The translations under genes and the position numbers were made by a program. A stretch of 64,000 nt of DNA, taken from positions 1 to 64,000 of the forward strand of contig JASGLT010000001.1 of the NCBI GenBank assembly GCA_030156945.1. Reading direction: 5' to 3'. This document shows positions 1-64,000 of the stretch, piece after piece. Source of the DNA: Thermococcaceae archaeon (GTDB lineage: Archaea; Methanobacteriota_B; Thermococci; Thermococcales; Thermococcaceae). The notes beneath the pieces were generated by a model. It did no database searches. It was given only the letters and a program-made list of their open reading frames with translations, and had not been told where the DNA came from. Each line of letters opens with the position of its first letter. Position 1 is the stretch's first letter.

Positions 1-859
1 TCTTGCGGAGCGTTATTATCGGTCGTCTGTAGGAGGTCAGCTCCTCCTCTTCTTCCGGAGTCACGTAGGCGAAGCTCTTTATTGTTTCAAGGTCTTTGGC
101 CATTATCGCGAAGGGTTTTGCTGGCCTGAATGTTCTCCTCCTCAGCTCGGCCACAACGTCCTCTCTCGTGGCGTCGCAGGCAAGGTGTATCCCGCCGATT
201 CCCTTGATTGCCACTATGTATCCCTTGTCTATGAGCTCTGCCGCCTTTCTGAGCGGGTCGCCGTATATCTCCTGCCCGTCGTTGGTGTAGAGCCTATATG
301 AAGGCCCGCAGACGGGACAGGCCGTCGGTTCGGCATGATAGCGTCTGTTGAGAGGATCCTCGTACTCGCTACGGCAGAAGTCGCACATCGGGAACTCCTT
401 CATCGTTGTGTTCTCGCGGTCGTATGGAAGGTCCCCAATTATCGTGAACCTCGGGCCGCAGTTTGTACAGACGATGAAAGGATACATGTAGCGCTTGTCA
501 GCTGGATCAAAAAGTTCCCTCAGACAGTCGTCGCAGATGGCTATGTCGGGGGGGATTATGGAATCCCCACCTTTCCCTCCCTTGGAGCTTTTTTCGATGT
601 AGAATCTGTCAAAACCCTGCGGCGGAATCTCCTTCTTCTCTATCCGGTCAATTCTCGCCAGAGGGGGTTTCTTCTTATAGAGGTCTTCGATGAAGGCCTC
701 GATGTCATCTTCCCTGCCCTCAACGACTATCTCAACGCCAGCATCGCCGAGGTTTTTGACGTAGCCCCTAAGGTTGTGCTCGTGGGCTATCCGATAGACG
801 AACGGCCGAAACCCAACCGCCTGAACGATTCCCTGAACGTGAACCTGATATGCCTTCAT
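1..859 (-). CDS. hypF: HypF carbamoyltransferase, N-terminal part (runs off the window)
   Basis: HypF makes the thiocarboxamide carried by HypE, the precursor of the cyanide ligands of the NiFe-hydrogenase site. The visible 286 codons start with an acylphosphatase domain (GIVQAVGFRPFVYRIA at about residues 9-24). Zinc-finger cysteine pairs follow: CDDC near residue 110, CTNC near 130, CDFC near 160 and CPVC near 185. After these comes the beginning of the YrdC-like domain (KGIGGIHLACDA). The ATG at 859 was chosen because the acylphosphatase motif starts a few residues inside it. A TATA-like GGTATAAAGG lies about 40 bases upstream, so it may have its own promoter behind hypD. The C-terminal Kae1-like domain lies outside the window. 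Confidence 0.95.
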   Translation of the reverse strand, partial: MKAYQVHVQGIVQAVGFRPFVYRIAHEHNLRGYVKNLGDAGVEIVVEGREDDIEAFIEDLYKKKPPLARIDRIEKKEIPPQGFDRFYIEKSSKGGKGGDSIIPPDIAICDDCLRELFDPADKRYMYPFIVCTNCGPRFTIIGDLPYDRENTTMKEFPMCDFCRSEYEDPLNRRYHAEPTACPVCGPSYRLYTNDGQEIYGDPLRKAAELIDKGYIVAIKGIGGIHLACDATREDVVAELRRRTFRPAKPFAIMAKDLETIKSFAYVTPEEEEELTSYRRPIITLRK

Positions 860-951
860 CCCTCTCACCGGTTTTGTTTTGACCTTCTGAGCCTTTATAC
901 CTTTCCAAAACCAAAAGTTGAAAACCGTAAGGGAGTTCTCAACCTTTGGTG

Positions 952-2070
952 TCAAAACAGCACGCCGTACTTGTAGAATATCTGGCATGTTCCTTCGTAG
1001 GACACCATGCACGGCCCAACGGGGTGCCTCGGCGTGCAGGCCTTTCCGAAGAGGGGGCAGTCCGTCGGCAGGGCCAATCCCCTTAGCACGGCGCCGCAGC
1101 GGCAGCCCTTTTCGAGGTCTGGCAGGTCCTTGGGAACCTCAACTTTGTAGAAGCTCCTTATCTCGAAGTCCTTCCACTCCTTCCTCAGCTCGAGGCCGCT
1201 CTTCGGGAATACACCCAGCGCACGCCACTTGGCATCGACGACCTCGAAGAACTTGTCTATCATCTTCTGGGCAACCACGTTGCCCTCGTACTTCACAACT
1301 CTCGTGTACTCGTTGATTATCTTAGCCTCGCCTTCTTTGTGCATCCTGATGAGCATGAGTATCGCCATGAGAACGTCGTTCGGCTCGAAGCCAGCGACGA
1401 CCTGCGGGACACCGTACTTTTCTGTCAGGTACTCCCAGCCCTTCACTCCGATTATCGTGGAGACGTGGCCAGGATCTATGAGGCCGTGGAAGACCGTGCC
1501 CTGCTTGAGGAGGACTTCAACGGCCGGAGGGGTGAGCCTGTGGACGGAGTATATCTTGAAGTTCTCAAGTTCTTCTTGAGCAGCGACGTTGAGCATGCCT
1601 GCTGCTGGAGCGGTGGTCGTCTCAAAGCCCGGGGAAAAGTGGACGATCGTCTTGTCCGGGTTCTCCTTGGCGATCTTGTAGGTGTCGAAGATTCCATAGA
1701 CGATCCTGACGTCGAAGCCCTCGCTCTTTAAGTCGGCGAAGCTTCCCATCGGCGTTGGGATCTTGTACATGTCGCCGAATGTCGTCAGGATTATCTCTTC
1801 CCCTTCTTCTCTGGCCTTTCTCATGATGAGCTGCATCGCCACGATGTCTTCAACCGGCGTTATACAGACGGGACAGCCCGGCCCGCTGACGACCGTAACG
1901 TTCTCAGGGAGAAGCGAGCGAATTCCGTGCCTCGTAACCGTATCCTCGTGGGTTCCGCAGACGTGCATTATCCTGATTTCACCGTCAAGGGTCTTAGCTT
2001 CCTCCCTGATCTTCTCAACGAGCTTCATGGCCACTTCACGAGAGCGGTAGGCCTCAAAGGGCTCCCCCAT
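952..2070 (-). CDS. hypD: Hydrogenase maturation protein HypD
   Basis: HypD is the [4Fe-4S] scaffold that works with HypC to assemble the Fe(CN)2CO group of NiFe-hydrogenase. The protein is 372 residues, normal for the family. Conserved family stretches visible are [30 protein letters not shown] and the C-terminal cysteine cluster ([22 protein letters not shown]). The start ATG shares one base with the hypC stop codon, so hypC and hypD are translationally coupled. Confidence 0.97.
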
Positions 2071-2297
2071 CAGAACCCCTCCATGGCTCTCTCAACCTCT
2101 GCCCACGCCTCAAGGATTTCCTTAGCCCTTTTCTCATCCAGCTTCTCTATTGCGAAGCCGGTGTGTACTATAACCCAGTCTCCTGGCTTTATATCGGGCA
2201 GGAGGTCGAGTCTCACCTCCCTCTTCACGCCGCCGAAATCCACGACCGCGAGGGGACCGTTTACTTCAATGACCTTTCCGGGAACCGCAAGGCACAT
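2070..2297 (-). CDS. hypC: Hydrogenase maturation chaperone HypC
   Basis: HypC/HupF family protein of 75 residues. It begins MCLAVPGKV, whose Cys2 (after Met1) is the residue that binds the iron group and the large-subunit precursor. The frame stays open 46 codons upstream, but the family invariably begins at MCLAVPG, and a GGTGGTG Shine-Dalgarno precedes this ATG. TATA-like sequence (CCCTATAAGAG on the minus strand) lies about 30 bases upstream. It is divergent from mobA. Confidence 0.96.
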
Positions 2298-2382
2298 TTT
2301 TCCCACCACCTTAGAGTTGGGCAAGGCTCTTATAGGGCTTTTTGAAACCACTGGTTTAGAACCCAAAACCGGCGTGGTGTTC

Positions 2383-2988
2383 ATGAGGGGTGCCGTCTTA
2401 GTAGGGGGGAGGGCAAAGCGCTTCGGTGGAGACAAGCTCCTCTTCAGGATCAGCGGGAAGCCCCTCCTTATCTACACCATTGAAAGGCTGGAGCAGGCGA
2501 GAAAAATAGACGAGATAGTTCTCGTCGCATCAAAGGAAAATGCGGAGAAGCTTGAGGGTTTTGGATATGAAGTTGTGGTTGACGAGCTGATGGTCGGGCC
2601 GATGGGTGGGATTTACACCGCACTAAGCCTCGGTGACACTTTTGTCGTTGGTGGCGACATGCCCCTCCTCGTCCCGGAGTTCATAGATTTCATCGTCGAG
2701 CGCTTTGAAGAAGCCAAAAAGCCAGCCTGCGTGCCGAGGTGGGGCAACGGCTATCTCGAACCGCTCCACGCCGCTTACTCCAGCGCTTTTAGGGACTTTT
2801 TAGAGGAGCGGATAAAGTTCGGAAACTATGCGATAAACCAGGCGATTAGAGAAAGCGACGCCTGCTACATCGAGATTGAAAAACTGCCGGAGAACTGGAG
2901 GGTGAGCTTCTTCAACGTCAACACGAGGGCGGATTTGAGAAGGTTCACTCCACTGAGAACCCGAGACAGTCTGGATACATTGAGATGA
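2383..2988 (+). CDS. mobA: Molybdenum cofactor guanylyltransferase (MobA-like)
   Basis: Nucleotidyltransferase-fold protein of 201 residues. The N-terminal GTP-binding loop [18 protein letters not shown] and the metal-binding stretch VVGGDMPLL are typical of MobA, which attaches GMP to molybdopterin (or its tungsten form, important in Thermococcales). The open frame extends upstream across hypC and hypD, but that part is antisense; ATG 2383 follows GGTG and begins at the nucleotide-binding loop. The last 44 bases overlap the convergent PIN gene, so the C-terminal tail may be atypical. Confidence 0.85.
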
Positions 2989-3385
2989 TCTCTCCTGTGC
3001 TCATGACTTTTATTCCTCCAATCTCTTTCAGAGCCTTGTCATTGCTCCAGAGTATGGCATCAAATTTCAGGGCCAGAGCAACGAAGTCCACATCCTTTGG
3101 ATCTGGCGTGATGTCCATTGCAACATCAATCCAGTCCTCATAGGAGGGGTACTCAACGAAGAGAATGTACTTCTTGAGGCGGTCGAGGATTCTATTAAAC
3201 TCCTCTTCTGAGATTCCAGCTTTTTTCTGGATCAGCTCAGAATACCTCCTCAGTTCTTCGAGGAGATACTCTGGAGCATAAATCGTTGAAAAAGTTGAAA
3301 TGCAGATGATTAACCTTCGGGTGGTACTCTCACGCTTGAAAAACGAGAAGAGCACGTTGGTATCAACCACGATTCTTTCTCTCAA
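2945..3385 (-). CDS. PIN-domain RNase toxin (VapC-like)
   Basis: Small PIN protein of 146 residues. The acidic residues of the active site are recognisable: [11 protein letters not shown] at the N terminus, a central ELRRYSE, and the late [12 protein letters not shown] and WSNDKAL segments. It lies just downstream of a 70-residue helical protein whose stop it overlaps by 23 bases, the usual antitoxin-toxin order. It sits between mobA and the hydrogenase protease gene rather than in a defence island. RNase activity is inferred from the family. Confidence 0.85.
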
Positions 3386-3572
3386 AGAAAGCCCTTCTCC
3401 TCGCCCCTATCTCCTTTGTGATTTCTTCAATGTCCTCATCGGTAAGCTCGGAGTTCTTTAGGAGGTGATCCAGCTCAGCTAGTTCCCTGAGCCTCTCTTC
3501 TACCAGCTTGGCGAATCCCTTAGCGATTTTTGGATCAATGCCCTCTGGGACGTGAATCGTTATCGTGCCCAT
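3363..3572 (-). CDS. Putative antitoxin partner of the PIN toxin
   Basis: A 69-residue protein with a short beta-like N terminus (MGTITIHVPEG) followed by charged helices (IAKGFAKLVEERLRELAELD and a basic end). This resembles a ribbon or AbrB-like N terminus plus a toxin-binding helical tail, but I do not recognise a named family. The ATG at 3572 has a plausible GTGGTC ribosome site; a TTG at 3587 would add five residues. The overlap with the PIN gene is the main reason for the antitoxin call. Confidence 0.7.
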   Translation of the reverse strand: MGTITIHVPEGIDPKIAKGFAKLVEERLRELAELDHLLKNSELTDEDIEEITKEIGARRRAFFERKNRG

Positions 3573-3616
3573 TTTGACCACGATCAAAAATTTTCACGGA
3601 GTCTTAAATAGCTTTC

Positions 3617-4090
3617 TTACTTGTTAAGAATCTTCCCGAGCAGTTCCGCCAACTTCTCCGCCCGTTCTCTTATCAGTTCGCTCAGTTCTTCAAAGAGGCC
3701 CGTCGAACCCGGCTGACAGCCGATGAGGACTATCTCGCTTCCCGTTTGCTCTTTCAGGTAACTCGCAACAACCCTTAAAGGAAGCCCGTGGGTCGATACA
3801 GCTTCCCCGAGGGTTTTCAGCGGGTCAGCGATTATAAACTCTCCAACCTCGCCCCCAAAATGGACGGCATCAACAAAGACCACCAGGTCAGGCTTAAAGG
3901 CAGAGATTTTTCCGACGTAGCTCTCAGGCATCTCGCCGCAGTTCAGGATGAGAACCTCTGGGTTTTTCACCAGCTTCTCCAGCTTCTCAGCCACAAGAAC
4001 GCCGAAGGCGTCGTCCCCCCTCACGTCGTTGCCGATTCCGCAAATTACGATCCTCTTCTTTCCGGAGAATATTTCTTCAAGGGCGTCCAT
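3617..4090 (-). CDS. hycI: Hydrogenase maturation endopeptidase (HycI/HyaD family)
   Basis: Protease of 157 residues that clips the C-terminal extension of a NiFe-hydrogenase large subunit after nickel insertion. GIGNDVRGDDAFGVLVAEKL carries the first nickel-sensing acidic residue, PDLVVFVDAVHFGGEVGEF the second, and STHGLPL the conserved histidine region. It lies among the hyp genes, which supports the role. Which hydrogenase it processes cannot be told from this window. Confidence 0.92.
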   Translation of the reverse strand: MDALEEIFSGKKRIVICGIGNDVRGDDAFGVLVAEKLEKLVKNPEVLILNCGEMPESYVGKISAFKPDLVVFVDAVHFGGEVGEFIIADPLKTLGEAVSTHGLPLRVVASYLKEQTGSEIVLIGCQPGSTGLFEELSELIRERAEKLAELLGKILNK

Positions 4091-4094
4091 TTAT

Positions 4095-4613
4095 TCAATA
4101 CCCCCTGAAAATTCCTTTCCGATACAGCTCAATGAATTCCAGACCCTTGAGGATGTAAACCTGAAAGTCCCCTATTTGAAGTCTCTTTTTGGCGTTCCTC
4201 ATGTCCAGAAGGTCTTTGTCGTAGGTTATTATTGCATCCGCGCCGTTTTCGAGGGCGAGTTCAAGCCACATGTTGTCGCTTTCATCTCGGCACAGTGACA
4301 GTCTCGTTTTGGGCTCAACAAACACGCTGATTTCTTTTATAAGCTTCAAGAGAACGGCTGGGTCTTGGAGTTGATTCCGCGGGGCAAAGCCCGAGCGAAG
4401 CCCCATTATCTTCGGGTGGGCGAACTTCTGTTTAACCTCTTCGAGCGCTTCCTTTGAGATGTAGTTCACCACGGCCCTATTAAGCATGAGGTTCAGGATA
4501 AACGCAACTGCGTTTTTCTCTGGATTCTTGCTGAGGAGAAAAGAAATCCACGCCGAAGTCTCTATCACAACTCTAACCCCATCTCCTTTAGCCGTCTCTC
4601 GATTTTCTGCCAT
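4095..4613 (-). CDS. PIN-domain toxin, COG1569-like
   Basis: PIN-like nuclease with VVIETSAWISFLL, a central DESDNMWLELALENGADAIITYDKDLL and a C-terminal VYILKGLEFIE, typical of the COG1569 type. The first acidic residue is Glu (IETS) where most PIN proteins have Asp. The interval given uses the ATG at 4613 (172 residues); a GTG at 4568 overlaps the stop of the upstream gene by four bases and gives 157 residues. It follows a likely antitoxin gene. Confidence 0.8.
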   Translation of the reverse strand: MAENRETAKGDGVRVVIETSAWISFLLSKNPEKNAVAFILNLMLNRAVVNYISKEALEEVKQKFAHPKIMGLRSGFAPRNQLQDPAVLLKLIKEISVFVEPKTRLSLCRDESDNMWLELALENGADAIITYDKDLLDMRNAKKRLQIGDFQVYILKGLEFIELYRKGIFRGY

Positions 4614-4897
4614 TTTTGAATGTCCTCCTCGATTTCATTGAGAGCCTCTTCAAGCTCCTCGGGGGCATCCTCGGTTGGGAACTCTACCGGGATTGATTCC
4701 GGAATCTGGGCTTCTTTTTCAGCCCTCTCAAGTTTCCCCATATTCTCCTTCCATTCTATGTAACCGAGGAGGTCTTCAACAGTCACACCCAGGGCCTCGG
4801 CCAGCTTAAGGACTACTTCAGAAACGAGCAATCTCTTGTTCTTGTCCTCCAGAAGTTTTTCAATGCTGTAGATTTTGGGGTTCACGGCCTCGCTCAT
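4565..4897 (-). CDS. Putative antitoxin upstream of the COG1569-like PIN gene
   Basis: A 110-residue acidic, helical protein. Residues about 10-45 (SIEKLLEDKNKRLLVSEVVLKLAEALGVTVEDLLGYIEW) look like a short helical DNA-binding or dimerisation segment; the rest is a Glu-rich coiled region. The ATG at 4897 was preferred to an upstream in-frame start at 4990. Overlap with the PIN gene suggests coupled translation. No named family is certain. Confidence 0.7.
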   Translation of the reverse strand: MSEAVNPKIYSIEKLLEDKNKRLLVSEVVLKLAEALGVTVEDLLGYIEWKENMGKLERAEKEAQIPESIPVEFPTEDAPEELEEALNEIEEDIQKWQKIERRLKEMGLEL

Positions 4898-4955
4898 TGC
4901 ATTACCGCGTACTTCCTGAGAGTATTTTAAGCTTTCGAAATTTGAAAGGAGAAGA

Positions 4956-5000
4956 CTAAGGTTCCCTGGTGTGCTTTTCGATTTCCTCAAGGGCGTTCAT
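4956..5000 (-). pseudogene. 14-codon ORF, possible remnant behind the short HEPN gene
   Basis: An ATG begins two bases after the HEPN stop and reads MNALEEIEKHTREP before a TAG. It could be the residue of a gene destroyed when the HEPN gene lost its 3' end, or chance. Listed only because the HEPN protein next to it is about 40 residues too short. Confidence 0.2.
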
Positions 5001-5001
5001 T

Positions 5002-5250
5002 TTAATCACCCAGCTTATCAACAACGAAGTCCAGAACGGTCTTTGCTATTTTAATGGCCTCTTCTATGAGATAGGCAATGTCGTGAGTTTCCGTTATTGG
5101 CCGCCCATTCTTAACAAGAAAAGCCTTCAGAAACTTTTCAACAGCCTGCTGTGCATGGAAAGCCGCGTAATCGTAGATGCCGTTTTCAAGGGCAAGCTCT
5201 GCCAGCTTCAAATCGTCCTCTCCCTTTTTGATCCAATCAAGATAGCTCAT
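5002..5250 (-). CDS. Short HEPN-domain protein (C-terminally truncated)
   Basis: 82 residues with the HEPN pattern WIKKGEDDLKLAELALENG, YDYAAFHAQQAVEKFLKAFLV and THDIAYLIEEA. Full-length HEPN partners of MNT proteins are about 125-130 residues and carry an Arg-Tyr-Pro active segment after the fourth helix; this copy stops before it. The complete copy at 29132-29524 shows what is missing. It overlaps the upstream nucleotidyltransferase gene by 4 bases. It may be an inactive or antitoxin-only relic. Confidence 0.85.
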   Translation of the reverse strand: MSYLDWIKKGEDDLKLAELALENGIYDYAAFHAQQAVEKFLKAFLVKNGRPITETHDIAYLIEEAIKIAKTVLDFVVDKLGD

Positions 5251-5567
5251 ACCTTAATGCCCTCCCTGAGAGCGTAGTAGTAGATGTATTCCTTGGAGTC
5301 CTTCAGCCTTGAGAGGTCTCCCCTCGAGATAACGAGTATGTCCGAGGCCATACCCGCTTTGGCAAGCCTTTTTCGTATCTCTCCCGTGAGCTCTAGACGC
5401 TCCTTCCAATCAAGCTTTTTGGCCGTGACTATGAGAATGTCCCAGTCAGAATCGAGACGCGCGTCACCCCTAGCCCGAGAGCCGAAGAGAATAACATCGA
5501 CAACGGGAATGCCCAGATCCTTTGAGACCGATTTAACGGTCTCTCGGATGAGCTTTATTTCCTTCAT
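5247..5567 (-). CDS. MNT-type minimal nucleotidyltransferase
   Basis: 106 residues with the nucleotidyltransferase signature VILFGSRARGDARLDSDWDILIV (GSRxRG followed by SDxD). In MNT/HEPN modules the nucleotidyltransferase adds AMP to the HEPN toxin and silences it. Here the MNT gene comes first and the HEPN gene second, the reverse of the pair at 29.1-29.8 kb. Confidence 0.9.
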   Translation of the reverse strand: MKEIKLIRETVKSVSKDLGIPVVDVILFGSRARGDARLDSDWDILIVTAKKLDWKERLELTGEIRKRLAKAGMASDILVISRGDLSRLKDSKEYIYYYALREGIKV

Positions 5568-5615
5568 GCTTCCACCATTAATGAAATGGAAACAATGGAG
5601 AAAAACCTTTCTCCC

Positions 5616-6347
5616 CTAAAGCCTCCCAGCCAGCTCCCGTATCTTCTCTGCAAACTCCGTCTTCATTAGTTCTTCGACGTTCCCAACCTTCGCGTCGAGG
5701 TCGGGGTAGAAGGGTATGCCAACGAGGTAGGGAACGCCGAACTCCTCAGCGAGCTTTTCAACGTCCTTCTCGTCGTCGAGTTTCATGTTCTCAACGATGC
5801 CGATGACTTTGTGTCCTTCCTCCTTGAGGAGCTCGATGAGCTTCCTCACGACGTTGAGGGAGAGCTTTGAAGGTGTAGCGACGACGAGGAATTCGCCCCT
5901 CTTGAGGAAGCGGAGGACGTCGAGGAGCTGGTCACCGAGGCCCGGCGGCATGTCGATGACGAGATAATCAAGCTCGTCCCAGCGGGTTATCGTGAGGAGC
6001 TCTATGAGTGCGTCGCTTATCTCCTTCCCGCGGAGTGGAGTGGGCCTGTCTTCGGTGTAGTAAGCTATGGTCATGAACTTTATCCCGTGAACAGTCGGCG
6101 GAACGACACCTCTGTCCTCCTCGGGGAACTCCTTCGGCTCAAAGCCGAGGATGACGTGGTCACTAGCGCCGTGAAAGTCGAGGTCGAGGAGGCCGACCTT
6201 GTATCCCTTTTCAGCCAGGACAAGCGCGAGCGTTGTTGAGACGAGGGACTTTCCAACACCACCCTTTCCGCTGACGACGGGGATGATGCGCCTAACTCCC
6301 TCAAGCCTTGCGTTTATCGCTATCTCCCTCGGGTCGATCGCGTTCAT
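5616..6347 (-). CDS. hypB: ATPase-type HypB (Mrp/MinD family) for hydrogenase nickel insertion
   Basis: 243 residues with a deviant Walker A VVSGKGGVGKS near residue 25, LLDLDFHGASD (switch I) and YLVIDMPPGLGDQ (switch II). Thermococcales use this ATPase-type HypB instead of the bacterial GTPase; it forms a complex with HypA for nickel delivery. No CxxC Fe-S carrier motif is present, unlike the Mrp protein at 7393-8292. Its ATG overlaps the hypA stop by 4 bases, which fits the HypA-HypB partnership. Confidence 0.92.
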   Translation of the reverse strand: MNAIDPREIAINARLEGVRRIIPVVSGKGGVGKSLVSTTLALVLAEKGYKVGLLDLDFHGASDHVILGFEPKEFPEEDRGVVPPTVHGIKFMTIAYYTEDRPTPLRGKEISDALIELLTITRWDELDYLVIDMPPGLGDQLLDVLRFLKRGEFLVVATPSKLSLNVVRKLIELLKEEGHKVIGIVENMKLDDEKDVEKLAEEFGVPYLVGIPFYPDLDAKVGNVEELMKTEFAEKIRELAGRL

Positions 6348-6763
6348 GCCACCCCCTCCTTCTCAATCATTATGCCCGCTACATACACGCCCCTCCCCTT
6401 GATGACCTCGAAGTCGTGGCTTCCGCACTTCGGACAGGCGAGGAAGGCGTGGACGACCTCCGGGATGAAGTGGATGTCCTCCTTGATCCTCTCGTCGAAC
6501 TTATCCTTTACCTCCTTGAGCCTCCACTCGTGGCCGCAGTTCCTGCACCTGAAAACGGCCTCCTCCTCGACGAACTCTATTTCAGCTCCTTCTGCGATCG
6601 TCCCGGCGAAAAGTTGCTCCATCGCGAACTTCACGATGTCATCAGCAACGTCCTGGAGCTCTCCGAGAACAACCCTAACCGCCTTTACCCTGCTTGCTCC
6701 CTCCCTCTGGGCATAATCGAGGACCGTCCTTACTATCGCATCGGCAAGAGCCCACTCGTGCAT
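6344..6763 (-). CDS. hypA: Hydrogenase nickel incorporation protein HypA
   Basis: 139 residues. The N-terminal MHEWALADAIVRTVLDYA carries the nickel-binding Met-His-Glu; the zinc domain has CRNCGHEW and, after a long insertion typical of Thermococcales, CPKCGSHDFEV. The ATG at 6763 is fixed by the invariant MHE start although the frame extends 19 codons upstream. The gene is divergent from nikR, and an inverted repeat lies directly ahead of the start codon. Confidence 0.97.
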   Translation of the reverse strand: MHEWALADAIVRTVLDYAQREGASRVKAVRVVLGELQDVADDIVKFAMEQLFAGTIAEGAEIEFVEEEAVFRCRNCGHEWRLKEVKDKFDERIKEDIHFIPEVVHAFLACPKCGSHDFEVIKGRGVYVAGIMIEKEGVA

Positions 6764-6794
6764 GGTATCACCAGAATGCCTTGGGGGTGCTACC
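6764..6794. promoter_or_regulatory. Inverted repeat in the hypA-nikR promoter region, candidate NikR operator
   Basis: GGTATCACC (6764-6772) and GGTGCTACC (6786-6794) are inverted repeats matching at 8 of 9 positions with a 13-base spacer. They lie between the likely hypA TATA box (CCTTTTTAAGG, about 6793-6803) and the hypA start codon, where a bound repressor would block hypA transcription. Binding by NikR is inferred from its divergent neighbour gene. Confidence 0.5.
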
Positions 6795-6851
6795 TTAAAA
6801 AGGGATAAGTTGAAAACCATACGTTAACATGCCGGTAAGCGGGTGGTCACT

Positions 6852-7268
6852 ATGGGCATCGTTAGGTTTGGGGTCTCAGTTCCCGAGGAGCTGCTTGAGA
6901 GGTTTGACAGGATCATTGAGGAGAAGGGCTACGTCAACAGGAGCGAGGCTATAAGGGACATGATGAGGGATTTCATAGTGAGGCACGAGTGGGAGGCCGG
7001 AGATAAGGAGGTAGCGGGCACGATAACCATGCTCTACAACCACGATGAGGCCGATGTCGTCAAGGAGCTTCTCGATCTGCAACATGACTATCTCCAAGAG
7101 ATAATCTCCAGTATCCACGTCCACATGGACGAGCACAACTGCCTTGAGGTCGTGATAGTCAAGGGTAAGGCGAGCAGGATAAAGGAGATAGCGGACAGAC
7201 TTCTCAGCCTCAAAGGAGTAAAACATGGAAAGCTCGTGATGACCGGAACGGGAAGGGAGCTTGTCTAA
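6852..7268 (+). CDS. nikR: Nickel-responsive regulator NikR
   Basis: 138 residues, the usual NikR length. An N-terminal ribbon-helix-helix ([35 protein letters not shown]) precedes an ACT-like nickel domain. The nickel ligands are visible: His in LLDLQHDY, both His of [10 protein letters not shown] and Cys in HNCLEV. ATG 6852 follows GGTGG; a GTG at 6843 would add three residues. It probably controls nickel uptake and the adjacent hyp genes. Confidence 0.95.
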
Positions 7269-7340
7269 AATCCTCCAACAGGCTTTCATTATTTGCACGG
7301 AAACATCCAATACACAAATATGGGTAGTGTTGTTAAATTT

Positions 7341-7377
7341 TGGGACAAAGCTTTTAAGTGCCTTAGGGCAACCTAAG
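7341..7377 (+). promoter_or_regulatory. Promoter of the Mrp/ApbC gene with a small palindrome at the start site
   Basis: ACAAAGCTTTTAAG (about 7344-7357) is a good BRE/TATA match. CTTAGG (7362-7367) and CCTAAG (7372-7377) form a perfect 6-base inverted repeat with a 4-base spacer, where transcription would start. It could be a repressor site or a short 5' leader hairpin. Confidence 0.5.
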
Positions 7378-7392
7378 CCGGTGGTGTTAAAG

Positions 7393-8292
7393 ATGACTAT
7401 CAAAGCTCCTACCCTCAACATAGGTGGACTTGGTGCTGACCCTCTTGCCCAGAGGATTGAAGAGAAGCAGAAGAAGTGGAAGTACAAGATAGCCGTCCTG
7501 AGCGGCAAGGGCGGCGTTGGAAAGAGCACGGTTGCTGTGAACCTGGCGACGGCGCTGGCCAAGAAGGGGTACTTCGTTGGAATCCTTGATGCCGACATAC
7601 ACGGACCGAACGTAGCCAAGATGCTTGGAGTTGACAAGGCCGATGTTCTGGCCGAGAGGCTTGAAGATGGGAGGTTCGAGATGATTCCGCCAACGGCAGA
7701 CTTCATGGGCCAGATAACTCCGATTAAGGTCATGAGCATGGGTTTTCTCGTTCCTGAGGATCAGCCGGTCATATGGCGCGGTGCTCTAGTGACCAAGGCC
7801 ATAAAACAGCTCCTTGGGGACACAAAGTGGGGCGAGCTGGATTTCATGATAATCGACTTCCCGCCTGGAACCGGCGACGAAATCCTGACCGTTACCCAGA
7901 CGCTCCAGCTGGATGCAGCTATCGTGGTCACAACGCCTCAGGAAGTTGCACTCCTCGACACGGGAAAGGCCGTCAACATGATGAAGAAGATGGAAGTGCC
8001 CTACATAGCGGTCGTCGAGAACATGAGCTACCTCATCTGCCCGCACTGCGGCAATGAGATAGACCTCTTTGGCAGGGGTGGTGGAAGGAAGCTCGCCGAG
8101 AAGGAGGGAGTTGAGTTCCTTGGAGAGATCCCCATTGACCTCAAGGCCAGGGAGGCCAGCGATGCGGGAATCCCAATAGTCCTCTACGGGGACACCATAG
8201 CGGCAAAGGCATTCATGGAGCTGGCAGAGAAGCTCGTTAAGAAGCTTGAGGAAATGAAGGGCGAGAAGGCCAGCGAAGAAGCTGAGGAGTAA
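7393..8292 (+). CDS. Mrp/NBP35-type Fe-S cluster carrier ATPase
   Basis: 299 residues of the ApbC/Mrp/NBP35 P-loop family, which carries and transfers Fe-S clusters. The deviant Walker A is AVLSGKGGVGKST near residue 40; LDADIHGPNVAKML and FMIIDFPPGTGDE follow. The cluster-bridging CxxC is in SYLICPHCGNEIDLFG. The frame is open upstream, but ATG 7393 is the first sensible start and lies about 35 bases after a clear TATA box. It stands alone, not in an operon with the hyp genes. Confidence 0.93.
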   Translation: MTIKAPTLNIGGLGADPLAQRIEEKQKKWKYKIAVLSGKGGVGKSTVAVNLATALAKKGYFVGILDADIHGPNVAKMLGVDKADVLAERLEDGRFEMIPPTADFMGQITPIKVMSMGFLVPEDQPVIWRGALVTKAIKQLLGDTKWGELDFMIIDFPPGTGDEILTVTQTLQLDAAIVVTTPQEVALLDTGKAVNMMKKMEVPYIAVVENMSYLICPHCGNEIDLFGRGGGRKLAEKEGVEFLGEIPIDLKAREASDAGIPIVLYGDTIAAKAFMELAEKLVKKLEEMKGEKASEEAEE

Positions 8293-8321
8293 ACCCTTTA
8301 AGTTTTACATTTCAACATTTC

Positions 8322-8390
8322 TCAGCGCGGCTCAGGCCGGCGAGAGCCGAAGCGATGGGGCCGCGCTGGACCAGGCTGCATTAACTTTTT
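8322..8390 (+). ncRNA. Candidate small structured RNA (GC-rich)
   Basis: A GC-rich island of about 60 bases lies between two genes. AGCGCGGC (8324-8331) and GCCGCGCT (8360-8367) are a perfect 8-base inverted repeat; an alternative fold pairs CAGC/GCTG (8323-8326 with 8375-8378) and GGCC/GGCC (8335-8338 with 8359-8362), leaving a large internal loop as in archaeal H/ACA guides. CCTTTAAG (8295-8302) would direct initiation near 8322, and TTAACTTTTT follows. I could not find a convincing ACA box or kink-turn, so the class is unknown. Confidence 0.4.
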
Positions 8391-8424
8391 AATCATCCTC
8401 CCCTTTATCACTCAGGGGTATACG

Positions 8425-9786
8425 ATGAGGAAGGCCCTGATCCCAGTGATACTCATCCTTATGCTCCTCCCTCGAACTTATGCGATGGAGCTCCACTATT
8501 ACCCGGACAGGGAGGCCTTAATCAGTTTTCTAAACTCAAATTCTTCCTACACTGTAGTGCCGGGGAACACGAGCTGGGCAAGAGGCTGGGCTCACTATAT
8601 CGACGCCCGGCTTTCTACGGTTAAACAACACGGGAGCGATTTCAAAGTACTCGTGGGGAACGTGGACACAAACCCCCTTATGAAGGAGCTGTGGAATGCC
8701 ACAGGCCTAACTCCAGAACTCTCTTTCGAGCCGATGGTGGTGGTTATCCCTGGAGTCGTGTTCATAACGGGGGACGAAGACAACATTTACCTCACCGAGC
8801 AAGCTTTCTCATCACTCTGGAACCCCTCCCCCGTATCGACGGTCCTTTTCGTTGTGCTTTTTATCCTAATAACCCTTCTATTCGGACTACCACTGCTGAA
8901 AACTCATACACATGCAGGAGCCTTTTACATTCTCGCAGTTTTTACGATAGCACTCTGGGCGCTAACCTCTCCGAGGATGGATTTTGCACCGGATTTCTTG
9001 AAGACCTTTTATCACGCCCTTAACGCCTGGGCAGGTGGGGAGCCAGGGAGTCCGGTGGAAGCACTCCTGGCGATTTCTTTTAAGTTCATGTCGCCGATAG
9101 AAGAAAACCTCATATACACCCAGTGGATATTCCTCCTAACGATCTCAGGCCTGACCTTCTACGTAGCCCCGAAAACCTCCAGAGAACTCGGATTCCTTCT
9201 TTTCGGCCTCCTATTTGCATCCCCCACCTTCAGGGGGTACATGCACTCCGTTAGCACTATCTCCCTTGGTGTACTCTTCTTCCTCCTTATACTTGCGTTT
9301 TTGAACAACATGAAGCCCCAAGTGGAGCTCAAAGACGTCATGATACAGCTCTTCCTCCTCGCACTTGTTACAGTCCCCAGCGTATTCATAAACCCCTACT
9401 TCTCCCTGATTCCCCTTGCCTTTGTTATAGGGTTCCCACGCCGGCCTCTCCGAAACACGGGGTATCTCGCAACGGGAATTATAGCCGTGATTTTGGCATA
9501 TATCGCATATCCTTCGTATGTTAAAGGCTTCCTTGCTTTTTCGGGAATAAGCCACTCAGAATTGGTAACTCTCGTTAAGGAGGGTCTTCCGGCAATTTTT
9601 GTCCTGGGATATCACCTCATAAGACACAACGGCATCTTTAGAAGAAGGGGACACACCAGCCTTCTGACTACCATGACTCTATTCTACACAGCGGTGCTTC
9701 CCTTCTCCCCGCTGATGTTTCCGTACTCCATGATCAGCCTCTTTGCATTGACCCTAAGGGCCCTCAACGTCCAGACTGAAACTTGA
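8425..9786 (+). CDS. Membrane protein of unknown function
   Basis: 453 residues. An N-terminal signal sequence (KALIPVILILMLLPRTYAM) is followed by an exported domain of about 110 residues and then roughly ten hydrophobic segments from residue 140 on. I recognise no named family. It has its own promoter (ACTTTTTAATCA at about 8384-8395) and GGGG Shine-Dalgarno. The stop overlaps the convergent DUF2110 gene by 23 bases. Confidence 0.8.
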   Translation: MRKALIPVILILMLLPRTYAMELHYYPDREALISFLNSNSSYTVVPGNTSWARGWAHYIDARLSTVKQHGSDFKVLVGNVDTNPLMKELWNATGLTPELSFEPMVVVIPGVVFITGDEDNIYLTEQAFSSLWNPSPVSTVLFVVLFILITLLFGLPLLKTHTHAGAFYILAVFTIALWALTSPRMDFAPDFLKTFYHALNAWAGGEPGSPVEALLAISFKFMSPIEENLIYTQWIFLLTISGLTFYVAPKTSRELGFLLFGLLFASPTFRGYMHSVSTISLGVLFFLLILAFLNNMKPQVELKDVMIQLFLLALVTVPSVFINPYFSLIPLAFVIGFPRRPLRNTGYLATGIIAVILAYIAYPSYVKGFLAFSGISHSELVTLVKEGLPAIFVLGYHLIRHNGIFRRRGHTSLLTTMTLFYTAVLPFSPLMFPYSMISLFALTLRALNVQTET

Positions 9787-10504
9787 CCGCCCCTATCATG
9801 GCCCCTTTGAGGTGAGGGCCTATCTCCTTTATAATGCCCGGGGCTTGCGTGCCCTTTTTGAGGACAACGAGAGTCTCCATGAGGCCAAGCTCCTCGATCC
9901 GCCTAACATCCCTACCATGGCCGGTCTTTATCAACGCGTTCTCCACGTTCTCCGTTATAGTTCCAGTTATAAAGAGCTTATCGTGACCGTCCTCAAGCCA
10001 GCCCTTCAGCCTTTTCAGGTACTCCTCCGAGAAAGCCACCTCAATTTCCCGGGCACCGAACTCAACGCTCTTGACCTCGACTTCCACAGGAAGGTTGTCC
10101 ACCCAGCCAAACCTTTTTATTAGCTCCCTGACCGGAAAGTCCCCGAAGAGAGACTTGAGGTAGTAAAGGGGTATAAGGGCGTCCTTCGGCGCAGGTCTAA
10201 AAATACCGATATCAACGTATGCCCCGTAGCCAACCTTTCCAAGGTCTATGAAGCGCCCTCTGTAGGTTTCACCCTCCATGAGTGCCCTGAGTGTATATGG
10301 AACCTCTCCAAACTCCTCACGTATCAGGTTAGCACTAACCTCCTCGTCCTCTCCGGACAGTGATACCTTGACCCAGTTCTTTACAGTCGCAGAAAGCTTC
10401 CAGGTTACCTCAAGTTCCCCCAGAAGGGCTTTCAACCTGCGGTCGAGCTTCATAAAGCCACTCCTATCCCCATAAACCTTCTCAAGAATAACGATTTCTT
10501 CCAT
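9764..10504 (-). CDS. DUF2110 family archaeal protein
   Basis: 246 residues, matching from memory the archaeal DUF2110 family found beside the TFE gene. The middle (about residues 75-105, GETYRGRFIDLGKVGYGAYVD) resembles an S1/OB-type RNA-binding strand pattern; this is an impression. ATG 10504 is preferred over ATG 10510 because GGGGAGG lies seven bases before it. It follows tfe with 37 bases between. Confidence 0.7.
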   Translation of the reverse strand: MEEIVILEKVYGDRSGFMKLDRRLKALLGELEVTWKLSATVKNWVKVSLSGEDEEVSANLIREEFGEVPYTLRALMEGETYRGRFIDLGKVGYGAYVDIGIFRPAPKDALIPLYYLKSLFGDFPVRELIKRFGWVDNLPVEVEVKSVEFGAREIEVAFSEEYLKRLKGWLEDGHDKLFITGTITENVENALIKTGHGRDVRRIEELGLMETLVVLKKGTQAPGIIKEIGPHLKGAMIGAVKFQSGR

Positions 10505-10541
10505 AAACATCCTCCCCGAAGTTCTTTTCCATTCATCTCAA

Positions 10542-11093
10542 TTATTTGGACTTCTTCTTTGAGGCGCTCTTTTTGGGTTTTTTCCTGAGCCCAAGCTCGA
10601 TTTCAAGCTCTTCTATCCTCTTTTTAAGCTCCTCCACGATCTCAGTGTTGTCGTACTGCATTAGCATCTCGCCGCAGATGGGACACTGGAACTCGTACTC
10701 CATCGCTTCATCGAAGGTAAGCTTCGGATGCCCCTCCTTGCCACACCAGTAGTAAATCTCGCTCGTCTCTTCTTCCAGCATTTCCTTGAGCTTTTTGAGT
10801 TCCGCCATCTTCTTAGCCCTCAGGATTTCCGGCAGCTTTTTGGTCTCGAGCCGCCAGTAATAGTAATACCAGCCGGTCTCCTTGTCCCTTATTCTCTTGA
10901 AGTCAGCCAGCCCCTCGTCGTAAAGAGCGTATAAAATCTTTCTAACAGTGTTAACCCTGATTCCAGTTTCCTCCGCAATTTCATCGTCGGTAATGTCGGG
11001 CTTCTTCTCGAGAACCTTTATTACCTCGATAGCCTCATCTCCCCCGATGTCCCTTGCGAGTTCTATAAGCTCCTTGTTTTTCCTCCTTGCCAC
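10542..11093 (-). CDS. tfe: Transcription initiation factor TFE, alpha subunit
   Basis: 183 residues. The N-terminal winged helix ([43 protein letters not shown] split over residues 18-60) helps open the promoter with RNA polymerase; a charged linker and zinc ribbon follow (YYWCGKEGH and FQCPICGE). A Lys-rich C-terminal tail (residues about 170-183) is typical of Thermococcales. It sits upstream of DUF2110 on the same strand. Confidence 0.95.
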
Positions 11094-11227
11094 GCCAATG
11101 CCCCCAGCTACTTGATTTTTATCGCATCATGGTAACGTACGGACGCCTCAATAAAACTCTATGTTCCCGGGGATATATATAGCTTATTGTCGAGAGAACA
11201 GCTCCAATGCGCAAAAAAGAGCATTGA

Positions 11228-11512
11228 TTAGTTGGTAAAATACTCGTCAAGAAGTTCCTTGGCTGAGGGTTTGTAGAGCTCAAGAACCTCAATACCTTCA
11301 ATTACGTTACCTTCTTTAAGCTTTAACCTAACTTTCCCCCCATAAACCTGGAGATCGTCAAGCATTCCGTATATTGCATCCTCCGCCTCAAGAGGAGTCT
11401 TGAACTTCATAACGAATTCCCCATCAGGCGTTATGAGCTTGACCCAGTACTCATTCTTTCTTTTAAAGGGTCTCGTGACCTTTGGCTTGAAGTTCTCCAC
11501 GATGATTTCCAA
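11228..11512 (-). CDS. Conserved hypothetical protein, 94 residues
   Basis: A small mixed alpha/beta protein (KNEYWVKLITPDGEFVMKF, then LEAEDAIYGMLDDLQVYGG and a strand-rich end). I do not recognise a family. It is independently transcribed, with GATAA-poor flanks and a GTGAAG ribosome site ahead of the ATG. Codon use looks like that of its neighbours. Confidence 0.7.
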   Translation of the reverse strand: MEIIVENFKPKVTRPFKRKNEYWVKLITPDGEFVMKFKTPLEAEDAIYGMLDDLQVYGGKVRLKLKEGNVIEGIEVLELYKPSAKELLDEYFTN

Positions 11513-11701
11513 TTACTTCACCTCCAGCCACAGCACTTTATCTCTCTAAGAGAGTTAAAATACGGATTTTTAAGCATTGTGATTGCTCATGTATCAGACA
11601 AATAATTCGAACCAAAAGGATGCAAAGGGTAGAAAGTGAAACATGGGTGTGATTATTCAACAAGAGCGAAGAAAGATAAGCCTCATAGACAGGGGAAAGC
11701 A

Positions 11702-12589
11702 TCAAAACGGCAGCTCAAGGCCCAGTTTGTTGGCAATGTCCCTGACCTCATTAATGCCTACTATAGCACTTCTAGCCCCCACTTTTTGAACGGTGAGATA
11801 CGCGAGGAGCATCCCGAGTCTTGCACCCTCTTCCAGGCTCCAGCCGTTTAAAACGCCGTAAACTACGCCGGCATCAAAAGCATCCCCAGCCCCAGTGGAA
11901 TCCACAACTTCAGCACTGAGTCCCCGTATCTCGGCAACTTTTCCATTCTCATCCCTAACGATAGCCCCACCACCATTTAGGGTAATTATCAAGTTCTTTG
12001 CTTTGGAAAGGGATGGATCGAGAGCTCCATACTTCCTGCGGAACTCGTCTTCGTTCATTAAAAGGTAGTGCACCCTCTTCTCGACGTCCTGGGACAGTGG
12101 AGCCTCACCTATATCCAGAGAGACCGGTATGCCCTTTTCGTTCGCAAAATCTACCACGCTTTTTATAAGCTCAGGGGGGTTTGAAGAGAGGTGAATGTGC
12201 CTAGTTCTCGAAAGATAGTTGAAATCGGGTCTTTTGAGCAGGTTAGCGCCGGGATACTTCACGATCCTCTTGTCATCACCATGAACCATGACTACAGCGA
12301 CCCCAGAAGGCGCATCAACTACCTGGATTCCCGACGTATCAACCCCTATTCTCTCGAAGTATTCAATGTGAGCTTTTCCTATCTCATCCCTCCCCACGGC
12401 CCCAATGTAGCCGGTTTTAAGCCTAAAATGAGCCAGCCAGGATATGGTGTTGGCAGCAGCCCCCCCAAGACCGAAATGGGCTCCTCTGGCATTAACCTTC
12501 TCGTGGAACTCCGGAAACCTATCAAGGAGCAGTATGATATCGTAGTTGAGGTTTCCGATGCCCACAACATCGAACTTATCCACCCCCAT
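11702..12589 (-). CDS. PfkB-family carbohydrate/nucleoside kinase
   Basis: 295 residues of the ribokinase fold. The substrate-side [12 protein letters not shown] is at about residue 40, and the PfkB C-terminal signature [17 protein letters not shown] has the catalytic Asp. T. kodakarensis has a nucleoside (cytidine) kinase of this family in the same part of its genome, so a nucleoside substrate is plausible but not proved. The frame is open to 12697, but that extension is the translation of a dispersed repeat (12643-12692). ATG 12589 follows GGGGGGTG and begins directly before the first beta strand. Confidence 0.88.
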
Positions 12590-12642
12590 CACCCCCCTCA
12601 AAGATTTCCCCACACCAGTTAAAACCTTGTGGTATGTTTTGG

Positions 12643-12692
12643 AAGCTTTTAGAAAAAGCTTGACCAAGGAAACTTTTCTGGCGAAAAGTTTC
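12643..12692. repeat. Double-hairpin repeat, copy 1
   Basis: AAGCTTTT/AAAAGCTT (12643-12650, 12654-12661) is followed after GACCAAG by GAAACTTTTC/GAAAAGTTTC (12669-12678, 12683-12692). The arrangement recurs at 12957-13007. Confidence 0.8.
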
Positions 12693-12812
12693 ATCAAAAG
12701 GCACCTTCCCCATGAGAATGCCGGGGGCTAATCATGCACTCTTTTCATTCTCACCCCCTAAGGAAGGTTTAACTCTGAAAGTAGCTTTTTTATGAAGTTT
12801 GCTTTTTGTTCT

Positions 12813-12829
12813 GGCGTCCTCCGGACGCT
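12813..12829. repeat. Covarying hairpin element, copy 1
   Basis: GGCGTCC-TCC-GGACGCT, a 7-pair stem (outer pair G-T) with a 3-base loop. A T-rich tract precedes it and TTTGTGAGGGGCAAAC follows, the family tail. Confidence 0.7.
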
Positions 12830-12956
12830 TTGTGAGGGGCAAACACTTTTAGAAGAGTAAACGAGGAGTGAACCCCTCTCAAGTTTGTATTTCCAGAAGA
12901 GCACATCCTTTTCCAACATCCGTTAAGGGCGCTTGAACGAGGGTGAAAGCGGCGTT

Positions 12957-13007
12957 GAAGCTTTTAGAAAAAAGCTTCACCAAGGAAACTTTGCCCCGCA
13001 AAGTTTC
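12957..13007. repeat. Double-hairpin repeat, copy 2
   Basis: GAAGCTTTT/AAAAGCTTC (12957-12965, 12970-12978) is followed by GAAACTTTGC/GCAAAGTTTC (12985-12994, 12998-13007). Same layout as copy 1, with pair changes in both stems. Single or rearranged copies occur near 13222-13265, 13505-13530, 13720-13745, 62200-62235, 62460-62495 and 62765. Confidence 0.8.
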
Positions 13008-13125
13008 ATCAAAGTTTGTGGTTCTTGTTTAACGGGTCTTTCGATATGATTTTCCTTTTGAATGCCATCCTGGATTGTGGATTCCAATTTTATTCGCTTG
13101 CTCTTTATGAGTTTTCTCTGTAATC

Positions 13126-13142
13126 GACGCCCCTCGGGCGTT
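13126..13142. repeat. Covarying hairpin element, copy 2
   Basis: GACGCCC-CTC-GGGCGTT, outer pair G-T, followed by ATACTGCGAGTAAACCC. T-rich TTTTCTCTG lies upstream. Confidence 0.8.
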
Positions 13143-13388
13143 ATACTGCGAGTAAACCCATTAAAAACCGCCAATTGGGCATTGAGAATCACTAAAACCC
13201 ATCAATTTAACAAGGACATTCGTTTTTTGATGAAACTTTTCACCAGCGAGCTTTTGGAAAAAGCTTGACCAAAAGCGCGCCCTTCTCTTTAACTTACTCC
13301 TTGGTGAGCGTATGCTCCACCAGAAGGCAACCTTGCGAGGGTTTAACTCCAAGATCTCCCAGCCAATTGTGATTTTGACTTTCTTTTT

Positions 13389-13405
13389 AGTGCCCTTCGG
13401 GCACT
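13389..13405. repeat. Covarying hairpin element, copy 3
   Basis: AGTGCCC-TTC-GGGCACT, perfect 7-pair stem; relative to copy 4 two pairs have changed on both sides. Followed by ATACTGTGAGAGAAAATCC. Confidence 0.8.
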
Positions 13406-13615
13406 ATACTGTGAGAGAAAATCCTGTTAAACCCGACAAGTTAGTGAGTAAACCCACTCGAAAGTCATCTCATTAAAAACGCATACTCTTTTTCCGCCAG
13501 CGCTGAAGCTTTTAGAAAAAGCTTCACCAAAAGCTTGAATGTCCTCGAGAATTGGCTTGATACGGTTAGAGTCTCTTGATAGATGGGCGGATGAATGTGG
13601 GTTTTCTCTCTTTTT

Positions 13616-13632
13616 AACGCCCGAAGGGCGTT
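13616..13632. repeat. Covarying hairpin element, copy 4
   Basis: AACGCCC-GAA-GGGCGTT, perfect 7-pair stem, preceded by CTCTCTTTTT and followed by ATATTGTTAGCAAACCCC. Confidence 0.8.
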
Positions 13633-13747
13633 ATATTGTTAGCAAACCCCTTGGAAAATCGATGGTTAAATCAAGAGAATCACTGAAAACTTGACAGTAA
13701 AAAAGGACATTCGTTTTTTGATGAAACTTTGCTCAGCAAAGTTTCTA

Positions 13748-13887
13748 TGGTGGGGGCGCGGGGATTTGAACCCCGGTCCGCGGGTTTCTCCGGGTCAGAG
13801 CTCCAAAGGCTCATCCCCAATCAGCAAACCCGCAAGTCCTCATACCTCTGGAGCCCGCGATGATGGACCAGGCTACACCACGCCCCC
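13748..13887 (-). tRNA. tRNA-Trp (CCA) with an intron that contains a box C/D guide
   Basis: Acceptor strands GGGGGCG (13881-13887) and CGCCCCC (13752-13758), discriminator A and encoded CCA (13748-13750). The anticodon loop CTCCAG-A is split by an intron of about 65 bases after position 37. The intron has C-like ATGAGGA (13837-13843), D' CTGA (13821-13824), C'-like ATGAG (about 13811-13815) and D CTGA (13795-13798). The D guide pairs across the anticodon so that the fifth base upstream opposes C34; the D' guide places C39. This matches the known self-guiding archaeal tRNA-Trp intron. Confidence 0.95.
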
Positions 13888-13915
13888 AGTCAGCTTAACC
13901 TAATCAGTGCCCGGT

Positions 13916-14755
13916 TTATAAGCTTTGCCCTCCCCTTCCGACGACTATGCCAGTTACGATGAACGCTAACCCCAAGACCGTCGATGCCTCTATTTTCTCA
14001 CCCACTACGATTGAGATGAACAGGAGGCTAAGGAAGGGCACGAGATAGGCAAGGTTGGAGGCGAATGAAAGATCACTCTCAAGAGCCCTGTGCCACAGAA
14101 GGAAAGTTATCCCCATTTCGAACAGGCCTGCATATACAGCTCCGACAAGAGCAGGAGGGGAGGGGATTGAAAAATCTCCAGTGAGAGCCATGGCAATGCT
14201 CACGTAAACAAATCCAAACAGAAAGTTCCAGAACATCTTCTCGACTGACTCCCTCCCGTCTTTAACGTTCAGAAGCCAGTAGGTGGCCCATATCACCGCA
14301 CTGCTGAAAGCCAGGCCAACCCCGAGGGTATCGGTGAAGTTTAGAGAGGTTACACTGCCCCTGGTAGCAACGATAACGGCTCCAAAAAAGCCCATGATAA
14401 GACCGATGAAAGTTCTGACTCCAGGCCTGGTTCCTAGGAGGGGTATTGAAAGTATAACGAGCATCAGAGGCCAAGTGTAGTTAAGTGCCTGGGCCTCCTG
14501 GGCCGGGAGGCGCTCGTAAGCCGAAAAGAGAACCGTATAGTAGAGGAACGGGTTCAAAAAGCCGAGGTAAGCGGAGCTAAGATTTTCCCTGCGCACCGAG
14601 AAGCGCCTCAAGTAGAGTACACTCAGCACAGAGAGGGAAGTCAGCGAAGCGTAAAACAGTAGCTGAAGGGGACTCAACTGCCTCAGCGTCAGCTTAAAGA
14701 CCGCAGCTACAGTTGACCAGAGGAATACTGCAAGTATGGCGTGTGCTCTGGACAT
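13916..14755 (-). CDS. EamA/DMT-family transporter
   Basis: 279 residues with about ten membrane segments in two EamA repeats (residues about 5-135 and 145-275). WSTVAAVFKLTL at the N terminus and the second-repeat WATYWLLNVKDG and GLFEMGITFLLWHRAL are typical of drug/metabolite exporters of the inner membrane. The substrate cannot be inferred. It stands alone between tRNA-Trp and gcvT. Confidence 0.88.
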   Translation of the reverse strand: MSRAHAILAVFLWSTVAAVFKLTLRQLSPLQLLFYASLTSLSVLSVLYLRRFSVRRENLSSAYLGFLNPFLYYTVLFSAYERLPAQEAQALNYTWPLMLVILSIPLLGTRPGVRTFIGLIMGFFGAVIVATRGSVTSLNFTDTLGVGLAFSSAVIWATYWLLNVKDGRESVEKMFWNFLFGFVYVSIAMALTGDFSIPSPPALVGAVYAGLFEMGITFLLWHRALESDLSFASNLAYLVPFLSLLFISIVVGEKIEASTVLGLAFIVTGIVVGRGGQSL

Positions 14756-14979
14756 GTTCGGGATAAAACAGGCAGGAAATAAAAAGTTATTGCCCCATAG
14801 TTACATTCTCTCGAACTACCCGGATTTACACCCCCAATCCAAATACCGCTAATCTTTTTCAGCTCCCAGGAGAGTCCTGAGAGCCTTGAACCTTACGACA
14901 ATCCTGGCCTTGGACTAAGATAATCAAGTTTTCCCATGCCAAAGAACAGGAGGAAAAAGGAGGAAAAATAAGGAGAGGC
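14756..14979. other. Intergenic, no feature recognised
   Basis: 224 bases between the EamA and gcvT genes. Apart from a purine-rich AGGAGGAAAAAGG stretch next to the gcvT stop, nothing resembling a gene or RNA was seen. Confidence 0.5.
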
Positions 14980-16176
14980 TCACTCCTCCCTGAAGAGGCC
15001 GTACTTCTTCGGGTCATAGAAGGGTGGAGTGACTGTGACTGCCTTCTTGAGCTTGTCCCTTATCTCGACCTCGATTTCAACGCCTGGAACCGCGTACTCT
15101 GGCTTGACGAAGGCTATTCCAATGCCTATGCCGAGGAGAGGTGAGAGTGTTCCACTGGTGACCTCGCCGATGAGCTCACCGTCCTTGTAGACCTTGTAGC
15201 CCTCCCTCGGGACGCCTTTGTCAACCATCTTGAAGTGCACCATCTTGCTCGGCAGTCCGCGCTCCCTCTGCTTGAGGAGTGCCTCCTTTCCTATGAACTC
15301 CTTGTCCCAGAAGATTGCGAACTCAAGGTTGGCCTGAAGCGGTGTGACCTCGTCTATGTCCGTACTGAGGAGCTGCTTCTCCTTGGTCTCGTTGCCGTAG
15401 AGGGTATAACCAGCCTCAAGCCTGAGGGTATCACGAGCACCGAGTCCGGCAGGCTTTATACCGTACTTCTCCCCAACTTCGAGGATGGTCTTCCAGACGT
15501 GGAGGGCCTTCTCTGGCTCGCCCCTCTTGCTCGGGTCGGGGTGGTAAGGGTTTGCATCCTCGATATAAACCTCAAAGCCGTTCTCTCCAGTGTAGCCGCT
15601 CCTTGAGAGGAGCATCTTTATGCCATCCAGTTCAACCCATCTGGCCTGGAACCACCACATCTCGTTGATGTCTATGCCGAAGAGGTCTTTGGCCAGATCC
15701 CTCGCTTTTGGCCCCTGCACCGCGAACATTGCAATGTCGTAGGTCTTGTTCTCTATCTCAAGGTCTATGTCGCCGAACTTCTCAATCCCGCGCTTGAAGG
15801 CGTTGAACCAGGCATCGAGCTTCTCGAAGGCATCGCTGTCGCATATCATCAGGTACTCGTCGTTCCCCATGTTAAAGACGAGAGTTTCGTCCTTAATAGC
15901 ACCCCTCTCGTTGAGGACAAGCGTGTAGGTTCCGCTTATGGCCGGGGGCTTGCTTATGTCGTTAGTGGTGACGTACTGGAGGAACTCAAGGGCGTCTTTA
16001 CCGCGGAAAACTATCTCCCCCATGTGGGAAGTATCAAAAACCCCAACACCATTTCTAACGGCCAGGTGCTCCTCCTTTATGCTGGAGTACCAGATGGGCA
16101 TCTCCCAGCCTGCGAACTCCTCAACTTTCTTGGCATGCTCCTTGTGCCAGTCGAAGAGGTGAACCCTTTTGACCAT
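14980..16176 (-). CDS. gcvT: Aminomethyltransferase, glycine cleavage T protein
   Basis: 398 residues. The T protein releases ammonia from the aminomethyl-lipoyl H protein and passes the methylene to the pterin cofactor. Family stretches include [46 protein letters not shown] and [24 protein letters not shown] 16176 follows GGTGG at six bases; a start nine bases further upstream is less likely. It is divergent from the USP gene. The lipoate ligase at 61.4 kb could serve the same system. Confidence 0.95.
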
Positions 16177-16278
16177 GGCAACCACCGTTTAGACTTGGAT
16201 GTGACCGTTATAATCCTTTCTAATACACGGGCAACAGTAATAAACTCTGGAGTACAAATATATACCGGGTGATTGAAA

Positions 16279-17118
16279 ATGTTCGAGAGCGTTTTGTATC
16301 CGACAGACTTCTCCGATGTCTCCCTACATGCCCTCCGTCACTGCATTCCAGAACTCATAAAGCACGGCATCAAGAAGCTCCACCTGGTTCACGTCATAGA
16401 CATAACGGTTGCGGAGTTTGAGGCCTTTGAGCTTGAGGAGATTTACAGGGAGAGACTTGAGGAGATTGCAAGGGAGTTACAAGGAAAGGGAGCCGCCATA
16501 GAGAGTGAAGTTAGGATCGGCATCCCATCAATAGAGATCGCCTCCGTAGCCGAGGAGAAGGGAATAGACCTCATAGTGGTCCCCAGCGCTGGTGAAAACA
16601 TCTGGAGAATAATGTTCGTGGGCAGTACTGCATCCAACCTCGTAAGGGCGACGAAGAGGCCTGTTCTTCTCCTTAAGTACATGAAAAAGGAAGAAGGGGG
16701 TTTTGAGCTCTCGGGCAGCTGTGAGGAGATTTTCAAGAGACCGCTTATAGCCCTCGATTTCTCGGAATGCTCAATAAAGATTCTCAACACGGTAAGAAAG
16801 TTCCAGGAGCACGTGGAGAGGGCAATCCTGCTCCACTCGGTAGACTACGGCAAGATCGATGAGCTCGAAAACAACATTGAACGGGCAAAAGAGAACCTCA
16901 AAAAATCCTCAAAAGGCCTGAACGTCCCCTGCGAAGAGGAGGTTACTGTGGGATCGGCATCCCAGGCTATCATTGGAATGTCGCTTGCAAAGAACGCGAC
17001 CCTAATAGTAATCGGCAAGAAGGGAAGGAGCGTCATAAGGGACCTTATACTCGGCTCAACGGCGGAGAGAGTCATGAGGGACTCAAAACTCCCGGTGCTC
17101 CTCGTCCCGTGTGAATGA
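16279..17118 (+). CDS. Tandem universal stress protein
   Basis: 279 residues holding two USP domains (about 1-135 and 150-279). Each begins with the strand pattern VLYPTDFSD / PLIALDFSE. Domain 1 ends in VVPSAGENIWRIMFVGSTASNLVRATKRPVLLL, domain 2 in VIGKKGRSVIRDLILGSTAERVMRDSKLPVLLV; the G-x2-R-x9-GS/T loop that binds ATP is good in domain 2 and altered in domain 1. ATG 16279 follows GGTGA. Confidence 0.9.
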   Translation: MFESVLYPTDFSDVSLHALRHCIPELIKHGIKKLHLVHVIDITVAEFEAFELEEIYRERLEEIARELQGKGAAIESEVRIGIPSIEIASVAEEKGIDLIVVPSAGENIWRIMFVGSTASNLVRATKRPVLLLKYMKKEEGGFELSGSCEEIFKRPLIALDFSECSIKILNTVRKFQEHVERAILLHSVDYGKIDELENNIERAKENLKKSSKGLNVPCEEEVTVGSASQAIIGMSLAKNATLIVIGKKGRSVIRDLILGSTAERVMRDSKLPVLLVPCE

Positions 17119-17207
17119 CCTCAGACTGGAACGGCTTCCACATCAAGTTCGGTAGCTACCCTGTTGCCATCATCGGTCGCTTTTACTTTTTGCCCGGCCT
17201 TATAAAC

Positions 17208-17795
17208 CTACTCCCGAGTACTTTCGCCGGTCATCACGGCGCTGGCTATCATGTGGGCAAGCCTCAGGGGTTCGGGTATGAGGCCTGTCCTCGTTGTGAC
17301 CTTAATCACTTCAGCAGCCGTTTTATCGTCCAAACCAACAGTTTGGAAGTAAAGTTTGTCTTTCACAAGCTCCACAAGAGGAGGAGCCTTTCTAAGCAGG
17401 GTTATTCTCTCCTCCGCATCAGGGAAATGCTTCCTCAGGGCGTTTTCCATTGCCAGGATATCTGGTTTCTTCCTAATGACTACCACTACGGGAAGGCCCG
17501 TCTCGTTGTGGAGCTTCCCAATGTCAACGATGTTGAAGCCCGCGTAGGTTACTCCCTTGAGCAAAATCACCCTTAAGTCCTTGAACCGGGAAGATTTAAC
17601 GGCATCTATGATTGCATCGGTAGCGTCGGTTCCGTCAACGGTTATCCAGCGGGCCAAAACACCCACAACCTCAGAGGCACCCTTCATCACGACTCCAATC
17701 AGTATTGTCTTTTCATGCTTCAGCTTTGAAGAAAAGGAGAAGGTGCCGTCGTCGAAGCCAAGGACTCTGATCTGGGGCTTGACCTTCCTTATCAT
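17208..17795 (-). CDS. DUF99 / UPF0215 family protein
   Basis: 195 residues of an archaeal family related to endonuclease V; some databases call it endonuclease dU. Visible landmarks are GFDDGTFSF near the N terminus (where EndoV-like folds place a catalytic Asp), [15 protein letters not shown] and the C-terminal [18 protein letters not shown] 17795 overlaps the cutA stop by 4 bases, which fixes the start eight codons inside the open frame. Function is not established by the sequence. Confidence 0.82.
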
Positions 17796-18106
17796 CCAAA
17801 TAGCACCCTTGCCATCCATTCGGAGTACTCCTTGTTGAGCTTGTCGAGGTCTATTCTCGCTATAACAGGGATGCTGTAGGGGTGCAGTTCCTTTATGGCC
17901 TCCCTAAGCTCCTTCCACTTGCTGACCTCGGTCTTGTAGATGGCGCCGATTTCCTTCCCTTCCTCAATCTTGCCCTCCCACCAGTACATCGCCTCGTGCT
18001 CTCGCAGGTTGGCACAGACTATGAGCTTCCTCTCCAAGAGCTCCCTGGTTATCTTCCTTGCGCTCTCCCAGTCTGGAAAAGTGGTGTAAACGAAAATCGC
18101 CTCCAT
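17792..18106 (-). CDS. cutA: CutA family trimeric protein (CutA1)
   Basis: 104 residues with [51 protein letters not shown] and [12 protein letters not shown], all typical of CutA1, a very stable trimer linked to divalent metal tolerance. The start at MEAIFVYT (18106) gives the standard length. It is upstream of and coupled to the DUF99 gene. Confidence 0.95.
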
Positions 18107-18177
18107 GCTATCACCCACTATTCTCTCCTCGGGCAAAGCTTAAATCGATTGCGGGAATAATATCTCCGGGATGTGGT

Positions 18178-18453
18178 ATGGAAAGGGTGAGGGCTCATCT
18201 GAAGATCTACGGGCGGGTTCAGGGAGTAGGCTTTCGCTGGAGCATGAGCAGGGAGGCCAGGAAGCTTGGAGTCCACGGATGGGTCAGAAACCTTCCCGAC
18301 GGAACCGTTGAGGCCGTGGTCGAGGGGGAGCCCGAGAGGGTTGAAGCTCTAATAGGCTGGGCCCACCAGGGGCCTCCAATGGCAAGAGTTACCAGAGTGG
18401 AGGTAAAATGGGAGGAGCCGGAGGGGTTAGAAGGTTTCAGGGTCGTTGGATGA
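18178..18453 (+). CDS. acyP: Acylphosphatase
   Basis: 91 residues. The catalytic Arg/loop is in [18 protein letters not shown] and the catalytic Asn in [18 protein letters not shown]. It hydrolyses acyl phosphates such as carbamoyl phosphate. ATG 18178 follows GGGATGTGG. Its last 17 bases overlap the convergent regulator gene. Confidence 0.96.
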
Positions 18454-19036
18454 GACCGGCCCTCTCCATTAGAACCCTTTTGGGGCAGTATTTGACCTCG
18501 CAGTAGCTGCAAACGAACTTTTCCTTGTCCTTCTCGGGAGTGTGGAGGATGAGCCTTTTGAAGCCCGACATTTCCTTAATCTTCATAAAAACCTCCACTG
18601 GAAGCGTTCCGTCTATCACTACGTAGAGCTTAGCCGGCTCATGCTGAAGGTTCCTGCTGAAGACCTCAATAATGGAGACCTCGTTTTCCTGCAGGAGCTT
18701 CAGAACTTCAGAGAACCCCTTGAGGTAACTCCCCTTTTCCAGTTCTATCTCAAGAACCTCCCATCCCATAAGCGGAGCCACGTCAATAAGGCTCGGAAGC
18801 GGATTTAGCCGCTCAAATATCAGCCTGAGTGGATAAGTTTTCTCGATGTATTCGATGGTGTGGTACACTATCTTTCTGTTGACGCCAATAACCCTTGCAA
18901 GCTCACTTATCGGCACCTCAACGTCCTTGAGGTATATCTTGCCTCCTTTTACGCTCAGACCATTCTCGAAGAGAAACTCGGCTACCTTCTTTCTCGCGGG
19001 ATAATTTTTGAAGTAATCCTCCAAGATGAGCATCAT
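18437..19036 (-). CDS. Predicted regulator with an ACT domain (COG2150-like)
   Basis: 199 residues. An N-terminal helix-turn-helix ([24 protein letters not shown]) precedes an ACT-like domain (about residues 85-165) and a C-terminal cysteine cluster [12 protein letters not shown]. This layout matches the archaeal predicted regulators of amino acid metabolism. ATG 19036 follows GGGGTGA. The effector and targets are unknown. Confidence 0.75.
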
Positions 19037-19144
19037 TTTTGTTCACCCCTTACTCATAACTGGGTAAAAATGGATATTTAAGCTTTTCCCCGACTTCGGA
19101 AGTTTTTTAACCTTTGATAACAAAAATATTATGGAGGGATGAGA

Positions 19145-19381
19145 ATGGAGGAGCCCGTCCTCATAGGAAAGGATAAGTTTAGGATTAGCGATGAGGAGAC
19201 CGCAAGGAGGGAGCTCAGGGTTGTCAAGGTGCACGACGACGTAATACAGGTCCAGGAGGAGGTCCACGGGATTATAGCGCTAGTAGGAGCCAGCTCAAGC
19301 GTTAACATCAAGAAAGATGAGCTCAAGAACCTTATAAAGGTGGTCAAGGAAAAGTTCGGCTGGACAGACATCTGCGAGTGA
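19145..19381 (+). CDS. Conserved hypothetical protein, 78 residues
   Basis: Small acidic protein (FRISDEETARRELRVVKVHDDVIQV, then GIIALVGASSSVNIKKDEL). No family recognised. ATG 19145 is chosen over ATG 19139 because GGAGG lies seven bases before it. It is divergent from the ACT regulator and precedes fbp by about 70 bases of promoter. Confidence 0.7.
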   Translation: MEEPVLIGKDKFRISDEETARRELRVVKVHDDVIQVQEEVHGIIALVGASSSVNIKKDELKNLIKVVKEKFGWTDICE

Positions 19382-19449
19382 GTCCCTTTTTATAACATTT
19401 TGATGTTTAACTTCCAGCATTTTTGGCCTTCAATTTAGCCCCTTTTGCG

Positions 19450-19466
19450 TATCATCTACGGTGATA
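19450..19466 (+). promoter_or_regulatory. TGM box upstream of the fbp TATA box
   Basis: TATCATCTACGGTGATA matches the Thermococcales glycolytic motif TATCAC-N5-GTGATA at 11 of 12 defined positions. It lies just upstream of the TATA box GTTTTATAAGC (19472-19482). This position is the one through which the sugar-responsive TrmB-type regulator Tgr activates gluconeogenic genes. Confidence 0.85.
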
Positions 19467-19512
19467 TTAACGTTTTATAAGCATAAAAGTCATCAAAGTT
19501 ACGGTGGTTGCC

Positions 19513-20640
19513 ATGGCCAGCGGAGAGAAGGTTACGATTAGCGTAATAAAGGCTGACATAGGGGGGTGGCCTGGACATTCGAGAGTGCACCCCCAGCTCG
19601 TTGAGACGGCCGAAGAAGTCCTTTCGAAGGCAGTTGATGAAGGGACCCTCATAGACTTCTACGTCGCCACCTGCGGAGACGACCTTCAGCTCATCATGAC
19701 CCACAGGAAGGGCGTTGACAGTCCAGATATACATGGTCTCGCCTGGAAGGCCTTTGAGGAGGCCACCAAGGTTGCAAAGGAGCTCGGCCTCTACGGGGCC
19801 GGTCAAGACCTCCTTAAGGATGCATTCAGCGGCAACGTCCGCGGAATGGGGCCGGGAGTTGCAGAGATGGAGATAACCATCAGGAAGAGCGAGCCGGTGG
19901 TTACCTTCCACATGGACAAGACCGAGCCCGGGGCCTTCAACCTCCCGATATTCAGGATGTTTGCCGACCCGTTTAACACAGCAGGCCTCGTCATTGACCC
20001 GAAGATGCACATGGGCTTCCGCTTTGAGGTCTGGGACATCCTGGAGCACAAGCGCGTTATACTCAACACCCCGGAGGAAGTCTACGACCTTCTCGCACTC
20101 ATAGGAGCAAAGAGCCGCTACGTCATTAAGAGGGTCTATCCAAAGCCGGGCCACCCTATTCCGGAGAACGAGCCGGTCGCTGTTGTCAGCACCGAGAAGC
20201 TCTACGAGGTTGCCGGCGAGTACGTCGGGAAGGACGACCCTGTTGCCATAGTCAGGGCCCAGAGCGGCCTTCCAGCCCTCGGTGAGGTCCTCGAGCCATT
20301 CTCCTTCCCGCACCTCGTCAGCGGCTGGATGAGGGGTTCCCACAACGGCCCGATAATGCCCGTCCCGATGCATCAGGCCAACCCGACCAGGTTCGACGGC
20401 CCGCCGAGGGTTGTCGCGCTCGGCTGGCAAATAAGCCCAGAAGGAAAGCTCGTCGGCCCGGTTGACCTCTTCGACGACCCTGCCTTCGACTACGCCCGCC
20501 AGAAGGCCCTTGAGATAACCGAATACATGCGCAGGCACGGGCCCTTCGAGCCTCACAGGCTCCCGCTCGAGGAGATGGAGTACACCACCCTACCGGGCGT
20601 GTTGAAAAGACTCACCGACAGGTTCGAGCCCATCGAGTGA
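19513..20640 (+). CDS. fbp: Fructose-1,6-bisphosphate aldolase/phosphatase (archaeal type V)
   Basis: 375 residues, the normal length. It condenses triose phosphates and removes a phosphate to give fructose 6-phosphate, the committed step of gluconeogenesis. The N terminus KVTISVIKADIGGWPGHSRV carries metal-binding Asp and His; YVATCGDDLQLIMTH and GAGQDLLKDAFSGNVRGMGPG follow, and the mobile-lid and Schiff-base lysine region is in the C-terminal half. ATG 19513 follows GGTGG. The TGM box above predicts expression on peptides or pyruvate. Confidence 0.97.
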   Translation: MASGEKVTISVIKADIGGWPGHSRVHPQLVETAEEVLSKAVDEGTLIDFYVATCGDDLQLIMTHRKGVDSPDIHGLAWKAFEEATKVAKELGLYGAGQDLLKDAFSGNVRGMGPGVAEMEITIRKSEPVVTFHMDKTEPGAFNLPIFRMFADPFNTAGLVIDPKMHMGFRFEVWDILEHKRVILNTPEEVYDLLALIGAKSRYVIKRVYPKPGHPIPENEPVAVVSTEKLYEVAGEYVGKDDPVAIVRAQSGLPALGEVLEPFSFPHLVSGWMRGSHNGPIMPVPMHQANPTRFDGPPRVVALGWQISPEGKLVGPVDLFDDPAFDYARQKALEITEYMRRHGPFEPHRLPLEEMEYTTLPGVLKRLTDRFEPIE

Positions 20641-20825
20641 TTTGATCTTTTCCCTTCTCCTCCATTCTAAACGGCTTTTACGCCCATTAGCCTTTTCGGG
20701 TTTCTCTTTAGTCGATACAAGTTTTTGTAGGCTCACAAAACCGTCTTGTTGAACTCCTTTGGGTGTGCTGGGAGAGATTCACCATCCCCACCTTTAGAAA
20801 ACCTTAAATATCCCTTGCCCACACT

Positions 20826-20842
20826 CAACACTTGGAGTGATA
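20826..20842 (+). promoter_or_regulatory. Degenerate TGM box downstream of the GAPOR TATA box
   Basis: CAACACTTGGAGTGATA keeps the right half GTGATA and 4 of 6 bases of the left half. It follows the TATA box CTTAAATAT (about 20803-20811) and covers the expected start site. TGM in this position is the repressing arrangement found at glycolytic genes. Confidence 0.65.
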
Positions 20843-20857
20843 CACGGGGGTGTAGGT

Positions 20858-22816
20858 ATGAAGTTCACGGTGCTTCACATCAAGCTTGATGAAAGAAAGG
20901 TGGAAAACGAGGAGTTTGAAAAGGATGGAGTTTACGGCGTCATAGACTACGGCATAGAGCTCCACGAGAAGCTCGGAACTCATTCAATAGACCCCTATGA
21001 TCCGCAAAACGTTGTAATAATGGGTATGGGACCGTTTTCAGGCTCAATACTGCCCGGCGCTCACAGGCTGATGTTCTTCTTCCGCTCGCCGCTCTACGGG
21101 ACGCTCTTCCCGTCGGCGATGGGCGGAGCGGCTTATGCCTTCAAGAACGTCGGCGTTGACTTCGTCACCTTCGAGGGTAAGGCGGAGAAGCCGGTTGTGG
21201 TCATCCTCTATAATGACGGTTCCAACGTCAACGTCGAGCTCCACGAGATAGAGCTTGAGAAGCTTATCGAGATCTGGAGGGACTACAAGGGCGAGGAGGG
21301 TGTTTATGCGCTCACCCAGTACCTCATAGACACCTTCGGCGAGAGGTTCGACTTTGAATACCGCATCGCCGTCGTGGGTCCTGCAGCCCTCAACTCCAAC
21401 TACGGTGCCATATTCTCCCAAACCCTTAGAAACGGAAAGCGCGTTGTTGGCAGCGAGGACTGGGCAGCTAGAGGCGGCTCTGGAAGCGTTCTCCTGAGGG
21501 CCCACAACGTCGTCGGTATAATCTTCGGCGGAAAGCCGAGGAAGAGGGAATTCCCCGGTGAAGACATCTCCTCATTCAGAACCGCCAAAGAGATCGTTGA
21601 AGGCGTCCACAAGAAGCCCTACAACGACGTCATAGCCGAGAAGACCGTCAAGTACAAGTACAACCCCAAGCTCAAGAGCGGAGGAACCTTCGGAGGGAAC
21701 TATCCAGCTGAGGGGGATTTCGTCCCGATACTCAACTGGCAGATGCCCTACATAGAGAAGGAAGAGAGGATCAAAATCCACGAGGCAATAATGAAGTACT
21801 ACTGGGAGCCCTTCAACAAGGAGGCGATAGAGACCAAGAACTGGACGAACTGCGGTGAGCCGTGCCCGGTCGTGTGCAAGAAGTACGCCAACGGCCACCA
21901 CATTGAGTACGAGCCGAGGGAAGCTAACGGCCCGCTCAGCGGTGTTATAACCCTCAGGGCGAGCGACATAAGCGTTCCTGCTGTTGATGCCATGGGCTTC
22001 GACGCCATAGAGTTCGGCGGAACCGCTGCGTGGGTTCTGGAGTTAGTATACCGCGGAATACTCAAGCCCGAGGAAGTCGGCCTCAGCGATATCCCGGACT
22101 TCACGAAGGAAGCTTTACTTGAGAGGCCCGTCGAGGCCAGCGAGAAGAACGCCAAGCTCGTCGCTGAACTGGCCCACCGCGTCGCCTTCGCCGAGAACGA
22201 GATAGCAAAGATCATCGGCCTCGGGAAGAGGAAAGCCAGCGTAATCCTCGACGAGAAGTTCAAGGACAGGCTCAAGTACGGCGAGAGCTTCAAAGATTAC
22301 GCCGTCTTTACGCCGCTCGGCGAGGACGGTGAGATGACGCCGACGATGTACTGGGCCATCGGAAACTACATCCCGCTTCCGATTCAGGGGCGCTACTGGA
22401 CGTTCTACCAGTTCGGCGTTTTCCTCGAGCCCGAGGAGCTTGCCCAGAAGATAATAGGCTCAGCTCTCTGGGAGTTCTGGTATGACAACCTCGGCTGGTG
22501 CCGCTTCCACCGCGGCTGGATGAAGCCAGTACTTAAGGCCCTCTTCATGGAGGCCTACGGAGAGAACGTTGACATGGAGGAGCACGCTAAGAAGCAGATA
22601 AAGAGGCTCATCGAGTTCGCGAGGAAGGCCGGCTATACTCCAGTGTTCTGGGACAGCATGCGCGTCATTGATTTAGTTGCCGCTGGAAGTGAGGAGTTCG
22701 GCAACGAGAAGTGGGCCGAGAAGTTCAAGATCGACAAGGTTGGAACGGCCAGGGAGTACCTTGAGAAGGTGCTCGATGCCTACAGCGAGATGCTTGGGGT
22801 CGAGTGGAGGCTCTGA
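20858..22816 (+). CDS. gor: Glyceraldehyde-3-phosphate:ferredoxin oxidoreductase (GAPOR)
   Basis: 652 residues of the tungsten aldehyde ferredoxin oxidoreductase family, the modified glycolytic step of Thermococcales that makes 3-phosphoglycerate and reduced ferredoxin in one reaction. NCGEPCPVVCKK (about residues 335-346) and LGWCRFHRGW (about 548) provide the [4Fe-4S] cysteines; SEDWAARGGSG and the surrounding loops form the tungstopterin site. The N terminus MKFTVLHIKLDERK is the GAPOR type, distinct from AOR and FOR. ATG 20858 follows GGGGGTG. Confidence 0.93.
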   Translation: MKFTVLHIKLDERKVENEEFEKDGVYGVIDYGIELHEKLGTHSIDPYDPQNVVIMGMGPFSGSILPGAHRLMFFFRSPLYGTLFPSAMGGAAYAFKNVGVDFVTFEGKAEKPVVVILYNDGSNVNVELHEIELEKLIEIWRDYKGEEGVYALTQYLIDTFGERFDFEYRIAVVGPAALNSNYGAIFSQTLRNGKRVVGSEDWAARGGSGSVLLRAHNVVGIIFGGKPRKREFPGEDISSFRTAKEIVEGVHKKPYNDVIAEKTVKYKYNPKLKSGGTFGGNYPAEGDFVPILNWQMPYIEKEERIKIHEAIMKYYWEPFNKEAIETKNWTNCGEPCPVVCKKYANGHHIEYEPREANGPLSGVITLRASDISVPAVDAMGFDAIEFGGTAAWVLELVYRGILKPEEVGLSDIPDFTKEALLERPVEASEKNAKLVAELAHRVAFAENEIAKIIGLGKRKASVILDEKFKDRLKYGESFKDYAVFTPLGEDGEMTPTMYWAIGNYIPLPIQGRYWTFYQFGVFLEPEELAQKIIGSALWEFWYDNLGWCRFHRGWMKPVLKALFMEAYGENVDMEEHAKKQIKRLIEFARKAGYTPVFWDSMRVIDLVAAGSEEFGNEKWAEKFKIDKVGTAREYLEKVLDAYSEMLGVEWRL

Positions 22817-22875
22817 ACATTTCTGCCCCTCGATACCCTTATATTTTCCTCACCTTTGGCCTTTCAGGTGGTAGA

Positions 22876-24138
22876 ATGAGAGCAGTGGTTATTGGCTCTG
22901 GAATCGGAGGGCTTTTGACAGCCAGCTTTCTGACCAAGAACGGCTACGATGTCACGGTTCTGGAAAAAGCCCCTTACACAGGCGGCCGCTTCACGAACCT
23001 GAACTATAGGGGCTTCGGCCTCTCAACGGGAGCCTTTCACATGCTCCCCCATGGCGAAGACGGCCCACTGGCACACCTCCTTAAGCTCCTCGGCGCAAAC
23101 GTCACCATAGTGAACTCTAATCCAAAAGGCATGATTTTCTACGAGGGCAAGACATTCCACTACCGCGAGGGCTGGAAGTACCTGAGCTGGAAGGAGAAAG
23201 CCAGGGCGATGAAGCTGATGGCAGACATAAAGAGGAACAAGCTTCCAACAGGTGAAGAGGCCGAGATGAGCGGACGGGAGTGGATTAAGGAAAAGATAGG
23301 CGACAACGAGTTCACAGACCTCTTCATAAAGAGCTTCCTCGGCTGGGCCGACAGCGTGCTGGATGTACCTGCTGGAGAGCTGGCCAGGGAGATAAAGGCC
23401 GCCTTAAAGTGGGGTGGCCCTGGACTCGTCAAAGGCGGCTGTAAAGCTCTTACCGATGAACTCGCTAGAATTGTGGTGGAGAACGGCGGGAAGATTCTGA
23501 CGAGGAAAAAGGCCGTTGAAGTCGATGCCGAGGCAAAGAAGGTAGTGACGGCCGACAACGAGGAGTTTTCCTATGATGTCCTTATCTCTAACATTGGCAT
23601 CAAGGAGACAGTGGAGCTCCTCGGAAAGGAGAACTTCGATAGGGAATACCTCAGGCACGTTGACTCTCTGAAGCCGAGCGAGGGCATAAAGTACAACGTC
23701 GCCCTTAAAGGAGAACCGAGGATTGGGAACACCGTCGTCTTTACACTTGATACCGAAAGGATAAACGGCTACAACGAGCCGACCGCTCTAAGCCCTGAGC
23801 TCGCTCCAGAGGGGTACACGTTGATCATGCTCCACCACGCCCTCCAGAGCAGGAACGTTAAGGCCGAGCAGAGGAAGGGTGTTGAAGACATCTACCGGAT
23901 TTTCCCGAACCTCGATGAAGAGGGCGAGATTCTACTCATCCAGACGTACCTCGACGGAAATCCAGTCAACAGGGTTGCGAGCGGGAAGGCCGTTGAGGAC
24001 TTCCCGATTCAGGATATCTACATCGTCGGCGACGCCTACAAGCTACCCGGAGGGATAGAGGTCGAGGGTATAGCCCTGGGCGTTATGAAGACCCTTGAAC
24101 GGCTCGGACTTGGGAACTTTTCTGAATGGTATCTCTGA
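22876..24138 (+). CDS. FAD-dependent NAD(P)-type oxidoreductase, phytoene-desaturase-like
   Basis: 420 residues. The N-terminal dinucleotide fold is AVVIGSGIGGLLTASFL with the acidic strand end VTVLEKAPYTGGRF; the C-terminal FAD motif is QDIYIVGDAYKLPGGIEVEGIALGVM split over the last 40 residues. This is the crtI/FixC-like superfamily. Substrate unknown; in archaea, relatives act on isoprenoids, but nothing here shows that. It follows GAPOR by 59 bases on the same strand. Confidence 0.8.
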   Translation: MRAVVIGSGIGGLLTASFLTKNGYDVTVLEKAPYTGGRFTNLNYRGFGLSTGAFHMLPHGEDGPLAHLLKLLGANVTIVNSNPKGMIFYEGKTFHYREGWKYLSWKEKARAMKLMADIKRNKLPTGEEAEMSGREWIKEKIGDNEFTDLFIKSFLGWADSVLDVPAGELAREIKAALKWGGPGLVKGGCKALTDELARIVVENGGKILTRKKAVEVDAEAKKVVTADNEEFSYDVLISNIGIKETVELLGKENFDREYLRHVDSLKPSEGIKYNVALKGEPRIGNTVVFTLDTERINGYNEPTALSPELAPEGYTLIMLHHALQSRNVKAEQRKGVEDIYRIFPNLDEEGEILLIQTYLDGNPVNRVASGKAVEDFPIQDIYIVGDAYKLPGGIEVEGIALGVMKTLERLGLGNFSEWYL

Positions 24139-24266
24139 GAGCCACTTTTCTTTACATTTGTAGAGCGACCCGCCTATTCTCCGAACCTTCTTCAAATGAA
24201 CATCAGTGAAGCCTAACGAACGTTTTTATTCCCATGACCGTAGTTCTACATCACGGAGGTGGGAGG

Positions 24267-25217
24267 ATGAAAAAGAGAGTTGTCATTGCTTTAGGCGGGA
24301 ACGCCATACTCCAGCGGGGTCAGAAGGGGACCTATGAGGAGCAGATGGAGAACGTGAGAAGAACCGCCAAGCAGATAGCGGACATAATCCTCGATAACGA
24401 TTACGAGGTGGTTATCACTCACGGTAACGGTCCCCAGGTTGGAGCATTGCTTCTCCACATGGACGCCGGCCAGCAGGTCTACGGAATCCCCGCCCAGCCG
24501 ATGGACGTAGCTGGGGCCATGACGCAGGGGCAGATAGGCTACATGATAGGCCAGGCCCTGATAAACGAGCTGAGGAAGAGGGGAGTAGAGAAGCCCGTCG
24601 CGACCATCGTCACGCAGACCATCGTTGACAAGAACGACCCAGCCTTCCAGAGCCCCAGTAAGCCGGTCGGCCCGTTCTACGATGAGGAAACGGCTAAGAG
24701 GCTCGCGAAGGAGAAGGGCTGGACGGTTATAGAGGATTCTGGAAGGGGCTGGAGGAGGGTCGTTCCAAGCCCAGACCCGAAGAGCCACGTAGAGGCTCCG
24801 GTTATAGTTGACCTCGTCGAGAAGGGTTTCATCGTCATAGCGAGCGGCGGCGGTGGAGTCCCGGTAATTGAGGAAAACGGGGAGCTTAAGGGCGTTGAAG
24901 CGGTCATAGACAAGGACCTGGCTGGCGAGAAGCTCGCGGAGGAGGTTGATGCCGACATCTTCATGATACTCACTGACGTGAACGGCGCGGCAATAAACTA
25001 CGGCAAACCCAATGAGAAGTGGCTTGGAGAGGTAACGGTGGACGAGCTGAAGCGCTATTATGAAGAAGGCCACTTCAAGAAGGGAAGCATGGGGCCGAAG
25101 GTCTTGGCAGCCATAAGGTTCATTGAATGGGGCGGTGAAAGGGCCATAATAGCTTCCCTGGACAGGGCCGTCGAGGCACTTGAGGGGAAAACGGGAACCC
25201 AGGTGCTAAGGGAGTAA
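24267..25217 (+). CDS. cpkA: Carbamate kinase
   Basis: 316 residues of the amino-acid kinase fold. [32 protein letters not shown], the subdomain loop RVVPSPDP and [12 protein letters not shown], plus [16 protein letters not shown], are carbamate kinase signatures. In Thermococcales this enzyme makes carbamoyl phosphate or ATP from it. ATG 24267 follows GGAGGTGGGAGG. The promoter AACGTTTTTATT is at about 24219-24230. Confidence 0.95.
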
Positions 25218-25275
25218 ATCGAAAGGTTTGGATGAAATTCCAATCCCCTCCAAAACATTTTGTTTTTGATCCTAA

Positions 25276-25308
25276 CGGGAGTAGCCAAAAAGTTTTTATT
25301 TACTCCCG
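25276..25308. promoter_or_regulatory. Inverted repeat around the TATA box of the coiled-coil gene
   Basis: CGGGAGTA (25276-25283) and TACTCCCG (25301-25308) are perfect 8-base inverted repeats. The 17-base spacer contains AAAAAGTTTTTATT, a good TATA box. A protein bound here would block promoter access. The regulator is unknown. Confidence 0.6.
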
Positions 25309-25372
25309 CCATTTTCAGTCCAGATGTTTGGAGCGAACAGAGCTGTTCTAAAAAGGGAGAGGGGTAATAGAG

Positions 25373-26278
25373 ATGACAACGGTTAAAGTAGACCCAGAAG
25401 AGATTAAGAGGATCAAGAGGGAGATTGAGGCCCTGGAGAAGGAGAGAAATGAAATCAGGGCCAAACTTGAGGAGTTGAATAAAGAGCTTGAAATCTGGAT
25501 TCAGAAGAGGGATGAAAAGAACAAAGAGGTCCAGGAGCTCCGCCAGAGGGGAAGGGAGTACAAGGCGAAGAGGGACGAAATAAACCAGAAGATACAGGAG
25601 CTGAAGAAGAACAGGGAAGAAATCAACGCCAAGCTTGATCTCCTCTACCAGGAGATACTCGAGTACAAGACTAAGAGGGACGAATACAACCAGCTTAGAA
25701 GGATGAAGATGCCACCGGAGAAGATACAGGAGCGCATCGAAAAGCTTGAGTGGGAGCTTCAGACCAACCCAAACATCACCCCGGAGAGGGAGAAGCAGAT
25801 AGTTGACCAGATACAGGTCCTCGCGACCGAGCTTGAGATAATCCAGCAGGCAGACAGGTTCCACAAAAAGCTCGTTGAGACCAGAAAGAAGGTCGACCAG
25901 CTCAAGAAGGCCAGGAGGAACATCAACCTGGAGATTCAAAAGCTCGCAAACCAGAGCCAGCAGTTCCACGAGCAGATGATCGAGTCCTTCAACAAGGCAG
26001 ACGAGGTCAAGAAGGAGGCTGACGAGTACCACAAGAAGGTGGTTGAACTCCGCGAAAAGATCAGGGAGATAAGAAAGGAGCTCCGTGAGATCGAGAAGAG
26101 GATAAGGGAGTACGATGAAAAGCACAAGGAGCTCATAGCATACCGTATAGTGGCAAAAATGCGCGCCAAGAAGGACGTGACCTTCGAAAAAGCGGTGGAA
26201 GCCCTCGAGAAGTTCAAACGCGGTGAGAAGCTCACCCTCGACGAGCTCCTGCTCCTCCAGAGGTACAACCTCGTGTGA
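25373..26278 (+). CDS. Archaeal coiled-coil protein (COG1340-like)
   Basis: 301 residues, almost entirely charged heptads (Glu, Lys, Arg, Gln) from about 8 to 265, with a short break at MKMPPEKIQER near 120. The C-terminal 45 residues (KDVTFEKAVEALEKFKRGEKLTLDELLLLQRYNLV in two parts) form a small conserved tail seen in this family. Role unknown; the long coil suggests a scaffold. The stop lies 6 bases before the ArcS start, so the two are probably co-transcribed. Confidence 0.85.
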   Translation: MTTVKVDPEEIKRIKREIEALEKERNEIRAKLEELNKELEIWIQKRDEKNKEVQELRQRGREYKAKRDEINQKIQELKKNREEINAKLDLLYQEILEYKTKRDEYNQLRRMKMPPEKIQERIEKLEWELQTNPNITPEREKQIVDQIQVLATELEIIQQADRFHKKLVETRKKVDQLKKARRNINLEIQKLANQSQQFHEQMIESFNKADEVKKEADEYHKKVVELREKIREIRKELREIEKRIREYDEKHKELIAYRIVAKMRAKKDVTFEKAVEALEKFKRGEKLTLDELLLLQRYNLV

Positions 26279-26283
26279 TTCCC

Positions 26284-27990
26284 ATGGAAATCCTCAGGCA
26301 CGAAGGGCCGGGAAGACTGGGCCGGGTTAGGTTAGGTGATTACTCCTTCAGAACCCCCGCACTTGCAGGGGTAGACTTCACATTATCTCCCTTCAACTCC
26401 TTCTTCCACCCCAAAGAGCCTGGAGAATACGACTTCAACCTTGCCCCATCAATACCTCTCGGGTTCTACACGCCCGATGAGGTAATCCAGAAGGCCCTCG
26501 GAAGGCTCTGGAGCGTCAAACACGAGGACTTCAACGCCTTCTACCTTCCTGCCCTGAGAAGAACGGAGTACCTCGAGGAGTTCTTCAAGATTATAGAGAG
26601 ATACAACTTCGATGCCGTCTACCTCGGCAACTCGAAGATTCTGATCAAGGAGTACCGCTACTTCGTGAGGATTCTAAGGGAACTCCGCGAGAGGTTCCCG
26701 AACATAATGATTATAGCCGACCTTGAGCCGTTCTTCTACCCGCTGGCGGTTTATCTGGGCGTTGATGCCTTCGATACCCGCTCGCTCAAGCTCTACGACT
26801 TCGAGGGTAAGGGATTCACCCAGTTCTCTCCCTTCCTGTGGAGCAACGAGCCCAACTCCCTCGACTTCGCCCGTGAGGTTATACTGCTCGTGAGGAAGGC
26901 CCTTGAAGAGGGCAAGCTGAGGTATCTAGTAGAAAACTTCTTCCCAACCCAGTACAACGCTGGAATTCTGAGAATAGCAGACCTTGAGCACCCAGATTAC
27001 CTTGAGAAGTACACACCCATCCAGAAGGAGACGGTATACTTCATCAGCGACGCATCCATAAGGAGGCCCGAGGTTAAAAGGTGGCACAAGCGCGTGCTTG
27101 AGCGCTTCACACCGCCCAAGAACGTTGAAATCCTCCTGCTCTTCCCGTGCTCCGCTAAGAAGCCCTACTCCTTCTCAAGGAGCCACACCCTTTACAGAAG
27201 GGCCGTGAAAGAGGCCCTCGGTTCGGGAACCTCAAAGGTTCACGAGCTTATCTTAACCTCCCCCTTTGGCGTCGTCCCGAGGGAGTGGGAGTGGTTAGCT
27301 AAGTACGACATAGTGGTTACCGGCCACTGGGGCGAGGAGGAGATAAAGCCGGCGGCAGAACTCCTCGCCAAGACGCTCGAGAAGTACCCGGAGGACATCC
27401 CAATCATAGCTCACCTCGACGAGGCCTACGTTGAGATAGCAAAGCTTGCTTCCGAGCTCTCTGGAAGGGAGATAATCTTCACAGACGTCAAAAACGGGAC
27501 GACGAGCCACGAAAGCCTTCGCTCACTTACTGAGACGCTGAGGGAGTTCCAGATTGAGGGAACAAAGGAGGACAGGACTTACCGCTACTTCGAGAACATT
27601 AGGAAGGTCTTTGACTTCTACTTCGGCATCGGCGCTGGGGAGGCCGTTCTTCCTGAGAACGGACAGGTTAAGGGCTCAAAGATGCTCCGCATCTTCGTTG
27701 AGGGCCAGCAGACCGGAACTTTCACCGACGGGGTAATAAGCGTAACTCCCTACGGAATGCAGAGGATATACGATGCAGTTAAGAGCTACTGGGTGAAGAT
27801 AGACTTTGAGCTCCGCGGTGACGTCTTCGCAGTTGGTGTTGAAGAGGCCGACCCGAGGATAAGGCCCGATGACATAGTCGGCATAGTTAGGGACGAAAAG
27901 GTAGTAGGCGTTGGAAAAGCAGTCCTGAGCGGTGAAGAGATGGTAAAAGCCAGGAAGGGCGTGGCGGTCAAGGTTAGGAAGAGGGCATGA
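26284..27990 (+). CDS. arcS: Archaeosine synthase subunit ArcS
   Basis: 568 residues. ArcS acts on preQ0 at position 15 of archaeal tRNA (D-loop) to give archaeosine; in Thermococcus it adds lysine to preQ0 and works with a radical SAM partner. The diagnostic motif PC-x3-KPY-x2-S-x2-H is present as PCSAKKPYSFSRSH (Pro288-His301). The C-terminal 80 residues (GVISVTPYGMQRI, VGVEEADPRIRPDDIVGIV) form a PUA RNA-binding domain. The radical SAM partner is not in this window. Confidence 0.92.
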   Translation: MEILRHEGPGRLGRVRLGDYSFRTPALAGVDFTLSPFNSFFHPKEPGEYDFNLAPSIPLGFYTPDEVIQKALGRLWSVKHEDFNAFYLPALRRTEYLEEFFKIIERYNFDAVYLGNSKILIKEYRYFVRILRELRERFPNIMIIADLEPFFYPLAVYLGVDAFDTRSLKLYDFEGKGFTQFSPFLWSNEPNSLDFAREVILLVRKALEEGKLRYLVENFFPTQYNAGILRIADLEHPDYLEKYTPIQKETVYFISDASIRRPEVKRWHKRVLERFTPPKNVEILLLFPCSAKKPYSFSRSHTLYRRAVKEALGSGTSKVHELILTSPFGVVPREWEWLAKYDIVVTGHWGEEEIKPAAELLAKTLEKYPEDIPIIAHLDEAYVEIAKLASELSGREIIFTDVKNGTTSHESLRSLTETLREFQIEGTKEDRTYRYFENIRKVFDFYFGIGAGEAVLPENGQVKGSKMLRIFVEGQQTGTFTDGVISVTPYGMQRIYDAVKSYWVKIDFELRGDVFAVGVEEADPRIRPDDIVGIVRDEKVVGVGKAVLSGEEMVKARKGVAVKVRKRA

Positions 27991-28450
27991 CCTCTTCAAG
28001 TCTCTTTATTGGGGAGTAAAATCCCTTCTTGATCATCTCGTGCAGGATGCCGTTTGCGTCCTCCAGCTCAATGACCCCTTTTCTAACGCCAAGTACGAGG
28101 ACTCCAATGGTGCCAGAGACCTTAACACTGAGCAGCCTAGCTTTCTTTCTCGCGTCGTAGTCATCGCTGAGCAGAATTCCACCCCTAAACTTTGCGACGG
28201 CTATGCAGGATGCCTCTCCTTTTCCGAGACTTTGATTGAGCAGGGTGTAGAGCTCCCTTTCCTCCTCGGTAAGCTCGATGACTTTTGGTGGAATTTCGAG
28301 GTTTGGGTACTTCCCTCGTTTTATTCCAACCTCGAATTCTTCCATCACTTGAACCGTTGTGACGCCGTTATCACCTAAAATCGCCTTCAGAAGGGTGAGA
28401 TGTCCTGTTTTGGCAAAGTTCGAAATAACTGTAGTGTCCACTACAAACAC
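27974..28450 (-). CDS. PIN-domain toxin, DUF3368 type
   Basis: 158 residues. VVDTTVISNFAKTGHLTLLKAILG, KGEASCIAVAKFRGGILLSDDYDARKKA and TIGVLVLGVRKGVI are typical of DUF3368 PIN proteins. It is preceded by a UPF0175 gene that it overlaps by 10 bases, the standard pairing. Its 3' end runs 17 bases into the convergent arcS. Confidence 0.9.
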   Translation of the reverse strand: MFVVDTTVISNFAKTGHLTLLKAILGDNGVTTVQVMEEFEVGIKRGKYPNLEIPPKVIELTEEERELYTLLNQSLGKGEASCIAVAKFRGGILLSDDYDARKKARLLSVKVSGTIGVLVLGVRKGVIELEDANGILHEMIKKGFYSPIKRLEEVMPSS

Positions 28451-28713
28451 TCTATCGCCTCCACTTCGGAAGCAATGTCATCTCTGTCCGGCGTTCTTAT
28501 GGGAATCCCCCTGCGCTTGAACTCTTCAATGACTTCCTCCCTGGTAACTCCAAGGACTTCTGCAGCTTTTCCGAGGCTTATTAGCCCATCGAGGTATGCA
28601 GAAATCACGATCTCCATGAAGAGCTCCCTGTCTTGTTTTATCAAGGATAAGGCCCTCTTTGGCATGAGCTGGGCAACTTTCTCAAACTCCCTCAGTATCC
28701 AGGCCTCTTCCAT
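28441..28713 (-). CDS. UPF0175 family antitoxin
   Basis: 90 residues. The C-terminal half GLISLGKAAEVLGVTREEVIEEFKRRGIPI is the UPF0175 helix-turn-helix. ATG 28713 follows GGGGAGGAG, so it is preferred to an ATG at 28725. It forms the antitoxin gene of the DUF3368 PIN pair. Confidence 0.88.
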   Translation of the reverse strand: MEEAWILREFEKVAQLMPKRALSLIKQDRELFMEIVISAYLDGLISLGKAAEVLGVTREEVIEEFKRRGIPIRTPDRDDIASEVEAIECL

Positions 28714-28793
28714 ACTCCTCCCCAATCTATGTGGGGACAGATGAACTTAAGCGTTGCGCAATATCTAAAAATCCCACTTGCGTGTTTTCCAAC

Positions 28794-29093
28794 ATGCCCA
28801 AGCACTTCAAGCGCGGAGTGAAGAGGGAGCACCACTTTCTCAAGGGCCTTGAGAAGCCGCTGGAGGAGATAGCCAGAATCCCTGGAGTGAAGAAGGTAAT
28901 TCCAGGCAGGATATACGCGAGCGACTCCAGAGGTTTCGAGATAAAGGTCACGCGGGAGACCCAGACAGGTTTAAAGCTCGTCGCCAAGAGCGATGGAAGC
29001 GTTCAGGAGGTCTTCCTGGTCGTTGATAAAGCCGACAGGGAGAGGGTTTGGAGGGGGATAGAAACGCTGGCTGAGGAATGGGAAAAGAGTTAA
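28794..29093 (+). CDS. DUF2103-like archaeal protein
   Basis: 99 residues, basic (MPKHFKRGVKREHHFLKGLE) with GVKKVIPGRIYASDSRGFEIKVTRET in the middle. It resembles the archaeal DUF2103 proteins, sometimes described as metal-binding. The frame opens 21 codons earlier, but ATG 28794 is the natural start. Function unknown. Confidence 0.65.
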   Translation: MPKHFKRGVKREHHFLKGLEKPLEEIARIPGVKKVIPGRIYASDSRGFEIKVTRETQTGLKLVAKSDGSVQEVFLVVDKADRERVWRGIETLAEEWEKS

Positions 29094-29131
29094 ATCATGC
29101 CTGCCGTACTTTACTCGGAGTGTTGGGGAAA

Positions 29132-29524
29132 ATGAGGGAAGAATCAAAGTTGCTCTGGGAGCAGGCGCTGGAGGATTTAAAAACTGCGGAAGCTCTCATT
29201 ACGGTCAAGAGATACTATGCCAGTGTGTTCTTCTCCCAGCAGGCGGCCGAGAAAGCGCTGAAGGCCCTTTACATAGAACTCAAGCGCGAGTTTCCTCCAA
29301 AGACCCACAGCCTTCTACGCCTATCCAACGAACTGGGCATAGAGGACGACGAGGTAATAGATGCGGTGCTCGACCTGAATCCAGAGTATATAGTGACAAG
29401 ATATCCTGATGCCGCCAACGAAGTCCCCGCGAGGATATACAACGAGAGAATGGCCGTTTCCCATCTCGAAAAGGCTAAGAAGGTGATAGAGTTTTGCAGG
29501 AGAAGGATTGGAGAGGAAAGTTAG
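29132..29524 (+). CDS. HEPN-domain toxin, full length
   Basis: 130 residues. LLWEQALEDLKTAEALITV, YYASVFFSQQAAEKALKALYIEL and THSLLRLSNELGI are the HEPN helices; EYIVTRYPDAANEVPARIYNE holds the Arg-Tyr-Pro segment of MNT-associated HEPN RNases, absent in the short copy at 5002-5250. It is one base ahead of the partner nucleotidyltransferase. Confidence 0.92.
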   Translation: MREESKLLWEQALEDLKTAEALITVKRYYASVFFSQQAAEKALKALYIELKREFPPKTHSLLRLSNELGIEDDEVIDAVLDLNPEYIVTRYPDAANEVPARIYNERMAVSHLEKAKKVIEFCRRRIGEES

Positions 29525-29808
29525 TGAATGCAATAAGGACTCGTTATCCAGATGCGAGGATAATACTCTTTGGCTCCAGGGTTAGGGGCGACTATCTCAG
29601 GGAAAGCGACTACGACATAATAGTTGTCTCAAGCTCCTTTAAGGGAAAGCAATTCACGGAGAGGTCGAGCGAGGTTTTGAAATTGCTCTGGAAAGCAGGC
29701 CTCAGGGGCGACTTTGAGGTTCTCTGCTACACGCCAGAGGAGTTTGAAAGGAAGAGGAAACACCTCGGAATAGTCAGGGAGGCTCTGAAAGAAGGAATTG
29801 TGCTTTGA
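29524..29808 (+). CDS. MNT-type minimal nucleotidyltransferase antitoxin
   Basis: 94 residues from a GTG at 29524 that shares a base with the HEPN stop; GGAGAGG lies nine bases ahead. IILFGSRVRGDYLRESDYDIIVV is the nucleotidyltransferase signature. It is expected to AMPylate and neutralise the HEPN protein. A longer TTG start at 29494 is possible but lies inside the HEPN gene. Confidence 0.9.
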   Translation: MNAIRTRYPDARIILFGSRVRGDYLRESDYDIIVVSSSFKGKQFTERSSEVLKLLWKAGLRGDFEVLCYTPEEFERKRKHLGIVREALKEGIVL

Positions 29809-29927
29809 GCTTTATTTTAAAACATTGGAGCTTTATCTTCAAGAAGTAACCTCTTTGGGCTACGTCTCTGAGATTACCCCTACATATCGGGTTTTACGTT
29901 ACAACTACAAAAACTGTGGGGGCACAA

Positions 29928-30074
29928 ATGGTTTCCATAAAGCAAGCTCTTAGTCAGGATCATCCTGATTAGCGGGTTTTGGAGTTGTTTGGATACTCCC
30001 TTGTCATCGTATGGCCGAAGAAGACCGACGTGAATCTGATTGAAACGATGGAGAGAAAATTCAGGAAGAACTGA
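29928..30074 (+). pseudogene. Small ORF interrupted by one amber codon
   Basis: ATG 29928, preceded by GTGGGGGC, opens a frame of 48 codons whose only defect is a TAG at 29970-29972 (codon 15). Before it reads MVSIKQALSQDHPD and after it RVLELFGYSLVIVWPKKTDV with a basic end KFRKN before TGA 30072. The continuing frame and ribosome site suggest a recently broken small gene. I do not recognise the family. Confidence 0.4.
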
Positions 30075-30344
30075 TTATTCCTCAAACTCAAGGACAAGCC
30101 AATGCCTTCCAATCAAGAATGAGACCTTGTTTTTCCCGTAAACAACTCTCTTGGCGTGAGGTTTCAGTTCTTCAACAATCTCTTCCTTCTTCCCCCTGAA
30201 GGTGACCTTCAGAGGAAGCTCCCGAACCATGAGGGCGTTGCCCTTGAGGAGATAGTACTCCCTCCATGGCCCAACGAGGCGGAAGTTGTGTTTTGAGAGT
30301 ATCCTTAGAACTTCTGAGGGAAAGATGCTCGTGAGCTTTAGCAT
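30075..30344 (-). CDS. Conserved hypothetical protein, 89 residues
   Basis: Begins MLKLTSIFPSEVLRILSKHNF and contains several strands (YYLLKGNALMVRELPLKVTF, VSFLIGRHWLVLEFEE). No family recognised. The start inside the longer frame avoids a low-complexity N terminus. Stop directly abuts the end of the amber-interrupted ORF on the other strand. Confidence 0.65.
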   Translation of the reverse strand: MLKLTSIFPSEVLRILSKHNFRLVGPWREYYLLKGNALMVRELPLKVTFRGKKEEIVEELKPHAKRVVYGKNKVSFLIGRHWLVLEFEE

Positions 30345-30399
30345 TTTTCCACACCCATCCTCAGTGCAGATTAGAACTAAGGACAAATTTACCGCTGTT

Positions 30400-31035
30400 T
30401 CAAATATCCCTCTTCCCTTCGAAGAACTCGATCAGCTCCTCGTCGCTTATCTCATCGTCGACCTCTGTATAGCCAAGCTCCCTCTTCTGGAGGTCTATGA
30501 GGCCCGGCGTCAGGAGGAGCTTTCCGTCCAGCTTCGGCACCGCGTAGTGTAGCGTTATCTCGCTGAACTCGTCGAGCTTTATCGTGGGGTGCTCCTCGTA
30601 CTCGATTTCCTCCAGCCGTTTGCCCTCGGCTATGAGCTTTGCCACTATGGCAGAGCCGTCTATGGAGAACTGGACGCTCCCGATGTGCCTGGCCTTCACC
30701 CCTTCCATCTTCTCGGTTATGAACTTCTTGGTCTTGCCCGTGAACTCTATGTCACCAAGGATTCCGCCGACGACTATGAGGGTGTCCTCCTGGATGTCCT
30801 CGGGCTTGAGCTCCTCCTCAGCGAAGGGGTCGAGGACTATCAGCTTTGAGCGGTCGAAGGGAAACTCCGTTACGCTCTGAGGGATGACGCCGCCGAGTTT
30901 TGCAAGTTCCCCCCTCTCGTGCTCCTCAACGTTGGTGAAAATGAGCTTGTCCCCCCACCACTCGCTCGCGTGTCTGTACTCAAGGAGCACCCAGTCGCGC
31001 AGTTCTTCGAGGTGTTCGATTATTAGGTACGGCAT
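30400..31035 (-). CDS. SPOUT methyltransferase, Sfm1/DUF431 family
   Basis: 211 residues. It matches yeast Sfm1 (which methylates an arginine of ribosomal protein S3) from end to end by pattern: YLIIEHLEELRDWVLLEYRH at the N terminus, LIVLDPFAEEELKPED, VVGGILGDIEFTGKTK and LTPGLIDLQKRELG near the C terminus. A role in modifying a translation component is inferred. ATG 31035 follows GGGTGAG. Confidence 0.85.
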   Translation of the reverse strand: MPYLIIEHLEELRDWVLLEYRHASEWWGDKLIFTNVEEHERGELAKLGGVIPQSVTEFPFDRSKLIVLDPFAEEELKPEDIQEDTLIVVGGILGDIEFTGKTKKFITEKMEGVKARHIGSVQFSIDGSAIVAKLIAEGKRLEEIEYEEHPTIKLDEFSEITLHYAVPKLDGKLLLTPGLIDLQKRELGYTEVDDEISDEELIEFFEGKRDI

Positions 31036-31166
31036 TTTCTCACCCATGAAGCCTTAGCCCGAGCTTTAAAAAGCCTGTCGTCCGAGGGAGTTTAGAGGCT
31101 CCAACCCCAAATGGGAAGTGCAAATGTTCACTTATAACTCCCAAAAGAGCCCCGCCTGGAACCGGG

Positions 31167-31180
31167 GGTAAAACTTTTAA
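31167..31180 (+). promoter_or_regulatory. Promoter of tRNA-Gly
   Basis: GTAAAACTTTTAAA is a BRE/TATA match about 40 bases before the mature tRNA end. Confidence 0.65.
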
Positions 31181-31215
31181 AGAAGGGGGCAGTCATATAC
31201 CACGGGCTGGACACT

Positions 31216-31293
31216 GCGGTGGTAGTCTAGCCTGGTCTAGGACACCGGCCTCCCAAGCCGGTAACCCGGGTTCAAATCCCGGCCACCGCACCA
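31216..31293 (+). tRNA. tRNA-Gly (CCC)
   Basis: GCGGTGG acceptor strand, T-loop GGTTCAAATCC, 3' CCACCGC-A and encoded CCA. Anticodon loop CTCCCAA gives CCC. No intron. Confidence 0.96.
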
Positions 31294-31325
31294 AAACCCT
31301 TCTTAAAACAATTAAAAGTGAGGGT

Positions 31326-31751
31326 TCACTTTAATTTCTCCAGGATTATCGCCGGACACACCTTTGTGACGCCCTCGATCTTCCCGATTTTGTTGGAAAT
31401 TATGTCGGACAAGTCCTCGCCATCCCTTGCCCATATCTCCGCCATTATCATGTGGTCTCCGCTTGAAAGGTAGAGGCTTCTCACGAAGTCGAACTCCTTT
31501 AGTTTGTAAGCCACTTCAAAGATCTTCTCTGGAAGGGTGTCAACTCCGGTCAGGCTCACGAGGTTGTAACCGAGTTTTGCCGGATCAACCACAACGGTGT
31601 ACTGCTTGATGACTCCAGCCTCTTCAAGGGCCTTGACCCTCTTTCTCACCGCAGTTTCACTGATGCCGAGCACCTTGGCTATCTCAGTGAAGGGTGTGCG
31701 CGCGTCCTTGGTGAGCATGTCCAGGATTATCTTATCCCTCTCGTCAATCAT
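31326..31751 (-). CDS. lrpA: Lrp/AsnC-family regulator LrpA
   Basis: 141 residues, the same length as and very close in pattern to Pyrococcus furiosus Lrp[21 protein letters not shown], the helix-turn-helix [26 protein letters not shown], then the RAM domain with [15 protein letters not shown] and [19 protein letters not shown]. furiosus LrpA represses its own promoter. It may respond to amino acids. Confidence 0.92.
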
Positions 31752-31817
31752 TTTTTCACCTCACTCTCCTTTAAACACACCATCTATATTAAGTTTTTGA
31801 ACTTATCGGTTTCAAGA

Positions 31818-33071
31818 CTAAACCTTTAGCTTCAACTTTGTCACTACCTCAACGTGGGGTGTGTGGGGGAACATGTCAAGCCCCCTGATGCTCTCAACCT
31901 TGTAAGCCTCCCTCAAACTACCCAGGTTTTCTGCCAGAGTCTTTGGATTGCAGGAGACGTAAACTATTGTCTCAGGTCTGTCCCTCAGAAGCCTCTTTAT
32001 GAGCTTCGGATGAAGGCCAGCCCGTGGAGGGTCAAGCACCACAGTGTCGTAGGAGGAAAGACTCTCAACCTCCCTGTCCGAGCCCACCCTAAACTTAGCC
32101 TCAACACCGTTTAGCTCTGCAGTTTTAGTCGCCATCTCAACTGCAAACGGGTTTATTTCAATGCCCTCAACCCTCATCCCCTTCCTGGCCAGATAAATCC
32201 CAAAGGTCCCCACGCCAGAGTAAAGGTCCAAAACTTTTTCTCCCTCAACGGCATTGGCAACCTCCTTCAGCAGATTCACCGCTTGGTAGCTGTTTGTCTG
32301 GAAGAAGGAATTCGGATGGATGAGGTAAGTAACCCCCTCCAGCTTCTCCCGGATGAATTCCCCTTTCCAGAACCTCTCAACCTCCCCGTAGGATACGTCA
32401 CTCTGAGTCCTGTTAACGCTCCAGTAAATGGAATTCGCGTAGTCAAAATAGCCAACCACCTCCTCGGAAAGAACGCCCTCTGATGTCACCAGGTTCACCA
32501 TCAGCTCCCCAGTAAACTTGCCCTCCCGGATGACAATATACCTCAGGAAACCCGAGTTCTCCTTTATGTTGTAGAGACTGGGCCTGTGGTCCTCTATGAA
32601 CTCCCTTAAAGAACCAAGAACCCTCCTGCTCGCTTCCCCAAAAACCGGGCATTCCTCGATATCAACCACGTCCCACCAGGTTCCAATCCTCCTGAAGCCT
32701 ATCCCCGAAGTGGACACCACAACGTCTATCCTGTTCCTGTGGCCGTATATGACGGGGGAGGGGAGGACTTCAGCCTCAATCCCCAGTAGTTCGAAGAGCT
32801 TCCGGGCCTTAAAGGCGAGTTGTTCACGATAGGGGAGGTGCTGGAGGAGACATCCCCCACAGGCCCCAAAGTACGGACATTTCGGAGCCTCGCGAACCCC
32901 AGAAGCTTCAACAACCTCAAAGTCCGTTGCTATGAGGAGTTTTTTCTTCCTCCTCCACCTTCTAACGACCACTACATCACCTGGAGCCGTGAACGGGACC
33001 AGTAACTCCCTCCTTCCCGCACGAAGAATCCCCATGCCGTTCTCACTCAAGCCCTCAATGACCCCTCTCAT
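31818..33071 (-). CDS. TrmA/RumA-type RNA (uracil-5-)-methyltransferase
   Basis: 417 residues. An N-terminal TRAM domain (about 1-55) is followed by a [4Fe-4S] site (CPYFGACGGCLLQH plus CPVF) and the SAM methyltransferase with VLDLYSGVGTFGIYLA, VLDPPRAGLHPKL and the catalytic Cys in VYVSCNP. Thermococcales carry one such enzyme for tRNA U54 and related ones for 23S rRNA; which this is cannot be decided here. ATG 33071 begins the TRAM strand. Confidence 0.9.
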   Translation of the reverse strand: MRGVIEGLSENGMGILRAGRRELLVPFTAPGDVVVVRRWRRKKKLLIATDFEVVEASGVREAPKCPYFGACGGCLLQHLPYREQLAFKARKLFELLGIEAEVLPSPVIYGHRNRIDVVVSTSGIGFRRIGTWWDVVDIEECPVFGEASRRVLGSLREFIEDHRPSLYNIKENSGFLRYIVIREGKFTGELMVNLVTSEGVLSEEVVGYFDYANSIYWSVNRTQSDVSYGEVERFWKGEFIREKLEGVTYLIHPNSFFQTNSYQAVNLLKEVANAVEGEKVLDLYSGVGTFGIYLARKGMRVEGIEINPFAVEMATKTAELNGVEAKFRVGSDREVESLSSYDTVVLDPPRAGLHPKLIKRLLRDRPETIVYVSCNPKTLAENLGSLREAYKVESIRGLDMFPHTPHVEVVTKLKLKV

Positions 33072-33181
33072 GGGATAGGCCTCAGGAGAGGCCAATAAAA
33101 AGGTTTTGAATTTCTATCCCTAGGAATACCAAAGGGAAAGTTTATTAGAACCAACCACGTATTACTATTGGGGTAACTCCT

Positions 33182-33397
33182 ATGTATAGGGCCCGTAAGG
33201 AGGCTGTTTATAGGTTAGTGGCCACCAAAAAAAGGGCAGTTGCCCTCCATAAATTAAGCTCAGAGCTTGAAACTCCCGCCCCGGAGGTTCTAAAGACCCT
33301 CAGGGAGCTCGAATCTGACGGCCTCGTAGAGGTATTCTACGGGAAAGGCAAGGCTTCAATAATGGTCAGGGCAAAGACGCTCGAAGATTATCTGTGA
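33182..33397 (+). CDS. Small winged-helix protein
   Basis: 71 residues: YRLVATKKRAVALHKLSSEL, ETPAPEVLKTLRELESDGLVEVFYGKG and a short wing. A stand-alone DNA-binding domain. It lies 14 bases ahead of the MinD-like gene and is probably co-transcribed with it. Confidence 0.8.
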   Translation: MYRARKEAVYRLVATKKRAVALHKLSSELETPAPEVLKTLRELESDGLVEVFYGKGKASIMVRAKTLEDYL

Positions 33398-33404
33398 GGA
33401 GGAT

Positions 33405-34241
33405 GTGAAGGTTGGTTGCCATTGTAGTGACCGGGAGGGGGGTGCTGGAAAGACCACCATGACGAGCAACCTTAGTGCTTATTTTTCCAAGCTCGGCTAC
33501 AGGGTTCTGGCCGTGGACGGGGACCTTTACCTCCCAAAACTGGCCTTTCACTTCGGAATCGACAACCCAGCTTACAACATACACACCCTTCTAAAAAACC
33601 CCGAAATGAGAACAACTGATGCAATATACCACGACCAAAAAACGGGGGTTGACATACTCCCCGGGAGTCCGAGCATATACGACATCCTTGACGTAGATCC
33701 AAAAAGAATGAGGGCCGTTGTGAGGGAGATTCTTCCAAGGTACAACTTCACCGTGGTGGACTCGCCCGTGGGGATACCTTTCGACACGATTTCAACTTTC
33801 GTTTTGGCCAGCCATCAGCTGATAATAATCGAAATAGGCAGGTCCCCCATACACAGCACCTACAGGATGATAGAGAACGAAATCCTCAAGCTGCAGGCCC
33901 TTGGGGAGGCCTATGGGCTTCAGGTCGGGGTCATGATAAACAAGGTTCGGGAATCGGGGCAGAGACTCAACGACCTCGTCGATTTTATCGAGTACAGCAT
34001 CGACATCCCTGTTCTTGGAGTAGTGCCCTTCGACTACAAGGTTCCAGAAGCCAGCAACCACGGCATCCCAGTGGTTGCTTACGACCCCCGTGCAAAGGCC
34101 TCCAAGGCCATAGCATCTACTGGAGACAGGATGCTAGAGTGGATACTAGGCAGAAGGAAGGAGGGAACCCTGGAAAAAATTTACAAGAGAATAATGTCCC
34201 TATTCGGCAGAAAAAGAATCCCTGCGGGCAAAAAGTTCTGA
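33405..34241 (+). CDS. MinD/ParA-type ATPase with an apparent frameshift in the P-loop region
   Basis: 278 residues from GTG 33405 as the frame stands. From [16 protein letters not shown] on, it is a normal MinD-like ATPase ([33 protein letters not shown]). But the first 11 residues read [11 protein letters not shown], not a beta strand. In the adjacent frame, from TTG 33412, the same DNA reads [10 protein letters not shown], the expected strand and first half of the deviant Walker A. The switch is the six-G run at 33437-33442: seven G would join both parts. GGAGG at 33398 suits the TTG start. Either a sequence error or a real indel. Partner or cargo unknown. Confidence 0.8.
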
Positions 34242-34757
34242 AACCCTTACGAGGGGAATGAAGCTATACTTCTCTCCAATATTTTGTTCAGCACCCTCCT
34301 CCCTGTCGACTACCACCATTATGGCCGCTATCTCGGCCCCAAGGCCTTCAAGGACTCCAGCGGCTTTTAGAACACTCCCACCCGTCGTAGTCACGTCCTC
34401 AACCAGAAGAACCCTCTCGCCGGGCCTTATCTCGCCCTCTATCTGGCTCCCGGTTCCGTGCCCCTTGGGCTTTTTCCTAACTATAACAAGCGGTTTTTCG
34501 GTTTCGAGGGAGAGGGCGGTTGCTATTGGAACGGCGCCGAGCTCTGGCCCTGCAACTCGGTCAAAGCATATTCCCCTCCTCCTGGCCTCTTCCGCCATCA
34601 TTCCCGCAATGAGTTTTAAGGCATGAGGGTTCGTGATGAGCTTCTTCACGTTTATGTAGTAGTCGCTCTCCTTTCCGGACGTGAGCACGAAGTGTCCGAA
34701 CAGTATAGCCCCCTCTTCGAAAAAAGCCCTTATCAACTCCTCTTTTTTCAAAGTCAT
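34200..34757 (-). CDS. pyrE: Orotate phosphoribosyltransferase
   Basis: 185 residues. It joins orotate to PRPP in pyrimidine synthesis. The PRPP motif [18 protein letters not shown] is intact, and [19 protein letters not shown] is the family N terminus. ATG 34757 is preceded by GAAGGGC; upstream TTG and GTG codons are in frame. Its 3' end overlaps the convergent MinD-like gene by 42 bases. Confidence 0.95.
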
Positions 34758-34867
34758 CACCGTCAAGCCCTTCAGCGTTCTTTTTAAAAAAGTAGCGAAG
34801 GTGTTAAGAAAGTCCGATTATCGAAAACCTTAAATTACCACAATTGAAGGTTTGGAGGGGGAGACTA

Positions 34868-35575
34868 TTGATAGAAATTCTCATTGCACTCTACATAGCC
34901 GTGGCCCTCGGTGGAGGGGTTGCAATATTCCTCAAAACCAGGACATGGATTTCCCGCACAGAGCCCATTGTACCCATTGTCAGGACGAGGGACGCTTTTC
35001 TCTACGGCCTCCTGAGCATCATCCTGGCGGTGGTCGGAGAAGTGATTATAATGGGTTTTTCTTACCTTCTCGGATTCTCGATCTTCCTTGGACTTGCGGT
35101 AGGAGTGGGTTTCATCGAGGAGGGTGCAAAACTGCTCCCCTACGCAATCAATCAGAGGGATGCCCTCAAAGCCTGGGCCATGGCAACAAAAGCGGCCTTC
35201 TTCTTTGGCCTTCTCGAAACCCTCGCCCTCTTTCCAAACGTTTTCGCAATGCTTTTGAGAATCCCCGTCATAATGCTCCATGTCGCCCTGACAGCCATAG
35301 CCCTCCAGGGTTATCTTGAAGGCTCCCCCATCAAAAGTTACCTGAAGGCCTCCATACTCCATTCCCTGTACGATGCACCCATACTGCTCTTTATTGGCCA
35401 GAACTCCCTCGCAACTACGGCTGTTCTCCCAGGGGTTCTCTCCATCGCAGTGATATACCGGAGCGTGGATGAAGCATTCCACCTGGCCTATTCAAAGGCA
35501 AAGAAGGAAATCGAAGAGAGAAAACTCCTCGAATCCGGGAACTCAACCTCCTGGGACTCTACTTCTTTGCCTTAA
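34868..35575 (+). CDS. PrsW-family intramembrane protease
   Basis: 235 residues with about seven membrane segments. The three PrsW motifs are visible: [13 protein letters not shown] (EExxK), [12 protein letters not shown] (FxxxE) and HSLYDAP or the HVAL helix with a conserved His. Bacterial PrsW cleaves anti-sigma factors; the archaeal substrate is unknown. TTG 34868 is the preferred start since GGAGGGGGAG lies directly before it; a TTG at 34844 adds eight residues. Its 3' end overlaps the DNA ligase gene by 17 bases. Confidence 0.82.
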
Positions 35576-37247
35576 ACTTCTCCTGGAGCTCGTAGAGTTC
35601 AGCTACCCTCTCTATCGTGTCGGCCTCCTCAGGGCTCTTATCCTCCCTAAGCGCGACGTAGCGCGGGAACCTTAGGGCAAAGCCGCTCTTGTACTTCGGG
35701 CTCTTCTGGATCTCCTGGTAGGTGACCTCAATGACGAACTTCGGCTCTATCTCGACGAACTTGCCTTCCTGCTTTACTATGTAAGGCTTAAGCATCTTCG
35801 TGAATTCAACCAAGTCCTCGTCGGTGAAGCCGCTCCCGACCTTGCCCACGGGTACGAACTCGCCGCTGTGTGGGTCGTAAGCTGCCACGAGGAACGAACC
35901 AAGCAGATGGGCCCTCCTTCCCTCGCCCCACTCCGCGCCGATGATGACGAGGTCGAGGTTCTCCATCGTGGGCTTGATCTTGAGCCACTTCTTCCCGCGG
36001 TTTCCGGGCTCGTAGATGGCATCGAGCCTCTTCGCCATGAGCCCCTCGTGGCCGAGCTCAAGGGCCCTCTTGTAAAAGGCCTCTGCCTCCTCAACTTTCT
36101 TAGTTATCAGCTGTTCGGCGAGCTTTATCTTCTCGCTCTGCTCAACGATCTCCTCCAGCTTCTTTCTTCTGTCAATGAACTTCGTCTCTATCAGGCTCTC
36201 GCCATCAACAAAGACAACGTCAAAGAGGTTCAGCTCGAGCGGAATCTTCTCGGTCATCTCCTCTATGTTGTACTTCCTCCTGAACCTTCTCAGCACGTAC
36301 TGGAAGGGCCTCGGCCTTCCACCTTCGCCGACAGCAACCAGTTCGCCCTCCACTATGACCTTCTCAGGTTTTAGAGCCTGCTTTATTGCCTCAACAACCT
36401 CAGGAACGGACTTTGTAACGTTCTCCAGCCTACGGGAATAAATTACAACCTTGCTCCCATCCTTGTGCACCTGAACCCTTGCCCCGTCGTACTTTATCTC
36501 GAAGGCAGCTTCACCCCCCATCTCGATGAGGGCATCTTTAACGCTCGCAGCGTTCTGGGCAAGCATCGGTCTTATCGGCTTCCCGACTTGTATCTTGACC
36601 CTTGAAAGGCCCTCGTTGCCCTCGAGCTTGGCTATCTTGGCAACGTAGCCGAAGTCGCTCGTCAGCATGTAAGCCCTCTCAACGAGCTCAGCTCTCACCT
36701 TAAAGGCCTCGGCTATCGCATCCCTAAGAATTCCTTCGGCAACTCCCGTCCTCATCGTCCCCAAGACTGTCCTAGCTATGTACTTCGCCTCCTCCGGTTC
36801 GGCGTCCATGAAGAGGTTTGCCAGGTATTTCATCTTCCTGTCCTGACTGCCCTCACCCTGGGCCTCCGCTATCTTAACGAAGGTGTCATAGACTCTCTTT
36901 ATCGTCAGAGGTTGTGAGAAGAAGCTCTTCTGCTTCTTTTTCTTTATAGCTAAGGCCACGCTCTCACCGAGGTCGCCCGTGTCCCTGACGGAGTCCTCTA
37001 TCTCCTTTTCCGGGACGCCGGTTGCCATAGAAACGGCCTTTATGAGGAGCTTCTCACCGACGCCGAGTTCTCTCTCATCCCAGTCCGGAAAGACCTTACC
37101 GAGGATAAGATAGGGAACTATCTCAAGGAGCTCGTCTGGAGTCTTCTTCAGAAAGTCCGCGACGAACTTTGTCTTCAGTGTCTTGAGAGTGGTCTTTTCG
37201 AGCCTCCTGTAGAGGTCAGCAAGTTCAGCGTATTTCATGTCACCCAT
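35559..37247 (-). CDS. lig: ATP-dependent DNA ligase
   Basis: 562 residues, exactly the length of the T. kodakarensis enzyme, which it closely resembles. The N-terminal DNA-binding domain spans about 1-215, the adenylation domain follows with the active Lys in [10 protein letters not shown] near residue 250, then [19 protein letters not shown] and KKWLKIKP, and an OB domain at the C terminus. It seals nicks in replication and repair. The open frame starts at 37409 but [13 protein letters not shown] (37247) is the family start. Confidence 0.97.
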
Positions 37248-37287
37248 CCTCACCACCAGAAAAAAATACGGTGAGGAGGATAAAAGG

Positions 37288-38190
37288 TTAGCCCATCCAG
37301 CGCCCGACCTTGGGCCTATCGGTGTAGATTTCCACCACGTCGTAGGGAAGCTCGAGCTCATCCAGCAGGTTCCTAACGCTCTCAATCTCCTTCTCCCGGG
37401 CGAGTGCAAACAGGCCCCTTCCGAGCATTATCATTGAGCTGGGATTCGAGAGATTCTTGTCAAGCTGACGAGCGAGCTCGAGGAGCTCTCCACCAAGGAG
37501 GCCCGTTCTTTCGGCGAAGGCCCTCGCCAAGACCATCATTCTCTCAGGTCTTGGGTCTTTAAGAAGGGTTTCCAAGGCAACCTTTCCCTCCCTCTCTATC
37601 GCCTTAACCACATCTCCATCAAGGACCTCCCTCGTGGAGAGCCTACCAAGGGGGACGACGAGGACTTTGTAGCCCTCAAAGAAGAGGTTGTCAACAACTC
37701 CAACTCCAGGCCCTCCTGCTTTAACGCGAACCTCAATTCCGCCCGCGAGCTGAGCAATAACATCCCCAAGCCCGCCCCTGTGAATTACCTCCGCCTCGTG
37801 GGCGATATGGGCAGCCCTAAGCAACGTCCCGCCGAAGGCGTAGCTAAGGGTTAGAGCAGTGCCAAAAGCTCCACCCGCACTGTTTCCGAATCCATAACCG
37901 TTTGGAAAATCAAAGTACTGCCATATCTCAACTTCCCCGAGAAAGTCCTCTGGAACGAGCTTCTCTGCGACGTGGTAGGTTATTTTGGCCTCATTCTTCC
38001 TCACGGGCTCCCCGTTGAAGGCGACGTGGATGTGCCTTTCAAGCGCCCCCGTCTCGATGCTGGCGAAGACGTTGGTGCCCTTCGAGAGGTTAACGCCGGC
38101 CCCGAGCGAGCCTGCCTTAAGAGGTTCATAGTGAAACACTGGCACGAAGAAGGCAGTTATATGCGCTGGAACGAATGCTCGAATTAGCAT
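37288..38190 (-). CDS. Pantoate kinase (GHMP family)
   Basis: 300 residues. Archaeal pantoate kinase makes 4-phosphopantoate for coenzyme A. GHMP features are the N-terminal [16 protein letters not shown], the ATP loop [16 protein letters not shown] and the C-terminal [17 protein letters not shown] 38190 fits the GHMP start; the open frame is 46 codons longer. In T. kodakarensis the pantoate kinase gene also lies beside DNA ligase, which supports the assignment. Confidence 0.92.
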
Positions 38191-38260
38191 TTCTCCACCA
38201 CCGAGGTGTGTTAGAAGGGCCTTTTTAAAAAGCCTTTCAGGAAAAGAGAAAAAGGGAGAT

Positions 38261-40165
38261 TCACTCCTCAACCACGTATATCGGCACCTTTCCGTGCGGT
38301 ATGCCGTACTTCTTGCCGTACCACTCACTGAGGACGTACCAAGCAGCCACGAGGAGCACTAGTCCGACTGGGAGCAGGATTATCCAGCTGCGAACTCCCG
38401 CGGCGAACAAGAGGTAAAGGATTATTCCGACGGACGCTGCAGTTACCGCGTAGGGGACCTGGGTTGTCACGTGGTCGATGTGGTCCGAGCCGCTGAACAT
38501 GGAGCTCATGATGGTGGTGTCGCTTATCGGCGAGCAGTGGTCTCCGAAGATACCGCCCGCGAAGACGGCGCCGATGCTCGCGAAGACCTCTGGTCCAACG
38601 TTTCCGGTCACACCGTAGGCGAGGGGAATTGCTATGGGCATCATTATGCCGAAGGTTCCCCAACTGGTTCCCGTTGTGAACGAGATGAACATCGCCACGA
38701 GGAACACTATGAGTGGAACTATTCCACCGCTAACTCCGGCACTCTTGGCGAGGTCGACGACGTAGTCAGCGGTACCAACGGCCGAGGTGGCGCTCTTAAT
38801 GCTCCACGCGAGGACGAGAATTGCGGTTGCGAACATCATCTGCTTCATTCCCTGGATTATCGCCGTCTCCATCTCGCCGAAGGTCATCTGCTTGCTCAGG
38901 GCTACCAGGATTAGCGCCGCGAGCACCATCGTGAAGCTTCCCCAGAGGAGGGCGGTGGCAGCATCAGAGCTGCTCAGGATGTCCATGACGCTCGGGGATG
39001 AATAGGCCTCAAGGGTCAGCTCGCTGATGTGATAGGGCTGTCCAGAATAGAGCTGGTCGAGGATGTTTTTCCGGTTCTCTTCTCCAAGAATTCCAGCAGC
39101 GTTTAGGACCTTCTTGACGCTGTCCTCATAGGCTTCTCTGGCGGCTTCGCTGTCAACGTAGAACAGCTTCTCGACGCTCTCATCGTAGGGCATTATTTCG
39201 ACGTCCTTTAGGGTAACGTCCTGCCCGGACATCAGCTTGTCGATTACAGCGTCGCTCTGGTCAGAGAGCCCGAGGACATCGAGGATGGCTTGGTTATCCG
39301 ACACAAAGCCGTCGCGGTAGCCGTTGGTGCCCGTGTACCACATGCCGCCCAGGGTCACGAGGACAAGCAGGGCTATGGGGATTATGAAGTGCCATACCGT
39401 CCCCCCAGTCTTCGGCTCTCCAAGGTCGGTTTCAGTCGTCATCAGAGGCTTTGCACCGTCGCGGAGAACTTTCCCGGTGGTTCTGGCGCGGTATTCTGCG
39501 TGGAGCATCGGGCCGTAGTGCCTGTGAGTGTAGGCGACTACGAACACAAGGATTATGGCGAGTATTGAGTAGAACCTGAAGGGGACGCTGTGGAGCCATG
39601 CGTAGTACTCGCCGGTCGATACTCCAAGGTCTATGAAGGCCTCCTTTATGAGACCGAGCTCGTAGCCTATCCAGGTGGAGACTATGGCGATGCCCGCAAC
39701 TGGTGCAGCCGTGGAGTCGTCGATGTAAGCCAGCATCTCCCTCGAAACCCTCGTCCTGTCGGTTATTGGCCTCATTGTGTTGCCGACGATGATGGTGTTA
39801 GTGTAGTCGTCGAAAAAGACCAAGACGCCCATGAACCATCCAAGAAGAGAAGCCCCCCTACTCGTTCTGATCCTACTACTCAGGGTCTTTGCAAGGGCAT
39901 GAACTCCTCCAGACTTATAAATCAGGCCAACTCCCGCCCCTATCAGGAAATCGAATACCAGTATCCTTGCATTCCAGTCGTCAGTTACGCTGCCCACAAC
40001 CCACTCCAGGGTCTGTGTTGTTCCTGTTATCGGGTTCCATCCTGCTACCATAAGACCCCCAATCCAAACACCAGCAAAAAGGGCTAAAACGACTCTCTTT
40101 GTCCATATTGCTAGACCAATAGCCACAAGAGGTGGCAATAGGGAGAGTACACCGAAATCCGACAC
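38261..40165 (-). CDS. NhaC-family Na+/H+ antiporter-like membrane protein
   Basis: 634 residues with about a dozen membrane segments. VFFDDYTNTIIVGNTMRPITDR and GAVFAGGIFGDHCSPISDTTIMSS are hallmark stretches of the NhaC superfamily. A soluble insert of about 130 residues (near 305-430, NGYRDGFVSDNQAI to YSGQPYHISELTLEA) interrupts the membrane part. GTG 40165 is chosen because GGAGGTGA lies eight bases ahead of it. Ion specificity is inferred; some relatives carry amino acids or lactate/malate. Confidence 0.88.
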   Translation of the reverse strand: MSDFGVLSLLPPLVAIGLAIWTKRVVLALFAGVWIGGLMVAGWNPITGTTQTLEWVVGSVTDDWNARILVFDFLIGAGVGLIYKSGGVHALAKTLSSRIRTSRGASLLGWFMGVLVFFDDYTNTIIVGNTMRPITDRTRVSREMLAYIDDSTAAPVAGIAIVSTWIGYELGLIKEAFIDLGVSTGEYYAWLHSVPFRFYSILAIILVFVVAYTHRHYGPMLHAEYRARTTGKVLRDGAKPLMTTETDLGEPKTGGTVWHFIIPIALLVLVTLGGMWYTGTNGYRDGFVSDNQAILDVLGLSDQSDAVIDKLMSGQDVTLKDVEIMPYDESVEKLFYVDSEAAREAYEDSVKKVLNAAGILGEENRKNILDQLYSGQPYHISELTLEAYSSPSVMDILSSSDAATALLWGSFTMVLAALILVALSKQMTFGEMETAIIQGMKQMMFATAILVLAWSIKSATSAVGTADYVVDLAKSAGVSGGIVPLIVFLVAMFISFTTGTSWGTFGIMMPIAIPLAYGVTGNVGPEVFASIGAVFAGGIFGDHCSPISDTTIMSSMFSGSDHIDHVTTQVPYAVTAASVGIILYLLFAAGVRSWIILLPVGLVLLVAAWYVLSEWYGKKYGIPHGKVPIYVVEE

Positions 40166-40471
40166 ATTTTCACCTCCCAATCTCAAACATTTATGCGTCA
40201 GAGCCTCAACCGAAACTTCTACCCATGCAGACATTTTCGTAATCCATGGTGTTTTATCGAATTTCCCGTGGTTTCCAAAAAAACCAAAGAAGAATCTCAC
40301 TGAAGAATGTAGGTCACCCTTGCATGTTAGTGGGCTTTCAAGTTTTTATCTGTGCAATAATCCCATAAAAACCTTTTGCAGAGAAAATTCGGCCAATGAG
40401 GGATTTGCAAGAAAGTAAACATAGCCATGACTCGATTCTACCAAAGAAGATTCAAAAGCCCAAAGAAGAAT
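40166..40471. other. Intergenic, promoter of the NhaC gene
   Basis: 306 bases. Apart from the NhaC ribosome site at its low end, I see no gene and no clear RNA. CAAGTTTTTATCTG (40339-40352) and CCCATAAAAACC (40361-40372) are TATA-like on the plus and minus strands. Confidence 0.4.
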
Positions 40472-41062
40472 TCAACTATCCCTAATGAGCTCCTTAAGCT
40501 TTTGGAAGCCTCTCCTTAATTCCTCTCTTATCGGGGGCTTGTAGAGGGCCGCTGCTGGATGGTACATCGGCATTATAACAATCTTTCCAAAGAGCGTATG
40601 AGCCTCGAAGGCCTTTCCGTGGATTTTGCTTATCGGCTCCGGCTCAAAACCAAACTTCCTAAGGATGTAGCTCATTGAATGCCTCCCGAGGGGCACTATG
40701 ACCTTCGGCCTGATTATGTCTATCTGCTTGTCAAGGTAGGGGGAGCATGCTTTTATCTCTTCCTCGGTAGGATCGCGGTTCTCGGGTGGACGGCACTTAA
40801 CGATGTTGGTGATGTAAACCTCCTCCCTGCTGAGGGCAATCTCAGCCAGCAGTTCGTCGAGCAGCTTCCCCGCCCTGCCGACGAAGGGGAGTCCCTTCTG
40901 ATCCTCCCAGTAGCCAGGGGCCTCACCGACGAACATCACTTTTGCATCGTAGCTTCCAGCTCCAGGGACTGCGTTGGTCCTGAGCTTTCCAAGGGGACAT
41001 TTCTGACAGCTCTGGATCTTTTCCTCCAGCTTTTTCATCAGCTCTTCCTTTCCCATCTTCAT
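40472..41062 (-). CDS. Uracil-DNA glycosylase, Fe-S family 4
   Basis: 196 residues. Family 4 enzymes remove uracil from DNA at high temperature. The Fe-S cysteines are CQKC near the N terminus, and CRPPENRDPTEEEIKAC centrally; the active loops are GEAPGYWEDQKGLPFVG and the late MYHPAAALY. The ATG shares one base with the stop of the upstream gene, so translation is probably coupled. Confidence 0.95.
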   Translation of the reverse strand: MKMGKEELMKKLEEKIQSCQKCPLGKLRTNAVPGAGSYDAKVMFVGEAPGYWEDQKGLPFVGRAGKLLDELLAEIALSREEVYITNIVKCRPPENRDPTEEEIKACSPYLDKQIDIIRPKVIVPLGRHSMSYILRKFGFEPEPISKIHGKAFEAHTLFGKIVIMPMYHPAAALYKPPIREELRRGFQKLKELIRDS

Positions 41063-41412
41063 CACGCGAGAGTCTTCTGACTGAGGTATGCCTTCAGGAA
41101 TTCCGCCCATGCAGTGTAGTACCCCTTCTCGTACTCATCCCTAAACTCCTGAGCGGCGAGCTCGGAGTACATCTCCAAGAGCTCCTTCGCGTGCTCCCTG
41201 TTGTTCTCCTTTATGAGCCTCACTATGAGGGCATCCGGATCGTTGTCCGAGAGGGCGTTCATTATTCCCTCAACTGCCCTTGAATAGCCCCTTCCCCACT
41301 CATCACTACCGGCGAGCTTCATTAGCTTCTCAAGGTGCCCCTTCGCCCTGTTGAAGTCCCGTCTCATCAACGCCCTAACGAACATCTCCATTCTCATGTC
41401 CCTCGCAGGCAT
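41062..41412 (-). CDS. Conserved hypothetical helical protein
   Basis: 116 residues, all helical, with TPR-like Ala/Leu spacing (FVRALMRRDFNRAKGHLEKLMKLAG and REHAKELLEMYSELAAQEF). No named family. Start ATG 41412 follows GGGTGAG. It is operon partner of the uracil-DNA glycosylase. Confidence 0.7.
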   Translation of the reverse strand: MPARDMRMEMFVRALMRRDFNRAKGHLEKLMKLAGSDEWGRGYSRAVEGIMNALSDNDPDALIVRLIKENNREHAKELLEMYSELAAQEFRDEYEKGYYTAWAEFLKAYLSQKTLA

Positions 41413-41492
41413 TTTCTCACCCGTTAAAACTCCTTGGGTCAACTTTTAATCTTTCTGTATTAGACCCCTGAAAGAAAATCTTCATATTTACG

Positions 41493-41507
41493 CAAAAGCT
41501 TTTATAC
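41493..41507 (+). promoter_or_regulatory. Promoter of the Tes gene
   Basis: CAAAAGCTTTTATAC is a strong BRE/TATA match about 50 bases before the tes start codon. Confidence 0.7.
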
Positions 41508-41554
41508 TCTTGAATTGAATTTTGACTCAGAGCCATGATTAGAGGTGAAGCCCT

Positions 41555-43327
41555 ATGGCAGAGAGCATTGGCGAGGTCCCCAGCGGTGAAAAGGAGTTCG
41601 CGGAATCCACCAAGAGAATTAGAGATATTGTTGAATTCCCGGAAATAAGTGAGGATGAATTTCATGAGCTCCTCAAGGAGGCCAGCAGAGCCTACGGTGC
41701 CGATTTACCCCACAGGACGTACTCACTCTGTCCCGAGACGAGGAGGATCGTTCCCGCAGTTGTCTGGGAAAAGGATGGAAAGGTGTGGATAACCAAGAAA
41801 TGCCCGGAGGGCATGATAACCGACCTGTATTCTGAGGATGTTGAGATTTACAACATCTACCGCAAGTGGATATGGACCGAGAAAGAGCTCTTCAGCACAA
41901 ACGTCCAGAACACCGGTGTCAACTGTCCCCTCGACTGTGGCCTGTGCCCGAGGCACCGCTCACACACAAACCTGCTCAACATAGTCCTCACCAACCGCTG
42001 CAACCTGAGCTGCTGGTACTGCTTCTTCTACGCCAAAGAGGGTCAGCCAATTTACGAGCCGACCCTCGAGCAGATACGCATGATGCTCAGGAACGCGAAG
42101 AAGGAGCACCCGATTGGAGCCAACGCCGTGCAGTTCACCGGTGGAGAGCCAACTTTAAGGGAAGACCTCATTGAGATAATCAGGATAGCCAAGGAGGAAG
42201 GTTACGACCACGTTCAGCTCAACACCGACGGAATAAAGCTCGCCTTTGACCCTGAACTCGTTAAGAAGATAAGAAAAGCCGGCGTAAATACCCTCTACCT
42301 GAGCTACGACGGTATGAACCCCCAGACCAACTGGAAGAACCACTGGGAGATCCCGCTCATCTTCGAGAACGTCAGGAAGGCCGGCGGGCCGGGTATAGTC
42401 CTCGTGCCCACCACGATAAGGAACGTCAACGACCACGAGCTCGGCGCGATAATCAACTTCGGCCTCAACCACCTCGACATCGTCAGAGGAGTCAACTTCC
42501 AGCCGATTTCCCAGGTCGGAAGGGTTCCAAAGAAGGAGCGCCAGAGGTTCAGGATAACGATACCGGGGGCAATTAAGAGGATAGAAGAGCAGACCAACGG
42601 TGCTATAAGCAGGTACGACTGGTACCCGATACCGATAGCGGGCCACATAGCGAGGTTCTTCGAGGCCTTCACAGGCTCACGCTACTACATGACCAGCCAC
42701 TTCGCCTGCGGTGCGGCAACCTACGTGTTCCTCGACCGCGAGAACAAGCGCGTTGTCCCGATTCCGAGGTTCCTCGACGTTGAGGGCTTCGTAGAGTACC
42801 TTGAGAGCAGGGCCGAGGAGATTGAACAGTGGAAGAAGCTCGGAAAGCTCCAGAAGCTCAAGCTCGGTGCGGAGATATTCCTTAAATTCAAGAGCTTCTA
42901 CGACGAGAAGTACGCTCCAAAGGGCCTGAAAGTCCTCGACCTCATAAAGAACGCCTTCATGCACGGAAACTACGACGCCCTCGGAAAGTTCCACGAGAAC
43001 GCTCTCTTCCTCGGAATGATGCACTTCATGGACGAATACAACTACGACGTTGAGAGAGTTGAGCGCTGTGTAATCCACTATGCGATGCCCGACGGAAGGA
43101 TAGTGCCGTTCTGTACCTTCAACGTGATTCCAGAGCTCTACAGGGACAAGGTGCAGGCCCAGTTCAGCTACAGCTGGGAGGAGTGGAAAGCTTTACACCC
43201 CGACTGGGACTACAAGAAGGACAAGTACTTCCGCTCCAAGGAGTTCGTTGAGAAGATGAGGAACAGCGAGCTCTATAGAAAGACCTACATCGAGATCGAG
43301 GACTACTTCGGGCTTAACAAGGAGTGA
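41555..43327 (+). CDS. tes: Tetraether lipid synthase Tes (radical SAM, GDGT-forming)
   Basis: 590 residues. Tes couples two archaeol chains to make macrocyclic and tetraether (GDGT) lipids. The radical SAM cluster is CNLSCWYC (Cys149, 153, 156); an upstream CPLDCGLCPRH and the C-terminal CVIHYAMPDGRIVPFC provide the extra Fe-S ligands of this family. FTGGEPTLREDL is the SAM-binding GGE. It resembles the M. jannaschii-type Tes. In T. kodakarensis the Tes gene lies in the same neighbourhood, a few genes from DNA ligase and pantoate kinase. ATG 41555 follows GAGGTGA. Confidence 0.88.
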   Translation: MAESIGEVPSGEKEFAESTKRIRDIVEFPEISEDEFHELLKEASRAYGADLPHRTYSLCPETRRIVPAVVWEKDGKVWITKKCPEGMITDLYSEDVEIYNIYRKWIWTEKELFSTNVQNTGVNCPLDCGLCPRHRSHTNLLNIVLTNRCNLSCWYCFFYAKEGQPIYEPTLEQIRMMLRNAKKEHPIGANAVQFTGGEPTLREDLIEIIRIAKEEGYDHVQLNTDGIKLAFDPELVKKIRKAGVNTLYLSYDGMNPQTNWKNHWEIPLIFENVRKAGGPGIVLVPTTIRNVNDHELGAIINFGLNHLDIVRGVNFQPISQVGRVPKKERQRFRITIPGAIKRIEEQTNGAISRYDWYPIPIAGHIARFFEAFTGSRYYMTSHFACGAATYVFLDRENKRVVPIPRFLDVEGFVEYLESRAEEIEQWKKLGKLQKLKLGAEIFLKFKSFYDEKYAPKGLKVLDLIKNAFMHGNYDALGKFHENALFLGMMHFMDEYNYDVERVERCVIHYAMPDGRIVPFCTFNVIPELYRDKVQAQFSYSWEEWKALHPDWDYKKDKYFRSKEFVEKMRNSELYRKTYIEIEDYFGLNKE

Positions 43328-43337
43328 GGTGGTGAAG

Positions 43338-43643
43338 ATGACGACGGAGAGGGTCTTCAACAAGAAGCTCACGAGGCTTGACTTCAAGTTCGGCGACATC
43401 AACTGGGAGAAGGCGACGATAAAGCAGTACGAGCTTGAGAAGGACGAGCGGATTTGGAGGATATTCCTCAACGGCTACGCCAAGAACGGCTTTGTAGTCT
43501 TTGACGAAGAGCTCCTTCCAAGGGAAGAACTCCTCAAGGCACTTGAGGAGCTCAAACCAGAGGTCGTGGGCGAGAAGAAGCTGACGGTTCAGGAACTCAT
43601 TGATGAAAGCATGAGCTGGAACAACGTCTACGGGAAGGTTTAA
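43338..43643 (+). CDS. Conserved hypothetical protein downstream of tes
   Basis: 101 residues: a mixed protein (LDFKFGDINWEKATIKQYELEKDERIWRIFLNG in pieces) ending in a helical tail with KPEVVGEKKLTVQELIDESM. No family recognised. It starts 10 bases after the tes stop with a GAGGTGG ribosome site, so the two share an mRNA. A function tied to tetraether synthesis is only suggested by position. Confidence 0.75.
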   Translation: MTTERVFNKKLTRLDFKFGDINWEKATIKQYELEKDERIWRIFLNGYAKNGFVVFDEELLPREELLKALEELKPEVVGEKKLTVQELIDESMSWNNVYGKV

Positions 43644-43659
43644 TCTTAAAAATGAAAGG

Positions 43660-45120
43660 TCAGCGGAGCTCTATCCTGACCTTTCCATTTGCATCCTCTT
43701 TTTCCAGCTCAAAGCTCACTATCCCGCTGAAGGAGCTCAGATCGAGAATGTTCTTTCCTGCCTTGAGCTCAAAGCCCTCAGAGACCGCCTCGCCCGCTGG
43801 CAGTGACAGGTCGTACTCATAGACCCTGACCCTGTTGTCCCCGCTAAGATAAAAGACCGCCCTCGGCTCCCGGTATCCATCCAGGGGGATTCCACCAAAG
43901 GTTCCGGCGCCGACGCTCTTGGCCATAGAGGGCAGCGCAAGCGGGAGCGAGAACGTTACGGGGGCCGGGGCATCTCTAAGGACCTTCTCATCGAGGAGGA
44001 CTATATCCCTCTCGCCGGTGTCGAAGGGAGTAGCTTCTGTGGCAGTCGTGTTGGGAGCGTTGTTGGTGGCAACGAGTATCTTTCCGTCCATCTTCTCTAT
44101 GCTCGTTATTCTCGCCCCAAAAGTCCCAACTATCTTTACCACCGGCGGAGCGATGTAGAGGAGCACGCTCGGGCCGGGGATGGTGTTCGTCGCGGTCCAC
44201 ATGAACTCGTTCTCCGGACGGTAAACGGCGTCGTGGTGGGCGTTGTAGGCTGTGAGTATGCCTCCGCCGACGTTTATCGCGTTGACCCGGTAGGGGGCGT
44301 AGAAGCTGTAGAAGTCAAAGAGGCGGTAGAAAGTGAAGTTTTCACCCATAAGCGGGTTTCCCGCGAAGAGCCCGCCCCTCACGAAGGCGAATGCCCTGTT
44401 GTAGGCAGAGGCGAGGGGGCCGATTATCGGGCTTAGGTAGGGTCCCCCGTCCACGCTCTGGCCGGGCTTGAACGACTCCCATCTGCCCGTTATCAAATCC
44501 AGGGCCTTTATCGCCTCAAGCCCCTTGTCAACCTCGTTCTCGCCTATACCGAAGAAAGCTACGTCGTGAACGCGGGCCCCCTTCGGGGCGGGATCGCTGA
44601 TTAAAGCCTCCGCCCTTCCGCTCCTCCTGTCGAGGGAGTAGACACCGAGGTTTGCATGCCCGTCCTCCCTGGCTAAGAGGAGTCTATCGTTATAGGGGTC
44701 GTATATGATGTCACTTATCTCCCCCGCCCAGTCGGTCTCGTGGTTTATCGTGTCCTTCCACAGGAGCCTCACGTCACCCTCAGCGGTGTCGTAGACGTGT
44801 ACATGGGAGTACTTGTTGTAGAAGAGTATCCTCCTGTCCTCGCGGTAGACCGCGGGAGCGTGGACCCAGCCGCCGAAGTATATGAACTCGTCGACGGTTT
44901 CTACCGCGTTGTAGGTATCCCCACCGCTCGTGGGAGGCTCACCAAGTAGGGTGAAGTCGTAGGTTTTCTCCTCTCCGCTTTTAACGTCTATGAAATGTGC
45001 CTCGGCCTCGAAGGCGAGGGTGAAGTAAAGGATGCCTTTATGGTACCTCAGGCCGAAAATTCCGCCGCTGCCCCACTCGGGACCGTACCTACCCGGGAAC
45101 CGGTAGTTTTTGAGAAGCAT
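43660..45120 (-). CDS. DUF2139 family protein, probable beta-propeller
   Basis: 486 residues. Repeated blade-like patterns (GGIFGLRYHKGILYFTLAF, YDPYNDRLLLAREDGHANLGVY, MDGKILVATNN) suggest a beta-propeller. It fits the archaeal DUF2139 family. No signal peptide is seen, so it is probably cytoplasmic. ATG 45120 follows GGTGGT. It is divergent from lrgA. Confidence 0.78.
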   Translation of the reverse strand: MLLKNYRFPGRYGPEWGSGGIFGLRYHKGILYFTLAFEAEAHFIDVKSGEEKTYDFTLLGEPPTSGGDTYNAVETVDEFIYFGGWVHAPAVYREDRRILFYNKYSHVHVYDTAEGDVRLLWKDTINHETDWAGEISDIIYDPYNDRLLLAREDGHANLGVYSLDRRSGRAEALISDPAPKGARVHDVAFFGIGENEVDKGLEAIKALDLITGRWESFKPGQSVDGGPYLSPIIGPLASAYNRAFAFVRGGLFAGNPLMGENFTFYRLFDFYSFYAPYRVNAINVGGGILTAYNAHHDAVYRPENEFMWTATNTIPGPSVLLYIAPPVVKIVGTFGARITSIEKMDGKILVATNNAPNTTATEATPFDTGERDIVLLDEKVLRDAPAPVTFSLPLALPSMAKSVGAGTFGGIPLDGYREPRAVFYLSGDNRVRVYEYDLSLPAGEAVSEGFELKAGKNILDLSSFSGIVSFELEKEDANGKVRIELR

Positions 45121-45202
45121 GATACCACCCATCCATAATCGGACTCCAGCTTTATTGCTCTTTCGCCGGGAGGTTTTTATACTACGGCTCCGAAGTGTTT
45201 CC

Positions 45203-45550
45203 ATGACGCCATATCGAGGCCTCGCCATAATATTCGGCTTCTACGCAGCGGGCGAGCTCCTTTCATCAGCTCTAGACCTCCCGATCCCCGGAAGCGTCCT
45301 GGGAATGCTCCTGCTACTCGGTGCGCTCCTTAGCGGGGGCGTAAAACTCGAATGGGTAGATAGGGAAGGGGAGCTCCTCGTGAAGAACATGAGCGTTATG
45401 TTCGTTCCCCCCGGCGTCGGAATAGTCACTTACCTCGCCCTCCTGAAGAGCGAAGCACTTCCCATATTTGGGGCCCTTATCCTCAGCTTCCTCGTTACCC
45501 TAATCACAACCGCCAAGGTGGTTGAAACGATCAGGAGGGGAAGGGGATGA
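45203..45550 (+). CDS. lrgA: LrgA/CidA holin-like membrane protein
   Basis: 115 residues, four membrane segments, with AAGELLSSALDLPIPGSVLGMLLLL and VKNMSVMFVPPGVGIVTY, typical of CidA/LrgA. In bacteria these affect murein hydrolase activity and pyruvate movement. Thermococcales have no murein, so a transport role is more likely. It overlaps lrgB by 4 bases. Confidence 0.88.
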   Translation: MTPYRGLAIIFGFYAAGELLSSALDLPIPGSVLGMLLLLGALLSGGVKLEWVDREGELLVKNMSVMFVPPGVGIVTYLALLKSEALPIFGALILSFLVTLITTAKVVETIRRGRG

Positions 45551-46221
45551 ACCCCTACGGAATAACACTCACCCTACTCGCCTTCTACGCCTTTTCAGAA
45601 CTCCACAGGAGGAAGCGGGCCTTCTACACAAACCCAGTTCTGCTCTCCATAGCCCTGATAGCGGCTCTACTCAGGGTTTTCGGGGTCTCCTACGATTACT
45701 ACATGGATAGTGCCAGAATCCTAAGCTTCCTGCTCGGCCCGGCGGTTGTTGCCCTCGCCATCCCCGTCTACAAAGGAAGGGAAACCATAAGGGCCTACTG
45801 GAGGGAGATAACCGCGGGCATAGTCTTTGGAGGGCTTACTGCGATTCTGAGTGCCTACTACATCGCGGAAGCCCTGGGAGGGAGTGAGGAAGTCCTCCTG
45901 AGCATTTCACCAAAGAGCGTGACAACCGCAATAGCGGTCGGAGTCAGCGAGAAGATAGGCGGGATTCCAGCTTTAACTGCCGTACTCGTCATACTAACCG
46001 GAATAATGGGCAACGCCCTCGGGCCGGAGCTCCTGGGAGCTGTGAGGGTTAAAGACAGGGTCGCGAGGGGGCTGGCAATGGGAGTAACTTCCCACGGCCT
46101 CGGAACGGCGAGAATAATCCTGGAAGACGAGATAGCCGGGGGGATAAGCGGACTGGCTATGGCCCTCAACGGCGTCTTCACGTCATTCGTTCTTCCCTAC
46201 CTTCTCGAACTCCTCAAGTAG
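45547..46221 (+). CDS. lrgB: LrgB-family membrane protein
   Basis: 224 residues, about six membrane segments. ISPKSVTTAIAVGVSEKIGGIPALTA, GIMGNALGPELL and ARGLAMGVTSHGLGTARI are LrgB/CidB signatures. It forms an operon with lrgA. The last 39 bases overlap the convergent tfx gene. Confidence 0.92.
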   Translation: MNPYGITLTLLAFYAFSELHRRKRAFYTNPVLLSIALIAALLRVFGVSYDYYMDSARILSFLLGPAVVALAIPVYKGRETIRAYWREITAGIVFGGLTAILSAYYIAEALGGSEEVLLSISPKSVTTAIAVGVSEKIGGIPALTAVLVILTGIMGNALGPELLGAVRVKDRVARGLAMGVTSHGLGTARIILEDEIAGGISGLAMALNGVFTSFVLPYLLELLK

Positions 46222-46623
46222 GCACTCGCTTATCCTCAGCCTGTCGTGGGCGTCCAGAAATAGCGTGAAGTCCCGCTTAGCCAACCTGTCCTCCACTGGG
46301 GCATTTTCTACAAGAAAGGCTATTATCTCGGCGGTGCTGTAGGGAACCTTTATGCCGAGCTCGTCGGCCTTCTTAAAGAGCCTCTCCGGAACCTGGAATA
46401 TGTCCTCTCCGGCTTTTACCTCAACCGTTATCTTCGAGTTGATCTGCTCCCAGAGGAGGAGAGTTTTCCTCGCCTTCTCAATCTTCTCAAGGGCCCTCCT
46501 TTCAAGTATGCTCACGTTGGCCCTGCTCGTCCCGAGGATCTCGGCTATCTCGCTCTGCTTTAGGCCCTTGGCCCTCAGGCGAAGAACCCTAATCTGCTGA
46601 TCGGTTAAGAAGGTATCTCCCAT
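46183..46623 (-). CDS. Tfx-family DNA-binding protein
   Basis: 146 residues. The N-terminal helix-turn-helix (DTFLTDQQIRVLRLRAKGL, QSEIAEILGTSRANVSILERRALEKIEKARKTL in two parts) is the Tfx pattern; the C-terminal part has the Tfx acidic domain. In a methanogen Tfx binds near the molybdenum formylmethanofuran dehydrogenase operon, which Thermococcales lack. Targets here are unknown. ATG 46623 follows GGTG. Confidence 0.9.
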   Translation of the reverse strand: MGDTFLTDQQIRVLRLRAKGLKQSEIAEILGTSRANVSILERRALEKIEKARKTLLLWEQINSKITVEVKAGEDIFQVPERLFKKADELGIKVPYSTAEIIAFLVENAPVEDRLAKRDFTLFLDAHDRLRISECLLEEFEKVGKNE

Positions 46624-46726
46624 CGTAAACACCAATAATTAACAACGACCAAGAAATTAAAAAGTTTTTGAAAGCAAGGGGGACAGTGTAGTCTGCACAG
46701 ATTGAGTCTGAAGAAACGTATTTTGG

Positions 46727-46804
46727 TGGTCCCGCGGCCCGGATTTGAACCGGGGACCTGCGGATCTACAGTCCGCCGCCACTCCCAGGCTAGGCTACCG
46801 CGGG
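46727..46804 (-). tRNA. tRNA-Tyr (GTA)
   Basis: CCCGCGG/CCGCGGG acceptor stem (46798-46804 with 46731-46737), discriminator A and encoded CCA. The anticodon loop CTGTAGA gives GTA. No intron. Confidence 0.95.
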
Positions 46805-46881
46805 ACCTACTGCTCAGCCCGATGCCTATTCCCCAGGGCAGGTTTATAAATTTTTCCCCGAAACCCTAAGGGGGTGAGGGT

Positions 46882-47448
46882 ATGGGAATCTACGAACCAA
46901 TAACCCTCGCGTTTCCGCTTGCCAAGAGGCTTACAGAATTCATTGTGGCACATATGAGCCTTCCATCAGGGGACGAAGTTAAAAACATCCTCAAAGAGCT
47001 CGGGCTTGAAGAGCTTTACTCTGGCAGGGGGCTTTCGCTCTTCAGAAACAGGGAGCTGGTTGTAATAGCTTTCCCAAGAGAAAACCTTGTAATCGACATA
47101 ATCCCGGCAACGGGTGCTGTGGGCGATGCCCTCGAGGTAGTAGTCTACAAAGACAGGAAGCTCAACGCCATTATCCTTGAAGTGCTGCCAGCGAACGACA
47201 TAGAGTACGAGGGCAACATAGGACTCGAGCCCGCTATTGTGAACCTTGAAAGCGGGGAGCTCGAGAGCACGCCAGTTTTCGGAGATTTTGACGAAGAGAT
47301 GCACCTGGTGATTGACAGGGGAACCTACGAGCGCTGGAGGGAGAGCGGAAAGCTTGATACATGCCCCATATGCGGCGGGGAGCTTGCATGGGAGGGCAAA
47401 AAAGCTTATTGCCAAGACTGCGGATACGGAGTAAGGATAAAGGAATAA
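46882..47448 (+). CDS. Conserved hypothetical protein with a C-terminal zinc ribbon
   Basis: 188 residues. The first 160 are alpha/beta (LVVIAFPRENLVIDIIPATGAVGD, VVVYKDRKLNAIILEVL). The end CPICGGELAWEGKKAYCQDCG is a CxxC-x14-CxxC zinc ribbon. Start ATG 46882 follows GGGGGTGAGG. It is followed by the aldolase gene 16 bases later, likely the same transcript. Role unknown. Confidence 0.75.
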   Translation: MGIYEPITLAFPLAKRLTEFIVAHMSLPSGDEVKNILKELGLEELYSGRGLSLFRNRELVVIAFPRENLVIDIIPATGAVGDALEVVVYKDRKLNAIILEVLPANDIEYEGNIGLEPAIVNLESGELESTPVFGDFDEEMHLVIDRGTYERWRESGKLDTCPICGGELAWEGKKAYCQDCGYGVRIKE

Positions 47449-47464
47449 TCTCGAGGTGTGTTCT

Positions 47465-48025
47465 ATGAGCCGGATTGCTAAACTGCATCTTGTAAACTAC
47501 TCAAGAAAGGCCCACGAAAGGGGTTTAACTGCAGCCTTCGGAGGAAACCTCAGCATCAGGGAGGGGAACATCGTCTTCATAAAGGCCACGGGGGCCGTTA
47601 TGGACGAGATGGCTCCGGAGCAGGTTGCAGTTATTACCCTGGATGGGAGACAGGTGGGTGGCGTTAGACCCTCCTCTGAATATCGCCTGCACCTGGCTAT
47701 CTATAGGGAGAGGGCTGACGTAAGGGCAATAGCCCATCTGCATCCCCCCTACTCAATAGCGGCCTCAGCCCTCCTACGGGAAGAACTTCCGATAATAACG
47801 CCCGAGGCGGAGATTTACCTCAAAAAAATCCCCATAGTCCCCTTTAAACCGGCGGGAACAGAGGAGCTGGCTAATGCCGTCGCAGAGGTTATGAGAGAGT
47901 ACGACGCTGCCCTCATGGAGAGGCATGGAATCGTTACCGCTGGAAAAAGCTTGAGAGAGGCCTTCTACAAGGCAGAGCTCGTAGAGGAGAGTGCCAAACT
48001 CTGGTACCTCACAAGAAGAGGTTGA
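47465..48025 (+). CDS. Class II aldolase/adducin family protein
   Basis: 186 residues. AFGGNLSIREGNIVFIKATGAVMDE and AIAHLHPPYSIAASAL (HxH zinc site) with ALMERHGIVTAG are the class II aldolase pattern of the L-fuculose-1-phosphate aldolase type. The substrate is not certain; a phosphorylated aldose is likely. ATG 47465 follows GAGGTG. Confidence 0.9.
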   Translation: MSRIAKLHLVNYSRKAHERGLTAAFGGNLSIREGNIVFIKATGAVMDEMAPEQVAVITLDGRQVGGVRPSSEYRLHLAIYRERADVRAIAHLHPPYSIAASALLREELPIITPEAEIYLKKIPIVPFKPAGTEELANAVAEVMREYDAALMERHGIVTAGKSLREAFYKAELVEESAKLWYLTRRG

Positions 48026-48041
48026 GCGAAAAAATAAAGGC

Positions 48042-48293
48042 TCACTTCACCTGCTCGAGAGCACCAAGAACCTCCCAGATGATAGTCCTGGTGTGCATCG
48101 GCATGTTCGGGTCTTCGCTTATCTCCTCAAGGATTGCTATGGCATCGGCAGCCCTCACGGCCGGCTCCTTGCTCTCGTCGAGGAGAACCTCAATCGCCTG
48201 CTCGGCCGCCCTCCTAATGTTCCTCGGTACAACGGTGTCCTGAACAACCTGCTCCTTAAGAACCTGCACGATCTGCTGAATCAGCTCACTCAT
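48042..48293 (-). CDS. UPF0147 family protein
   Basis: 83 residues, helical: [22 protein letters not shown] and [22 protein letters not shown] are the UPF0147 pattern, an archaeal family of unknown role. Short gene with GGGGGTGAG ribosome site. Confidence 0.92.
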
Positions 48294-48389
48294 GGTCTCA
48301 CCCCCTTTTCTAAAGAATTGTTACTAAAACCCTCTCGGCTTATCTTAAGTTCTCCTAACTAAAAAAGTTTTCGGTCTAAAGGAAAGGGA

Positions 48390-48917
48390 CTAAAACTCAA
48401 CGCCCTTCCTCGCCAAGATGCCCCGCTGATAGGGGTGCTTCACTTCTCTCATCTCAGTGACGTAGTCGGCCACATCAAAGAGCTCCTCAGGACAGTAGCG
48501 GCCAGTGAGGACGAGCTCCGTGTTTGGAGCCTTCTTTTCAATGAGTTCCCTTACTTCGCTGAGGTCGAGCATTCCAAAACCGAGGGCAACGCATATCTCG
48601 TCGAGGATGACCAAGTCCCACTCGCCGCTTGAGACGACCTCTTTAGACCTCTGGAGGGCCTTTTTAGCGGCTTCGATGTCATCCGGATCGGGTTTCCCGT
48701 GGACGAACTTTGGCAAACCAAATGACTCTATTGCAGCCCCGCATTCCTTTATCTTCTTCTGCTCGCCGTAAACGTCGGGGGCTTTCATGAACTGGATTAT
48801 CATCACCCTGCCCCCCGAGCCCAGCATCCTCACAGCAAGTCCAAGGGCAGCAGTTGTCTTCCCCTTCCCGTTGCCCGTGTAGATATGCACGAGTCCAAGC
48901 TTTTCTTTCCAGGACAT
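48390..48917 (-). CDS. cobO: Cob(I)alamin/cobyrinate adenosyltransferase, CobO type
   Basis: 175 residues. LVHIYTGNGKGKTTAALGLAVR (P-loop), VMIIQFMKAP, WDLVILDEICVALGFGML and VLTGRYCPEELFDVADYVTEM are the BtuR/CobO signatures. It adds the adenosyl group to corrinoids. No other cobalamin genes are near, so it probably serves salvage. Confidence 0.95.
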   Translation of the reverse strand: MSWKEKLGLVHIYTGNGKGKTTAALGLAVRMLGSGGRVMIIQFMKAPDVYGEQKKIKECGAAIESFGLPKFVHGKPDPDDIEAAKKALQRSKEVVSSGEWDLVILDEICVALGFGMLDLSEVRELIEKKAPNTELVLTGRYCPEELFDVADYVTEMREVKHPYQRGILARKGVEF

Positions 48918-48997
48918 GAACGTTCACCCGCTGGATATTATTGCCGGAGTTTTTAGGGGTTTGGGTGATTACCACCTAAACCAAAAGAGGAGAGGAG

Positions 48998-49450
48998 TTA
49001 AACCATTGAATTTCTCAGAATTTCCCTGTACTCCTTCTCCTTGACGTACCTTCCGGAGACGGCGATGAACCTCGGTGGTTTAACCGGCTTCGGATACTTT
49101 CTCACGTTCTTCAGCTTGAGAACCATCCAGGATCTTGGCCTTTTCCCGCGGGAGTGCCACCTCTCACGCTCCTTCTCATACTGCTTGAGCTCCTTTGGAG
49201 TGAGGAAAAGCTCATCCCCGTATTTTCTGATGATCTCCTCAACGTTCGTGAACCGCTCAACGGATTCAACTTCTCCCTCTCCGAGCCACGCCTGGCCTTC
49301 CCTTGAAGCGTAGAAGACGACCTTCATACCCGACTGAACTCTCAGCGTTGAAGGCTTGACGAAGACGGTCTTGCCTCCTTCAAGAATCCTGTCAAGGAAC
49401 CACTTCGGGACGGGGAAGGTAACACCGATGATTTTCTCCTCTGTTTTCAT
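48998..49450 (-). CDS. DUF365 family archaeal protein
   Basis: 150 residues. GVTFPVPKWFLDRILEGGKTVFVKPSTL, KVVFYASREGQAWLGEGEVESVERF and the end PPRFIAVSGRYVKEKEYREIL suggest an ASCH/PUA-like fold of the DUF365 family. ATG 49450 lies three codons inside the open frame. It borders the defence island and could read modified RNA or DNA, but that is a guess. Confidence 0.78.
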   Translation of the reverse strand: MKTEEKIIGVTFPVPKWFLDRILEGGKTVFVKPSTLRVQSGMKVVFYASREGQAWLGEGEVESVERFTNVEEIIRKYGDELFLTPKELKQYEKERERWHSRGKRPRSWMVLKLKNVRKYPKPVKPPRFIAVSGRYVKEKEYREILRNSMV

Positions 49451-49509
49451 TGAAACCACCTACTTACAATTGGCATCTTCCCTTTTTATCGTTGTCGTGG
49501 ATAATAAAA

Positions 49510-52500
49510 TCAAGAGGAGTTTTGAGGCATGAAAAGCAGCCCTGCAACGATGTGTGGCTTTGTCCCTTCCACCTCTCTTTTTTTGGCTTCTTCTTGGAGG
49601 GTTCTGTGGCGGGTAGCGATGCCAAAACGGTCTATCAGTTCCTTGCAACGCTCGATTATTTCTTCCGTGCGGGTGTTTTTGTGGATTTTTGCCTTCAGCA
49701 ATGCATCTTTAAACGGCTCGTGATTTAGATAGCCCCACTGAACAAGATCCAATAATTTTGATATCACTTCCCTTTCTCCGGGCGTTTTGGTTCTTTCCAG
49801 CCTGCTCTGGAGCCTCTGAAGTATCAACCTGATCTTTGGAGGATACTTGGAGGGCCGTCTTCTGCTGTATTCGAGGGTGCTCCCACTGATCCTGAGGAGC
49901 TTTTTAAAGTCCCTTAAGGCGATTCCTGCAACCTCGCGGTAGAGCTCCATGGCTTTTTCGTCATTGTACGGCAGTGTTTCCTCTGACAATCCTGTTTTGT
50001 CAATCAACTGTTCTATTGGGATGTTTTGCTTCTTCCATTCTCCATCTACACGCCTGTAGATCATGTATTGCGATGTAGCACCGTTGGAGAGCACAAAGAA
50101 GGCGTAATGCTCTCTGGCGTCTGAAAGGGCAATGCTCCTCATTGAATACCTTTTTTTCAGTTCTTCAAACTTCTCCTTGTGGGACTCCATGTATTCCCTC
50201 ACAAGTTTCTCCGCAAATGTTGTGACCGAGAGGAGGGACTTATCGGCTTCAAGTTCAATCTCATTCAAGTCGCTGGTTCTGTAAATCGCCTCTATCGCTG
50301 ACGGGTTCCACTCTTCAGACTCTTCAAGGATTTTGCCGTCGGCACCAAGGGCATTGTTGAACTCTGCAATTCTCCGTCTGACCTTTTCAACCAAACCCAA
50401 ATTCTCCTCAAGCCTGGTCTCGGGGAAGAAGTTGTAGACAAGGATTTCGTCATGCTCCGTTCCTATCCTGTCCACCCTTCCTATGCGCTGTATGAGCTTT
50501 ATGGGGGCCCAGTGGAGGTCATAATTAACGACGACGTTTGCATCCTGAAGGTTGAGGCCTTCGCTGAGGACGTCCGTGGAGATAAGGACGTCGAGCTCGT
50601 CCTCCCTGTCTATGTACTCTTCATAGTTGTTAGCCCTCGGTGCAAACCTCCTTATCCTCTCGGCAATTCCCTTTGTATTTGAACTTACGTAAGCCATTCT
50701 GCGTTTGAGGTTCTCATCCTCAATAATCTTCTGGAGCCCGTCGTAGACCCACTGAACTGTCTCCTCAAACTCGCTGAATACCAGTATCTTCTTCCCCTTC
50801 CTCCAGAGCCTCTGGATTTCTTCAGCGAGGGCCTTCAGTTTTGGATCCCTTTCGGGGTTCTTTTGGAGATACTCCTTTAAAGGACGCAGAGCCGCTTCCA
50901 TGGCCCTGAGTTTTTCCAAATCGTAGCGTAGGTCATCCAGAAGTTCACTCTTCCTAAAGGCACCGGCCTTATATTGTGGAGCCTTTGAGGCGGTGTATTC
51001 TTTAATGAATTCTTCAACTTCCTCATCGCTAAGGACTCTAGGTGTCCTGCTTCCATTTATCTTTCCAAGGAGAACGTCATCAAACTCATCTCCAGCTGGG
51101 ATGAATCTGCGCTCCACGAACTTGATAAAATTCTCAGTCTTTATTATGTCCCTTTTCAGGGTCTGGTACATGGCATACCATGAACTCTCAAGGCGTTTGA
51201 GGTAGAGAATCCTCATTAAGCCTCTCAGGTTTTTCCCGATGGAGGACAGACTTCTGTAGGGCTCGGCATCTCTGTAGTGGGGGATCACGTAGTCGTAGAG
51301 GGCAAACCTCGCGTATTTCATTGAGCTTATACCTGCGAGGAAAAGGGTGTATATGTCATCCGGTTTTATCGAGGAGTCAAAGGCTATCCTTGAGACCAGT
51401 TCCTTGGGGACGAACTCAATTGGATAAACTTCCGAAATCTTGTACGTCAGGACTGAAAGCTTTCTCCTGGGGAAGCATAATGGTTTTTTACGTTTTTTTA
51501 CTTTTATACAGTTGTCCTCCCCCCCGTAGAGGCGCAGGATATCGTATCTGGTTCTCCTTATCATGATCTCTCTCAGAACGTACGATGGGTCTATCTCCCC
51601 TTTTTCGATGGCTTTCACGAGTTCGTCCCACGTTTGAGGCGTTATGGGGAATGGGTGCCTTCTCTCCGGCAGGAAAAGGCGAATTTGGTTGATTATGTCC
51701 CTGTACTGCTTTCTGTAGGGGGTGGCGGTGAGAAGAATGACTCTCTTCCCGGTGAGGAGCTCCTGAAGGTTCCTGTAGGACTTTGTGTTCGTATTGGTAT
51801 AGTGGTGAGCTTCATCCACCAAAACAGTCTCCACACTCCTGATGTATTTTTTCATTTCCTCATACTTTTCGGGAGAAAGCTCCCTGCGGGGCAATAAGCC
51901 CGCGGAAAACACCCTTCCAGGAATGCGGAATTCGTTGAGGAGGCCCTCCCAGTACCTAACCAATTCGGGAGGGGCTATAACCGCGACTTCTTTCGAGCGA
52001 CCGTGGAGGAACTCGAAGAGGGAAAAGTGCTCCAGTAATGCAAGACCTATGTAGCTCTTTCCAAGACCGACAACGTCACTTATGAGAACTCCACCATATT
52101 TGTTCACTATCGCTATGGCCCTTCTGACGGCGTCCCTCTGGAAATCATAGAGAGTCTCATCCAGCTTCCTCAGGAGAAACTTTGAGTCCTCTTCCAGCAC
52201 CTCCCTGTAAAGCTCGTAGAGGCCCCGGATTAAGACTTCATAGGGCAGTGGGAGGTTTCCGGGAACCTGGTTTGCCCAGCTCCTCTCAATCACTTCAAGG
52301 AGCTTGGGGTTAAATGGTACTGCCTCCTCCCATATCTCGTCGTACCACTCTTTAAGGCTCTCAAAGTGAGTTGACTGAACGAGCGCGTTTAGCTCGGTAT
52401 TGCCGGAGAATCCTGCGAGAGTGAAGTTGCTTGAGCCCACCAGCCCAATTCTTGTAACCGAACCCCTTGAAGGGTAGAACAGGTAAGCCTTGGCGTGCAT

Positions 52501-52983
52501 GAACTCCTTCACGTAGACGCGAATCTCAAGATTCCCGTCCCTGAGCCATTTCAGCAGTTTTCGGAGGAACTCCTCGTTTTCCAGAGTCTGTTCCATGTAA
52601 TTTGCGTTGGCTTCGATATCTTTTCCCTGCTCGTCCAAGTTATGTTTCTCGCTTTCGGTTTTTTCCTTCAATCTCTTCAGGGTTTCAAGGGAGTGGTAAA
52701 CCATGCTCAACTGCTCGTATGTCTCCCTGTTGGTCTGGTTCCCAATGACTATGCGCATTTTTCCACCGCGGGAGAAGAACTCTTCAAGCTCATCTCTTAT
52801 CTCCTTTAACCCGCTGATGAACAGAAAGCCAACGGCAACATCTATCTGGCTGTAGTCTCCGGATGTTAATATTTCTCTAAGGACGTCTATCAGCGTTATC
52901 CCCTTTCTCTCGCCGTTCACTTCTCTAATCCTGTTATCCACAAGCCCGTATTTGTCAAGGAGGGAGATTGCGGACTCAGCCAT
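49510..52983 (-). CDS. PLD nuclease-SNF2 helicase fusion protein, probable defence effector
   Basis: 1157 residues. A phospholipase-D-type nuclease domain (about 30-215) has the catalytic MHAKAYLF (His163, Lys165) and GSSNFTLAGFSGNTELN. A SNF2/RapA-like helicase follows: DVVGLGKS (303-310), VLVDEAHHY (DEAH 390-393), LLTATP (417-422), and the C-terminal lobe with ILVFSEFEETVQWV, STDVLSEGLNLQDANVVVNYD and LIQRIGRVDRIG. The last 250 residues are helical. It overlaps the AbiEii gene by 8 bases, so it is in the AbiE operon. The methyltransferase upstream may be its protecting partner. Confidence 0.92.
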   Translation of the reverse strand: MAESAISLLDKYGLVDNRIREVNGERKGITLIDVLREILTSGDYSQIDVAVGFLFISGLKEIRDELEEFFSRGGKMRIVIGNQTNRETYEQLSMVYHSLETLKRLKEKTESEKHNLDEQGKDIEANANYMEQTLENEEFLRKLLKWLRDGNLEIRVYVKEFMHAKAYLFYPSRGSVTRIGLVGSSNFTLAGFSGNTELNALVQSTHFESLKEWYDEIWEEAVPFNPKLLEVIERSWANQVPGNLPLPYEVLIRGLYELYREVLEEDSKFLLRKLDETLYDFQRDAVRRAIAIVNKYGGVLISDVVGLGKSYIGLALLEHFSLFEFLHGRSKEVAVIAPPELVRYWEGLLNEFRIPGRVFSAGLLPRRELSPEKYEEMKKYIRSVETVLVDEAHHYTNTNTKSYRNLQELLTGKRVILLTATPYRKQYRDIINQIRLFLPERRHPFPITPQTWDELVKAIEKGEIDPSYVLREIMIRRTRYDILRLYGGEDNCIKVKKRKKPLCFPRRKLSVLTYKISEVYPIEFVPKELVSRIAFDSSIKPDDIYTLFLAGISSMKYARFALYDYVIPHYRDAEPYRSLSSIGKNLRGLMRILYLKRLESSWYAMYQTLKRDIIKTENFIKFVERRFIPAGDEFDDVLLGKINGSRTPRVLSDEEVEEFIKEYTASKAPQYKAGAFRKSELLDDLRYDLEKLRAMEAALRPLKEYLQKNPERDPKLKALAEEIQRLWRKGKKILVFSEFEETVQWVYDGLQKIIEDENLKRRMAYVSSNTKGIAERIRRFAPRANNYEEYIDREDELDVLISTDVLSEGLNLQDANVVVNYDLHWAPIKLIQRIGRVDRIGTEHDEILVYNFFPETRLEENLGLVEKVRRRIAEFNNALGADGKILEESEEWNPSAIEAIYRTSDLNEIELEADKSLLSVTTFAEKLVREYMESHKEKFEELKKRYSMRSIALSDAREHYAFFVLSNGATSQYMIYRRVDGEWKKQNIPIEQLIDKTGLSEETLPYNDEKAMELYREVAGIALRDFKKLLRISGSTLEYSRRRPSKYPPKIRLILQRLQSRLERTKTPGEREVISKLLDLVQWGYLNHEPFKDALLKAKIHKNTRTEEIIERCKELIDRFGIATRHRTLQEEAKKREVEGTKPHIVAGLLFMPQNSS

Positions 52984-53992
52984 CAGTTTTCACCTCGATC
53001 AATGTCATCAAATCACCAACAATAGTCTTTAACTCATCCTTTAAATCCCCAACAAAGTTCAAAAATTCTTCCTCTTTGAATGGTTCGACGATTAGGCTGA
53101 TATCCCTATCTATCTCGGCCTCAACGTTTTCGAGGAAGGAACCGTTGTCAATTGACTGTAAAGTGGCCCTCAGATGTTCCTTTGCCAACGAACCCAAGGC
53201 CAAGTAGTTTCTTATCTTGGCAACTATTTTCTCCTTGTATTTTGAGATTTCAAGCCCATGTTGGTTGAGTTTGTACAAATCGTAGAGATCCCTGAGTTTA
53301 AACTCCTTTCTGGTTAAGAGTGCTCTAACTTTCTCTATCAGGATTTCCCTGTCTGAGTATGCCGGAAGACTAAGGGGATAATAGTTGCCAAGGAATTCTA
53401 TGTACTTTTCATATTCCTTTGAAGTGAGCGTAATCCCCTTCCAGGACAATAATGTGTTCGCTTTCAGTGTTTTAGGCTTAAAAGCCAGTTTTTCTGCGTA
53501 GTTTACCTCGATTTTTATCTTTTCCCCGAGCGGAGAGTACAACACTATTTCCCTGAACCAGCCCGGGCCAATCCTGAAACTAAAATACCTGTGGTTATTG
53601 AAGTCACTATGGCCCGAGTACTGGAACTCAAGGCCAAGGTCCTTCGCGACACACTTCAGGACTTCTGCTATTCTCCCCGTCTCCTCGTTCAGAAACTGTC
53701 TGAGTTGGCTCCTGCTCAGTTCCCTAAGCTTGTCACTGTCCCGATATGCGAAATCCAAGTCCCTGCTGAAGCGGTAGTAACCAAGGTGACACTTCACAAG
53801 GCATGTGCCACCTTTGAAGACGTAGTTCTCCTTAAACTGCGGATCCTTCTCAAGCTCTTTCAAAATCGTGTGGATTACGTAGTCCCATTCAACGAGATCA
53901 ATGGATTTTACCCCTGTTTTTCTGGAAACGAACCTTGCAAAACCCCTTCTTTCGTTCCTGCGGATTTCCATCAGGAGTGAATTACCTTCCAT
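52976..53992 (-). CDS. AbiEii/AbiGii-type nucleotidyltransferase toxin
   Basis: 338 residues. The DUF1814 motif FKGGTCLVKCHLGYYRFSRDLDFAYRD (GGT, then RxSxDLDF) is the nucleotidyltransferase core; EILIEKVRALLTRKEFKLRDLYDLYKL carries the later conserved Lys and RDLxDL. AbiEii toxins transfer nucleotides to tRNA or use GTP. It overlaps the AbiEi gene by 11 bases and the helicase gene by 8. Confidence 0.9.
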   Translation of the reverse strand: MEGNSLLMEIRRNERRGFARFVSRKTGVKSIDLVEWDYVIHTILKELEKDPQFKENYVFKGGTCLVKCHLGYYRFSRDLDFAYRDSDKLRELSRSQLRQFLNEETGRIAEVLKCVAKDLGLEFQYSGHSDFNNHRYFSFRIGPGWFREIVLYSPLGEKIKIEVNYAEKLAFKPKTLKANTLLSWKGITLTSKEYEKYIEFLGNYYPLSLPAYSDREILIEKVRALLTRKEFKLRDLYDLYKLNQHGLEISKYKEKIVAKIRNYLALGSLAKEHLRATLQSIDNGSFLENVEAEIDRDISLIVEPFKEEEFLNFVGDLKDELKTIVGDLMTLIEVKTDG

Positions 53993-54605
53993 CCTCTATC
54001 ACCTTCCTCACTGACACTGGATACCTCTCGGAATATCGTTTGAGCTTTTCTCTGTCAGCGTACTCCGAGTATTCCCTCCAAATCCTCAGGGCAAGTTCTC
54101 TGGAAACAGTGCCGTAGCTGGAGAAGTAGAGAAAATCAAGGAGGGTCTTTTCAATGTCAGAGAGCTTCAACGAGTCCCTTACGATCATTCCAAAATCGAA
54201 AATATTCCGCCTGCTCCTGATTATTCTCACGGGTGTTCCATTCACGTTTATGGCTTTTGGTCTGGTTACCTTATCGTTGATAACGAAAACGGTTGTGTAT
54301 GTCTCGTGGGTGAGGCCGTTGAGTACCAAGGCAGTAAACAGGCCGAAGTACCAGTTTTCCGTTATTCTGCTCATCCCGAGAGAGATGAGTTTGTAGATTG
54401 ATGGGGAACCTCCTGAGGAAAATTCTATTGGAGTTTTCACGTAGTAAAGGCCTCTAAGGATCCTAATGACGTAGCCGTACTGGATGAGGTAGTTCACGAG
54501 GTAGTCAACGTCCTCGTTGAAGTACGACGCGAGTTTTTCGAGCTCTTCACGGATTATGGCCTTGCCGCCATATGTCGAGATGAGCAGCTGAATGATCGGC
54601 TTCAT
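53982..54605 (-). CDS. AbiEi-like antitoxin/transcriptional repressor
   Basis: 207 residues. An N-terminal winged helix (AIIREELEKLASYFNEDVDYLVNYLIQYGYVIRILRGLYYV in parts) is followed by the AbiEi-like body (WYFGLFTALVLNGLTHETYTTVFVIND). LSDIEKTLLDFLYF is typical of the antitoxin C domain. It should repress the operon by binding the inverted repeats upstream. ATG 54605 (MKPIIQLL) is chosen; the frame opens seven codons earlier inside the operator. Confidence 0.82.
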   Translation of the reverse strand: MKPIIQLLISTYGGKAIIREELEKLASYFNEDVDYLVNYLIQYGYVIRILRGLYYVKTPIEFSSGGSPSIYKLISLGMSRITENWYFGLFTALVLNGLTHETYTTVFVINDKVTRPKAINVNGTPVRIIRSRRNIFDFGMIVRDSLKLSDIEKTLLDFLYFSSYGTVSRELALRIWREYSEYADREKLKRYSERYPVSVRKVIEDGR

Positions 54606-54616
54606 GATCTTAATTT

Positions 54617-54654
54617 TAACTAACAACCCATAAAAAGTTAGTGGTTGTTAGTTA
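54617..54654 (-). promoter_or_regulatory. Operator/promoter of the AbiE-helicase operon
   Basis: TAACTAACAACC (54617-54628) and GGTTGTTAGTTA (54643-54654) are perfect 12-base inverted repeats; the spacer holds TATA-like CTTTTTATG (minus strand) and an additional GTTAGT. AbiEi proteins are known to autorepress through inverted repeats, so this is the expected target. Confidence 0.75.
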
Positions 54655-54748
54655 GATTGTCCCCTTAAGTAAAGACCAAATCACTAGTAATGAGCGTTAT
54701 TTGAAGATTTTCCATTAGATTATGGAGGGATGCTATCTTTAAAACTTC

Positions 54749-55399
54749 TTAGGTTTCCTTGCCAATTTCTATTTTGGATTCCCTTAGAAAGTTCTGAGGA
54801 GAATCAGGCACTATGTTAAAGAGTTTAGATATGGGTGGTTTTTCTTTTCTTCGTTTCTTGCCTTTTGACTTTTGTTTGTTCAGCTGAATTATCTCACTAT
54901 CATTAGTTATGAACCAGTTACATCCATTACAAACCGCAGTGGTTAGTAAAATGGCATCATGCGGGCGTAGTCCATAATCCAAAACTAATTTTGGATACAC
55001 TTCATCATTTACATTGTCATCAATCACGACAATAAAAGATTTGAGTTCATTAAGATGACTCCGAACTGTTTCCCAAAATAGTGACTTCTCGTCTTCAGTA
55101 AGGTCATTTTTGCTTCTTAACTTTGACCATAATGTGATGGGTATCCCAGAACGATAGAGCTTGAGCGATAGCACTTCATTGTAAAGAACATGATAAACCT
55201 CACCTATGGCAAGTGTGGATGTTACAGCTTCATACATGTCATCTTCTTTTAAAGCTTCGATGAGCACATAGGAGTAGCTAAATGTCCTAAATCTTTCGCT
55301 TAAGATTTTATCATCTCTCAGTTCTTCCAACCTTTCGACTGAGGAGCTTATCAGTATCCAGTTAGCAATAACATTTGCATCAATGAAGACTTTTGACAT
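54749..55399 (-). CDS. PIN-domain protein in the defence island
   Basis: 216 residues, longer than VapC. VFIDANVIANWILISSS holds the first active-site Asp; RPHDAILLTTAVCNGCNWFITNDSEIIQL the later ones. The tail (about 180-216) has a Lys-rich run (KSKGKKRRKEK). The gene is visibly more AT-rich than the core genes, which suggests transfer. It follows a 55-codon gene by 13 bases. Confidence 0.85.
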   Translation of the reverse strand: MSKVFIDANVIANWILISSSVERLEELRDDKILSERFRTFSYSYVLIEALKEDDMYEAVTSTLAIGEVYHVLYNEVLSLKLYRSGIPITLWSKLRSKNDLTEDEKSLFWETVRSHLNELKSFIVVIDDNVNDEVYPKLVLDYGLRPHDAILLTTAVCNGCNWFITNDSEIIQLNKQKSKGKKRRKEKPPISKLFNIVPDSPQNFLRESKIEIGKET

Positions 55400-55412
55400 T
55401 GTCTAACACCAG

Positions 55413-55580
55413 TCAGCCAAATATGATGTCCCATAGAGATTTCTTCTTTTTCTTTTTGGGCGGATGCCATAAGCCCTTTATCTGCCCAGCACGTCCGCTC
55501 TTTGTAGTCCTCTGACGAAGTTCATAATATTTTCCAGTAACAGGATTGTAGATCCTCTTCTTTTTCTTTGACGATGCCAT
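55413..55580 (-). CDS. Small very basic protein upstream of the PIN gene
   Basis: 55 residues: MASSKKKKRIYNPVTGKYYE, then a basic RQRTTKSGRAGQIKGLWHPP followed by six lysines and SLWDIIFG. I do not recognise a family. The frame extends 17 codons upstream, but ATG 55580 is more likely. Its place directly ahead of a PIN gene is that of an antitoxin; its basic composition would suit nucleic-acid binding. Confidence 0.6.
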   Translation of the reverse strand: MASSKKKKRIYNPVTGKYYELRQRTTKSGRAGQIKGLWHPPKKKKKKSLWDIIFG

Positions 55581-55686
55581 ATTTATCCCCATGAAATAGT
55601 CGGTTTTTGATTTATTTAAGGCTTTTTCCATATCTTGTTCAAGACACCGATGGTGTAGGGAAGAAATTGAAAGGCATCCATCGGCC

Positions 55687-58600
55687 CTACCTCCTCTTCG
55701 AAGACGTCCTCGCCTTCACAAGCCTCGCCTTCACGAGCTCGACAACCGCCCTGTAAACCTCAAGCTGCTCTTCCTCCGTAAGGCCAAGCGCCTCAAAGAT
55801 AACCCTGTCAAGTTCCCTCCTGTCCGGCATGACCTTGTCGAGGGATACATCATCAGGGTTGATGTTGCTGAAGTCCTTGTTGGGCTTCGGAAGGCCGAGC
55901 TCTTCAAATGTTGGTAGGATCTCTCGAATACTTAACTTGGGAGCGATGGTATTTAATATCTTCATAGCATCTGTTGAAAGTACTAGGGGGTTGAGTATTA
56001 ATACTTGCTTAGAAACAATGACGTCAATATCTAATGGGCCACCCCCACCCCCTGGAGTTCTAGCTAGCAGTTCTGCAGTAATATGAGTCAGTGTTGAGTT
56101 TAGAATCAAGAAAAGTAATTCATGTTTTTCGTAGTCTACCCCATAGAAGCTTTTGTTTAGGTAAACTAGACTTGGATTATGAGCAATGAAGAACCTTGAT
56201 TGATGGCGCTCTGGAAATGCCACAGGGCTGTCGATTCCAGGTGTTAAATCATACCAAAACTTTCTAGCTGCACATGTTGGTCTATCATGATATTCCCTAC
56301 TTTCTCCCCATTCAATGTATTTCAACGCGTGAACCTTGCCCTGTCTCCTGAGCTCTTCCTTCGAAAGATTGCAGAGGAACACTCTAAGCTTAAGGTCTTC
56401 CGGCCTAATCCTGTAGGTCTTTATCTCCTGCGGGCTCTTAACAACAGGCTTCAAAAACTCCTCCTCGATATATCCATCCCATCCCGCCTTATTCTTGACG
56501 GCAACCAACCCTTCCTCAGGCTTGTGAACCCTTCCACAAACGGGACAGACGGGCCACTCTATCGGGTTCTTTATTGGCGTCAAATAAAAGAACTCGTTCG
56601 CTCCTGTCTTGAACCCACTTCTAACCTCGGCAATCTCCCCAAGCCTCACCAGCTTGCCCTTTCCTTTATCAAGGATAACATAGAATATCCTTGGAGCCCT
56701 TATGAGTATCCCGCCCCACTTCATACCGCTGTACTCGCCGAAGATGTTGTAGGAGCCGAGCAGGAGGTTCTTTGTACCCATCTCAAGCCCGCCCATCTTT
56801 GCGAGCTCTACAGCTTTGACGCTCCTCACCCTGATGTAATCGTCCTCGTAGGAGTATACTTTTCCTCCGAAGACTTCGACTTCCTTAACTTTTCCGGCAT
56901 AACATTCGAGCATCTTTTCTATTATTTCACGGCTCAGTTCATCAAAGCTCCTCTTTAGGAGGACAAAGTTCACACAACCCTCATCAACGGTGTTAAACAG
57001 CTCTTTGGGTTTTCTAGTTAGCACGGTGATTACGGTATTTACATCGGCCTGCTCAAAAGACCTTGTCGTGTAGTCAATAATCCTCTTCAAGTTCGTGAAC
57101 CTCAGGAAGAACTCCTGCAGAGATGTTCCATAATCAACATCAAGCCATGAGTTGGAGGTAATGAACACTAGCGCTCCTTTGGGGTTGAGCAGGTTGACAC
57201 CTTGGATGAAGAAATAAACATACAAATCGCTCCTCTTGTTCAGCTTCATCTCGTGCTCAAACTTCTCCTTGATTATTGTCTTCATATGCTCGATTATCTT
57301 CTCCTTGTATTCCTTCTTTAATCTATCCTGTTCCTTTTTGGGAAGCATCTGGAACTCAGCCAAATCGTAGTACTCCGGGTAGATCTTCTCCTGCCGCACG
57401 TAGGGCGGATTTGCTATTACTATGTCAAAGCCCTTCTTTTTGAGCATCACATCGGGGAAGTCAAGCTCCCAGATGAAGGGCGGCTTTTCCAGGGCCGAAT
57501 AGTCCTGGTTTGACACAGCTTCAAGGAGCAGTCTGGTCTCCTTCTTCTCCTTTGCCTGTAGCTCCTCCTGAAGGGCATTCTCAAGGAACTCCTGAAGGGC
57601 ATCCCACTTGGCTTTCTCTATGTCCCTGAGCGTTACAGGCTTGCCTTCTATCTTCTCGCCCATGAAGTACTTCCTTACGAGCTCCTTGTAGCTTACTATT
57701 GCCTCGCTCGCACCCTTCTTTGCCCATAGGAGCTTGAGGCCCTCACGGAACTTGGCGAGGGGAATCTCGATAACCTTTTTCCTCCCGCCGATCTTGAGAA
57801 CGAAGTGGGGAGGCGCCAGAGAGTCTCCAACCGTTAGCTTCGTTTCAAGATTGGGCAGTATCGGCTCGTTAGGAATTCTCTCCTCTTCCTCGATGAGGGC
57901 CAGCCAGAGCCTGAGCTTGGCAACCCTTATCGCCCACTCTTTGATGTCAACGCCGTAGATGTTGTCGCGTATTATCTCAAGCTTCTTCTTGTAGGTGATC
58001 TTGGAGTCTTCCGTGAGCTTTTCATAGAGTTCCATTAGGAGGTGGTACATGCCGACGAGAAAGGCACCGCTTCCCGCGGCGGGATCAACAACCTTGACCT
58101 CGTTGAGGGCCTTTTCAATTTCCTCAATATCTCCCCAGGTGAGCAAATTTGGATCCCAGTCGTAGGATGGTGTGAAGACAAACTTTCTCAAAATCTCTTT
58201 GTCGAGCTTGGTGTTTCTTTCGAGGTACTCATAAATCCCCATCCTGCACATGAAGTCCACTTCGCTTCTCGGCGTGTAGAATATCCCCGAAGCTCTTCTC
58301 TCCTCTTCCTCACCGGCCTTCTCCTCCTCCGCGATGAGGGACTCGTAGATTTTACCGAGCATTGCCGGATCAACGGCCACCTCGACCTCATATGGAGTCT
58401 CTTCGGTGACAGTGAAGTTGTAGGTCTCAAAGAACCCAAATATAAGGTTCTTAATGATCTCATCATCAATGTCTTGGATCACTTCATCCAGAGCCACATT
58501 TTCCATTTTGACGTGAGCAAAAAGACCTCCATTAAAGTATGGGACAAGCAGGAAGGGATAGAATATCTTATCCGGGATCCGTGGTTCAAAACGTCTCTCC

Positions 58601-59610
58601 TGACGAGGTTTATTCATGACATTCACAAAGAGATTTCTAAGGACATCCTTGTAAAATCCAGAAACCTCACCGGTTTCCTTTAATTCTTCATAGACTTCCC
58701 ATAACCATGCCACAAACCTCTTCCGGTTTAGAAGTGCTGCTTTATCAAACTCGTTTTTAGCAAATTTCTCGTTGACCATCCACCCCTTCTTCTGGAGGAA
58801 GTAGACGAACATGAGCCTGTTGAAGAAGGTGTGAGCAAAAGTCTTGGCGGCCCTCTCAAGGAAAATCTCCTCGGCTCTGTCCCTTGGAACAGTTACGGAC
58901 TCATCGACGGCTGAGAGGTAGTCCTTAGGACAGGCTTCTCTCAGCGCCTCTCCATAGTTGGCCTTTATCCAGTCCTTGAGCTTCAGGTAGTACCTCTTGT
59001 AATCCTCAAAGAACTGCTCGGTTAGGGGCTGCACAAGCATGTATTCGTTTATCAGTGCCCTGATCTCACTTGCGGGAGGTACTTTATTTTTCTTCTCAAT
59101 TTCTTCAGCAACCTGCGCAAGGTTCCAAGCAAGGGTTCTCAATCTCTTATCCTCGGGGTCAATTGTGTAAATATTAAGCTTCGTGCTCTCTAGGTGCCTC
59201 TGATAAACGGGAACGATGAGCTTCCAGAACTTACGCTCCTCACCAGGCGACTTCTTAACGTCGAGAACGAGAAGGAAGTTTGCAAAGTCAAGCCCGAGAG
59301 AACCCGTAAAGTGCAACAGGTTCTTTATTAATTTCTGACGGTACCTCACAGTGTCGCTCCATGTCTCACCGTATATTACAAAGAACTCGGCCCCTTCTTC
59401 GGGCTCGGTGATGGCAATGACCCTCAGAACCCCGGTGTTTTCTTCAACAAAACCATCGAGGTAATTTCTCTCTATGTCCTCATCTTCATAAATAAATCCC
59501 CAGAACCTTGTAAAAATCTCGCGGAAGGTTCTAACGGCCTCTTCAGTTTTAGTCTCCTTTTCGAGCCTCTCAAGAATAGTCCTGATTTCTTTGGCTTTAT
59601 TCTTCACCAT
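55687..59610 (-). CDS. Eco57I-like N6-adenine DNA methyltransferase, probable defence component
   Basis: 1307 residues. Motif I VVDPAAGSGAF (508-518) and motif IV IVIANPPYV (NPPY 734-737) identify an N6-adenine methylase of the gamma class. The N-terminal 450 residues are helical with no clear PD-(D/E)xK nuclease motif that I can see. The C-terminal 550 residues would include the target recognition domain; they contain a CPVCG knuckle near 1045 and a Gly-rich RTPGGGGGPLDID loop. Size and layout resemble type IIG enzymes, BREX PglX and DISARM DrmMI. Confidence 0.9.
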   Translation of the reverse strand: MVKNKAKEIRTILERLEKETKTEEAVRTFREIFTRFWGFIYEDEDIERNYLDGFVEENTGVLRVIAITEPEEGAEFFVIYGETWSDTVRYRQKLIKNLLHFTGSLGLDFANFLLVLDVKKSPGEERKFWKLIVPVYQRHLESTKLNIYTIDPEDKRLRTLAWNLAQVAEEIEKKNKVPPASEIRALINEYMLVQPLTEQFFEDYKRYYLKLKDWIKANYGEALREACPKDYLSAVDESVTVPRDRAEEIFLERAAKTFAHTFFNRLMFVYFLQKKGWMVNEKFAKNEFDKAALLNRKRFVAWLWEVYEELKETGEVSGFYKDVLRNLFVNVMNKPRQERRFEPRIPDKIFYPFLLVPYFNGGLFAHVKMENVALDEVIQDIDDEIIKNLIFGFFETYNFTVTEETPYEVEVAVDPAMLGKIYESLIAEEEKAGEEEERRASGIFYTPRSEVDFMCRMGIYEYLERNTKLDKEILRKFVFTPSYDWDPNLLTWGDIEEIEKALNEVKVVDPAAGSGAFLVGMYHLLMELYEKLTEDSKITYKKKLEIIRDNIYGVDIKEWAIRVAKLRLWLALIEEEERIPNEPILPNLETKLTVGDSLAPPHFVLKIGGRKKVIEIPLAKFREGLKLLWAKKGASEAIVSYKELVRKYFMGEKIEGKPVTLRDIEKAKWDALQEFLENALQEELQAKEKKETRLLLEAVSNQDYSALEKPPFIWELDFPDVMLKKKGFDIVIANPPYVRQEKIYPEYYDLAEFQMLPKKEQDRLKKEYKEKIIEHMKTIIKEKFEHEMKLNKRSDLYVYFFIQGVNLLNPKGALVFITSNSWLDVDYGTSLQEFFLRFTNLKRIIDYTTRSFEQADVNTVITVLTRKPKELFNTVDEGCVNFVLLKRSFDELSREIIEKMLECYAGKVKEVEVFGGKVYSYEDDYIRVRSVKAVELAKMGGLEMGTKNLLLGSYNIFGEYSGMKWGGILIRAPRIFYVILDKGKGKLVRLGEIAEVRSGFKTGANEFFYLTPIKNPIEWPVCPVCGRVHKPEEGLVAVKNKAGWDGYIEEEFLKPVVKSPQEIKTYRIRPEDLKLRVFLCNLSKEELRRQGKVHALKYIEWGESREYHDRPTCAARKFWYDLTPGIDSPVAFPERHQSRFFIAHNPSLVYLNKSFYGVDYEKHELLFLILNSTLTHITAELLARTPGGGGGPLDIDVIVSKQVLILNPLVLSTDAMKILNTIAPKLSIREILPTFEELGLPKPNKDFSNINPDDVSLDKVMPDRRELDRVIFEALGLTEEEQLEVYRAVVELVKARLVKARTSSKRR

Positions 59611-59743
59611 GGGTATCCCACCCTAGACTTTACCTGGAGAATAATCACCAAGTGAAGTATTTTAGGATTGCGGTGACTATTTATAAAACCAATTTAGGGG
59701 AATTGTTTAGTTCCGTTCGACTATAGAACAGTAGTGAACCTAC
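59611..59743. promoter_or_regulatory. Divergent promoter region of the methyltransferase and EVE genes
   Basis: The minus strand has TTTTATAAATAG (about 59677-59688), a strong TATA box about 70 bases from the methyltransferase start. The EVE gene has no good ribosome site and may be leaderless or expressed from a weak TATA in this stretch. Confidence 0.6.
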
Positions 59744-60175
59744 ATGACCTACTATCTCTGCATTAACAACCGTGCGAACTGGAAGGTGATTAAGGAGAAG
59801 AATGTCTGGGGCGTGCCAAGAAGACACAGGAACACAATCTCCAAAGTCAAGCCCGGTGATGAGCTCGTTATCTACCTCAAGCAGGAGCGTGAAAACAAAG
59901 AAGTGCTCGAACCCAAAATTGTCGGGATTTTTGAAGTCGTAAGTGAGCCCTACGAGGACTCAACGAGAATTTTCAAGAGTCAACCGCATCTCAACGAGGC
60001 CTACCCTCTGAGGGTGAGGATCAAGCCGGTCAAGCTTGGAGAAGTTGACTTCAAGCCGCTCATTCCGAAGCTGAAGTTAATCACGAACAAGAAGAAGTGG
60101 AGCGGCCACTTGATGGGCAAGGCAATGAGGGAAATCCCCGAGGAGGATTACAAGCTTATTGAAAGCTTGCTTTAA
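59744..60175 (+). CDS. EVE-domain protein (UPF0310 type)
   Basis: 143 residues. [51 protein letters not shown] and [21 protein letters not shown] with KWSGHLMG are typical of EVE domains, which bind modified bases. Such proteins are often found with restriction and methylation genes. Divergent from the methyltransferase, it completes the island. Confidence 0.92.
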
Positions 60176-60496
60176 TCTCTGTTTTTGATTTTGTTCTATC
60201 TCCTTCCGTTTCAGAATTTTGAAGATACAAAAAGCTTTTCCAAAAGTTTGAATGTCCTCTGATGATTTGCTTGGTAATGATAGGATTTTCCTTCAAGGTG
60301 GCAAAAATAATGCCGGTTTTCTTCTCTTTTAACGCCCTCCGGGCGTTATACCACGAGTAAACCTTCTGAAACTTAGCATTGGTTCAGAATCCAGTAGGAA
60401 TATTTGCAGGTCAGGATTAGACATTCATCTCAAAGCAAACTCTTTGGGAATCAGTTAGAAACTTTCCGCCAGCGCTTTCGTCAGAAAGGGCTGTTA
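60176..60496. repeat. Intergenic repeat unit between the defence island and tRNA-His
   Basis: About 320 bases without a gene. It contains one full unit of the dispersed family: AAAAGCTTTTCCAAAAG and GAATGTCCTC (60230-60258), the hairpin at 60331-60347 and CCGCCAGCGCTTTCG near 60467. Confidence 0.7.
60331..60347. repeat. Covarying hairpin element, copy 5
   Basis: AACGCCC-TCC-GGGCGTT, perfect 7-pair stem, preceded by CTTCTCTTTT and followed by ATACCACGAGTAAACC. Confidence 0.8.
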
Positions 60497-60574
60497 TGGG
60501 GCCGGGGCCGGGATTTGAACCCGGGCTAGGGGATCCACAGTCCCCTGTGCTAACCAGGCTACACCACCCCGGCC
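60497..60574 (-). tRNA. tRNA-His (GTG)
   Basis: GCCGGGG/CCCCGGC acceptor stem with an extra 5' G encoded (60574), discriminator C and encoded CCA (60497-60499). The anticodon loop CTGTGGA gives GTG. No intron. Confidence 0.95.
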
Positions 60575-60715
60575 ATGTCCAGCTAAACCTTTTGGGTTAG
60601 CTTTATAAAGTTTTCGTCAGAATCGCCCAAACAAGAGATATGACGGCTTTTAACATCCATAGGACCCCAGGAAGCTGGAATAAAGAAAATTAGCCGGCCC
60701 AAAGGAGGTATAAAG

Positions 60716-61354
60716 ATGAAAGCAAAAAGGGAAGCCCTCAACAGCCTCTTCGATGCCATAAGAACTGGAAAAGCCGACGATGATATAATAGACCTCCTGC
60801 TCCTCATCAACTCCATCAATGGAATTTACACAACCTCCTCCTGTTCCGGGAGAATCGGAATCATCGAAGAGCCCGCTCTGGGGGCAAAGCCCCTCTCCCG
60901 CTGGCTGATAAAAGTCCACAGGCCGATTGAGTTCGAGGAGGCCAGGGAAGCCCTGAATAATGCTGAAAAGGGAATAATCTTCCTCAAGAGCCAGCCGCCG
61001 ATATTCCACGTCGTCGCTGAAGACCTTGAGAAGGCCAAGAAGCTCCACGAGCTCGGTCTGGCCTCGGGCTTCAAGTACACGACCTTCAAGGTAATATCCA
61101 CGCGCTACCTAGTCGAGATAAACGCCACCGAATACCTAACAGCACCCCTCGGCAGGGACGGCAGAGTTCTCGTCGATGACGACTACCTCCGCTTTGCAGT
61201 TGAGATCGGCAACGAGATGCTGAGGCGCTCAAAGGGCAGGCTTCCGCGCCTCGAAAAGAACTTCAGGAAGCTGAGGGAAGAGCTTGGAACGGACGAGCTG
61301 TTTTACGAGCTTGCAGAAGAGTATAAAATCGGAGAAAACTGGAAGCTTCCCTAA
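60716..61354 (+). CDS. taw3: tRNA-Phe wybutosine pathway methyltransferase Taw3 (TYW3)
   Basis: 212 residues. Taw3 methylates N4 of the imG/yW precursors at G37 of tRNA-Phe. GIYTTSSCSGRIGI carries the conserved SSCSGR, and LKSQPPIFHVVAEDLEKA and EINATEYLTAPLGRDG are family stretches. ATG 60716 follows GGAGG. It overlaps the convergent lplA by 4 bases. Confidence 0.93.
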   Translation: MKAKREALNSLFDAIRTGKADDDIIDLLLLINSINGIYTTSSCSGRIGIIEEPALGAKPLSRWLIKVHRPIEFEEAREALNNAEKGIIFLKSQPPIFHVVAEDLEKAKKLHELGLASGFKYTTFKVISTRYLVEINATEYLTAPLGRDGRVLVDDDYLRFAVEIGNEMLRRSKGRLPRLEKNFRKLREELGTDELFYELAEEYKIGENWKLP

Positions 61355-62100
61355 CGCATCTCGTTCCACTTCGGGTTTCCGTACTTTTCCTCCACCAGCC
61401 TCTCCGCCATTTCAAGCTCGTAGTCAGTAAGCTCTCCTTCTTCAAGGTCAAAGGCGTTGAAGAAGCTCTCCTTCAAAAGTTCGTAAGCTTCCCAGCGGGT
61501 CAGCTTTATCCCCTCGCGCTCCAGTGTTGTAACGCGCTCCCAGATGCTCGAAACTCCCTTGTCCTTCAGCTTCTCCTTTGAAACCCTGAGAACCCTTCCG
61601 AGAACCTCAACCCTCGTCGCGTACATAAAGGTGCCGTGCTGGAGGATTACTCCCTTCCTCCTGGTCTGGGCCGAACCGCTTATCTTCTTCCCGTTGGCAA
61701 CTATGTCGTTTAAGCCTGAAAACCCAGCATCGAGGCCCAAACCTTTCAGAGCATCAACGAGGGGACTGGCAAGATAGCGGTAGCTGTCCTCGACGTTTTT
61801 CAGTGCGGGATGAAGCCCTTCCCCAACGACAACCGAGTACGTTATCTCGCCGTATTCATCGTGGAAAACGCTACCACCTCCCGTTATCCTCCTCACAACC
61901 GGGATTCCAAGTTTCCTTGCCTCATCGAGGTTAACATCGTGCACTATGCTCTGGAACCTTCCCATGGTGACCGAGCTGGGCGAAAAAGCGTAGAGCCTCA
62001 CCGTATCGGGGACCTTTCCTTCAATCCTCGCCCTCATTATGGCCTCATCTATGGCCATCTGGACTTCGGGCCTTGCAACTATGAGGGGTATAAACCGCAT
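61351..62100 (-). CDS. lplA: Lipoate-protein ligase A
   Basis: 249 residues. VVRRITGGGSVFHDEYGEITYS is the lipoyl-AMP binding signature; GFSGLNDIVANGKKISGSAQTRRKGVILQHGT follows with the catalytic Lys region. It attaches lipoate to acceptor proteins such as glycine-cleavage H protein; gcvT is elsewhere in this window. Archaeal LplA often has a separate C-terminal subunit, not seen here. Confidence 0.92.
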   Translation of the reverse strand: MRFIPLIVARPEVQMAIDEAIMRARIEGKVPDTVRLYAFSPSSVTMGRFQSIVHDVNLDEARKLGIPVVRRITGGGSVFHDEYGEITYSVVVGEGLHPALKNVEDSYRYLASPLVDALKGLGLDAGFSGLNDIVANGKKISGSAQTRRKGVILQHGTFMYATRVEVLGRVLRVSKEKLKDKGVSSIWERVTTLEREGIKLTRWEAYELLKESFFNAFDLEEGELTDYELEMAERLVEEKYGNPKWNEMR

Positions 62101-62345
62101 CACCACCGACCACCACGGTTAAAAATACCAGGGAGTTTTTAAATTCAGCGATGATGAGGCCAAGCCCTCCTGAGGGGTGATGAGAGCGATCACCACTGAG
62201 CAACCTTTGCTTGCGCAAAGCTTGAGCAAAGGTTTTCGCACTGTTCACTTATTTTGGGGAGATTTGTGCGTGTTTAGTACTATGGGGGGCTGCAATGGGC
62301 CTTCTCGAGTGGAACGGCCATCTTCATCGTGGTTCTCTTTTATCC

Positions 62346-62358
62346 GCCCTTCTGGGGC
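62346..62358. repeat. Possible decayed covarying hairpin element
   Basis: GCCC-TTCTG-GGGC after TTCTCTTTTATCC and before TTCTGAAAGTAAACACC. The flanks fit the family but the stem is reduced to four pairs. Confidence 0.45.
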
Positions 62359-62607
62359 TTCTGAAAGTAAACACCTCTTGAAAGAATCTGCTAAATGGGG
62401 CCACATACCTTGACCAAACTTCGGTATTAGAGTTCTGGGGGTGTGGGGGCGTTAGCCCCCGGCAACCTTTGCTCCGCAAAGGTTGACCAAATTATTCCCT
62501 CCTCAAATGAGGTCGAGTTTAGACAAGTTTTTCCTAAACCTACAAGGCTCTTTCTTGAGTGGAGAACACTTGCGAGGTGAGTTTTATGGTGGGCTTACAT
62601 CTCTTTT

Positions 62608-62624
62608 GACGCCCATAGGGCGTC
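62608..62624. repeat. Covarying hairpin element, copy 6
   Basis: GACGCCC-ATA-GGGCGTC, perfect 7-pair stem with outer pair G-C, preceded by ATCTCTTTT and followed by TTTTTAATGTTAAACC. Confidence 0.8.
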
Positions 62625-62873
62625 TTTTTAATGTTAAACCTTAACTCTTAGAGCCAGTAAGAGGCGTTCTCACTTGATAACCTTTACTAAGTGAGCAGTG
62701 GAAACACCCCAGCAAGAGGAGTAATTCAAAATAGTCAAGACTTTCCGCCAGCGCTTCCATCGGAAGCAAAGCTTCCGGGGTGTTGGGACAAAGTCCCAAC
62801 ATGCGAAGCAAAGGGCTGATGGTCAGGGGCCGATTAGCTCCTCATCGGGGGCCCTCAGGAACCTACCCTCACA

Positions 62874-63347
62874 TCATCCCAGCCCAAGCCATTCCCTAAT
62901 CTCAAGGGGGATTATCCCGATCTTGGGAAACACGAGGAGAGCCTTGTTCTCCACAGCGTAAGCCGGAACGCAGGGTATCGCACCATAGGGCGTGGGGTAG
63001 CCCGGATCCGGCACCCAGTTGTTATCACCCCAAGTAACGAAGCATTTCTCAGTCTTATTCCCAAGCTTGACCTCCTCTATCCCCCTCACCCTGTGAATTA
63101 TCGGGTACTCGTAACCGGGTCGGGTGTAAACTACAACGTCCCCAACCTTTATCTCATCGATGTTGTTTTCATCAATGCCCTTCAAAAGAACCACGTCGCC
63201 CCTGTAGAAAACCGGCTCCATTGAGCCACTCACAACGATTACAAGGGGTTGATCTGTATGCAGCACAAATTTTAGGCCGTAATGTATCATGAACACGATG
63301 AGCACTGATGCGAGTATTACGTAAGCGTCCTTCTTCCACTCCTCCAT
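62874..63347 (-). CDS. Signal peptidase I (archaeal type)
   Basis: 157 residues. One N-terminal membrane segment (YVILASVLIVFMIHYGLKFVL) and the archaeal Ser-His-Asp set: VVSGSMEPVF (Ser), YPIIHRVRG (His) and FVTWGDNN (Asp). It removes signal peptides on the outer face of the membrane. Its start overlaps the DUF531 gene by 31 bases. Confidence 0.94.
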   Translation of the reverse strand: MEEWKKDAYVILASVLIVFMIHYGLKFVLHTDQPLVIVVSGSMEPVFYRGDVVLLKGIDENNIDEIKVGDVVVYTRPGYEYPIIHRVRGIEEVKLGNKTEKCFVTWGDNNWVPDPGYPTPYGAIPCVPAYAVENKALLVFPKIGIIPLEIREWLGLG

Positions 63348-63871
63348 TTCAGCGCCTCCATCAGCGTTGCTATTTTAGTGGGTATAGCCCCTATGGCCGT
63401 GCAGGTTTCGAGGCTAACCTCCCTCCCCGTTATCTCCAGATGATACCTGGCAATCTTAAAGATTTCCCTTGGAAGACCATGCCTCCCCAGACCCACGAGC
63501 AGCAGAAAACTCTCTCCCCTAACGGCCCTTTCGGCAAGCTCCTCGGGAGTTATTCGTTTATCTTCGGAAGGCTTGCTCGTGGTAGCCACCGGAGCACCAA
63601 ACTGGGGCGGAAAACCACCCCTTGGAAATTCAAGAAGGTGAAGCTTATTCCCCCCGGCAAGCTCCAAAAGGTACCTGCCGCCCTCTCCTATTGTTGTGTG
63701 TTGGGCCACTCTCTCCGCCACCTCGAAGGGTCTACCCTCAACTGGAAATCCGATGAGGGCCATATGAAACCCGTAAGCATAGGCCACAGGTGCAGCCCGG
63801 GCTATTGCCCTCAAATGAGCCTCATGAAGTTTTTTTGAATCGTAGGTGTTGTAAAGGCCCAGGGTGAGCAT
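63317..63871 (-). CDS. DUF531 family archaeal protein
   Basis: 184 residues. LTLGLYNTYDSKKLHEAHLRAIARA and LLLVGLGRHGLPREIFKIARYHLEITG with TCTAIGAIPTKIATLMEAL fit the archaeal DUF531 family, which looks like a SPOUT/ribbon alpha-beta fold. Function unknown. Promoter TCTTTATAAACG lies at about 63890-63901 on the minus strand; it probably drives this gene and the signal peptidase. Confidence 0.8.
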   Translation of the reverse strand: MLTLGLYNTYDSKKLHEAHLRAIARAAPVAYAYGFHMALIGFPVEGRPFEVAERVAQHTTIGEGGRYLLELAGGNKLHLLEFPRGGFPPQFGAPVATTSKPSEDKRITPEELAERAVRGESFLLLVGLGRHGLPREIFKIARYHLEITGREVSLETCTAIGAIPTKIATLMEALKWRSGRRTLT

Positions 63872-63923
63872 CAAATTGGGTACGACAAACGTTTATAAAG
63901 ATTTTAGTTGTAATAACTATTTG

Positions 63924-64000
63924 ATGACCGCCCTCGACTACGTTCGATCCCTGATAGAGAGGGGCTATTATGAGGAAGCTCTTGAGGAGATAGGAAGGTT
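63924..64000 (+). CDS. Start of a helical protein (cut by the window end)
   Basis: ATG 63924 begins MTALDYVRSLIERGYYEEAL, an amphipathic helical start like a TPR repeat. Only 25 codons are visible. It is divergent from the DUF531 gene, with a shared promoter region that includes TTTTAGTTG. Confidence 0.5.
   Translation, partial: MTALDYVRSLIERGYYEEALEEIGR

What the first reader, a model, noticed from the sequence alone, without database searches (positions are those of the whole stretch)
54749..55580. A 55-residue Lys-rich protein paired with a 216-residue PIN protein
The small gene ends 13 bases before the PIN gene. Its core (IYNPVTGKYYELRQRTTKSG) is not a known antitoxin family to me. Position suggests a new antitoxin-toxin type. 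A basic antitoxin that shields RNA or binds DNA would be unusual, since PIN antitoxins are often acidic.
Basis: inference. Interest (0 to 1): 0.55.

Follow-up and report, generated by a model that had tools for sequence, protein, structure and literature searches.

The report
Archaeal PIN nuclease with basic partner
A tiny, strongly positively charged protein is always encoded right in front of a particular family of archaeal RNA-cutting enzymes, often inside DNA restriction (anti-virus) operons, so the two probably form an undescribed toxin-and-guard pair that backs up virus defence.

Summary
A 55-residue basic ORF (55413-55580, minus) ends 13 bases before a 216-residue PIN gene (54749-55399, minus). 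The pair is a real, conserved module. In 392 Halobacteriota genomes every PIN of this family (17 of 17 loci, 16 genomes) has the small gene directly upstream; 17 of the 20 strong small-gene hits have the PIN. Relatives occur in Thermococcus, Archaeoglobus, Altiarchaeales, DPANN and Methanomicrobiales. The small protein matches no Pfam, NCBIfam or PHROGs family and no solved structure, and none of my paper searches found its motif. AlphaFold predicts a confident three-strand beta core with a Lys-rich tail. The PIN keeps all four catalytic acids (22 of 22).

First, in at least 11 of 44 loci the pair lies inside or directly beside restriction-modification genes, in separate PIN clades, recalling PrrC in EcoprrI. 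Second, several methanogen PIN genes lack any usual start codon and carry a conserved ATC/ATT behind a Shine-Dalgarno-like site.

Best reading: a toxin-antitoxin-like module whose antidote is basic. But the small protein is far better conserved than the PIN, unlike an antitoxin, so a nucleic-acid-binding partner role is a serious rival. Toxicity is untested.

The parts
55413..55580 (-). Gene for the 55-residue basic protein (P0001); core RIYNPVTGKYYELRQRTTKSGRAGQIKGLW, Lys-rich linker, short C-terminal helix SLWDII
54749..55399 (-). Gene for the 216-residue PIN-domain protein (P0002); catalytic acids D7, E67, D148, D167
   Evidence: VapC-like fold of the family in the model of a relative
55400..55412 (-). 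13-base spacer between the two genes; holds a GGTG (55407-55410) that could serve as Shine-Dalgarno site for the PIN
   Evidence: role inferred
55587..55590 (-). GGGG, possible Shine-Dalgarno site of the small gene, 6 bases before its ATG
   Evidence: role inferred
55612..55619 (-). TTAAATAA, possible archaeal TATA box of the bicistron; similar AT-rich boxes precede the small gene in several other Thermococcus loci
   Evidence: role inferred
55687..59610 (-). Neighbour upstream: 1307-residue type IIG-like restriction-modification protein (Eco57I)
52976..54626 (-). Neighbours downstream: AbiEi (53982-54626) and AbiEii (52976-53992) toxin-antitoxin pair

Best explanation
The pair is a two-gene toxin-antitoxin-like module. 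The downstream gene makes a VapC-like PIN ribonuclease. The upstream gene makes a small basic protein that holds it in check; I propose that its Lys/Arg-rich part sits on the acidic active site, as VapB arginines do in solved VapBC complexes (recalled). The module has its own promoter, and the small protein is made first and in excess; in several methanogens the PIN gene even starts with a weak AUC/AUU codon. The module is repeatedly inserted into restriction-modification operons, where I infer it is a second line of defence: when restriction fails or is disabled, the PIN is freed, cuts RNA and stops growth. Shown: the conserved pair, its order, the catalytic residues, the fold class, the RM setting, the start-codon pattern. 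Inferred: inhibition, toxicity, RNA target, trigger, promoter.
For: PIN never seen without the small gene: 17 of 17 loci among 392 Halobacteriota genomes, profile match ends within about 40 bases. Same order in Thermococcus, Archaeoglobales, DPANN and Methanomicrobiales. Small and PIN distances correlate over 24 pairs (Mantel r 0.734, 0 of 5000 permutations; related sequences inflate this). Catalytic D, E, D, D invariant in 22 of 22. VapC-like fold, best Z 12.7 to a M. tuberculosis TA complex chain and 10.4 to P. horikoshii VapC4. Small gene intact but PIN broken, deleted or absent in 11 loci, never the reverse. RM setting in at least 11 of 44 loci. AUC/AUU start pattern.
Against: The small protein is better conserved than the PIN in 274 of 276 comparisons; known antitoxins usually diverge faster than their toxins (recalled). 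It has no recognised antitoxin domain. The fused AlphaFold model gave the small part only pLDDT about 60, so no complex is supported. The decay asymmetry is weak evidence: the PIN gene is about four times longer, so 8 of 8 broken PINs would occur by chance about one time in six (my arithmetic), and some breaks may be MAG assembly errors. Relatives of the small protein also sit beside HNH and Mrr-type nucleases without a PIN.
Confidence: 0.5

Rival explanations
1. The small protein is not an antitoxin but a nucleic-acid- or ribosome-binding subunit that brings the PIN nuclease to its substrate or activates it. The two form one effector, and control comes from elsewhere.
For: The core RIYNPVTGKYYELRQR..GQIKGLW is nearly frozen while the PIN varies (0.61 against 0.34 mean identity; dN/dS 0.018 against 0.17 between window and G047), as expected if it binds a conserved partner such as RNA or the ribosome. 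It is very basic (24 of 24). Relatives occur beside PIN_3, HNH and Mrr-type nucleases, and as a domain of a longer protein (L130).
Against: Small genes often survive after the PIN has decayed (11 loci), which is odd for a mere accessory subunit. Upstream position and the weak PIN start codon in methanogens suggest that the PIN must be limited.
Confidence: 0.3
2. A PrrC-like arrangement: the RM complex itself keeps the PIN ribonuclease silent, and the small protein is an adaptor between the two or a sensor of RM failure.
For: hsdM-[small-PIN]-hsdS in Thermococcus (4 loci), one Halobacteriota genome (G197) and Methanoregula L093, also between hsdM and hsdS in DPANN G543 with a GmrSD gene; mod-[small-PIN]-res of a type III system in G407. 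These fall in at least three PIN clades (L145/G543 was not in that tree). PrrC lies with hsdMSR and is silenced by it (PMC3506569, passages read).
Against: 33 of 44 examined loci show no RM genes next to the pair within what was seen, so RM cannot be the general regulator. The PIN has no NTPase sensor domain like that of PrrC.
Confidence: 0.15
3. The association is neutral: the pair is a passenger module, and the small protein is a short leader whose translation only couples to the PIN.
For: Spacing is short and often in frame, so translational coupling is plausible.
Against: Strong purifying selection on the small protein, conservation across archaeal lineages, and survival of the small gene without a PIN.
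Confidence: 0.05

Closest known systems
VapBC toxin-antitoxin systems (PIN toxin VapC with AbrB, RHH, HTH or COG2442/COG2880-type antitoxins)
   Same: Bicistronic, small gene upstream, PIN toxin with four catalytic acids and VapC-like fold.
   Different: The partner belongs to no known VapB family in the libraries searched, is strongly basic, mostly beta, has no recognised DNA-binding domain, and evolves more slowly than the PIN. The PIN is 194-240 aa against about 130 for the solved VapCs.
New PIN-associated antitoxin families of Makarova et al. 2009 (PMC2701414, section 9 read)
   Same: Small genes paired with archaeal PIN genes. The paper argues that any small gene in a conserved operon with a known toxin is a likely antitoxin (passage read).
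   Different: The families described there are HTH, AbrB, RHH or MerR-like; none is described as a basic beta mini-protein.
PrrC anticodon nuclease in the EcoprrI type I RM locus (and RloC)
   Same: A ribonuclease gene inside an hsd operon, proposed to act when restriction is disabled (PMC3506569, passages read).
   Different: PIN fold instead of HEPN, no ABC ATPase domain, and a dedicated small partner gene.
HARP / minimal protein-only RNase P (PIN fold)
   Same: PIN domain of similar size; Z about 10 in the structure comparison.
   Different: Not closer than VapCs; patchy in genomes and always paired with the small gene; no PDB sequence match.

Membership tests
VapC-like PIN toxin (PF01850) | Pfam PIN profile above gathering cut-off | tested here: met
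   P0002 E 1.7e-7, 32.3 bits against 23.6; L126 and L011 PINs also above
VapC-like PIN toxin (PF01850) | Four conserved catalytic acids | tested here: met
   D7, E67, D148, D167 invariant in 22 of 22 aligned PINs
VapC-like PIN toxin (PF01850) | VapC fold | tested here: met
   Predicted model of relative L091; top VIA matches are mostly VapC chains, Z 12.7 to about 10. Foldseek alone gave no E <= 0.001
VapBC toxin-antitoxin system | Small partner gene directly adjacent in a conserved bicistron | tested here: met
   17 of 17 PIN loci in 392 Halobacteriota genomes
VapBC toxin-antitoxin system | Antitoxin of a described VapB family (AbrB, RHH, Phd, HTH, COG2442, COG2880) | tested here: not met
   0 of 40 small proteins match any Pfam, NCBIfam or PHROGs family at E <= 0.01
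VapBC toxin-antitoxin system | Partner binds the PIN and blocks its active site | tested here: inconclusive
   Fused AlphaFold model: PIN confident, small part about pLDDT 60; no interface reported
VapBC toxin-antitoxin system | Toxic alone, neutralised by the partner | not testable with these tools
   needs expression experiments
PrrC/EcoprrI-type RM-linked ribonuclease | Ribonuclease gene inside an hsd operon | tested here: met
   At several loci only (G052, G023 with truncated PIN, G016, G033, G197, L093, G543); not in the window, where the neighbour is type IIG-like
PrrC/EcoprrI-type RM-linked ribonuclease | ABC ATPase plus HEPN anticodon nuclease architecture | tested here: not met
   Only a PIN domain is found

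The most novel reading that the evidence does not exclude
The small protein is the founding member of an archaeal family of basic beta mini-proteins that act as universal guards or guides of defence nucleases. The same core pairs with VapC-like PINs, PIN_3 PINs and HNH nucleases, and lies near Mrr-type ones. With PINs it builds an RM-embedded, PrrC-like suicide RNase, whose toxin gene in methanogens is throttled by a conserved AUC/AUU start codon.
Probability: 0.25. Interest if true: 0.75.

Novelty: new variant of a known kind. Interest (0 to 1): 0.57.

Why it matters
PIN genes are abundant in archaea (36 PIN matches in this genome alone), and the PIN toxins described so far are paired with a few antitoxin folds. 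A basic, slowly evolving beta mini-protein as obligate partner would be a new way to control them. Its repeated place inside type I and type III restriction operons gives a testable archaeal parallel to PrrC, for which I found no PIN example in the papers searched. The conserved AUC/AUU starts would be an unusual case of start-codon control of a toxin gene in archaea.

Tried and rejected
Viral and plasmid origin: no relative of the small protein confirmed in IMG/VR or in phage records. One weak unannotated match on a Methanobacterium congolense plasmid (E 0.03). No PIN match in plasmids. The pair is therefore mainly chromosomal, although the PIN_3-linked variant lies beside an archaeal phage-type integrase.

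Known family for the small protein: none in Pfam, NCBIfam or PHROGs (40 members), none for P0001 in PADLOC, none in PDB sequences, none by Foldseek or VIA (absence there does not show a new fold).

Stop-codon readthrough giving a small-PIN fusion: considered because 21 pairs share a frame. Rejected as a general rule because L118, L120 and L127 are in another frame, and in L127 an in-frame stop lies four codons before the conserved ATC.

Diverged small genes before the PINs of G022 and G056 (L062, L063): layout looks alike, but profile comparison is not convincing (hhalign probability 4.4, E 0.009). Left open.

The A5-A2 comparison is biased because A5 contained two sequences of the core type; the independent evidence for the outer relatives is the A2 search (E 8.8e-5 to 2.5e-8).

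Full report
WHAT IS THERE. The window lies in a Thermococcus-like genome (G000, 53 contigs; genus inferred from its relatives). On the minus strand a 55-codon ORF (55413-55580) ends 13 bases before a 216-codon ORF (54749-55399). A possible TATA box (55612-55619) and Shine-Dalgarno site (55587-55590) precede the small gene (inferred), so the pair looks like its own bicistron. Upstream is a 1307-residue type IIG-like RM protein; downstream are AbiEi/AbiEii and a PLD-helicase.

THE PIN. It matches Pfam PIN (E 1.7e-7). In an alignment of 22 relatives the acids D7, E67, D148 and D167 are invariant. No solved structure matches the profile by sequence. The AlphaFold model of a relative (L091, PIN part pLDDT mostly 85-95 with weaker stretches) is VapC-like: the best VIA matches are mostly VapC chains (Z 12.7 for 7vwo_A, 10.4 for P. 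horikoshii VapC4), with a Cas9-associated protein (8wmm_G, Z 11.8) and HARP (about 10) also listed. Foldseek alone was weak (best E 1.3e-3).

THE SMALL PROTEIN. Among 40 relatives R9, N12, P13 and T15 are invariant and I10, Y18, Y19, G32, I34, G36 and W38 nearly so. The window protein is predicted with block pLDDT 92-95 in residues 11-40: three short beta strands, a Lys-rich linker and a short C-terminal helix. It matches no family in Pfam, PHROGs or NCBIfam (0 of 40 members), nothing in PADLOC (P0001 only), no PDB sequence and no PDB fold at Z >= 2 (a limited test). None of six core peptides occurs in the papers held.

DISTRIBUTION AND LINKAGE. Thermococcales: small gene in 12 of 94 genomes. 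In five of these (G000, G047, G052, G016, G033) an intact PIN of this family follows. In G023 the PIN is truncated, and in G029 both genes are broken. In G051 and G057 the small gene lies downstream of a PIN_3-family PIN (PF13470), probably also in G056, whose contig ends there. In G065 and G083, as in G089 (found only with the profile), a variant has no PIN beside it; in G083 and G089 a 290-337 aa protein follows, that of G083 resembling the L079 neighbour. Halobacteriota: profile A2 hits 27 of 392 genomes, 28 matches, 20 of them at E <= 1e-10. The PIN profile A3 hits 17 loci in 16 of 392 genomes at E <= 1e-12. All 17 lie directly behind a small gene (profile match ends within about 40 bases). 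So 17 of 20 strong small hits have the PIN; the other three (G268, G233, G455) are a fusion, a degenerate copy beside a HicB-like gene, and a membrane-protein fusion (HicB-like and membrane by eye). DPANN phylum of G117: 4 of 34 genomes; two with PIN, one with most of the PIN deleted, one with no PIN seen. The scan of one genome per species for 84,980 species gave 30 loci, all archaeal by record title except one short contig in a Thermoanaerobacteraceae MAG.

EVOLUTION. Over 24 pairs the small protein is much better conserved than the PIN (mean identity 0.61 against 0.34; higher in 274 of 276 comparisons), yet the two distance matrices correlate (r 0.734, 0 of 5000 permutations). The window PIN groups with Halobacteriota sequences (L126 61%, L128 53% identical) and apart from the hsd-linked Thermococcus PINs (about 29%), which suggests transfer between lineages. 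Selection: small gene dN 0.015, dS 0.83; PIN dN 0.057, dS 0.34 between window and G047. Small gene intact with PIN broken or mostly deleted: L012, L095 (apparent frameshift), L097, L100, L102, L118, L125, L129 (8); with no PIN seen: L101, L103 (its contig ends shortly after), L146 (3). Both broken: L014. PIN remnant without small gene: L064. Intact PIN without the core small gene: none, except the two diverged PINs L062 and L063, which have a different small ORF in that place. Since the PIN gene is about four times longer, this asymmetry is suggestive only.

RESTRICTION-MODIFICATION SETTING. Of 44 neighbourhoods examined (31, 13; some displays cut, and orphan small genes included), at least 11 have RM genes next to the pair. 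They are Thermococcus G052, G023, G016 and G033 (hsdM before, hsdS after); Halobacteriota G197 (hsdM-small-PIN-hsdS); Methanoregula L093 (hsdM-pair-SIR2-hsdS); L089 and L083 (hsdM upstream, contigs end); DPANN G543 (hsdM-GmrSD-pair-hsdS); G407 (type III mod-pair-res, with a GmrSD gene nearby); and the window (type IIG-like). The RM-linked PINs fall in at least three clades of the tree, so the insertion recurred. Other settings include an Mrr-type endonuclease (L098), HNH (L079) and m5C methylase with Vsr (L100, decayed PIN), and many loci without any visible defence gene.

START CODON. In 36 loci listed, 10 PIN genes (all in methanogen-type loci: L083, L086, L087, L091, L092, L093, L096, L119, L125, L127) have no ATG, GTG or TTG between the last in-frame stop and the catalytic Asp. 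In these 10, and in L088 and L089 which I added after seeing the pattern, the codon six before the motif is ATC (8) or ATT (4), with an SD-like motif 7-9 bases upstream in all 12, while the neighbouring codons vary. The PIN of L125 is otherwise broken. Other loci of this group use TTG, GTG or ATG elsewhere (L084, L090, L094, L095, L098, L118, L120; L124). Starts further down would lose the catalytic Asp. I read this as AUC/AUU initiation; it is not proven.

OUTER RELATIVES. Weak A2 hits (8 of 28 matches, E 8.8e-5 to 2.5e-8) read NPKTH..RIRQRTT.NG.KGQIMG.Y. Four of them (L137, L138, L139, L142; L138 and L139 identical) lie beside HNH-like genes, and L141 beside an Mrr-type gene (the L138 HNH is below Pfam's cut-off, the L137 one was judged by eye). 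The core may therefore be a general partner of nucleases.

INTERPRETATION. A conserved bicistron with a catalytically intact PIN and an obligate small upstream gene fits a toxin-antitoxin module, by the rule stated in PMC2701414. The basic charge is compatible with plugging the acidic PIN site. The strong conservation of the small core points instead to a conserved ligand, so a guide or activator subunit remains a serious rival. The RM setting fits the coupling idea of PMC3506569 (passages read), in which suicide nucleases back up restriction. Papers: PMC2701414 (passages and section 9 read) and PMC3506569 (passages read); all others only as search listings.

Noticed in passing
L083, L086, L087, L091, L092, L093, L096, L119, L125, L127 (also L088, L089), start of the PIN gene: Conserved ATC/ATT six codons before the PIN motif behind a Shine-Dalgarno-like site; 10 of these genes have no canonical start codon, so a start placed further down would cut off the catalytic Asp.
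   Followed up: partly
L136-L142 small ORFs: Shorter relatives of the small protein (NPKTH..RIRQRTT..GQIMG.Y) in Halobacteriota, four of eight weak hits beside HNH-like genes and one beside an Mrr-type endonuclease.
   Followed up: partly
L018, L019 (and probably L016): Variant small gene downstream of a PIN_3-family PIN, next to an archaeal phage-type integrase.
   Followed up: partly
L017/L058, L076 and L079:6977-7876: Uncharacterised 290-337 aa proteins (no Pfam match above cut-off) beside a PIN-less variant of the small gene; in Archaeoglobus L079 a relative follows the small-PIN pair and an HNH gene.
   Followed up: partly
window 49510-54626 and 55687-60175: Defence island: PLD/SNF2 helicase (best PADLOC match HKD+Snf2), AbiEi/AbiEii, type IIG-like RM protein and an EVE-domain gene (59744-60175, plus strand).
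   Followed up: no
L062 and L063, upstream of diverged PIN genes: A different 52-54 residue basic ORF with similar layout (KTVDGRTLVVEYYDDGSWKVV) precedes these PINs; homology to the small protein not established.
   Followed up: partly
L130 / L179:1191-1724: The small core forms the N-terminus of a 177-residue protein of unknown function.
   Followed up: no
G000 whole genome: 36 PIN-domain matches at E <= 0.001 in one genome of 2.08 Mb.
   Followed up: no
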